The notes beneath the pieces are model-generated. The model saw nothing but the letters and a program-made list of their open reading frames with translations, was not told the DNA's origin and searched no databases. Position numbers and translations under genes: made by a program. Positions 1 through 32,310 of a stretch of 32,310 nt of DNA are shown piece after piece. The DNA is taken from the NCBI GenBank assembly GCA_021769425.1, contig JAETSX010000042.1, positions 1 through 32,310 of the forward strand, given 5' to 3'. Numbering within the stretch: the first letter of the stretch is position 1; each line of letters opens with the position of its first letter. The stretch is from Eubacterium sp. GTDB taxonomy: Bacteria > Bacillota > Clostridia > Lachnospirales > Lachnospiraceae.

Positions 1-132
1 TTATCAGAAACTTATGAAAATGAAGGCTGGTTATAATAATAGAAGGTATTTGATGGTGCAAAAAATAGAATGTATAAATATAAAATGAACGAAAGTGTTA
101 AAAGCTAAATCTCTGAGAATTCCCAAAAAAGA

Positions 133-161
133 TTGACTTCTCTATGGTTTTGTGGTATTCT
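133..161 (+). promoter_or_regulatory. Sigma-A promoter of the rplU operon
   Basis: TTGACT (133-138) and TATTCT (156-161) are separated by exactly 17 bases and lie about 90 bases upstream of rplU. This is a near-consensus housekeeping promoter. It probably drives the whole plus-strand operon through rsfS, because no other equally good promoter is visible between those genes. Bases 1-132 hold no gene that I can support. Confidence 0.75.
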
Positions 162-164
162 TTA

Positions 165-240
165 TGAGTATGCCGCACAGTGAGGTTCCAAAGACTGCAG
201 CAATGCAGCGCCGTAACTGGCGAGTAATGATAATAGGAGG
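165..240 (+). promoter_or_regulatory. Probable L21 leader (ribosomal-protein autoregulatory 5' UTR)
   Basis: The transcribed leader between the promoter and rplU contains two adjacent hairpins. The first is CTGCA-gcaa-TGCAG (195-208), a 5-bp stem with a GNRA tetraloop. The second is CGCC-gtaact-GGCG (209-222). The AGGAGG ribosome binding site follows at 235-240. Structured L21 leaders upstream of rplU are known in Firmicutes, where L21 is thought to bind its own mRNA. The assignment rests on position and hairpins; no covariance search was run. Confidence 0.55.
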
Positions 241-248
241 TGTGCCAT

Positions 249-554
249 ATGTACGCAATTATAGCAACAGGTGGTAAACAGTACAAAGTATCCGAAGGCG
301 ATATCATTACCATTGAAAAGCTTGGTCTGGAAGCTGGTGAAAAAGTTACTTTTGATGACGTTCTGGCAGTAAGCGACGGTTCTCTGAAAGTTGGAGCAGA
401 TACATCCAATGCAACCGTAGAGGCTTCTGTAGTAGCAAACGGAAGAGGCAAGAAAGTCATCGTTTACAAGTATAAGAGAAAAACCGGTTACCATAAGAAG
501 AACGGACACAGACAGTCTTTCACCAAAGTAAAAATTGAAAAGATTAATGGCTGA
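249..554 (+). CDS. rplU: 50S ribosomal protein L21
   Basis: The 101-residue product begins [18 protein letters not shown], the classic L21 N-terminus, and ends in a basic tail rich in K, R and H with the sequence [20 protein letters not shown], typical for rRNA binding. Length matches the family (about 102). L21 is a primary 23S rRNA-binding protein of the large subunit. A GTG at 240 lies in frame upstream, but ATG 249 is preferred because AGGAGG at 235-240 sits 8 bases before it and the L21 alignment starts there. It is the first gene of the operon and is followed by prp and rpmA, the conserved Firmicutes order. Confidence 0.97.
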
Positions 555-568
555 CCGTATGAATTGTT

Positions 569-898
569 ATGATTAAAATAACGGTTTATAAAAACAGTGA
601 ACAGGAATACACAGCGTTTCATTGCATTGGACATGCAGAATATGCAGAACCAGGAGAAGACATTGTCTGCGCCGCTGTTTCCGTACTGGTGATCAATACC
701 GTTAATTCCATAGAGACGCTATTGTCAGATGAATTTGACATTGTAACCGATTCAGAAAGCGGTCTGATTGATTTTTCCCTGAAAAAGGGATATTCCAGGG
801 AAGCTCTGCTGTTAATTCGTTCACTGGTCTTAGGATTACAGGGAATACAGAAAAGTTACGGAACCGATTATGTTACGCTTACATTTAAGGAGGTGTAG
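569..898 (+). CDS. prp: Ribosomal-processing cysteine protease Prp (YsxB family)
   Basis: This 109-residue protein lies between rplU and rpmA, the diagnostic place for Prp. The family cleaves the N-terminal extension of L27 before its incorporation into the ribosome. The catalytic pair is visible: His in the CIGHAEYAEPGEDI segment and Cys in DIVCAAVS, about 12 residues later. The substrate fits too: the downstream L27 starts with a short extension ending in LQFFA before HKKG. The stop codon (896-898) lies between the L27 ribosome binding site and its start, so the two genes are tightly packed. The start is ATG 569 with a weak ribosome binding site, suggesting translation depends partly on readthrough from rplU. 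Confidence 0.93.
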   Translation: MIKITVYKNSEQEYTAFHCIGHAEYAEPGEDIVCAAVSVLVINTVNSIETLLSDEFDIVTDSESGLIDFSLKKGYSREALLLIRSLVLGLQGIQKSYGTDYVTLTFKEV

Positions 899-901
899 AA
901 C

Positions 902-1192
902 ATGTTGAATATGAACCTTCAATTTTTCGCTCATAAAAAGGGAGTTGGATCTACCAAGAACGGAAGAGATTCCGAATCTAAGAGATTAGGTGCGAAAAGA
1001 GCTGACGGACAGTTTGTAAAAGCTGGAAATATTTTATACAGACAGCGCGGAACTAAGATTCATCCAGGCGTAAACGTTGGAAGAGGAGGCGATGATACCT
1101 TATTCGCCTTAGTTGACGGTGTTCTGAGATTTGAAAGAAAAGGAAGAAATAAGAAACAGGCTTCCGTATATCCAGTAGCAAGCAATGAATAA
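902..1192 (+). CDS. rpmA: 50S ribosomal protein L27 with Prp-cleaved N-terminal extension
   Basis: The 96-residue protein has the L27 core [20 protein letters not shown] followed by [16 protein letters not shown]27 sits near the peptidyl-transferase centre. The N-terminus [10 protein letters not shown] is the Firmicutes extension removed by Prp after FFA, exposing HKKG. AAGGAGG (889-895) overlaps the prp stop region and is well spaced from ATG 902; a second in-frame ATG at 911 would still keep the cleavage motif. No unusual residues are seen. Confidence 0.97.
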
Positions 1193-1236
1193 TATCTGCT
1201 GTCCACAGCAATCACAGATTTGCATGTAACGGATTG

Positions 1237-1264
1237 ATAGACTCGACTGTATAGCCGGGTCTAT
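1237..1264 (+). other. Hairpin in the rpmA-obg spacer
   Basis: ATAGACTCGACT and AGCCGGGTCTAT pair around a four-base loop, giving 10 Watson-Crick pairs, one G-U and one mismatch. TTCTTATA follows on the plus strand, so it could be a weak attenuator or an RNA processing site between rpmA and obg. There is no true U-run, so a strong terminator is unlikely. Confidence 0.4.
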
Positions 1265-1290
1265 TCTTATATCATAGGAAAGGCGGAAAT

Positions 1291-2577
1291 ATGTTTGCAG
1301 ACAGTGCAAAAATTATTATAAAATCCGGAAAAGGCGGAGATGGGCACGTCTCATTCCGGCGTGAAAAATATGTCCCAAACGGCGGGCCGGACGGCGGTGA
1401 CGGCGGCCGGGGCGGCGACCTGATTTTTCAGGTAGATGAAGGTTTAAATACTCTGGGCGATTTCAGGCACCGCAGAAAATATGCCGCTGAAAACGGCGAA
1501 GACGGAAAGAAACGTAACTGCCATGGGAAGAACGGAGAAGACCTGGTGGTAAAAGTCCCTGCCGGAACCATCGTCCGGGACGCTGAAAGCGACAAAGTAA
1601 TTGCCGATCTGTCAGGAGACAACACCAGGCAGATCATTTTAAAAGGCGGAAAGGGAGGTCTTGGCAATCAGCATTTCGCAACCTCTACCATGCAGGCGCC
1701 CAAATACGCACAGCCCGGACAGCCCGGAATCGAACTGGAAGTCCGGCTGGAATTAAAGGTAATTGCAGACGTTGGATTAGTCGGATTCCCCAACGTAGGG
1801 AAGTCCACCCTCTTATCCCGGGTCACCAATGCCCGCCCTAAAATTGCAAATTATCATTTTACCACATTAAATCCCAACCTGGGCGTGGTAGATTTAGAGG
1901 ATGCCGGCGGATTTGTCATTGCGGATATCCCAGGCCTGATTGAAGGCGCATCCCAAGGAGTCGGACTGGGACATGCATTTTTAAAACACATTGAGCGCAC
2001 CAAAGTCATGATTCATATTGTGGACGCAGCTTCGGTGGAAGGAAGAGATCCCATCGCAGATATCTATGCCATCAATCAGGAATTAGAAAACTACAATCCG
2101 GAATTGTTAAGAAAGCCCCAGGTCATTGCAGCGAATAAAATTGACGCCATTTACGATGAATCAGAAAGCGCATTGCCTGCATTGAAAAAGGAATTTGAGT
2201 CTCAGGGCATTTTGGTATTTCCCATATCTGCAGTCAGCGGCCAGGGCGTAAAGGAATTGTTATACCACGTCAGTGAGCTTCTGTCACAGACAGATAGCGC
2301 CCCTGTGGTTTATGAACAGGAATTTTTCCCGGAAACAATGGTATTCCAAGAAGAAGCTTATACCGTAACATACAATGAAAAAGACAATGTATATGTGGCA
2401 GAAGGACCGAAAATTGAAAAAATGCTGGGCTATACCAACATTGACTCAGAAAAAGGTTTCCTGTTTTTCCAAAAATTTCTGCGGGATCAGGGGATTCTGG
2501 AGGATTTGGAAAAAGCAGGCATCTCAGAGGGCGATACTGTGCGCATGTACGGTCTGGAATTTGATTATTACAAATAG
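1291..2577 (+). CDS. obg: GTPase Obg (ribosome assembly / stress GTPase)
   Basis: The 428-residue protein has all three Obg parts. The glycine-rich Obg fold occupies about residues 1-158 (many GG repeats, for example GGPDGGDGGRGG). The G domain follows, with the P-loop GFPNVGKST at 165-173, the G3 motif DIPGLIEG at 212-219 and NKID at 282-285. The C-terminal OCT domain spans about 345-428. Obg proteins bind 50S precursors and act in ribosome assembly, the stringent response and, in Bacillus, sporulation and the general stress response. It starts at ATG 1291 after GGAAAGGCGG. Its last codons are duplicated in frame just after the stop (see the repeat entry). Confidence 0.97.
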   Translation: MFADSAKIIIKSGKGGDGHVSFRREKYVPNGGPDGGDGGRGGDLIFQVDEGLNTLGDFRHRRKYAAENGEDGKKRNCHGKNGEDLVVKVPAGTIVRDAESDKVIADLSGDNTRQIILKGGKGGLGNQHFATSTMQAPKYAQPGQPGIELEVRLELKVIADVGLVGFPNVGKSTLLSRVTNARPKIANYHFTTLNPNLGVVDLEDAGGFVIADIPGLIEGASQGVGLGHAFLKHIERTKVMIHIVDAASVEGRDPIADIYAINQELENYNPELLRKPQVIAANKIDAIYDESESALPALKKEFESQGILVFPISAVSGQGVKELLYHVSELLSQTDSAPVVYEQEFFPETMVFQEEAYTVTYNEKDNVYVAEGPKIEKMLGYTNIDSEKGFLFFQKFLRDQGILEDLEKAGISEGDTVRMYGLEFDYYK

Positions 2578-2609
2578 TGCATGGGCCTGGAATTTGATGA
2601 TTGCAAATA
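2539..2609 (+). repeat. Tandem duplication of the obg 3' end
   Basis: The last codons of obg (GLEFDYYK then stop, ending at 2577) are followed by a diverged copy that would read MGLEFDDCK and then stop, in the same frame. The shared block is CTGGAATTTGAT plus flanking bases, and the period is about 33-36. The second copy lies outside the gene, in the spacer before yhbY, and looks like a slippage or unequal-crossover scar. Confidence 0.8.
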
Positions 2610-2633
2610 ACCTCTGCCAGAAAGGAATATACT

Positions 2634-2930
2634 ATGACTATCACAAGTAAACAACGCGCTTATTTAAAAAGCCTTGCCAGCAATATTACCCCGATTTTTC
2701 AGGTAGGAAAAGCAAGCCTGACGCCGGAACTGGTAAATGCAGTAAGTGAGGCATTGGAAAAACGGGAATTAATCAAACTTTCCGTATTGAAAAATTGCTT
2801 TGACGATCCCAATGAACTTGCAGACACCATGGCGAAACGCACCAAATCGCAGGTGGTCCAGGTCATTGGAAAGAAAATTATTTTGTACCGCCCAGCCAAA
2901 AATGATCCAAAAATTCAATTACCCAAATAA
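2634..2930 (+). CDS. yhbY: YhbY-type CRM-domain RNA-binding protein
   Basis: The 98-residue product MTITSKQRAYLKSLASNITP continues with FQVGKASLTPELVNAVSEALEKRELIK, the one-domain CRM (YhbY) fold associated with pre-50S ribosomal particles. The GxxG-like GKASL loop and the basic KRTKSQVVQVIGKKIILYRP end are typical. The start is ATG 2634, preceded by AAAGGA; the longer frame from TTG 2601 runs into the duplicated obg tail and is rejected. The position between obg and nadD is conserved in Firmicutes. Confidence 0.93.
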   Translation: MTITSKQRAYLKSLASNITPIFQVGKASLTPELVNAVSEALEKRELIKLSVLKNCFDDPNELADTMAKRTKSQVVQVIGKKIILYRPAKNDPKIQLPK

Positions 2931-2941
2931 AGGACCCCGGA

Positions 2942-3574
2942 ATGAGCAGAGGAACCACACAAAGAATCGGCATTATGGGAGGGACTTTCGACCCCATCCA
3001 CTATGGGCATTTAATGATCGCGGAAAATGCCAGAGAACAATTTGATCTGAATCAGGTATTGTTTATCCCAACCGGGCAATCTCCCCACAAGCAGAAGCAG
3101 TACGTAACGGAGCCTGTACACCGCTGCAGGATGGTTACCCTGGCAATTGCAGACAATCCCAAATTTGCCATAGAGCAAATAGAAGTGGAAAGCCCGGTCA
3201 CCAACTACACTTATCTTACACTGGAAAAATTAAAATACCGCTATGCATCTGCAGAATTATTCTTTATTCTGGGCGCGGATTCCCTGTTTGATTTTGAACG
3301 TTGGAAAGAGCCGGCAGCTATTGTAAAAAACTGCTGTATTCTGGCTGCTTATCGCAAACATAAACATCAGGAAAAATTTTTCCAGAAAATTGATGAGTTA
3401 AATCAAAAATATCCCGGAAAATTCTTTCCCCTGGATACGCCGAACCTGGAGGTTTCCTCCCGGGATATCCGACACCGCCTGCAATATGGAAGAACCATAC
3501 GTTATCTTGTCCCCAAGGAAGTGGAAGAGTATATCCGGATATATCATCTGTATGAAAGTGCAGACAGAGCCTGA
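2942..3574 (+). CDS. nadD: Nicotinate-nucleotide adenylyltransferase
   Basis: This enzyme adenylates nicotinate mononucleotide to deamido-NAD in NAD synthesis, in the cytoplasm. The 210-residue sequence carries the nucleotidyltransferase signature GGTFDPIHYGH at residues 13-23, the substrate region FIPTGQSPHK at 41-50 and the C-terminal SSRDIR motif at 172-177, equivalent to the family ISSTxIR. Length matches the family. The start ATG 2942 lies 11 bases after the yhbY stop, so it is co-translated in the operon. YqeK follows, as in Bacillus. Confidence 0.96.
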   Translation: MSRGTTQRIGIMGGTFDPIHYGHLMIAENAREQFDLNQVLFIPTGQSPHKQKQYVTEPVHRCRMVTLAIADNPKFAIEQIEVESPVTNYTYLTLEKLKYRYASAELFFILGADSLFDFERWKEPAAIVKNCCILAAYRKHKHQEKFFQKIDELNQKYPGKFFPLDTPNLEVSSRDIRHRLQYGRTIRYLVPKEVEEYIRIYHLYESADRA

Positions 3575-3609
3575 AGCAGAAAACCTTTGTAGGAAGGAGT
3601 AAGCAAAAC

Positions 3610-4182
3610 ATGAAACGGGCAGAAATTGAAAAAAAATTAAAAAAAGAACTGGATAAAGAACGGTACACTCATACCATCGGCGTGATGTATACGGCAGCAG
3701 CCCTTGCCATGGCCCACCAGTGCAATCTGGAACAGGCCATCTATGCAGGTCTGCTGCATGACTGCGCAAAATGTATCTCAAACCATGATAAGTTAAAACT
3801 GTGTAAAAAGCATAAAATTCCTGTTTCTCTCTCAGAAGAGAAGAGTCCCTTTCTTCTCCATGCAAAGCTGGGCGCTTATTTTGCCAGAAAATTGTATCAA
3901 GTGGAAGATGAAGAAATCCTTCATGCCATCCAGGTTCACACAACCGGCGAACCGGAAATGAATACATTGGATAAAATCATCTATATTGCAGACTATATTG
4001 AACCCAATCGGGCCAAAGCGCCGAATCTGGAGATTGTAAGGAAACTGGCCTTTGAAGATCTGGATCAGGCCATGTTAAAAATCTTGTCAGATACCCTGCA
4101 TTATCTGGAAAAAAAGGGCGGCGAAATTGATCCCCTGACCCTGGAAACCTACCAATATTTTCTAAAGAAACTGTCAACCTGA
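3610..4182 (+). CDS. yqeK: HD-domain hydrolase YqeK (probable Ap4A hydrolase)
   Basis: The 190-residue HD-superfamily protein has its metal-binding residues at His21 (RYTHTIGV), His50-Asp51 (GLLHDCAK), the HAKLGAYFA helix and the later IIYIADYIEPNR segment. YqeK proteins of Gram-positive bacteria hydrolyse diadenosine tetraphosphate symmetrically to ADP. It lies directly between nadD and rsfS, the usual context. The start ATG 3610 follows GGAAGGAG. No missing metal ligands are seen. Confidence 0.92.
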   Translation: MKRAEIEKKLKKELDKERYTHTIGVMYTAAALAMAHQCNLEQAIYAGLLHDCAKCISNHDKLKLCKKHKIPVSLSEEKSPFLLHAKLGAYFARKLYQVEDEEILHAIQVHTTGEPEMNTLDKIIYIADYIEPNRAKAPNLEIVRKLAFEDLDQAMLKILSDTLHYLEKKGGEIDPLTLETYQYFLKKLST

Positions 4183-4203
4183 TTCCATACAAGGAGGTAA
4201 ATT

Positions 4204-4554
4204 ATGGATATTTCCCGAGAAATGGCAAAAATTGCCTGCCAGGCGCTAAATGCGAAAAAAGCGGAAGAAGTCCGCGTGATTGACATCAGTGAGATTTCAC
4301 CCCTTGCAGATTACTTCGTAATTGCAACAGGAACAAACACCAACCAAATCCAGGCTATGGTAGACGCCGTAGAAGAAGAACTGGGCAAACAGGGCCATAC
4401 TGCCAAGCAAATTGAAGGAACCAGAAACTCCAGTTGGATCCTCATGGATTACAGAGATATTATTGTCCATATCTTTTCAAAAGAAGATCGGCTCTTCTAT
4501 GATCTGGAACGTATCTGGACAGATGGTAAAAAAATCGAAGTGGAAGAACTGTAG
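4204..4554 (+). CDS. rsfS: Ribosomal silencing factor RsfS
   Basis: The 116-residue protein matches RsfS (DUF143/Iojap) along its full length: DISEISPLADYFVIATGTN, then the QIEGTRNSSWILMDYRDIIVHIF segment and a DRLFYDLERIW tail. RsfS binds L14 and blocks 30S/50S joining when nutrients are low. AAGGAGG before ATG 4204 is strong. It is the last recognisable gene of the operon; a large repeat element begins four bases after its stop. Confidence 0.96.
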   Translation: MDISREMAKIACQALNAKKAEEVRVIDISEISPLADYFVIATGTNTNQIQAMVDAVEEELGKQGHTAKQIEGTRNSSWILMDYRDIIVHIFSKEDRLFYDLERIWTDGKKIEVEEL

Positions 4555-4557
4555 TTC

Positions 4558-4760
4558 TTTCTCTGAGAGCGCTGTTTCACAAACGCAGGCAACGGTGGCC
4601 TGGCAGGCCTGAAGTGAGGACCGGAACATCCGCGCTGTTTCACAAACGCAGGCAGCGGTGGCCTGGCAGGCCTGAGAACCAGGACATCCGCGCTATTTCA
4701 CAAACGCAGGCATAGCGGTGGCTGCTACGCTGAGGCTTGGGAAGCAGCGCTCTCAGAAAA
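4558..4760. repeat. Three tandem 58-70 bp units inside a 13-bp inverted repeat
   Basis: Units start at 4569, 4632 and 4690, each beginning GCGCT(G/A)TTTCACAAACGCAGGCA. The first two continue with GGTGGCCTGGCAGGCCTG, itself a small palindrome; the third diverges. The whole block is bounded by TCTGAGAGCGCTG (4562-4574) and its perfect complement CAGCGCTCTCAGA (4745-4757). It fills the spacer between convergent rsfS and lexA. No U-run follows either arm, so it is not a classic terminator. It resembles a REP-like or MITE-like element. Confidence 0.75.
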
Positions 4761-4832
4761 ATAGGCCAGCAAAATATAAGGTTATTTCGCGTGGGTGATC
4801 CTAGAAAACGACACTCACTCCGAGTACACTGC

Positions 4833-5450
4833 TTACTGGAAAAAGCGGAACACGCCAAACACTTTTCCGAGAATCGTGCATTCATCTACAATAATCGGTT
4901 CCATGGAATCATTTTCCGGCTGCAGGCGATAATATCCCTCTTCCTTATAAAATGTCTTCACGGTAGCGGAATCGTCAATCAATGCAACCACCATATCTCC
5001 ATTAGAAGCAGTGGACTGACGCTGAACTAAAATATTGTCTCCGTCAAAAATCCCAGCGTTCACCATGCTTTCCCCTTTTACCCGCAGCATAAATGCCTCT
5101 TCCTTCGGCATAAATTCAGAAGGAACCGGAAAATAGGCTTCGATATTCTCTACGGCCAGCAATGGCTGTCCTGCCGCAACACGCCCGATCAAAGGCACAT
5201 TCACAACTTCGCGACGGACCAGATTAAAGGTATCGTCAATAATCTCAATGGCTCTCGGCTTCGTGGGATCTCTGCGGATGTATCCGTTCTTCTCCAATGT
5301 CTCCAAATGAGAGTGCACAGAAGAAGTAGATTTCAAATGAACTGCTTCACAGATATCCCGCACTGCCGGCGGATATCCCCGGTTTAATATTTCACTCTTA
5401 ATGTATTCTAAAATCTCTTTCTGCTTATCGCTAATCTTTCCATACGCCAT
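4833..5450 (-). CDS. lexA: LexA repressor (SOS master regulator)
   Basis: The 205-residue protein has an N-terminal winged helix (about 1-65; [16 protein letters not shown], then [20 protein letters not shown]) and a C-terminal S24 peptidase domain. The self-cleavage bond Ala93-Gly94 lies in VAAGQP, the catalytic Ser128 in KGESMVN and the catalytic Lys165 in SATVKTF. RecA-stimulated autocleavage lifts repression of DNA-damage genes. The gene is divergent from the YneA-like gene, and SOS boxes lie between the two starts, so autorepression is likely. The start at 5450 has a CAGGAGG-type ribosome binding site (read on the minus strand). Confidence 0.97.
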
Positions 5451-5529
5451 ACGCTTAACCTCCTGATCCTTATCCTAATTTCATATATTTATCATAACAC
5501 AAACTTTCTGAAAATTCAAACACATATTC

Positions 5530-5613
5530 CGAAAATTTGTTCGCAAATTTAATTGACAAATGTATGTTCTTAAATTATAATTTATATAAACAAATGTTCG
5601 GAAGATATGTTCG
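5530..5613. promoter_or_regulatory. Cluster of SOS boxes (LexA operators) in the lexA/yneA-like divergent region
   Basis: Compared with the Bacillus-type consensus CGAACRNRYGTTYG, I count these sites: CGAAAATTTGTTCG (5530-5543, 12/14), CAAATGTATGTTCT (5557-5570, 11/14), TAAACAAATGTTCG (5587-5600, 12/14) and GGAAGATATGTTCG (5600-5613, 12/14). The second overlaps the -35/spacer of the yneA-like promoter and the last two lie just downstream of its -10. That geometry would block transcription until LexA is cleaved. Confidence 0.8.
5553..5581 (+). promoter_or_regulatory. Consensus sigma-A promoter of the YneA-like gene
   Basis: TTGACA (5553-5558) and TATAAT (5576-5581) are both perfect hexamers with a 17-base spacer. 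A promoter this strong normally needs repression, which the surrounding SOS boxes supply. Confidence 0.85.
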
Positions 5614-5634
5614 TATTAAGGAGGGCGGAGAACT

Positions 5635-5979
5635 ATGAAGAATGGAAATTATGATAATACCGAAGGCTTTACGTTGACCTGGAAGACTTTAAGAATCCTG
5701 TTGTTTCTGACAATCCTTCTTTCTGGCTTTATTCTGGCAGGAATGTACCTGTTTTATTCCAATAACGCTGCAGCAGAAGAGAAGAAGCTCTGCAAAACCT
5801 ATACCAGTATTGAAATACGCCCGGGAGACAGCCTTTGGAGTATCGCAGCGGAATACATCACAGATGACTATGACAGCGTTCAGGATTACGTGAGAGAAAT
5901 CAAACGCTGGAACGGCCTTGAAACAGACGAGATCCATGCAGGCAGATTTTTAATTATACCGTATCATTTTTATCAGTAA
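5635..5979 (+). CDS. YneA-like SOS-induced cell-division inhibitor (TM + LysM)
   Basis: The 114-residue protein has a short cytoplasmic N-terminus, one membrane segment (about 20-43, LRILLFLTILLSGFILAGMY) and an extracytoplasmic LysM domain (about 58-112; SIEIRPGDSLWSIAAEYI, ending in HAGRFLIIPY). Bacillus YneA has the same build and is likewise divergent from lexA, where it delays septation after DNA damage. Identity by sequence is not claimed; the call rests on architecture, position and SOS boxes. It starts at ATG 5635 after AAGGAGGGCGG. A yneB-type resolvase, the next gene in Bacillus, is absent here. Confidence 0.8.
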   Translation: MKNGNYDNTEGFTLTWKTLRILLFLTILLSGFILAGMYLFYSNNAAAEEKKLCKTYTSIEIRPGDSLWSIAAEYITDDYDSVQDYVREIKRWNGLETDEIHAGRFLIIPYHFYQ

Positions 5980-5982
5980 TTA

Positions 5983-6011
5983 TTGTTTTTTTCAAAATGT
6001 TAGATTATAAT
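5983..6011 (+). promoter_or_regulatory. Probable promoter of dtd
   Basis: TTGTTT (5983-5988) and TATAAT (6006-6011) are spaced by 17 bases, about 50 bases before dtd. This suggests dtd has its own transcription start and is not only read from the SOS promoter. Confidence 0.55.
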
Positions 6012-6063
6012 AATGAAGATGCCCGCACACAGGAGAATGTAAAATTACAGACTGGAGACAATT

Positions 6064-6513
6064 ATGAGATTTATCATTCAACGGGTCACCCACGCAGAGG
6101 TTTGTGTCCATCAAAAGACAATCGGCAAGATAGAAAAAGGCTTTTTGGTATTTATTGGCATCCGTCAGGAAGATAATCAGGAAATTGCAGACAAGCTGAT
6201 ACGGAAATTGATAAATTTGCGTATTTTCGAAGATGAACATGGAAAGACCAATTTATCTTTGCAGGACGTTTCCGGTGAATTGTTGCTGATTTCCCAGTTT
6301 ACCTTATATGCCGATTGTAAAAAGGGAAACCGGCCTTCCTTTACCAGAGCCGGCGATCCTGTATTAGCGAATGCTTTATATGAATACATCATTGCAGAAT
6401 GCCGAAAACAGATTCCCAACGTCCAAACAGGTTCCTTTGGAGCCGATATGAAAATTTCTTTATTGAATGACGGACCTTTTACCATTTTTCTGGATTCTGA
6501 AGAAATCTGTTGA
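6064..6513 (+). CDS. dtd: D-aminoacyl-tRNA deacylase
   Basis: The enzyme removes D-amino acids mischarged onto tRNA. The 149-residue sequence has the DTD N-terminus [15 protein letters not shown], the catalytic-region motif [18 protein letters not shown] and the family C-terminal [11 protein letters not shown]. Length is normal (about 145-150). It starts at ATG 6064 after CTGGAGAC. Its TGA stop (6511-6513) is the first part of a TGAGCAT/ATGCTCA hairpin that opens the 77-bp repeat block. Confidence 0.96.
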
Positions 6514-6677
6514 GCATAGTAAAATCTATCATGCTCAGCCGGCCGTTTGACGGGCCGCATGGCCATCCATGCTATGGAAGTCGAAGACTTTCATAGTAAA
6601 CTCCCATCATGCTCAGCCTGTCGTGCGACGGGCCGCATGGCCATCCATGCTATGGAAGTCGAAGACTTTCATAGTAA
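6511..6677. repeat. Two 77/78-bp tandem repeats with strong internal hairpins
   Basis: Unit 1 is 6515-6591, unit 2 is 6592-6669, and a partial third copy (CATAGTAA) ends at 6677. Differences are confined to the first 40 bases of the unit. Each unit contains GGCC-gcat-GGCC and an 11-bp stem CTATGGAAGTC-gaa-GACTTTCATAG (one G-U). A TGAGCAT/ATGCTCA pair (6511-6537) starts the block at the dtd stop. An apparent 63-codon frame across it only reflects the repeats. Confidence 0.85.
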
Positions 6678-6690
6678 AGAGCCTCCACAC

Positions 6691-6728
6691 ATAACAGTTC
6701 GCGAAATGTTGATTTTACGAACTGTTAT
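6691..6728. other. loxP-like inverted repeat upstream of the recombinase (candidate recombination site)
   Basis: ATAACAGTTCG (6691-6701) and CGAACTGTTAT (6718-6728) are perfectly inverted. Extending inward gives 15-base arms with 13 matches around the 8-base centre ATGTTGAT (6706-6713). Arms of 11-15 bases around a 6-8 base centre are the geometry of tyrosine-recombinase sites such as dif and loxP. It ends 61 bases before the recombinase start. It could instead be an operator. Confidence 0.4.
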
Positions 6729-6789
6729 AAGAACCTAAGGCAAACGGCAACCCATATTTTATAATTTAGATTAGAGAGGAATTTCTTTT

Positions 6790-7854
6790 ATGGATTATGT
6801 TGAAAGTATTAATTTGGAAAACAAACGTAAATTACAGGGATTATTAAAAGAACTTCCTAAATTCTGCGGAGACTTTTTCCGTTATCTGGATACCAGAAAT
6901 ACAGCGTCCAGAACCAGGCTGTCTTATGGATACGATATTCGTATTTTTTTTGAATTTATACAGGAAAACAATCCAGTGTATGCCAAAATGCCCATGCATG
7001 ACATTCCGATTTCTGTATTGGATGAACTGACTCCAGTAGATATCGAAGAATATCTGGCATATTTATCTTATTATGAGAAAAAAGACGGACAGGCCGTCAC
7101 CAACGGAGAAAAAGGCAAATCCCGCAAATTGTCTGCCATCCGCACTATGTACAACTATTATTTTAAGAAGGAATTCATTAAAACTAACGCTCCCTCTATG
7201 ATAGAAACGCCGAAAAAGCACAAGGAAAACATTATCCGCCTGGATAAAGATGAAGTTGCGGAATTGATTTCTACCGTAGAGAATGGAAGCTCTCTCACCG
7301 CCAGGCAGCTTGCTTCTCATCAGAAAACAAAGTACCGTGACATTGCTATCCTGACTCTGCTGTTGGGAACCGGCATCCGTGTATCCGAATGCGTTGGCCT
7401 GGATTTGAAAGATGTGAGTTTTAAGAATTATGGCTTAAGGGTGGTTCGAAAAGGCGGAAATGAGTCTATGGTTTACTTTGGCGATGAAGTGAGCAATGCT
7501 TTGCTGGATTATCTGGAAATGGAACGTCCTCTGTTAGCGGAACAGGCGCTGCCAGAACATGAGAATGCTCTGTTTCTCTCCTTAAAGCACAGCCGCCTTA
7601 CCACCCGTGCGGTGGAAAAATTGGTTAAAAAATACACCGGAGCAGCAAATATCAATAAAAAAATCACTCCGCACAAGCTGCGAAGCACCTATGGCACAAA
7701 TCTCTATAAAGAAACAGGCGATATTTATCTGGTAGCCGATGCTTTGGGACACAAAAGCGTTGAGACAACACGTCAGCATTACGCAGCCATTGATGACGAT
7801 CGCCGCAAACTTGCAGGCAAATTCTCCGGAAGTATTTTTCAGGAAGATAACTAA
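6790..7854 (+). CDS. XerS-like tyrosine recombinase
   Basis: The 354-residue protein has an N-terminal SAM-like core-binding domain (about 25-130) and a C-terminal catalytic domain (about 150-350). The full catalytic set is visible: Arg197 (GTGIRVSE), Lys221 (RKGGNES), His295 and Arg298 (HKLR), His321 (LGHKS) and the nucleophile Tyr331 (RQHYAA). The long N-terminal region and about 355-residue length resemble streptococcal XerS more than the 300-residue XerC/XerD, so a role in chromosome dimer resolution is likely. GAGAGGA precedes ATG 6790. No phage genes are adjacent, which argues against a prophage integrase. Confidence 0.85.
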   Translation: MDYVESINLENKRKLQGLLKELPKFCGDFFRYLDTRNTASRTRLSYGYDIRIFFEFIQENNPVYAKMPMHDIPISVLDELTPVDIEEYLAYLSYYEKKDGQAVTNGEKGKSRKLSAIRTMYNYYFKKEFIKTNAPSMIETPKKHKENIIRLDKDEVAELISTVENGSSLTARQLASHQKTKYRDIAILTLLLGTGIRVSECVGLDLKDVSFKNYGLRVVRKGGNESMVYFGDEVSNALLDYLEMERPLLAEQALPEHENALFLSLKHSRLTTRAVEKLVKKYTGAANINKKITPHKLRSTYGTNLYKETGDIYLVADALGHKSVETTRQHYAAIDDDRRKLAGKFSGSIFQEDN

Positions 7855-7857
7855 TCT

Positions 7858-7960
7858 GGGCAGCGTTTTGGCGAACTTCACTGCTTATGGAGACTGGAAA
7901 GCCAGGAAAACCTTCCTTTGTCTCCATAAGCAGTGAAATTCGCTCTTACGAACGACGCCC
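7858..7960. repeat. Long palindrome between convergent genes
   Basis: The 24-base arms 7871-7894 and 7920-7943 are complementary at 23 positions, with one G-U pair. Weaker pairing extends outwards (GGGC at 7858-7861 with GCCC at 7957-7960) and inwards (GGAA with TTCC in the 25-base loop). It starts three bases after the recombinase stop. No T-run follows on either strand, so it is not a standard terminator, though it could act as a transcription barrier between the recombinase and the minus-strand kinase-like gene. Bases 7961-8047 hold nothing I recognise. Confidence 0.8.
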
Positions 7961-8047
7961 ATGAATCTTTGCTTATAGGAAGGCTCTCCTGCATTTCTGG
8001 TACATTACTCCGGCGGTTAAAGAACGCCACACTCTTCTGTCTTAATG

Positions 8048-8680
8048 CTATTTTATATAATTTTTACGAATCTCCATGTAATTCAGAATCATTTCACTGC
8101 AGCCCTTAAGCCCCAAATGGCTGCTGTCCAGGGTCAGATGATAACTTCTGGAATCCCCCCATTTTTTGCTGGAGTAATAATTATAGTAACTTGCACGCTT
8201 CTTGTCAGTTTTATGAATCATATCTGCCGCTTTTTCTCTGGACAGGTCAAATGTTTTCATAATATGATCGATACGGAACTCCATATCCGCATGGATAAAC
8301 ACATTAAGGCAATTGGAATGCTCCGCCAGTGCATAATCTGCACAGCGCCCCACTATAATGCAGGATTCTTTGGCTGCCAGATTCTTAATTGCTTCAAACT
8401 GCGCCAGAAAAACTTTATGGTTTAACGGCATATCCAGAAATGGCGCTGATGTATAACCACTGACAGAATAGGTATCCATCACCAGTGAATAAAGAAAGCT
8501 GCTGGTTGGCTTTTCATCATGATTTTCAAAAATCTCCTGGCATAGCCCGCTTTCTTTGGCAGCCATGGAAAGCAACTCTTTATCATAGCATTTCACTCCC
8601 AGCTTATCTGAAAGCATCCGCCCTACATCCAAACCGCCGCTTCCAAATTCACGTCCAATTGTAATTACAAAATTTCCCAT
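8048..8680 (-). CDS. Cytidylate kinase-like family protein
   Basis: The 210-residue protein starts MGNFVITIGREFGSGGLDVG; GREFGSGG (9-16) is the modified P-loop of the cytidylate-kinase-like (Cytidylate_kin_2) family. YDKELLSMAAKESG and the IIVGRCADYAL and DLSREKAADMI segments are also family features. This family is common in Clostridia and its substrate is generally unknown; it is distinct from the housekeeping cmk. AGGTGG lies 8 bases before the ATG on the minus strand. The gene is alone, convergent with the recombinase and divergent from blaI. Confidence 0.85.
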   Translation of the reverse strand: MGNFVITIGREFGSGGLDVGRMLSDKLGVKCYDKELLSMAAKESGLCQEIFENHDEKPTSSFLYSLVMDTYSVSGYTSAPFLDMPLNHKVFLAQFEAIKNLAAKESCIIVGRCADYALAEHSNCLNVFIHADMEFRIDHIMKTFDLSREKAADMIHKTDKKRASYYNYYSSKKWGDSRSYHLTLDSSHLGLKGCSEMILNYMEIRKNYIK

Positions 8681-8927
8681 ATAAATTCCACCTTTCTGTC
8701 ATTCTCTCCTCATATTCTTAGGATTCTTCCCGGCAAGGCCGGAACATAACTTAAACAAAAACCGCTATGCTTATGTTATCATAGATTTTTAAACTCAGCA
8801 ACTTTTGTTCAGCTATGTTCGATACATTTCATCTCTTATTTTACCAAACCCTTCTCAACTTTTCCACTTATTTTATACATTTATTTTCGATATCATGTAC
8901 CTATAACAATAGTAATATAAATCCCCA
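8681..8927. other. Divergent intergenic region, mostly featureless
   Basis: AT-rich spacer between the kinase-like gene and blaI. The only structure I see is a small hairpin CCGGC-aag-GCCGG (8735-8747 region) in the likely 5' leader of the kinase-like gene. No convincing promoter for the minus-strand gene was found. Confidence 0.4.
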
Positions 8928-8975
8928 TTGACATAAATATTTTCCTGATTTATAATATTTTTATTACATTCGTAA
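8928..8975 (+). promoter_or_regulatory. blaI promoter with BlaI-type operator
   Basis: TTGACA (8928-8933) and TATAAT (8951-8956) have a 17-base spacer. TTACATTCGTAA (8964-8975), inside TATTACATTCGTAAGATTA, lies over the expected transcription start. It resembles the Bacillus licheniformis bla operator core TATTACATATGTAAGATTT (recalled from memory), differing at three positions. Autorepression by BlaI is inferred. Confidence 0.75.
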
Positions 8976-8993
8976 GATTAGGAGGAACTTATC

Positions 8994-9380
8994 GTGAAAA
9001 CACTGCCCCAGATTTCCGAAGCCGAATTCGAAGTTATGAAAATTGTCTGGAAAGATTCGCCCATCAGCACCAATGAAATTACAGAGCGTCTGGTGAGAAC
9101 CACATCCTGGAGCCCGAAAACAATCCAGACGCTGATCAAGCGTTTAGTGACAAAGGGCGCCCTGACCTATGAAAAGCACAGCAGGATGTTTGTCTATACC
9201 CCATTGGTCAGTGAAGATGAATACATCGGCCAGGAGAGCAATTCTTTCCTGAAACGGTTCTACAACGGCAACATTTCCGCCATGCTCTCCGCCTATCTTG
9301 AACATGACAAACTGTCAGAAACAGAAATCAGCACGCTCCGTTCTCTGCTGGACAAAAATTCCGAAAAAGGAGGCTCCTGA
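8994..9380 (+). CDS. blaI: BlaI/MecI/CopY-family repressor
   Basis: The 128-residue protein has the family winged helix in its first 75 residues (QISEAEFEVMKIVWKDSPIS, TNEITERL, WSPKTIQTLIKRLVTKGALT), then a C-terminal dimerisation helix region. BlaI represses beta-lactam-resistance genes until the BlaR1 protease pathway inactivates it. It starts at GTG 8994, 8 bases after AGGAGG. The blaR1 ATG lies two bases past its stop, so the pair was an operon. The repressor appears intact although its partner is broken, so its targets could now be locked off. Confidence 0.93.
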   Translation: MKTLPQISEAEFEVMKIVWKDSPISTNEITERLVRTTSWSPKTIQTLIKRLVTKGALTYEKHSRMFVYTPLVSEDEYIGQESNSFLKRFYNGNISAMLSAYLEHDKLSETEISTLRSLLDKNSEKGGS

Positions 9381-9381
9381 T

Positions 9382-10550
9382 ATGGGTGGGTTCATAATCC
9401 ATTTTCTTATCTGCAATATTTTTATCAGCGTTATCATCGGGATGCTTCTGGCGGCCAAACATTTGCTGCACAAAATCCTCACCAGCCGCATGCAGTATAA
9501 CGTATGGTTTCTTCTGCTTGGCCTGCTGGCAGTCCCTTTCCTGCCTGTTGGGCAGTTGGGGAATCTGCCGGTTCTTTCCTGGCTCAGAGATACTCCTGCT
9601 TCTTTTCACGCATCTTCCGCGGAAACAACCGCCGCAGTTCATCAGGCAGGCAGGACAGACTGGATGAATGATTTCAGCATAACCATCAGGAGAAACACCC
9701 CTTCCTCCGTGGGATTTCTGCTATGGGTCTTTATGGATTGCCGGAATTCTCGCCATGATCCTGTTTTTCTTAAATTCAGCCGTTCGCTTCCATGCCCTGA
9801 AGAAATCCGCCCTGCCTCTGCAAAATCCCGCGCTGCGCAGGCTGTATCGTCACTGCCTGGAGGAAATGAACATTACGGGAAACATCCCCATTTACAGCAC
9901 GGCGTTTTTGAAATCCCCCGTGATTGCAGGACTGTTCCATCCATGCATTTTCCTTCCGATTCCCCTGGTCTCCGATTACAGCGAAAAGGATTTGCGGTAT
10001 ATGCTGCTTCATGAGCTTTCTCATTACAGGCACAAAGACGCCCTGTCAAATATTCTGATGAATCTTGCCAGCGTACTCTATTGGTTCAACCCATTTGTAT
10101 GGCATGCCTTAAAAGAAATGAGAAACGATCGGGAAGTGGCCTGCGACGCCTCCGTTTTAAAAATGCTGGAAAAAGAGGATTATGCCGACTACGGAAATAC
10201 ATTGATTAATTTTGCTGAAAGTATATCATGCTCTCTTTTTCCCTTTGCTTCCGGTATGGGCCAAAGCATGGCACAGATGCAAAAACGGGTGCTTCATATC
10301 GCAACCTACCAGAAATCCTCTCTCCGTAAAACCTTTCACGGGCTTTTTGCCTGGGGGCTGCTGGCCGCTCTGTGCGCTGTCTTTCTCCCGCTTCTTTCCC
10401 TGAAGGCAGAGGATCAGAGCCGCTATCTCTTTTCTGAACAGGAAAAAAACATCGCATACCTTGACTTGACTGCTTCTTTCGGCGAATATGACGGCAGTTT
10501 CGTTCTGTATGATTCTGCGAATGACATGTGGCAGATTTACAATACCGATT
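9382..10550 (+). pseudogene. blaR1: blaR1-like sensor protease, frameshifted and 3'-truncated
   Basis: Frame one (from ATG 9382, GGAGG 8 bases upstream) reads MGGFIIHFLICNIFISVIIG and further membrane segments to about GFLLWV. The homologous reading then continues in the next frame (LWIAGILAMILFFLNSAVRF). One extra T in the TTT at 9730-9732 explains this. The second frame holds the M56 zinc motif HELSHYRHKD and NDREVACD, a membrane segment, and the start of the penicillin-sensor domain (YDGSFVLYDSANDMWQIYN). Near 10550 homology stops and the sequence becomes the antisense of a PBP gene. The acylatable sensor serine region is missing. An assembly or sequencing error is the alternative. Confidence 0.85.
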
Positions 10551-11736
10551 TGTCAAATTCCTTTTCGTTAATCAGGTTTCCCGCCAGAATTCCCGCCAGG
10601 TTCTGCTCCAGAATATGGTATATTGCAATCTGCAGTTCTTTGTCAATGGAAAGATACACATCCCTGCCGCTTTCGGCTTCCCGGATCACCTGCTCTTGCC
10701 CCACAATTTTCCCCACATTATTTACCATAATCCGGCGTTCTCCATCAATCCCCTGAAGCTGCTCCTCTAAGCGCTGTTCCATCCCGGCTTTCCCAACCAC
10801 TGAATCCGCAGTATATTCCCGATCGGAATTCTCATATTTTTCCAACTCTTCCGGCGAAATTTTACCGGTATATCCAAGAATATGAGAAAAGGCTTCCCCT
10901 CCCTCATACATCCGGTTCCATTCCTCGCCAATGGAAATTCCAGGCAGCGAAGGCTGATTTTCAAAGACATATGCCACGGTCTGTTCCGATACGTCCCTGG
11001 CCAGCACAACAGGCACATATTTTTTATAGGAATTTAAGGATAAAAGATAGCGGATCCCAAGGATTGCCAAAATTTCCTCTTTGGAATACTCCTTCGGCAA
11101 GCCATATTCCTGCAATTCTTCCTTGGAGTAACTGCGCTTCCCCTGTCCATACAGCGCAAATTTCCTGTTATCCGAAAGAAACTGAACCATCTCTTCTGCA
11201 CTCATCTCTTTTTGTTCTGCAGTCAAATCCTCTGGATTGGCTTTGCCGAACACATCCGCCCGAAACCGCAGCAGTTCCGTTTCCGTACCCGTATATTCGT
11301 AATTGCCGCCGGAACCGACGGTTATGTTTAACCCCTGGGCAATCTCTTCCTGATTTTTCTCCAGTTTTTTCAGCACACGGTAAATCATGCTGTTTAAAGC
11401 CAGCTGATGTTCCCGCTGAGAATCATACACGCCGTCGTCTGTCATGGTGACCGTGTAAATCAGTTCATTATATGCCAGAACCTCCCCATTGCGATCGTAG
11501 ATCATCCCCCTGGCGTTACGGTCCCTTACCGTTTTGGTGACCTTTAATTCATAATCTCTGGCATATTTCTGTCCGTTTACAATCTGCAGCTCCCACAGAC
11601 GGTGCAGCAGAAAAGAAAAAAGGACTGCAAATACGAGAATCAGAGCAAAAAGCCTGGTGTTCTGGCTCTTCTTAATACGGTGAAGAATCCTGGAACTGAG
11701 ACTTTGGGCTTTGCCTTTTTTCTCTGGCAAAAACAT
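10537..11736 (-). pseudogene. Class B penicillin-binding protein (PBP2/MrdA-like), lacking the transpeptidase domain
   Basis: About 399 residues from ATG 11736 (AAGGG 10 bases upstream; an upstream in-frame ATG at 11817 has no ribosome binding site). There is a cytoplasmic basic tail, one membrane anchor (LFALILVFAVLFSFLLHRLWELQI), then the PBP dimerisation domain with RDRNARGMIYDRNGEVLAYN, HILGYTGKISPEEL and GKAGMEQRLEEQLQGIDGER. The frame ends after DVYLSIDKELQIAIYHILEQ and about 25 more residues. The catalytic motifs SxxK, SxN and KTG are all absent, so it cannot crosslink peptidoglycan. The 3' end meets the truncated blaR1 at the same breakpoint. BlaI-like operators lie in its promoter. 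Confidence 0.85.
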
Positions 11737-11857
11737 TTTTATCCATCCCTTCTGTAGTTTCTGTTCCATGAAAAGCTCATATCCCGCTACGGAGTAATAT
11801 TTCCCGGAACAAACCATTTTTAAATATTAAACAGGTAAGACATAGGAGCAAAAAAAT

Positions 11858-11915
11858 AAATCTTACTGTTGTAATATTCTTTATAAAGATTACAACAGTA
11901 AGATTTAAATGTCAA
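11858..11915 (-). promoter_or_regulatory. PBP promoter with paired BlaI-type operators
   Basis: An 18-bp perfect inverted repeat (11858-11875 and 11889-11906) carries TTACTGTTGTAA (11863-11874) and TTACAACAGTAA (11890-11901). Both fit the TTAC-N4-GTAA pattern of the blaI operator, and the context TATTACAACAGTAAGATTT matches the blaI site closely. On the minus strand TTGACA (11915-11910) lies immediately upstream, so repressor bound here would cover the promoter. The repeat could also form a stem, but there is no terminator-like T-run aimed at an upstream gene. Confidence 0.7.
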
Positions 11916-11948
11916 GAAAAAAAACTCCGGGAAACTGACCCTGAACTG

Positions 11949-12563
11949 TCACAGAATTTTTTCTTTCTCAAAGATCCACAGCAGCATTTTCCCGTGAACC
12001 ACAGCCAGCAAAGAACCGCCCGCCAGCAAAACTGCATAAAACGCCGGAGTAAAGAGAAGGCCGGCCGTAAGGAATAAGCCTGTCATAAACAAAAGATACA
12101 AAGATTGGGGCAAATATTTCATCATCAACAGGATTCCATTGCGCCAGGTCACTCCTGCCTTTGTGTCCATTCTTGCGGCAAGGGGAAACAGGTAGCATGC
12201 CAGCATCACCCACACGCCGGACAAAACACAGACAAATCCTCTCATAACCCCGGCAAAACTTCCATCCAGACTGCTCCAGAACCGATTGTCCAGGTACAGA
12301 GCCGCTCCTCCAAGGAGCAGCGGAATCCACAATTTCAGAGACAGTTTCATTTTCTCTCTATAGACTTCCCAAAAGCCCCGGAACACATAGCCCTCTTCAT
12401 TTTTCAGAATTTTAACCGCCATCACATGCAGGGCGCACAAGGCCGCCCCTGCCGTCACCAGGGGCAGGGAAAACACTGCCCACAGAAAATTCAGCTTGAT
12501 CAATGCAATTATTTTTTCTATGATCCGAAACGCCCTGCCCTCCAAATATAATGATCCTTCCAT
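11949..12563 (-). CDS. YesL-like DUF624 membrane protein
   Basis: A protein of about 204 residues with four to five hydrophobic segments (IALIKLNFLWAVFSLPLVTA near the N-terminus, then segments around LWIPLLLGGAALYL, VCVLSGVWVMLACYLFPLAA and LYLLFMTGLFLTAGLLF). The early LNFLWAVFSLPLVTAGAA signature is that of DUF624/YesL. Members are regularly the last gene of oligosaccharide ABC operons; their role is not established. The start is taken at 12563 because GGAGG is 5 bases upstream; 12575 is an alternative. It follows the second permease by a short gap. Confidence 0.82.
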   Translation of the reverse strand: MEGSLYLEGRAFRIIEKIIALIKLNFLWAVFSLPLVTAGAALCALHVMAVKILKNEEGYVFRGFWEVYREKMKLSLKLWIPLLLGGAALYLDNRFWSSLDGSFAGVMRGFVCVLSGVWVMLACYLFPLAARMDTKAGVTWRNGILLMMKYLPQSLYLLFMTGLFLTAGLLFTPAFYAVLLAGGSLLAVVHGKMLLWIFEKEKIL

Positions 12564-12589
12564 ACTTTCCTCCATTCTTTGCAGTCCTT

Positions 12590-13426
12590 CTATCCCTTAA
12601 TTCCCGTAGACGCAATTCCTTCCACGTAATATTTCTGCAGGAAGATGAACATAATCAGCATCGGAATTGCAGAAATGGTAAGGGACGCCATAATCGGACC
12701 GTAATTGATGGGCTTGGAACCGAAGAAAGTCTGGATTGCCAATTGAATGGTACGTTTATCTTCTCCGGTCACCACCAAAAGGGGCCACATAAAGTCATTC
12801 CAATGGGCCACAAAATCCAGAATAAAGATTGTGGCGTACACGGTTCCCGATATGGGCATTACCACCTTGAAAAATGTCCGAATTGGCCCGCACCCGTCGA
12901 TAGAAGCCGCTTCTAACAGTTCATCGGGAATGCCAAGGAAAAATTGCCGGAACATATAAATGCTGAAACACTTTGCAACAAAGGGCACAATCAGGGAAGC
13001 CCAGGAATTAATCCATCCCAAATCCGCCATTTCCCGATACATGGGAAGCATAATCGCCTCTGCCGGAAAAACCATCAGGCTGATGACAAGGGTCAGCAAA
13101 AGCTTTTTCCCCCGAAATTCAAACTTAGCCAGCGCATATCCGCAGATGGAATTCACTAAAAGATCCAGGACAATGATAACCAGGACGTAGAACAGGCTGT
13201 TTCCGATAAACTTCCACATGTTGATTCTCTGAAATACCTCCAGGTAGTTGCCAAGGGAAGCCCCTTTTGGAAAAAAGGTGGACAGGGAATTCAGCCCTTT
13301 AAATATCTCCGCCTCCGGCTTTAAAGAGGATGAAATCATCCAGATCAGCGGCGATACGAAAATCAGCGCAACCAGCGTATTGCCGAGATAAAATGCAATA
13401 TTTTCCAACGTTTTTCTCTTTGTCAT
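12590..13426 (-). CDS. Carbohydrate ABC transporter permease (MalG-type)
   Basis: The 278-residue protein has six hydrophobic segments and the inner-membrane permease EAA loop LEAASIDGCGPIRTFFKVVMP, which docks onto the ATPase. SPLIWMISSSLKPEAEIF near the N-terminus and the terminal YYVEGIASTGIKG are typical of the MalG/CUT1 family. GGAGGAGG precedes ATG 13426. It pairs with the upstream MalF-type permease. The operon has no nucleotide-binding subunit, so a shared MsmK/MsmX-type ATPase from elsewhere is expected. Confidence 0.95.
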   Translation of the reverse strand: MTKRKTLENIAFYLGNTLVALIFVSPLIWMISSSLKPEAEIFKGLNSLSTFFPKGASLGNYLEVFQRINMWKFIGNSLFYVLVIIVLDLLVNSICGYALAKFEFRGKKLLLTLVISLMVFPAEAIMLPMYREMADLGWINSWASLIVPFVAKCFSIYMFRQFFLGIPDELLEAASIDGCGPIRTFFKVVMPISGTVYATIFILDFVAHWNDFMWPLLVVTGEDKRTIQLAIQTFFGSKPINYGPIMASLTISAIPMLIMFIFLQKYYVEGIASTGIKG

Positions 13427-13445
13427 AAGAATCCTCCTCCCAAAC

Positions 13446-14330
13446 CTATTCCGCTTTGATAATTTTCTTCATCCCCAGTGACAGGCTGATGACAATGACA
13501 AAGAACACAGCCGCCACCGCACAGGCATATCCGAAATTCCGCTTCTGAAAGCCCTGTTCATAAATATAGTACACCAGGGTGCGGGTGGAGTTCTGAGGCC
13601 CTCCTTTGGTCATAACATAAGGCTGGGTAAACAGTTTCATTGCCTGGATTACGGTAATCATCACCACATACTGAATGACGCTCTTAAGGCCCGGAAGAGT
13701 CACATAGAAAAAGCTCTGTATTTTCCCTGCGCCGTCAATGGAAGCCGCTTCATACTGCTCCCTGGAAATTCCCTGCAGGCCGGCCAGAAAAATCATCATC
13801 TGATATCCTGCCCCCTGCCATGCAGACATAAAAATAATGGAATTCATGGCAGTTTTCGGGTCATTTAAAAATCCGCAGGGCTCCATTCCCAGCTTCACCA
13901 GCAAAGCATTTAAAAGTCCGCTGTCCGGACTGGAATTATACATCACCGTCCAGAGAATTGCCACCACTACCATGGAGGTTACCTGAGGGCTGAAATACGC
14001 CGCACGGAAAATGGACACGCCTTTTCTCCGGGAAGAAATCAAAAGGGCCAGCGCAAGCGCAAGCGCCGTCTGAAAAGGCACCACCAAAACGGTAAAATAA
14101 AGGGTGTTTTTTACTGCAATCCAAAAGTCTTCATCCTGAAACAGCTCTGTAAAATTATTAAAGCCGCAGAACACAATCCGGTCAGGACGCATAATATTAT
14201 AATCGGTGAACGCATACCGAATCGTCTGCAGAGACGGATAAATTAAGAATGCTGCCAGCAAAGCAACTGCCGGAAGAATGAAAATATAAGCAGCTCTCCG
14301 TTCACTTACTTTATTGATTGATTTCTTCAT
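13446..14330 (-). CDS. Carbohydrate ABC transporter permease (MalF/UgpA-type)
   Basis: A 294-residue CUT1 permease with six membrane segments, FILPAVALLAAFLIYPSLQT at the N-terminus and the EAA loop YEAASIDGAGKIQSFFYVTLP. The start is taken at ATG 14330, where GGGGG is 7 bases upstream; a TTG two codons earlier is less likely. It lies between the solute-binding protein and the MalG-type permease, the standard order. Confidence 0.95.
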   Translation of the reverse strand: MKKSINKVSERRAAYIFILPAVALLAAFLIYPSLQTIRYAFTDYNIMRPDRIVFCGFNNFTELFQDEDFWIAVKNTLYFTVLVVPFQTALALALALLISSRRKGVSIFRAAYFSPQVTSMVVVAILWTVMYNSSPDSGLLNALLVKLGMEPCGFLNDPKTAMNSIIFMSAWQGAGYQMMIFLAGLQGISREQYEAASIDGAGKIQSFFYVTLPGLKSVIQYVVMITVIQAMKLFTQPYVMTKGGPQNSTRTLVYYIYEQGFQKRNFGYACAVAAVFFVIVISLSLGMKKIIKAE

Positions 14331-14348
14331 CGCCAATCCCCCTTTTCG

Positions 14349-15641
14349 TCAATCCTTTGCATAATATTTGTTATAATCTTTGTCCATGGCCGCTGCGGCC
14401 GCGTCCAGTGCCTCCTGAGGGTCTACCCCGGTAAAAATATTCAGCATCGCCTCCGCAAATTCAGCCGTCAATACGCTGTAAGAAGGCGTTCTCGGCCTTG
14501 GATGCCCGGTTTCCATCAATTGTTCCTTAAAAATAGAGCGTGGATACTCGTTGTACTCTGTCAGCACATCATAGCTGGAAACCCTGGTGGGCGGCTTTGA
14601 AATCGCCTGAGCATAAGTGGTCACATTTTCCGCTGAAAACAGGAAACGCATAACCTCTTTCACCGCATCCATATCCTGGACATTTTTTGTGACGGAGGCC
14701 GCCCAGTCTCCGGTGGGAGACGTCAGAATTCCGTCTTCATCCGCCACCGGGAAATAGGTAACGCCCCAGTTGAGATCCGGATAATCTTTTTCCAGCGTGG
14801 CCACTTCCCAGGAACCGCCCAGCATCGTAGCCGCTTTGCCGTTGTGGAATTCCTTCTGGATAGGATCAATGTTGGCATAGCCGTCCCGGATCAGGCTGTT
14901 TAAAAACTCTGCCGCTTCCACGCCTTGTTGGCTGTTCAAATATCCTTCTGCCGAACTTCCGTCCTCATTGACAAAATCTGTCCCGTTGGAAATCCAGAAC
15001 TGTTCCAGCACATAAGAAAGCCCCTCTCCCTTATCCATAATGATATTTGTTCCCACTACCCCGTCTTTGGTGAGCTTTTTGGCAGCGTCATAGTATTCGC
15101 TCCAGGTCCATGCATCCTCTTTTCTTTCCGGCACGGCAATTCCCTCTGCATCCAGCATATCTTTATTATAGTACAGCGCCACGGAGCTTTCCGTTGCGCC
15201 CACTGCATAAATATTTCCGCCGTAAGTGTTCTGCTGCTTGGAAGAATCAAAAAAATCCTTCCATTCTTCCTCAGAAAAGAAATCGTCCAGAGGAAGCGTC
15301 ACCTCATTTGCCGCATAAATGGATACATTCGGCCCATCCACATACAGAATATCCGGCAGATCATTGGAAGTGATTGCCGCATTGACCTTATCCTCATATG
15401 CGTAGGAATCCGCACGTACAATGGCCTCCCTGCGCAGTTCAATTTCCCCCTCATGGGCCTGGTTAAATTCTTCAATTTTCTCCACCCACCATTCCTCAAT
15501 GGCCGGCTCATCGCTGGGGCTCCATACAGTGATTACCGATTCCCCCTCTTCGTTGATCCGCTCCTTTGCCTTGCCGCAGCCTGTCAATGCGCCTGACGCC
15601 ACCGCAGCCGCCAGCAAAGCCGCAATCACTCTTTTTCTCAT
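14349..15641 (-). CDS. Sugar ABC transporter solute-binding lipoprotein
   Basis: The 430-residue protein starts with a lipoprotein signal peptide MRKRVIAALLAAAVASGALT followed by GC, so Cys22 would be the lipidated residue. The mature part is a family 1 extracellular binding protein (ITVWSPSDEP, the NDLPDILYVDGPNV segment and the AATMLGGSWEV loop). ATG 15639-15641 overlaps the GH32 stop as ATGA, so the two are translationally coupled; GGAGAGG lies upstream inside the GH32 gene. The longer frame to 15734 is in GH32 coding sequence and is rejected. The likely ligand is a fructoside such as sucrose or short fructan, inferred from the neighbouring hydrolase. Confidence 0.94.
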   Translation of the reverse strand: MRKRVIAALLAAAVASGALTGCGKAKERINEEGESVITVWSPSDEPAIEEWWVEKIEEFNQAHEGEIELRREAIVRADSYAYEDKVNAAITSNDLPDILYVDGPNVSIYAANEVTLPLDDFFSEEEWKDFFDSSKQQNTYGGNIYAVGATESSVALYYNKDMLDAEGIAVPERKEDAWTWSEYYDAAKKLTKDGVVGTNIIMDKGEGLSYVLEQFWISNGTDFVNEDGSSAEGYLNSQQGVEAAEFLNSLIRDGYANIDPIQKEFHNGKAATMLGGSWEVATLEKDYPDLNWGVTYFPVADEDGILTSPTGDWAASVTKNVQDMDAVKEVMRFLFSAENVTTYAQAISKPPTRVSSYDVLTEYNEYPRSIFKEQLMETGHPRPRTPSYSVLTAEFAEAMLNIFTGVDPQEALDAAAAAMDKDYNKYYAKD

Positions 15642-17359
15642 TTTTCCTCTCCTTTCTTCCTCCAGATAGATTTCATCCGGAAAACTTCTACACGTTTCAG
15701 ACTCTCTGCTGCGTCTGTATTTAAAATAAAGCATCCCTGATCCGAGATATCATAAAACAGTTTTGTTCCCACCGCTTCCCCGTCATTGACATAAATCTCC
15801 ACCATCCGGCGGTCTGCGAATATCTCCAGCTTTTCCACCCTGTCTACCTCTGCCGGGAATTGAACCGATTCGCTCTTTACCCCTTTTGTCTGAAGGCACA
15901 GTCCCGTTTCATCATGAATCAGCGTAATCCTGCGGTCTTCATCTCCGCCCAACTGAATCGAAAAAGAAATATTGTCCTCCAATTCCAGTTCCGCCTTGTA
16001 TGTATTGGGGCAAATCCCTTTCAGGCAGACATTTTCCTTCTGCCCCCGGTATAAGCTTTCCGCTTTCAGGGATTCAATTTCCCGGACAGGAGTAACGTAC
16101 AGCCGATTGTTCCGGATATGCATTTCTCTGGGCAGCGTCATGCTCCCGCAGGCTCCATGCTCCAGTTCCAAATGCTCCCCATAGAAATCAGAAACCCATC
16201 CGATGCTGATCCTGCGCCCTTTATGCTCAAAACTCTGCATTGCGTAGCAATTGCTGCCGAAGTCAAACCATCCTCTGTGTTCCTCCGTAAACACCCCGTC
16301 TTTAAAGTCTCCCACATAATATCTGCACATCTGATATCTGCCCCAGGAATCGTAATGATGCATTAACGCGCCCACTGCCAGGTATTTTCCATCCAGTTCC
16401 ATCAAATCAGGGCATTCCATACACCGGATTCCTGTTTCATTCTCCACCAGCAGCGGCCCAACATAAGCCCAATGGTCCAAATCCTCTGATTCGTACAGCA
16501 GAATGGCGGCTTTTCCTTCCAGAGCGCTTCCCAGAACCATGTACCATTTCCCCTCTGCCCGGATTACCTTGGGATCCCTGAAATCAAAGGAAGCGCCCCT
16601 GGGCGGCCGGTCAATCACCAGCGTTTCTTCTGAAAAATGCAGCAGGTCTCTGCTGGTTGTTTTCCATTGCTGCTGCAGCGTTTGTTCCCCGTCCACCCGG
16701 GGGCCGCTGCTTCGGGTCAGAAACAATACCGCCTCTCCTTCATGCACCACCGCAGAACCGGAAAACGCGCCTCCTTTCTGTTCCCTGGGATTCTTAAGAA
16801 TCTCTTTCTGAGGTTCCAGGACCACCGGAAGATGAATCCAGTGCACCAGATCTTTGCTTGCCGCATGGCCCCAGTACATATGGGACCACTGCTGGCTGTG
16901 GGGATTAAATTGATAAAACATATGGTAATATCCCTGAAACCAGCACAGCCCGTTGGGATCATTGAGCCAATTTTTCCAGGGGGCAAAATGATATGCCTCC
17001 CGGATGGGAGAATTGTACCACTCTTCCTGTTCTGCCCTTACAAATCTGCCGCCTTCCTCCTGTTCCAGATAACAGACGCCTGTTTCCAGAATGTTTTCGC
17101 TGCCGCTGAGATAACACAGAGACACCTGGCATTCTTCACACAATATTTCATACTCTGTATTCTGTTCCACCGGCAGTTTCAGCCATCTGTAATATCCGCT
17201 TTCCACCGGAACCTCCCGGCGAATTTCCAAAGCAGAAGTGAGCCCCTTCTCTGACCCCGCGTTCTGACGTCCGCTTTCGCCGGAAATCACCAGGATCTTT
17301 CCTCCTGGCTGCACAGCCCGGGCAAAGATCTCCAGCCTTGTATAATCTCCCGTATTCAT
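15638..17359 (-). CDS. GH32 beta-fructosidase (sucrose/fructan hydrolase)
   Basis: The 573-residue enzyme has the GH32 catalytic triad motifs: NDPNG at 133-137 (nucleophile Asp), FRDPK with RDP at 261-263 and MECPDL with Glu315 (acid/base). A five-bladed propeller is followed by the C-terminal beta-sandwich (about 440-573). About 115 residues precede the usual start of the fold and form an additional N-terminal domain. No signal peptide is seen, so it acts inside the cell on imported fructosides. It is the first gene of the operon, with AAGGAGG before ATG 17359, and two LacI-type operators lie upstream. Confidence 0.94.
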   Translation of the reverse strand: MNTGDYTRLEIFARAVQPGGKILVISGESGRQNAGSEKGLTSALEIRREVPVESGYYRWLKLPVEQNTEYEILCEECQVSLCYLSGSENILETGVCYLEQEEGGRFVRAEQEEWYNSPIREAYHFAPWKNWLNDPNGLCWFQGYYHMFYQFNPHSQQWSHMYWGHAASKDLVHWIHLPVVLEPQKEILKNPREQKGGAFSGSAVVHEGEAVLFLTRSSGPRVDGEQTLQQQWKTTSRDLLHFSEETLVIDRPPRGASFDFRDPKVIRAEGKWYMVLGSALEGKAAILLYESEDLDHWAYVGPLLVENETGIRCMECPDLMELDGKYLAVGALMHHYDSWGRYQMCRYYVGDFKDGVFTEEHRGWFDFGSNCYAMQSFEHKGRRISIGWVSDFYGEHLELEHGACGSMTLPREMHIRNNRLYVTPVREIESLKAESLYRGQKENVCLKGICPNTYKAELELEDNISFSIQLGGDEDRRITLIHDETGLCLQTKGVKSESVQFPAEVDRVEKLEIFADRRMVEIYVNDGEAVGTKLFYDISDQGCFILNTDAAESLKRVEVFRMKSIWRKKGEEK

Positions 17360-17422
17360 CTGTTTCCTCCTTTCCTTCTTCCTGTTTCTTTTCGTTCCTC
17401 TTATACAAAAAGATTTTTTGAT

Positions 17423-17551
17423 ATAGAATCGGTTCCATATTATTTATTCCATAATTTAGTGGATATTTCTATTTTTTACTGGCATTTATTTGATTTTATT
17501 ATGGAACCCGTTCCATGTAATGATTGTAGTATAATCCACCGTGTTTGTCAA
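17423..17551 (-). promoter_or_regulatory. GH32 operon promoter with two LacI-type operators
   Basis: On the minus strand TTGACA (17551-17546) and TACAAT (17528-17523) are 17 bases apart. ATGGAACCCGTTCCAT (17501-17516), a near-perfect palindrome, covers the start region. ATAGAATCGGTTCCAT (17423-17438) is a second, weaker copy with three differences, 78 bases away centre to centre, which would allow DNA looping. The adjacent LacI-family regulator is the obvious binder. Confidence 0.82.
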
Positions 17552-17585
17552 TCATGTTTTGGACTTTTTTCCTTTGAACGCAAAA

Positions 17586-17627
17586 AAAGAGGATTTTGTA
17601 TTGTGCACTTTGTACAAAATCCTCTTT
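17586..17627 (-). terminator. Rho-independent terminator of the LacI-family gene
   Basis: A perfect 15-bp stem (AAAGAGGATTTTGTA at 17586-17600 with its complement at 17613-17627) is followed on the minus strand by a run of seven T (the A-run 17582-17588). It lies between the regulator stop (17690) and the GH32 promoter, insulating the operon. The other side also has a T-rich stretch, so it may work in both directions. Confidence 0.88.
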
Positions 17628-17689
17628 CTTTATCTATTTTCACTAAATTTATTTTTTGATTTTTTAACACTTTTACCAAAAAATCCTGC

Positions 17690-18664
17690 CTATACTGTTC
17701 CGCCGGCCTGGATTTCCACATCCAGAATCAGCCGATGGGCCACATTTTTCCGCTGTTCCACCAGATCCAGAAGGGTATTCACGGAAACCTCCGCCAATAA
17801 TTCTACATTTTGCCGAATTGCAGTCAACCGGGGATATACCATATTGGCAGGGGTTGTGGCGTCGAAGCCGATAATGGAAATGTCCTCCGGAACCCGCATT
17901 CCCCTCTTTAGCGCCATCTTCAGGCAGGCGATGGCCGCCAAATCCCCTCCAAAGATCCCGTCAATATCCGGATGATTCTGAAAAATCTCTTCTGCCATTT
18001 TATAATGTGCATCCCAGTGAAACATATTCCATTCCATGACTTCATTCAGGACAGTGACTCCGTGCTCCTCCATCTTCCGGGTGAATGTGCGGTATCTTTC
18101 ATTTGCCATGACATTGGGTGAAATTCCTGAGACAAGATATATTTTCTTCCGTCCAGCCTGAAGCATCAACTCCGCCGCCAGTTCTCCGCCTTTTCCATGG
18201 TCGCAGCCAATCAGAGGAATCCGTGGGCCCAAATCACGGTCAATGGAGACAATGGGTTTGGTCTGTTTCCGGTACTCTTCCACTTCCAGCCCATGGGAAG
18301 CTGTAATAATCCCGTCCACCATGTTCCGCTCCAGCATATCCAGGTATTCCTGCTCCCGCCTGCTGATTCCTACCGTATTGCAAATCATGGTTTTATAGCC
18401 CTGTTCATACAGTTCCATTTCAATATACTTCACCAGGGAAGCAAAAAAAGGGTGCTCCAGATCCGGTACAATCACTCCTACGATCCCGGTTTTATTGTGG
18501 TACAGGTTTCTCGCCAGCTCATTGGGCGTATAATGCAGTTTCTTCGCCGCTTTTTCAATCTTCTTCCTTGTCTCGGATGATACATATCCGGAACCATTCA
18601 GGGCGCGTGATACGGTTCCCACTCCCACCCCTGCTTCCTGGGCTACTTCTCTGATACTTGCCAT
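17690..18664 (-). CDS. LacI-family transcriptional regulator of the GH32 operon
   Basis: The 324-residue protein opens with the LacI helix-turn-helix and hinge (MASIREVAQEAGVGVGTVSR, then ALNGSGYVSSETRKKI and LHYTPNELARNL) and continues as a periplasmic-binding-like sugar-sensing domain (VGVIVPDLEHPFFASLVKYI, PIVSIDRDLG, GIFGGDLAAIACL). It is directly upstream of the GH32 operon in the same direction but separated from it by a terminator. It probably represses that operon and responds to a fructoside. Its own promoter is not clear; TTGACT at about 18747 (minus strand) is a candidate -35. Confidence 0.95.
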   Translation of the reverse strand: MASIREVAQEAGVGVGTVSRALNGSGYVSSETRKKIEKAAKKLHYTPNELARNLYHNKTGIVGVIVPDLEHPFFASLVKYIEMELYEQGYKTMICNTVGISRREQEYLDMLERNMVDGIITASHGLEVEEYRKQTKPIVSIDRDLGPRIPLIGCDHGKGGELAAELMLQAGRKKIYLVSGISPNVMANERYRTFTRKMEEHGVTVLNEVMEWNMFHWDAHYKMAEEIFQNHPDIDGIFGGDLAAIACLKMALKRGMRVPEDISIIGFDATTPANMVYPRLTAIRQNVELLAEVSVNTLLDLVEQRKNVAHRLILDVEIQAGGTV

Positions 18665-18785
18665 TTGATTTCCTCATTATGTATAGCTTGTTTGCTCTAA
18701 TCTGCCGCTTTCTTATAGTTTTAATATATTTTAGCTGAAAAGTCAATGCATTTACGCAGTTCCCGGCAGGCATAACGAAGCCGCA

Positions 18786-18975
18786 GTTTTTTACATAATC
18801 TGCAAAATAAATTCCTGTTTTCTTCTTAGAATAGCCTGGATAACGTGGAAGCTGACATATGCATCTGCTCCGCAAGCTCTGAAAGACCGATATTCCCCTG
18901 GAAATTCCGGTTGATATACTGCAGGGTTTTCTGCATGCATATATCTTCTTCTGAGCTGCACTGGCATCCCCTGGT
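18786..18975 (-). pseudogene. AraC-family regulator remnant (HTH fragment)
   Basis: From 18975 down, one frame reads DICMQKTLQYINRNFQGNIG then LSELAEQMHMSASTLSRLF, the first part of an AraC-type HTH pair, before a TAA. Skipping one T the next frame gives KKKTGIYFADYVKN, which is the expected continuation. Both the N-terminal part and the second HTH half are missing. It abuts the stop of the unknown protein at 18976. Confidence 0.8.
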
Positions 18976-19428
18976 TCATTTATATTCTCCTGAAACCTCT
19001 GTCATTTGTTCTGCAAATTCACTCTCCTTCCAGTCCTGCCCTGAGGCATCGTCCGTTTCATCTCTGCTTTCATTCGGCAGATCTGTCGGTTTTGAAATTT
19101 CCAGGCTCATAGCCGTTTTCATTCCCCCTATGCTCATTGTCATCAAAAGCACTCTGGACCCGTCCGGCTTTACTATAATATCCGTCTCTGTCTTTGCCTC
19201 ATCCCTTTCCTCCGAAGCAGTTTTTTTCAGGCTCTCTGCATCTGTTCCCTGCAGTGAAAAGCTCTTTGCCCTTTTTTTCTCTTCCCATGGTTCATATTTT
19301 ATTGTTCCGGATGCCTCTTTCTGTAATTTCCGTTTTTTGTCCATTGTCTTTTGTAAAGACAGCGCATTTCCAAACTGCTTTTTTTCGTATCCCGCATAAG
19401 ATCCGATCCCCGTCCATTCCATTCTCAT
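18976..19428 (-). CDS. Hypothetical protein of 150 residues
   Basis: I do not recognise a function. From ATG 19428 (AAAGGAG 9 bases upstream) the protein begins MRMEWTGIGSYAGYEKKQFG. It is rich in K, E and S with a long low-complexity centre (residues about 30-95), followed by a compact, probably folded block IIVKPDGSRVLLMTMSIGGM and KTAMSLEISKPTD, then an acidic tail. There is no signal peptide or membrane segment. The GSRVLLMTMSIGGM-type block reminds me of small uncharacterised Lachnospiraceae proteins. It lies between an AraC remnant and a MATE pseudogene. Confidence 0.6.
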   Translation of the reverse strand: MRMEWTGIGSYAGYEKKQFGNALSLQKTMDKKRKLQKEASGTIKYEPWEEKKRAKSFSLQGTDAESLKKTASEERDEAKTETDIIVKPDGSRVLLMTMSIGGMKTAMSLEISKPTDLPNESRDETDDASGQDWKESEFAEQMTEVSGEYK

Positions 19429-19608
19429 CTTACAGTTCTCCTTTCTGCACTCATTCTGCTGCCGCAATATTTCTTATAGACAACTCCTCTGTTTCGCTGT
19501 ATGATATATCGGAATCCAGAGGAGATTCTAAAGATAATGATAGTGACAATCTCTTGGGAAATAGAGCAGAGCTAATCCTGAACTTGTGGAATTTTATCAT
19601 CCAATTTG

Positions 19609-20642
19609 TCATAATGTTTCTTCTTCCGTCAGGTTTCTGACCCATAAATATTTCTTATAATGCCGATACACGGCAGGCAATTTTATGAATTCATCCAAAT
19701 TTACAAGGAAATATACCAAAAGCGCCGGGAGCTTCCACACAAAGGCGCTAAGCATCCCTAAAGGAACCGTAATGCACCACATGGTCACCGTATCACAGAA
19801 AAATCCGAACCTGCTGTCTCCCCCGGCGCAAAAGATTCCGGCAATTGTTGTTCCGTTGACAGATTTCCCAATCATATAATAGGAACATATCACCAGCATC
19901 CACCGCAGATCATGCTACGCCTGCGCGCTCAGTTCTGTCACTGCAAGGATCAGCGGGCTTATTGCAAGCAGGGCCAAGCCTGAAATCCCGCCCCAGACAA
20001 CGGCCATCCTGCAAAGCCTGCCGCCGTAGTCTTTGGCCTCATTCAGCCTGCCGGCCCCCAATTCATTTCCAACCAGAATGCCTCCGCCGCTGCCAAGGCC
20101 CAAACAGAAACACGCCGTCAGGTTTTTTACGATATTGGCAATGGAATTGGCCGCCACCGCATCCGTCCCCAAATGCCCCATTATGACAGAATACATAGTA
20201 AAACCAATGCCCCAAACCATTTCATTCCCCAGTACAGGCGATGTATACTTCCAGAAATCCCTGCTGAGGCTTTTTTCATGATAGCACAGATACCGTACAT
20301 GCAGCTTTACTGCATCCTTTCCGGCTGTTTCAAACACGCACCAGACCACCTCCATCATCCTGGCCGTTACAGTGGCCAGAGCTGCGCCTGCAATTCCCAT
20401 CTCCGGCAGCCCAAACAGACCGAAGATAAAAACTGCATTCAGCGCGATATTAACTGTCACGCTGACGGAACTGATTATGCTTGATTTGACCGCTTTCCCG
20501 CTGTTTTTCAAAGTGCATCCTGAGACAGCCTCCCGAGCATCAACGCATCGGACGCACTGACGACTGCCAGCATAAACTGCTGGAACGCAATGGGAAGAGC
20601 CAGCGTCAGCAATTTCTTCATAAAATCATTCTGCTTTTTCAT
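19609..20642 (-). pseudogene. MATE-family efflux transporter, deleted and interrupted
   Basis: The start ATG 20642 (AAAGGTG upstream) gives MKKQNDFMKKLLTLALPIAF and ASDALMLGRLSQDAL, a MATE N-terminus, ending at TGA 20508-20510. The next frame resumes at KNSGKAVKSSIISSVSVTVN, a region normally well over 100 residues further on, so an internal deletion plus frameshift occurred at about 20511. The frame then runs through VLGNEMVWGIGFTMYSVIMG to an in-frame TAG at 19915-19917 (LSAQA-stop-HDLRWML) and continues to the normal C-terminus at 19609. The protein cannot be functional as read. Confidence 0.9.
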
Positions 20643-20668
20643 CCTATTCACCTTTCTAGCAAACCTTC

Positions 20669-21418
20669 TCATTCATCCCCTGCTGCAGCTTCCCAGTGTT
20701 CATAGGGCAGCATATGGTACATTTTCCGTATGGTGTCCCGTTGGCTTTGGTACAGCTTTGCCATTTTCCGTTTCCGGTTATACTTCTCTTTCTCCATCTC
20801 CTGCAAATCATAGGGAACCTTATCATTCACGTAATACTTTCCAAACCAGTAAAGCTTCGCCCGGCATCCTGTTTCCCGATACTCTTTTTCCACCATCTCA
20901 TGAGTCATTTTATGATGCTGATGACCGTATTCCCCCTGGGCATTGTGGCTTGCCGCCAATTCCCAGTCCTGATACTGCAGAATGGCAGCTATGTCCGCTT
21001 CCATTTGATCCTGCCATAGCCTCCAGTCAGCTCTCCAGTTCCAGATTTTATCGGGATAAGAAAGAATCAGGCTTTTGCCTCCTGCAAAAGCCACTGCCTG
21101 CTCAAATTCTTTCCGCCTGACGCTGTCGTCGCCCCGGGTCAGGCAAACCACCAGATAACCGCCCTCCAGAAGATGTTTTCCGCCCCAGAGCAGTTCATCA
21201 TCGGGATGCGCCACAAACATCACATTTTTGCAGTCCTCTAACTGCAAAGCATCCAAATCTTTTTTTGTGACAGCCGGCACATTCCGATAAGGCGCAAAAG
21301 ACATTGCCGCTTTCGCCAAAATTGCCGCCGCTACTATAAAACAAATTCCCGCGAAAACCCGCCTGCCCCGTATTCCTTCCTTCTTTTTCCACAGTCTCCC
21401 CTTCTTATCGTATAACAC
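20669..21418 (-). CDS. PIG-L (LmbE-like) family deacetylase, membrane-anchored
   Basis: The 249-residue protein has an N-terminal membrane segment (about 21-42, VFAGICFIVAAAILAKAAM) and a PIG-L zinc hydrolase domain with AHPDDE at 70-75 and the later HNAQGEYGHQHHKMTHE motif that supplies further metal ligands. The family removes N-acetyl groups from GlcNAc-type substrates. Orientation of the domain, probably outside, is inferred from the basic N-terminus. The start is GTG 21418 with a weak ribosome binding site. It is 44 bases downstream of the coiled-coil gene and may be in the same transcript. Confidence 0.88.
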   Translation of the reverse strand: MLYDKKGRLWKKKEGIRGRRVFAGICFIVAAAILAKAAMSFAPYRNVPAVTKKDLDALQLEDCKNVMFVAHPDDELLWGGKHLLEGGYLVVCLTRGDDSVRRKEFEQAVAFAGGKSLILSYPDKIWNWRADWRLWQDQMEADIAAILQYQDWELAASHNAQGEYGHQHHKMTHEMVEKEYRETGCRAKLYWFGKYYVNDKVPYDLQEMEKEKYNRKRKMAKLYQSQRDTIRKMYHMLPYEHWEAAAGDE

Positions 21419-21462
21419 TTTTTCTTCTGCCTAATCCTTTCCGCCGGAATAATAACGTTTTC

Positions 21463-22707
21463 TCATCCAATTCCGCACATTTCATCCACGGAATCCAGAA
21501 TTGCCTTGATTTCCTTACTGCCTCCCGGCCGGTTTTTCACTAGATTTTCAATCTCTTTTCTGGCAGTTCTGATGTTCTCCGCCTGGCTTTCCATTCCGGC
21601 CCGCAACTTCTGACGCCGCACTAAAAGTTCATGCTTCACTTCTACCATCTCTTTCTTATCCATCAACGCCTTTGCCTGATGAATCCAGATCCTGGCATCG
21701 TAAAGGCGATATGCATGAAGCTGCCTTACCAGCTTATCGTTAAAATATTCCAGTTCATCATTGGTGCGTTCATATTTCTCCCGTTCCTTGACGGCCTCTA
21801 AATATTGATCCCAGATATAACCAAGTTCGTAGGAATTTTTGACATGATATTTCTCACAGGCATAATCCACCGCATTCGTTACATTCACATACTTGAACTT
21901 CACCTTATTCATCAGCACAATGGCGCGGTTAATGTTTGCCTGGGCTTTCTTCAGTTCCATTCCGTCATTCTGATAACGCCATACCATCATTCCGCCTAAA
22001 GCGCCGGAAATTAAGGCAGCAGCCACAAAAGGCATTTTAATGTCAAATTTCATTGCCAGGCCCAGAATCACAATGGCTGCAAATGCCGCTGCAAATACGC
22101 CGATCAGGGCATAGAGAAGCTTGTGAAGCAATTTCTTTTCCTGTTCCAGCGATTCCTGGTAATAATGCCATTCCTGTTTTTCCCCTTCTAAGTACTGCAT
22201 GTCACGCTTTACCACATTCTGGTAGGCTTCATTCTCCTGCAGACGTTTGATGATTTCAGGCATTTCATTTTCCAACTGTTCCATCTGGACAAACTGAGCG
22301 TCGGAAATGGTCTTTGCCCGGTTCAGATAGGCGTCCCTGGCCTCGTTTAAATTCAGGACATTCTGGGCCGTCTCCTGAATCTTTTCAAATTCCGTTTCCG
22401 GAAGGTTCTCGATAATCTGAATATCTGTCAGATAATCCGTCACCGTTTTATATTCCCGCTTGGTTTCCTCCAGATTCCTGGCCGCATCCATAATCTGTTC
22501 ACAGTATTCTGTTGCAATGCTTTTCTTATTCTTCTGCTCCTGACCCTTAGGATTGTCCCTGTTTTGTTCTGCAGCGGCATTCTGCCTGGCCTTCTGAATT
22601 TTTTTCGCCTTTTCTGCCCGCCTTTTGGAGCGCAAATCTATTTCTTCGCCGAATTCCAGTATTTCTTCCACATACTGGGGCTTTTTCTTTTTTCTGAATA
22701 ATCCCAT
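21463..22707 (-). CDS. Membrane coiled-coil protein of unknown function
   Basis: From ATG 22707 (a GTG at 22716 is an alternative) the protein has about 414 residues. A basic start MGLFRKKKKPQYVEEILEFG is followed by a charged region (25-65), a long helical/coiled-coil stretch (about 65-195), two adjacent hydrophobic segments (about 198-219 LYALIGVFAAAFAAIVILGL and 226-245 MPFVAAALISGALGGMMVW) and a second long coiled-coil region to the end. A hairpin of membrane helices with both coiled-coil arms in the cytoplasm is likely. I know no named function. It is the last gene of the DUF5717/DUF5716/TPR cluster and could be its membrane anchor. Confidence 0.82.
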   Translation of the reverse strand: MGLFRKKKKPQYVEEILEFGEEIDLRSKRRAEKAKKIQKARQNAAAEQNRDNPKGQEQKNKKSIATEYCEQIMDAARNLEETKREYKTVTDYLTDIQIIENLPETEFEKIQETAQNVLNLNEARDAYLNRAKTISDAQFVQMEQLENEMPEIIKRLQENEAYQNVVKRDMQYLEGEKQEWHYYQESLEQEKKLLHKLLYALIGVFAAAFAAIVILGLAMKFDIKMPFVAAALISGALGGMMVWRYQNDGMELKKAQANINRAIVLMNKVKFKYVNVTNAVDYACEKYHVKNSYELGYIWDQYLEAVKEREKYERTNDELEYFNDKLVRQLHAYRLYDARIWIHQAKALMDKKEMVEVKHELLVRRQKLRAGMESQAENIRTARKEIENLVKNRPGGSKEIKAILDSVDEMCGIG

Positions 22708-22803
22708 TTCACTCACTTTTCCTGTATTCTGTTCTTAGACACTGGGGCTTTTTCCTTTTCTGAACAATCCCATTTCACTCACTTTTCCTGTATTCTGTTC
22801 TTA
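22674..22803. repeat. 64-bp tandem duplication across a gene junction
   Basis: Copies 22674-22737 and 22741-22803 are nearly identical (period 67). Each contains the end of the TPR gene (RTEYRKSE-stop) and the start of the coiled-coil gene (MGLFRK). One copy therefore gives the real TPR end and the other the real coiled-coil start. The leftover start makes a 12-codon frame (22735-22773) that opens one base after the TPR stop. Confidence 0.88.
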
Positions 22804-23527
22804 AATTTTGCAGCACATCGTCCAACTGCTTTTCATAACCCGCCCGATCCGGAGAATTTCTCTTTTCCTTTAACTCCCGGCGAAGCTTCGCCGTACTGTC
22901 TGTTCCCCCTGGAAGATCCTGCCCGTCTCTGCAGGACAAAGCCAGAAGATATGCTTCCCTGCTCTCCGGTTTCTGCCCGATTTCATAAGCTTTGTCATAA
23001 CATTTCGCAGCCTGCTCAAACAGCATCTGTCTGGCGTAAGCCGTTCCCATATTGTGCCAGAGACGGCAGATTACCTGATCATCCTCATTTTTTCCGGCGG
23101 CCCTTGCAATGATTTTGCGATATTCTGAAATAGCGTCCCGGTATTTTTCCGATTTCAGCAAACGATCTCCCCGGAGCTTGGCTCTCTCTATCGGGCTCTT
23201 CTGTTCCATATTTTTTGCCGTGTTCAAAACCTGTTTCAATTCCTCCGAACTGTAGAACCCTCCGTCCTTTAAGATCTGCTCCATACACCAGCAGCCGCTT
23301 CTTTCCTGCCCAATGCCCTGTCTGAGTCTCTCCGAAAGCTCCTTCCTGCCCACTTCCTGTTCCAGCCACAGGCATAATTTCTCATGGAAAAAACTCTCCT
23401 CCAACACTCCCGTATTCTGGTACAGATAATAACACAATTCCTCAAAAGAGTACAGATTCAGCCGCTCTTCTTCCAGAAATAAGGGATGCTCTGCCGTTAC
23501 CTCTTCACATATCCACACTCTGCTCAT
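22775..23527 (-). CDS. TPR-repeat protein of the DUF5717/DUF5716 cluster
   Basis: The 250-residue cytoplasmic protein begins MSRVWICEEVTAEHPLFLEE and has a conserved-looking N-terminal helical region (ERLNLYSFEELCYYLYQNTG). Tetratricopeptide-like repeats follow at about 115-200 (GDRLLKSEKYRDAISEYRKI, then LWHNMGTAYARQMLFEQAAK). The last 40 residues are charged. The ATG overlaps the stop of the HSP70-fold gene as ATGA, so translation is coupled and the two proteins probably work together. TPRs commonly bind partner proteins or chaperones. No exact function is known to me. Confidence 0.85.
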   Translation of the reverse strand: MSRVWICEEVTAEHPLFLEEERLNLYSFEELCYYLYQNTGVLEESFFHEKLCLWLEQEVGRKELSERLRQGIGQERSGCWCMEQILKDGGFYSSEELKQVLNTAKNMEQKSPIERAKLRGDRLLKSEKYRDAISEYRKIIARAAGKNEDDQVICRLWHNMGTAYARQMLFEQAAKCYDKAYEIGQKPESREAYLLALSCRDGQDLPGGTDSTAKLRRELKEKRNSPDRAGYEKQLDDVLQNLRTEYRKSE

Positions 23528-24792
23528 GGCCCCGCTTCCTCACTTTCCTCAGACGAACCAATCTCATACTCCCATTCCCTGCCGCTTCCCGGTTTCAGTT
23601 CTCCCCAGCCCATATCCCGGATATTCAGAAGAATCTTTCCTTCTTCTCCGGAATACAGCGACAGGGACAGGCGGTATCTTCCCTGTTCGGATGGAGGAAG
23701 TTCCGTAAGCTCCAGGCTTTCGATTTTCGCTTCCCGGCTTCCAGGCTTTTGCATCCACAACTCTAAAAAGGGTTCCCCTTCCAACAGAATCCGCAGCTTT
23801 TTCCTGGCCTGATGCCGGTTGCATCCCGCCTCTAACAATGGATAAAAATAATCGCTGTCGCCTTTGGTAACTTTGATCAAAATATGTTCCAAAACCTTGT
23901 ATTCACAAAAATATACTGTCTGGGCCTCCTCCTGGTGCACTTCAAGCATTCCTGCATAGCAGGCGCCTTTGGTGTAGAGGTTTTTCCCCTGAAAAGCCCG
24001 CTTGCCCCGGCAGATCACCTGCAGGGATTCCTTCATCCAATTTCCTTCAAATCCGCTTCCAATCAGATAAACGGAAGATACGATTCTGCCGGACATAGAA
24101 TCCTGGAGCATACGCGCAAAGGCCAGGTCCCACTGGCTCACATCTTCCGGCAGCTTTCCCAAACACACTTCTTCCACCTCTGTCACCCTGGGCCTGGTCT
24201 TACGGTTGCTGATCAGCCGTTTCTGCCAGATTTCCTCTCCGCTGCAGGAATACAAAAGCACATCGTACTGCCACAGTTCCTGCTCCTGGCACACGGCATA
24301 GGCGTAAAAACTTTCCCGATGATCCTGAATAATCAGCTGTTCCTCAGAGAATCCCAGCCTCTCTGCCATATCCTGCAGCAGGATGACCACCTCGTCCGTT
24401 ACTTCTTTGATGGAAAACACGCATCTTTTCACGGCCTGCACGCCTTTTGCCGGAAGTGCAATCCGCAGCGCTTTTCTTAAGAATACAAAAAGCAGATCCT
24501 CCGCCTGATATTCTTTATCCAGAAAAACTGTTTTGTGCTTTAATGCTTTATCTAACAGATATTCCGCATAAATACCCTCTCCGGTTTCCGCCAAACGGCT
24601 GGCTTCCTCTCCGAAACACCATTTTCCGGTCAGTTTCCGCTTGCAGATGGCCGTAGGGATCCGGTACAATTCCGTCCCTGCCACAGTGCTTCTCGTCTCC
24701 GGTTCCGTCATTCCCTGATGGTAACAGCTTACCTGCGTCCATCGGTTCCCCAGTTCTATTCCAATATACCATTCGCCTGCTGCCGGCTTCAT
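23524..24792 (-). CDS. DUF5716-like protein with degenerate HSP70/actin ATPase fold
   Basis: The 422-residue protein shows ASKHA landmarks: a phosphate-1-like strand YIGIELGNRWTQVSCY (9-24), a connect-like HRESFYAYA (158-166), an adenosine-like YLIGSGFEG (243-251) and the following TKGACYAGM (274-282). The phosphate-2 position reads YDVLLYSCSGEE, lacking the DxGGGT pattern, and the first loop has Glu in place of the usual Asp, so ATP hydrolysis may be weak or lost. The last 120 residues look beta-rich, reminiscent of an HSP70 substrate domain. I associate it with the DUF5716 family from memory. It lies 27 bases after the giant DUF5717-like gene. Confidence 0.75.
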   Translation of the reverse strand: MKPAAGEWYIGIELGNRWTQVSCYHQGMTEPETRSTVAGTELYRIPTAICKRKLTGKWCFGEEASRLAETGEGIYAEYLLDKALKHKTVFLDKEYQAEDLLFVFLRKALRIALPAKGVQAVKRCVFSIKEVTDEVVILLQDMAERLGFSEEQLIIQDHRESFYAYAVCQEQELWQYDVLLYSCSGEEIWQKRLISNRKTRPRVTEVEEVCLGKLPEDVSQWDLAFARMLQDSMSGRIVSSVYLIGSGFEGNWMKESLQVICRGKRAFQGKNLYTKGACYAGMLEVHQEEAQTVYFCEYKVLEHILIKVTKGDSDYFYPLLEAGCNRHQARKKLRILLEGEPFLELWMQKPGSREAKIESLELTELPPSEQGRYRLSLSLYSGEEGKILLNIRDMGWGELKPGSGREWEYEIGSSEESEEAGP

Positions 24793-24819
24793 TCTCTCAC
24801 CTGCTTTCCCCGGCGTCTC

Positions 24820-27800
24820 TTACAAAACGCCGAATTCTTCCCGTACCAGCCCGTCCAGCCGCCCATAGGTTTCCAGCCGTTCCATCAATGTGATCTCATC
24901 CTCCATCTGCCGGCTTACCATCATGTCATTGACTAAATCATAACGGCTGCCCTCCGCATGGGTGCAAAGCTCCTGATTCTGTACCTGTCCGCTTTCTGTC
25001 ACTATCCATTTCCCGTCTTTTTCTTCTTTGATATAGTAGGGAATCTTCTCTCCGTAAAAAACCAAAAAATCTTTGACAAAAACGCCCTCATACATTTCCT
25101 GCATTTTCTGCTCTGTGTATTCAGAACCTCCCACTGGAAGATAGCTTAAGATTACATTCCCGCCGGGACTGGTGCGGTACTCCAGAAATACCTTGTCATG
25201 ATACAGATATTTTCCTGCAAAGAATTCCGGCAGGGATTTATAAAATCCAAAATATTTTTCCCGGGAAATAAATTCTTCCAATATCCGCTCGGCGCAGGCA
25301 GTTTCCTCTTCTGTCATGGTATGGCCAGAGGCGCACCATTTTAAGAATCCCAGCCTGCACACTTCATTCATCTCCACGCCCTCTTTCATCAGCTTGTAGA
25401 TTTTTTCAAATGCATAATCTGACACCACTGCATCTTTGGCCACAAACTGAGAAGCCATCCAGGTCAGACAGGCCAGTACAATGATCTCCCTGCCCATGTT
25501 CTCCCCATAACTCTCAAAAATCTTTTCAAGATTTGCAGAAAATTCTTCCGTATACAAAAACTGTATCAGGCAGCGTTCCTCCAGTCCATAGGTATCCAGC
25601 TCAAAATCGCAGGCAGCCTGCCACAATTTCATCATTTCTTCCAGATTTCCATGGAAATACCGGCACATATAATTCAAAATACGTTCGTTGTACTTGCCCC
25701 GCAAAAACACGCTCCGGCACAATCCCAGCAAAAATTCATCCGGCGCCTCTTCCGCATCCAGTTCTTCCATTCGATGGCTGATTACATAAACCAGTTTTGG
25801 CGCAGAAATATTTTCACTTCCGTAAGATAAAAGGAGTTCATAAGCGCGTTTGTAGTGGCGTCTCGCCACCAAAAGCTCCATAATCCGCTCCCTGGCCCGC
25901 TTCTGCATTCCTTCAAAGGATACAGACAGCAAAAATTCATCCAATGCTTCCCCGGTATAATTATAATAAAAATAAGCAATCATCTGGGGCCTTAATTCTT
26001 CCCGGTATTCATCGCTGATTGCTTCTGATTCCATCATCATCTGCAGATTGGGCAGATCCTCCGGTACATAGGTTTGCCAGATTTTCTTCCCGTCAAAATA
26101 TTTCAGTAAATAGGGCAGCTTCTCCTTTGCCGCATTCCTGCCCTTGTCCATAAATTTCTCGCTGTCCATCAAAGGAACCACAGACAGCTCTTCCCGGGGC
26201 AGATAACGGTTTCCTCTGGAATCCTCCAGCAAAATCTGATAGGAGCTGCTATAGAGGTTCACATACCCGATTCCGTGGTTTAAAGGGATTCTCTGCTCCT
26301 TTTTCAGCGGATGCTGGCGCACCACAAGCTGCATCGCCCTGGCATCCTTACAGGTAACCTGATGGGTAAAAATGATCTTTGACAAATGCCCTGCCATCTC
26401 GTCTGTAATCAATTCCGGCGTCAGAACCTCTCTGTAAACCACGGACATATCTTCATCAATTCTTCCGGCCTGAAGCTGCTTTACCACAAATACTTCCATA
26501 TTTTTCCGATAATGGGAATAATTGCTTTTCCAGGAAGATTTATGTTCAATCATGGCCCGGTACAGCATGGCCTGGGGACGGTAGGCAAGGCTGCTGTGAT
26601 ACTGGAAATAAATCACAACAGTCTTGGGCATCTTCGCCAATTGCTTTCTCCCAGCTGACAGCATCCATGCCTCGTAGATTCCGGCAATGCGCAGCTCTTC
26701 CCCAATGCCTAAGTGATACCATTTCCAATACTCTTTCCCATAACAATTCCACTTCATACAGTAACTGCAGACGGCCTGGAGCATTTCTTTCTCCGGAAAC
26801 ACATCATAACAGGCGCACAGAATCCGATACCAGACGGGATCAAAACTTGAAATCTCCGGCACAATCTGACAGACCTGTTCGGCCATTCCTCTGGTAAGGG
26901 CATGACGTTTGGCTGCCCAGTAGAGGATATTCCGCTCAAACAAGTCTGCCCGGTACATAAGAAAAGGTTCCTTCTCCACAATCCGGTAAGCCTCCAGATA
27001 AAGGATGGGGCTTTGCCCTGCCGCCGCAATCTGTCTGGCAATAATCTCAAGCTTCCTTCCCTTGCTGTAGTTTAATTCTTCGTCCAGAAACAGCAGCATC
27101 CATAAAAGCATGTTGTTTTCCTGGTTCTTGTGATAAATTTTCCGTATTTTTCCTGTTATCTTATTGACATAGACAGGCTCCGGTTCCCGCAGAGTGCACA
27201 GATACAGATAATAGGCATACAGCGGAGATTCTTTCTCTACGTCATGCTTGGGAAAAGCGTCCAGCGCCCATTCCCCCTCCTGCCGCTGCTTATTTACCAG
27301 AAACGCCTGCGCCCTGGCCAGCAGATACCAGAGATTCCCCGGGTCAAGCTGATTCAGTTCATCTAATTTCTTTACAGTTTGCTTAGTCCAGACCCCCGTT
27401 ACCATCTTGCGAAGCCCGAAATCCAGATAAAGATTCAGCAATTCCACCTGTTTTCTGCGAATTGCAAGATCCGTCCGCGCTTTGTTTTGGCTTCTCTGAA
27501 AAACACAGATTTCCACCTGCTCCGTCTGAAAAGGCGTTTTCAGGGTAATCCTGCCGAAATTTCTGCCTCCGTGAAGATGCTCCGCCAGAACCATATACTC
27601 TGCCGCACCATGGCTTCCCACGAAATCTTCTGTAGTAATCACTTTCTTCACAGGGCTAAGCCACGGGGCATCGCTGCTCATCTCAATGGCGATATATCCC
27701 CATTCTTCTTTTTTCAGGGTAATATGCTGCTTGATCGTTTCATTCAGCCGGTAGAATTCTCTCTGGGCTTCCTCAATCCGAAACACCACCCGTTTCTTTT

Positions 27801-28359
27801 TCCGGGAAGCAATCAGAAATTCCTCTACCTGGGCCATGGTACAGGGCTTGCGCTTTAACATCCGGTACAGCAGCCGCTCCTCTGTTTCCTGAGGTTTGAA
27901 AATATGGACAAATTCCGGCTGCCCAAACACCCGCACCGCTTCCTCATAAGAATTCTGCGCCAGATTGGCAAAATCAAAAATACTCTTTATTTTCCCCACC
28001 GAACTGTTGACATAATTCCTGGAAACAGACACAGAAAAAGGAAGGTCGTATTCCCCTTGATTACTGATGATATGAAAGCTTCCTTTCTGGGAATCGCCTT
28101 CTGTCAGACCTTCACTGTGAAAGACAAATCTCTGTATAATTGTTTCTCCCTGAAACTTCGGGCTGTAACATTCCATCCTGGGGCTGGAAGAACAAATTAT
28201 GCCCTGAACTGTCATATTCCCGGCGCTTTGTATCTTGAATTCACCGGTATAATCTGTTCCTTCCACCACATCCAATTCCAGTTGCTCTTCGGAAAACTGA
28301 AGTATGGAGGAATTGCTTCTGCATATTCCCGCCGCCAGTTCCTCTAATTTCTTCTGCAA
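24820..28359 (-). CDS. DUF5717-like giant protein (beta-sandwich + alpha-solenoid)
   Basis: The 1179-residue protein has no signal peptide or membrane segment. Residues about 15-115 (LQFSEEQLELDVVEGTDYTG onwards) and about 190-300 (DAPWLSPVKKVI, HLHGGRNFGRITLKTPF) look like two Ig-type beta-sandwiches. From about 310 to 1100 it is nearly all helical, with repeat-like pairs (WYLLARAQAFLVNKQ, YAYYLYLCTLREPEP, RHYKRAYELLLSYGSENI), suggesting a TPR-like solenoid scaffold. A beta-rich end follows (KVFLEYRTSPGGNVILSYLP). The start is TTG at 28357-28359; no in-frame ATG exists upstream. It is the first gene of the cluster and has its own promoter. I recall such proteins as DUF5717 in Lachnospiraceae. 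Confidence 0.78.
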   Translation of the reverse strand: MQKKLEELAAGICRSNSSILQFSEEQLELDVVEGTDYTGEFKIQSAGNMTVQGIICSSSPRMECYSPKFQGETIIQRFVFHSEGLTEGDSQKGSFHIISNQGEYDLPFSVSVSRNYVNSSVGKIKSIFDFANLAQNSYEEAVRVFGQPEFVHIFKPQETEERLLYRMLKRKPCTMAQVEEFLIASRKKKRVVFRIEEAQREFYRLNETIKQHITLKKEEWGYIAIEMSSDAPWLSPVKKVITTEDFVGSHGAAEYMVLAEHLHGGRNFGRITLKTPFQTEQVEICVFQRSQNKARTDLAIRRKQVELLNLYLDFGLRKMVTGVWTKQTVKKLDELNQLDPGNLWYLLARAQAFLVNKQRQEGEWALDAFPKHDVEKESPLYAYYLYLCTLREPEPVYVNKITGKIRKIYHKNQENNMLLWMLLFLDEELNYSKGRKLEIIARQIAAAGQSPILYLEAYRIVEKEPFLMYRADLFERNILYWAAKRHALTRGMAEQVCQIVPEISSFDPVWYRILCACYDVFPEKEMLQAVCSYCMKWNCYGKEYWKWYHLGIGEELRIAGIYEAWMLSAGRKQLAKMPKTVVIYFQYHSSLAYRPQAMLYRAMIEHKSSWKSNYSHYRKNMEVFVVKQLQAGRIDEDMSVVYREVLTPELITDEMAGHLSKIIFTHQVTCKDARAMQLVVRQHPLKKEQRIPLNHGIGYVNLYSSSYQILLEDSRGNRYLPREELSVVPLMDSEKFMDKGRNAAKEKLPYLLKYFDGKKIWQTYVPEDLPNLQMMMESEAISDEYREELRPQMIAYFYYNYTGEALDEFLLSVSFEGMQKRARERIMELLVARRHYKRAYELLLSYGSENISAPKLVYVISHRMEELDAEEAPDEFLLGLCRSVFLRGKYNERILNYMCRYFHGNLEEMMKLWQAACDFELDTYGLEERCLIQFLYTEEFSANLEKIFESYGENMGREIIVLACLTWMASQFVAKDAVVSDYAFEKIYKLMKEGVEMNEVCRLGFLKWCASGHTMTEEETACAERILEEFISREKYFGFYKSLPEFFAGKYLYHDKVFLEYRTSPGGNVILSYLPVGGSEYTEQKMQEMYEGVFVKDFLVFYGEKIPYYIKEEKDGKWIVTESGQVQNQELCTHAEGSRYDLVNDMMVSRQMEDEITLMERLETYGRLDGLVREEFGVL

Positions 28360-28378
28360 ATCCTCACCTGCTTTATGG

Positions 28379-28406
28379 TTGCTTTTTTATCAAGATCCGT
28401 TATAAT
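28379..28406 (+). promoter_or_regulatory. Candidate promoter of the aminotransferase gene
   Basis: TTGCTT (28379-28384) and TATAAT (28401-28406) with a 16-base spacer, about 57 bases before the ATG. It overlaps the start region of the opposite promoter, so the two transcripts may interfere. Confidence 0.5.
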
Positions 28407-28415
28407 GTATTATTA

Positions 28416-28444
28416 ATTATAAACCATTCATACATTTGTGTAAA
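28416..28444 (-). promoter_or_regulatory. Promoter of the DUF5717 cluster
   Basis: On the minus strand TTTACA (28444-28439) and TATAAT (28421-28416) are exactly 17 bases apart, about 57 bases before the TTG start of the giant gene. No operator-like dyad is visible, which suggests housekeeping expression. Confidence 0.7.
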
Positions 28445-28462
28445 TATTTTTGGAGGAAATTT

Positions 28463-29554
28463 ATGTTACAGCACAAGGATTATTTTCACGGAAGTGATTT
28501 AGAAAAAATTGAACAGATCTACGGCATCAAAAAAGAAGAAATTACAAGTTTCAGCGCCAATGTAAATCCCCTGGGAATTTCCCCTCTTCTGAAAGAAACG
28601 CTGGCAAACCACATCGACGCCATCACCTCTTATCCGGATCGGGAATACCTTTCCCTGCGCAGATGCATTGCAGATTATGTGGGCGCCGATTATGAAAATA
28701 TCATTATGGGCAACGGCTCCACAGAGCTGATTTCTCTTTTTATCCAGATTGAGCATCCTGCAAAGGCTCTGATTATCGGGCCTACTTATTCCGAATACGA
28801 ACGGGAAATCGCTTTGGGCGGCGGAACCTGTCTCTATTATCCCCTGCAGGAAGAACTGGATTTTGTGCTGGATGTGGAACATTTTACGAAACAATTGAAT
28901 GAAAGCCTTAATCTGTTAGTCATCTGCAATCCCAACAACCCCACTTCCGGCGCCATCTCCCGGAAAACCATGCGGAAAATCCTGGATGTGTGCAAACAGC
29001 ATGACATTTTTGTTATGGTGGATGAAACTTATGTGGAATTTGCAGATAATTATGAGGAAATCACCTCAGTTCCCCTGACTGCTTTTTACAATAACATTGT
29101 CATCTTGCGGGGAACTTCCAAATTTTTTGCGGCTCCGGGACTTCGGCTGGGCTATGCCGTCACCGGAAACCGGGATTTTATCAAAGCCATCAACACCCGG
29201 AAAAATCCCTGGACCATCAATTCCCTGGCAGTCATTGCAGGGGAAATTATGTTTCGGGACACTGCCTACATTGCCAAAACCAAAGCATTGATTTCCAAAG
29301 AACGCACTCGGATGCACCAATTGTTCTCCCAGGACAGCCGCTTTAAGGTTTACCCGCCCAGCGGCAATTTTATGCTGGTGCGCCTTCTGTCTGAGGACAT
29401 GACCTCTGGGGAGCTGTTTGAGCGGGCAATCCGGGAAAAAATGATGATCCGGGACTGCTCCACCTTTCCGTTTCTGGATCATAAGTATATCAGGTTCTGT
29501 TTTATGAGTGAGGAAATGAATGACAGACTGGCGGAATGCATTATGAGGAAATGA
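28463..29554 (+). CDS. PLP-dependent aminotransferase/decarboxylase (HisC/CobD-like)
   Basis: From ATG 28463 (GGAGG at 28452-28456) the protein has 363 residues of fold-type I. The PLP lysine is Lys220 in RGTSKFFAAPGLRLGY; CNPNNPTSG (155-163) and VDETYVEFA with Asp187 and Tyr190 complete the cofactor site. HGSDLEKIE and FSANVNPLG near the start recall L-threonine-O-3-phosphate decarboxylase (CobD), while the overall pattern also fits histidinol-phosphate aminotransferase. No his or cob genes are adjacent, so the substrate cannot be decided here. A longer frame from 28436 lacks a ribosome binding site. Confidence 0.85.
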   Translation: MLQHKDYFHGSDLEKIEQIYGIKKEEITSFSANVNPLGISPLLKETLANHIDAITSYPDREYLSLRRCIADYVGADYENIIMGNGSTELISLFIQIEHPAKALIIGPTYSEYEREIALGGGTCLYYPLQEELDFVLDVEHFTKQLNESLNLLVICNPNNPTSGAISRKTMRKILDVCKQHDIFVMVDETYVEFADNYEEITSVPLTAFYNNIVILRGTSKFFAAPGLRLGYAVTGNRDFIKAINTRKNPWTINSLAVIAGEIMFRDTAYIAKTKALISKERTRMHQLFSQDSRFKVYPPSGNFMLVRLLSEDMTSGELFERAIREKMMIRDCSTFPFLDHKYIRFCFMSEEMNDRLAECIMRK

Positions 29555-29580
29555 GAATGCATTATGAGGTATGGGAATGC
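29534..29580 (+). repeat. 20-bp tandem duplication at the aminotransferase stop
   Basis: GAATGCATTATGAGGAAATGA (29534-29554, containing the stop) is followed by GAATGCATTATGAGGTATGG (29555-29574) and a partial GAATGC. It is the same kind of stop-codon-proximal duplication as at obg. Confidence 0.8.
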
Positions 29581-29588
29581 AGACAATG

Positions 29589-29634
29589 GCAGCGGCGTTT
29601 CAAATGATAAATAACAAGTATGAATCGCCGCTGC
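29589..29634. other. Long-loop hairpin downstream of the aminotransferase
   Basis: GCAGCGGCG (29589-29597) pairs perfectly with CGCCGCTGC (29626-29634) across a 28-base loop. It sits between convergent genes and could end transcription from either side, but no U-run follows. The rest of 29555-29739 holds nothing I recognise. Confidence 0.45.
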
Positions 29635-29739
29635 TTAAACACAAGCCGATGAACGCTTTTTTGAAGCAAATAAAGGCTTTGCATATGTGATAAATTCCAA
29701 CCGCACAGGCAGAACTTATTTTTTTAGAAATTCAAGGTT

Positions 29740-30585
29740 TTACACTCCCGAATAAGCGGAATATCCTGCATCAATGGGAAGCACAACCCCGGTGATTGCG
29801 CTTGCCGCCTTGTCATCGCAGAGGAAGAATACGCCGCCCAACAGCTCTTCGCTTTCCACAAAACGGCCGGTAGGGGTACCAGCCAGAATCTTGTTGGATC
29901 GGGGCGTAGGCGTGCCGTCTTCTTCAAACAGCAGCGCACGGTTCTGATTGGACACCAGAAATCCCGGCGCAATGGCATTGCAGCGGATGCCCGTTCCCGC
30001 AAAGTGAGTGGCCAGCCACTGGGTAAAGTTGGACACTGCCGCTTTTGCTCCGGAATAGGCAGGGATCTTTGTAAGTGGAACATACGCATTCATGGAAGAA
30101 ATATTCAGAATGCTGCCGGCTTTCTTTTCCACCATATCTTTTGCAAATACCTGAGTGGGCAGCAAGGTTCCCTGGAAATTCAACTTAAAGACGAAGTCCA
30201 CGCCGTTGGGATCCAAATCAAAGAAAGTTTTCTGGCCCTCCTTTTTTTCGTGATGATACTCATTGTCTGTGGTGGCGCGTGGATTGTTGCCTCCGGCTCC
30301 GTTGATTAAGATATCGCAGGGACCCAAATCTGCTAAGACCTGTTGATGAACGGTTTCCAGTTCTTCCGGATCAAGGACATTCGCTTTATAGCCTTTGCAG
30401 ACATAGCCCTCTGCTTCCACTTCTTCTGCCAGTTTTTTCACTGCGTCTTCATTTAAATCCAGGGCCGCCACTTTGGCTCCTGCCTGGGCGAAAGCTTTTG
30501 CCATAGTGCCGCAGAGTACGCCTCCGGCTCCGGTTACTACGACAACTTTCCTGGTGAAATCTATCTTTAATGGTAATTCTAACAT
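29740..30585 (-). CDS. uxuB: SDR-family D-mannonate oxidoreductase (fructuronate reductase)
   Basis: The 281-residue short-chain dehydrogenase has the nucleotide loop TGAGGVLCG (18-26), NGAGGNNPRATTD (95-107), catalytic serines at 163-164 (NISSMN) and the YxxxK pair Tyr177/Lys181 (YSGAK). The GAGGNNPRAT insertion and the downstream hexuronate genes fit the Bacillus YjmF/UxuB type, which interconverts D-fructuronate and D-mannonate with NAD(P)H. It is not related to the long-chain UxuB of E. coli. It is last in the minus-strand uxuA-uxaC-uxuB order and complements both neighbours. AAAGGAAAGGAAAA precedes the ATG. Confidence 0.87.
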   Translation of the reverse strand: MLELPLKIDFTRKVVVVTGAGGVLCGTMAKAFAQAGAKVAALDLNEDAVKKLAEEVEAEGYVCKGYKANVLDPEELETVHQQVLADLGPCDILINGAGGNNPRATTDNEYHHEKKEGQKTFFDLDPNGVDFVFKLNFQGTLLPTQVFAKDMVEKKAGSILNISSMNAYVPLTKIPAYSGAKAAVSNFTQWLATHFAGTGIRCNAIAPGFLVSNQNRALLFEEDGTPTPRSNKILAGTPTGRFVESEELLGGVFFLCDDKAASAITGVVLPIDAGYSAYSGV

Positions 30586-30610
30586 GATATTTTCCTTTCC
30601 TTTATGCGTT

Positions 30611-30666
30611 CTCCGGCGGATAAATATCGCAACATTGCAATCCGCTGCGATATCTAACCGCCGGAG
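30611..30666 (-). other. Intercistronic hairpin between uxaC and the SDR gene
   Basis: CTCCGGCGG/CCGCCGGAG (30611-30619 and 30658-30666) enclose a second perfect stem ATATCGCA/TGCGATAT (30624-30631 and 30646-30653) with symmetrical four-base internal loops and a 14-base apical loop. No T-run follows on the minus strand and the SDR ribosome binding site comes about 15 bases later. It is more likely an mRNA processing/stabilising element or protein-binding structure than a terminator. Confidence 0.7.
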
Positions 30667-30710
30667 TAATATTGAAAATCTTATAGTGTTTCAGACATTA
30701 TGCTTCTAAG

Positions 30711-32114
30711 CTATACTTCAAATCCAAAATAATCACGGGTATTATAATAGCTCAGGTTTCCAATCAACTGCTCCAGCGCTTTTTCATCTGCAGGATACTG
30801 GCCGCTTTCCACCCATTCCCCTGCCAGTTCACAGAGCACGCGGCGGAAGTATTCGTGGCGGGTGTAGCTTAAAAAGGATCGGGAATCAGTCAGCATTCCT
30901 ACAAAGCAGCCCAGCACGCCGTTGGCGGCTAATTCCGTTAACTGGTTACGCATCCCAAAGCGGTGGTCGTTAAACCACCAGGCGCTTCCCTGCTGGATTT
31001 TCCCGGGGACGCCTCCGCCCTGGAAGCATGCCATGATAGTGGCAATTGCCGTATTATCTGAGGGATTTAAAGAGTAGAGAATGGTTTTGGGCAATCCCCC
31101 ATTTTCTGAAAATGCGTTCAGCAGGGGAGCCAGGCATTCCACGCCGGAGCTGCTGTTGACCGCATCATAGCCAGTGTCCGGGCCCAGAAGTTCAAACTGG
31201 GGCTTATTGGCATTTCTCAAACATCCGAAATGGATCTGCATCACCCAGTTTTTCTGAGCATACTTTTTGGCACAGGCAATGGTGACTAAGGTTTTATAAG
31301 CGTCCGCCAGTTTCCGGTCCGGGCATTTGCCTTCTATCGCCATGGCAAAGGCTTGGTTTGCAGCTTTTTCGTCCGGCTCCTCATACATGCAGTAGTCCAG
31401 GCCATGATCGGCGCAGAGGCAGCCGTGGTCGGCAAAGTAATCGATCCGCTCACACAGGGCAACGGCAACGTCAGCTGCGGTATCCAGGTTTCGGCCGGCT
31501 GTTTCTGACAATTTTTGAATATATTGAGCAAAACCCGGTTTCTCAATATTGACCGCCTGATCCGGACGGAAAGCTGGAAGGACTTTGATTTCCATTTCCG
31601 GGTCCGCCTGAATTCTGTCATGGTATTCCAGGCTGTCTATGGGATCGTCTGTGGTGCAGATGGCCTGCACATGGAATTTCCTCATCAGGGAACGGGCGGT
31701 GTATCCTTTTAAGATTTCGTTGCAGCGATCGTAAATATCATCCGCATTTTCCGGCGTCAGTGATTCTGTAATGCCGAATCCCCGCTGAAGCTCCAAATGG
31801 CTCCAGTGGTAAATGGGGTTTCCAATCAGCTTTGGCATTACGCTGGCAAATGCCCGGAATTTCTCACGATCCGGCGCATCCCCGGTGATTTTATCTTCCG
31901 TAATCCCGCCGGCGCGCATCACCCGCCATTTGTAATGATCCCCGCCCAGCCAAATCTGGGAAATGTTATCAAATTTACGGTCTTCGGCGATTTCCCGGGG
32001 ATTGATATGGCAGTGATAGTCTATAATGGGCAGCTTTTCGGCTGTGCCGTGGTATAATTTTTCCGCTGTGGCTGTGGACAGCAGAAAATTTTCATCCATA
32101 AATTTTCTCATCAT
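30711..32114 (-). CDS. uxaC: Uronate isomerase (glucuronate/galacturonate isomerase)
   Basis: The 467-residue enzyme of the amidohydrolase superfamily isomerises D-glucuronate to D-fructuronate and D-galacturonate to D-tagaturonate. The metal motif DYHCHINPREIAED has its His residues at 34 and 36. TTDDPIDSLEYH, MQIHFGCLRNANKPQFELLG, and the later DSRSFLSYTRHEYFRR are family signatures. The start at 32114 gives the normal length, with GAAAGGA upstream; the frame open to 32297 overlaps the uxuA tail in another frame and is rejected. It is 25 bases downstream of uxuA. Confidence 0.97.
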   Translation of the reverse strand: MMRKFMDENFLLSTATAEKLYHGTAEKLPIIDYHCHINPREIAEDRKFDNISQIWLGGDHYKWRVMRAGGITEDKITGDAPDREKFRAFASVMPKLIGNPIYHWSHLELQRGFGITESLTPENADDIYDRCNEILKGYTARSLMRKFHVQAICTTDDPIDSLEYHDRIQADPEMEIKVLPAFRPDQAVNIEKPGFAQYIQKLSETAGRNLDTAADVAVALCERIDYFADHGCLCADHGLDYCMYEEPDEKAANQAFAMAIEGKCPDRKLADAYKTLVTIACAKKYAQKNWVMQIHFGCLRNANKPQFELLGPDTGYDAVNSSSGVECLAPLLNAFSENGGLPKTILYSLNPSDNTAIATIMACFQGGGVPGKIQQGSAWWFNDHRFGMRNQLTELAANGVLGCFVGMLTDSRSFLSYTRHEYFRRVLCELAGEWVESGQYPADEKALEQLIGNLSYYNTRDYFGFEV

Positions 32115-32139
32115 GGGCCCTTTTCCTTTCTCGGTTAAT

Positions 32140-32310
32140 CTAGCAATTTCCTGCTTCACGTTCCAGCATGTCCCAGCATCCCCACAGGTACATAATGCCC
32201 AGGGCGCGGTCATAGAGCCCGTATCCCGGACGGCATTTCTCGCCCCAGATATGGCGGCCGTGGTCGGGACGGATATAGCCGTCGTACCCGCAGTCATGGT
32301 AAGCCCGCAT
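32140..32310 (-). CDS. uxuA: Mannonate dehydratase, C-terminal fragment (runs off the window)
   Basis: The last 56 codons are present: [20 protein letters not shown], then [20 protein letters not shown] and [10 protein letters not shown] before TAG. The [15 protein letters not shown] and [10 protein letters not shown] segments are highly specific for UxuA, which converts D-mannonate to 2-keto-3-deoxygluconate. The gene enters from the window edge; nothing suggests truncation. It reads in a frame different from the uxaC upstream extension, which is why it is easily overlooked. Confidence 0.93.

Follow-up and report, generated by a model that had tools for sequence, protein, structure and literature searches.

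The described systems closest to the locus studied here are Hsp70 machines, namely the DnaK-GrpE-DnaJ set, the MxDnaK2-MXAN_6672 pair of Myxococcus, a second DnaK-GrpE pair (PMC11019930), and Ssz1 of the yeast ribosome-associated complex (RAC), which was solved with ATP bound and pairs with an Hsp40 according to the titles of entries 4gni and 5mb9. Two other comparisons concern the MSP/ASH domains of HYDIN, CEP192 SPD-2 and SCS2, and the siting of flagella by FlhF/FlhG. Flagella are subterminal in motile Eubacterium and Roseburia, and the flagellins of motile commensals in this group are termed pro-inflammatory in the title of the same paper (PMC3720852). What is left when a chaperone machine loses its enzymes, but keeps its scaffold and a dead paralogue? 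The Lachnospiraceae, a major gut family, offer a clear natural example. Profile searches found DUF5717 and DUF5716, two proteins of the core gene set concerned, each in 244 of 250 sampled genomes of the family, and the literature searched yielded no function for either, as an earlier note on this DNA had said: nothing was found on DUF5717 or the operon, and the single match for DUF5716 was an unrelated paper. We propose that this core is probably an ATP-independent cytoplasmic scaffold derived from a gutted Hsp70/GrpE machine, and that a fourth, accessory protein, named MCC here, ties this scaffold to flagella.

The window, that is the whole stretch of 32,310 nucleotides analysed (Eubacterium sp. 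contig JAETSX010000042.1), carries four consecutive minus-strand open reading frames at the positions claimed by the earlier note (Table 1). The gene arrangement which that note observed is confirmed, with 27 bp between DUF5717 and DUF5716 and a 4-bp ATGA overlap between DUF5716 and the TPR gene; a further 58 bp separate the TPR gene from MCC. An in-frame ATG at 22707, 9 bases into the MCC frame, would give a protein of 414 aa and is the first Met conserved among its relatives. The upstream promoter, which had been called good, does exist as a site, but the scan of the region returned 11 promoter-like sites against 10.6 from shuffles, so that the scan alone is not significant. The labels DUF5717 and DUF5716, which the earlier note had given, are those of Pfam (DUF5717_N/DUF5717 and DUF5716_C, far over cut-off). 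A defence system was rejected, the four proteins having no match among the PADLOC models up to E 0.01.

Table 1. Features of the unit and its immediate upstream neighbour in the window.
Feature	Position	Strand	Details
DUF5717 scaffold	24820..28359	-	1179 aa, TTG start; Pfam PF18984 (E 0), PF18983 (E 9e-98)
DUF5716 (HspB), lidless Hsp70 descendant without key ATPase residues	23524..24792	-	422 aa
TPR protein, putative adaptor, with family-specific N-terminal module	22775..23527	-	250 aa; TPR_12 E 8.1e-7, 29.6 bits, below cut-off of 30.1
MCC, accessory membrane hairpin protein with charged, coiled-coil-like flanks	21463..22716	-	417 aa from GTG
Promoter-like site TTTACA-17-TATAAT, upstream of DUF5717	28416..28444	-	11/12 matches
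Divergent CobD/HisC-like aminotransferase, outside the unit	28436..29554	+	TIGR01140 280.1 bits, below cut-off of 290.55

The part of the unit conserved by evolution is a core of three genes, DUF5717, DUF5716 and TPR. Among 40 Lachnospiraceae sources examined, these adjoin each other in all 38 uninterrupted loci, always with the TPR gene third, and the same order is found in 79 of 80 best-matching named loci, the sole miss being interrupted by a contig end. The neighbourhood predicted by the earlier note is therefore real, and the homologues are not scattered. The core is mostly single-copy and near-universal in the family sample; one 93% complete genome (G318) has neither core nor MCC.

The AlphaFold2 model of DUF5717 (pLDDT 87.5, pTM only 0.61) displays two Ig-like (MSP/ASH/PapD-like) domains at residues 19-124 and 193-288, followed by a helical, TPR-like solenoid (293-655 and 733-1050). 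This is the scaffold architecture proposed from the sequence, to which the model adds two small beta regions (665-730 and 1055-1127). The MSP/ASH/PapD-like fold is present according to the predicted structure and to fold searches, with Foldseek/VIA matches to ciliary central-apparatus ASH domains, HYDIN, CEP192 and the SCS2 MSP domain; these searches used the whole model, so the later parts of the protein were barely probed. By sequence, nothing firm was found among solved structures (best E 0.0079). HYDIN, CEP192 SPD-2 and SCS2 share the fold with DUF5717 at 6-16% identity, and a common fold is not a common function; in contrast to MSP/ASH and PapD-like domains elsewhere, those of DUF5717 are fused to a TPR-like solenoid. 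Ig and TPR matches are to common folds. A likeness to 9hmf_K, a chain of the Campylobacter flagellar scaffold (E 2e-5, TM 0.11-0.14), was rejected as a generic solenoid match. The third core protein has a family profile that matches designed TPRs at E 1.5e-45.

DUF5716 has the actin-like ATPase fold of an Hsp70 nucleotide-binding domain, as the earlier note had recognized, and its profile matches DnaK at E 8.5e-6. Structural alignment places residues 7-414 onto residues 2-504 of DnaK, and profile positions 358-405 match the substrate-binding beta domain, weakly when taken alone (i-E 4.5) but within the joint match. The helical lid (SBD alpha) is absent from the predicted model, in which the folded chain ends in a strand at 406-411 and residues 414-422 have a pLDDT below 50. 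The catalytic and phosphate motifs DLGTTNS and DxGGGT are not kept, the loss of the latter having already been noticed, and the equivalents of Lys70, Glu171 and Thr199 are absent from all 14 DUF5716 proteins aligned. Contrary to these, Asp8 (11/14), Asp194 (10/14) and the first adenosine-loop Gly (14/14) are retained, and the protein may therefore still bind nucleotide.

The origin of this protein becomes apparent in the other families of the order. DUF5717 first looked specific to Lachnospiraceae (10/10 members vs 0/281 others in the class), a view overturned when a search of the order with the N-terminal DUF5717 model gave matches in 51 of the 105 genomes from outside the family, including one scoring below the curated cut-off; the order-level profile matched 0 of 234 genomes from other orders of the class. 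In these sister families the locus is a longer operon, missed by the earlier note, which comprises DUF5717 (mostly as two genes), three intact Hsp70s (HspA, HspC and HspD), a degenerate one (HspB), a GrpE-domain protein and the TPR protein. Asp8, Lys70, Glu171, Asp194 and Thr199 are retained in 29/29 HspA/C/D, one HspC having His for Asn13, while Lys70 is missing from 12/12 HspB. Three Hsp70s of the long operon match only PDC-M61B in PADLOC (E 5e-4 to 8e-9), which we take as a shared Hsp70 part. The GrpE domain scores 43.9 and 46.1 bits against a curated cut-off of 25.8; 13 of the 14 aligned proteins that contain it are 564-645 aa long (the remaining one, 279 aa), and GrpE is found twice in 10/10 genomes with the long operon and once in 10/10 without it. 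When the long GrpE profile was run against the phylum, 43 of 249 genomes gave a match; in all 43 it covers the C-terminal part of the profile and falls in frames of 178-254 aa, which are taken as ordinary GrpE. The long operon is comparable to the DnaK-GrpE-DnaJ set and the MxDnaK2-MXAN_6672 pair: it is a second set of Hsp70s and brings a GrpE-domain gene of its own. It differs from them by its four Hsp70s, one of which is degenerate, by the size of its GrpE-domain protein and by its Ig/TPR scaffold, and also because Lachnospiraceae have lost the active parts.

In a tree of these Hsp70s, HspB is placed among the operon Hsp70s, and DUF5716 is nested inside HspB (100/100) as sister to the HspB of one family, f81 (100/99); branches are long and many HspB and DUF5716 rows have an odd amino-acid make-up. 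The Lachnospiraceae locus no longer has HspA, HspC, HspD or the GrpE-domain protein, and the DUF5717 halves form a single gene there. Since DUF5716 is nested inside the degenerate HspB, it is the dead Hsp70 that Lachnospiraceae retained, the active Hsp70s and GrpE being lost. These comparisons support DUF5716 as an Hsp70 descendant, and the Lachnospiraceae gene set as a reduced form of the longer Hsp70/GrpE operon. Because sister families still have the unreduced operon, the steps of this reduction are open to direct comparison.

How might such a remnant work? In the reading we favour, DUF5717 would be the backbone of the scaffold and the TPR protein its adaptor, while the lidless substrate-binding domain of DUF5716 would hold a fixed partner peptide without ATP cycling, in the manner of Ssz1 in the yeast RAC. 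The resemblance to Ssz1 has its limits: DUF5716 is a bacterial protein without phosphate-binding motifs and accompanied by an Ig/TPR scaffold, and the four window proteins show no J domain or DnaJ family up to E 1. The hairpin of MCC, for its part, would couple the scaffold to the native flagella at their base. All of these functions for the core and MCC are inferred. A more specific version, which we put forward only tentatively, would make the core a non-enzymatic cell landmark (DUF5717 girder, dead Hsp70, TPR adaptor) upon which MCC, retained only alongside native flagella of the FlhF type, places or anchors subterminal flagella, with another envelope or polarity function in non-motile members.

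Alternatively, the core could be an active co-chaperone of ordinary DnaK, acting as an Hsp110-like exchange factor, a client holdase or a client-delivery platform. The Hsp70 descent of DUF5716 in the tree and its remaining nucleotide-site residues would suit such a role, as would the presence of Hsp110 and Ssz1 among its structural matches, the co-chaperone TPRs (STI1 and CHIP) that the TPR profile matches more weakly, and the retention of a GrpE and a DnaK in the five Lachnospiraceae genomes tested. We nevertheless find this reading rather unlikely: the operon lost its own GrpE together with the active Hsp70s and kept the degenerate one, the four window proteins have no detected J domain (and a scan of 10 long-operon proteins found no DnaJ family up to E 0.01 either), and the median identity of the core proteins within this one family, 26-28%, would be unusual for a DnaK partner.

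MCC has two hydrophobic helices separated by a loop of 6-11 residues in 20/20 relatives, with 2-6 basic residues in each 15-residue flank against 0-2 in the loop, in keeping with the two-helix membrane protein described by the earlier note. No Pfam or NCBIfam family was matched over cut-off, and nothing firm was found by sequence among solved structures. It is present in 67 of 150 Lachnospiraceae genomes, 65 strongly, with no match anywhere in the other 83. Among sister families, an MCC homologue is present in f81, f84 and f96, whereas f98 and f91 showed none behind the TPR gene. The link with flagella was examined in 80 of these 150 genomes, 40 carriers and 40 non-carriers, chosen for completeness (G318 being left out). 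Among the non-carriers, 16 are explicit negatives, and another 22 were deduced from the draw, with the locus checked in 13 of them; G333 and G348, with weak partial MCC matches (E 5e-4 and 8e-6), were scored as non-carriers, and for G315, G325 and G329, whose contigs end before the MCC place, absence rests on the 150-genome search. Six further fetched loci, plus L396 and L399, were not used.

FlhA is found in 40/40 carriers but in only 7/40 non-carriers, and the FlhA of those seven forms a deep clade separate from that of 25/25 carriers (100/100). The tree holds 25 of the 40 carrier FlhA; the other 15 are native by score only (862-903 bits, vs 826-862 for the other type). On a core-gene tree made by a quick method from two genes that both belong to this operon, with about half of the rows of odd make-up, native FlhA is present in 38/38 carriers and 0/26 non-carriers. 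This tree is without the 14 of 40 non-carriers for which core searches gave no position, and without two carriers, one having no DUF5717 on its contig piece (G344) and the other being split over contigs (G381). MCC and native FlhA change eight times each, and their changes coincide in 7/7 independent pairs (p 0.016), while 0 of 20,000 random eight-loss patterns gave such a match. As "native" was defined after the FlhA tree was seen, the comparison with any FlhA counted is of use: it gives 12 changes, with a mean of 5.9 of 7 pairs agreeing and none disagreeing (median p 0.031, range 0.016-0.063). MCC is thus found only where native-type FlhA is found, as supported by this co-occurrence. The native flagellar locus of the window's own genome, the one locus examined in this respect, encodes FlhF (TIGR03499, 213 bits vs cut-off 174) and an adjoining MinD-family protein which, although below the MinD cut-offs, is read as an FlhG candidate. 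MCC matches neither family and maps elsewhere, outside a flagellar locus and with no known flagellar family over cut-off in Pfam or NCBIfam, and its link to flagella is the co-occurrence with native FlhA only. This co-occurrence offers a concrete, testable starting point for studying the organisation of subterminal flagella in these bacteria.

Non-motile lineages lose many genes together, and the two losses could be joint effects of genome reduction or of a non-motile life style, without functional contact. MCC indeed lies outside the flagellar cluster (contig 166 carries this genome's FlhA, and contig 24 the window), and it is the sole accessory gene covered by the FlhA comparison. Such an indirect link seems to us improbable, however, given the agreement of the paired changes, the seven genomes that have a different flagellum and also lack MCC, and the retention of the neighbouring DUF5717 and DUF5716 in all 40 chosen non-carriers. 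The same retention means that flagella are not the sole role of the core, which must have a non-flagellar one too because it stays in lineages without flagella.

The earlier note had read the four proteins as one candidate complex. Their genes do adjoin here, and 73 of the 80 best-matching named loci show the same four side by side (of the other seven, five are ended by contig ends and two, L145 and L162, are truly without MCC beside the TPR gene), but a complex requiring all four is very unlikely given the distribution of MCC, which is not a fixed member. That interpretation is therefore partly supported: its chaperone-like origin, folds, labels and neighbourhood stand, whereas the fixed membership of MCC does not, and the link to the flagellum escaped it.

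Finally, a metabolic or sporulation role defined by the neighbourhood is hardly credible: the aminotransferase is a frequent neighbour (profile match in 22/40 sources, not always adjoining DUF5717, and in 61/80 named loci) and purC/F/B or valS often lie downstream, but PIG-L occurs in just 2/40 sources and 5/80 named loci, downstream genes differ between genera, and the core is found in Roseburia and Pseudobutyrivibrio, which are described as non-spore-formers. PIG-L was accordingly rejected as a fifth member, and the purine genes or valS as partners. The position of valS after the unit is nonetheless common to the sister families too, which supports the orthology of the loci.

In the window, four consecutive minus-strand genes follow a TTTACA-17-TATAAT site upstream of DUF5717, spaced in the 5′ to 3′ direction by 27 bp, a 4-bp overlap and 58 bp; they lie where an earlier note had placed them, with its 27-bp gap and its overlap. 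That note took them for a single four-gene unit; the arrangement stands, but the conserved unit is a core of three genes, DUF5717-DUF5716-TPR, since the fourth, encoding the membrane protein MCC, is found by profile in only 67 of 150 Lachnospiraceae genomes (65 of them strong matches). Conservation of the neighbourhood in this family, which the note named as a check on its proposal of a complex, is borne out for the core: among 40 sources (39 fetched family loci and the window) the order is kept in all 38 that are uninterrupted, the remaining two being halves of one genome split between contigs, and all three genes occur in 79 of 80 named genome loci, the single miss falling at a contig end. 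DUF5717 was detected in 244 of the 250 family genomes searched, including 199 of the 202 good ones; the counts for DUF5716 are identical, and both genes are mostly single-copy. Median pairwise identity is 26–28% for the core proteins and 30% for MCC, with few invariant residues, and by their sequences all four are fast-evolving. Five of the 250 genomes (G318, G380, G387, G417, G512) match neither DUF5717 nor DUF5716 Pfam models; two of these are 98–99% complete. The five would be either real losses or strongly diverged copies.

Genes of the unit and its neighbours in the window
Feature	Coordinates	Strand	Remark
DUF5717	28359-24820	-	first gene of unit
DUF5716	24792-23524	-	second gene of unit
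TPR protein	23527-22775	-	third gene of unit
MCC, membrane protein	22716-21463	-	fourth gene of unit
PIG-L gene	21418-20669	-	downstream of unit
CobD/HisC-like aminotransferase	28436-29554		divergent from unit

The giant scaffold with Ig-like domains and a solenoid that had been proposed is visible in the predicted DUF5717 model (pLDDT 87.5, pTM 0.61), according to which the protein is an Ig and solenoid scaffold. Both Ig-like domains resemble MSP/ASH/PapD-like domains, the first lying at about 2 Å from SCS2 and FimC, and the solenoid is similar to TPR proteins, Ctr9 and Ski3 among them; in one sister family, the separate DUF5717 C-part matches TPR_19 (E 9e-7, above cut-off). These fold likenesses show no function.

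A class search with the C-terminal models returned 10 of 291 genomes, family members only, and a search of the order using the N-terminal model returned 62 of 116, comprising 11/11 family genomes and 51/105 from other families. From these 51 matches, 20 loci were fetched and 14 extended downstream, revealing a long operon whose usual order is DUF5717 N-part, C-part, HspA, GrpE-domain protein, HspB, HspC, HspD and TPR. The N-part (~400 aa) and C-part (~900 aa) are mostly separate genes, fused into one ORF at loci L219, L230, L232 and L233, while HspA measures ~558 aa, HspB 457–542, HspC ~546 and HspD ~692. The GrpE domain is C-terminal in a protein of 564–645 aa in 13 of 14 aligned members (L229:3100-4968 and 13 relatives, alignment A9) and of 279 aa in sister family f81; its long N-terminal extension had no Pfam match in the one protein scanned, and the protein may act as exchange factor towards the Hsp70s encoded with it. 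The TPR protein, mostly ~387 aa, shares its N-terminal module with the family TPR protein and appears in 13 of 14 extensions (in the fourteenth the ORF list stopped short of its position), followed by an MCC homologue in 4 of 14. Exceptions are L225 (N-part alone), L234 (no adjoining Hsp70), and L224 and L228 (inserted genes); L220, L223 and L230 end at contig ends. With DUF5717 parts lying apart from Hsp70 genes, L225 and L234 are candidate independent reductions. At L220, L223, L226, L228, L229, L231 and L234 a different membrane protein heads the operon, with a hydrophobic segment near position 15; five of the seven proteins have a further two, near 112 and 134. The MCC profile did not match it at any of these seven loci, and different proteins may thus have provided a membrane link more than once.

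In a 64-row Hsp70 tree (IQ-TREE, mixture model), HspA, HspC, HspD, DnaK and DUF5716 form one clade each, and DUF5716 nests within HspB (the two together 100/100), nearest to HspB of f81 (100/99) and then of f96, another sister family (100/99); the program warned of long branches at two joins, L086+L092 in DUF5716 and L232+L233 in HspB, and of unusual amino-acid composition in many rows of HspB and of DUF5716. The degenerate HSP70-fold protein of the earlier note is confirmed as such: DUF5716 is an Hsp70 by descent that fails the catalytic and lid tests, and it is not classed as a working Hsp70. Asp8, Lys70, Glu171, Asp194 and Thr199 are kept in 29/29 HspA, HspC and HspD proteins, and Lys70 is absent from 12/12 HspB. 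Because HspB is paraphyletic to DUF5716, the long operon came first and the family arrangement arose from it by reduction; with Lys70 missing from all 12 HspB compared, the degenerate paralogue predates this reduction and was the one kept. That valS follows the unit both in the family (L082, L103, L105) and in sister families (L236, L246, L247, there identified by reading the sequence) supports the same locus in both groups. Component folds are already known; a full-text literature search, without preprints and most subscription papers, did not find the long operon or its reduced form.

Genomes with the long operon have two GrpE (10/10) and those without it have one (10/10, five being family genomes, including the one holding the window, where canonical DnaK directly follows the sole GrpE on contig 6). 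That the core is a DnaK co-chaperone seems rather unlikely.

MCC carries two hydrophobic helices in a hairpin with a loop of 6–11 residues (20/20), and each flank is richer in basic residues than the loop (20/20), which would place the two long ends in the cytoplasm. FlhA, sought in 40 carriers and 40 non-carriers of MCC (completeness of 90% or more and contamination of 5% or less in 78/80), is present in 40/40 versus 7/40 (Fisher 1e-15). Indirect co-loss, an alternative that concerns the flagellar part only, is improbable: all 40 chosen non-carriers keep DUF5717 and DUF5716, an argument against the locus decaying as a whole (G318, a good genome without core and MCC, lies outside this set of 80). 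In the FlhA tree, a long branch with 100/100 support separates the seven non-carrier sequences from 25 carrier ones; the carrier clade, defined after this tree was seen, is termed native, the other 15 carrier sequences being assigned to it from score alone. The seven (L395 in G335, L397 in G303, and G305, G327, G339, G346, G366) suggest replacement flagella acquired once native ones were lost. FliA adjoins FlhA (by profile) in two of these loci, L395 and L397, and a similar order is reported for Eubacterium siraeum, from another family (PMC3720852).

When 64 family genomes are placed on a DUF5717+DUF5716 tree with f81 as the root, MCC and native FlhA show an identical pattern (38/38 vs 0/26, eight changes each), with 7/7 independent pairs concordant on well-supported branches (p 0.016). 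When any FlhA is counted, FlhA needs 12 changes, and a mean of 5.9 of 7 pairs agree with none disagreeing (median p 0.031). Among 20,000 eight-loss patterns drawn at random, not one equalled the observed pattern, the best reaching 58/64. The changes are read as losses since MCC homologues end the operon in sister families f81, f84 and f96.

The reading we favor, with some confidence, is an ATP-independent scaffold that MCC links to flagella. DUF5717 would be its backbone, DUF5716 a peptide-holding adaptor by analogy with Ssz1, the TPR protein a second adaptor, and MCC the membrane link between scaffold and flagella. Lineages without flagella retain the core too, so it must have a second role there. 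Subterminal flagella are reported for motile Eubacterium and Roseburia (PMC3720852), which makes a role in flagellar siting or anchoring attractive, although this is a guess and a doubtful one. The flagellar locus of the genome holding the window runs flhA, flhF, a MinD-like gene, then pilZ and che genes (names beyond the first three assigned by eye), in line with the cheBAWCD after pilZ that PMC3720852 gives for Lachnospiraceae.

This genome measures 4.9 Mb, with the window as its contig 24; of the named loci returned by a DUF5716 search, the closest come from a Lachnospiraceae isolate, at 95% identity, and from Petralouisia muris, at 91%. PIG-L, which has an N-terminal hydrophobic stretch, follows the unit in 2/40 sources (the window and same-genus L099) and 5/80 named loci. 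The CobD/HisC-like aminotransferase is present in 22/40 family sources and 61/80 named loci, mostly divergent and adjoining DUF5717, and also at several sister-family loci (L217-L222, L227, L232, L233), an old synteny.
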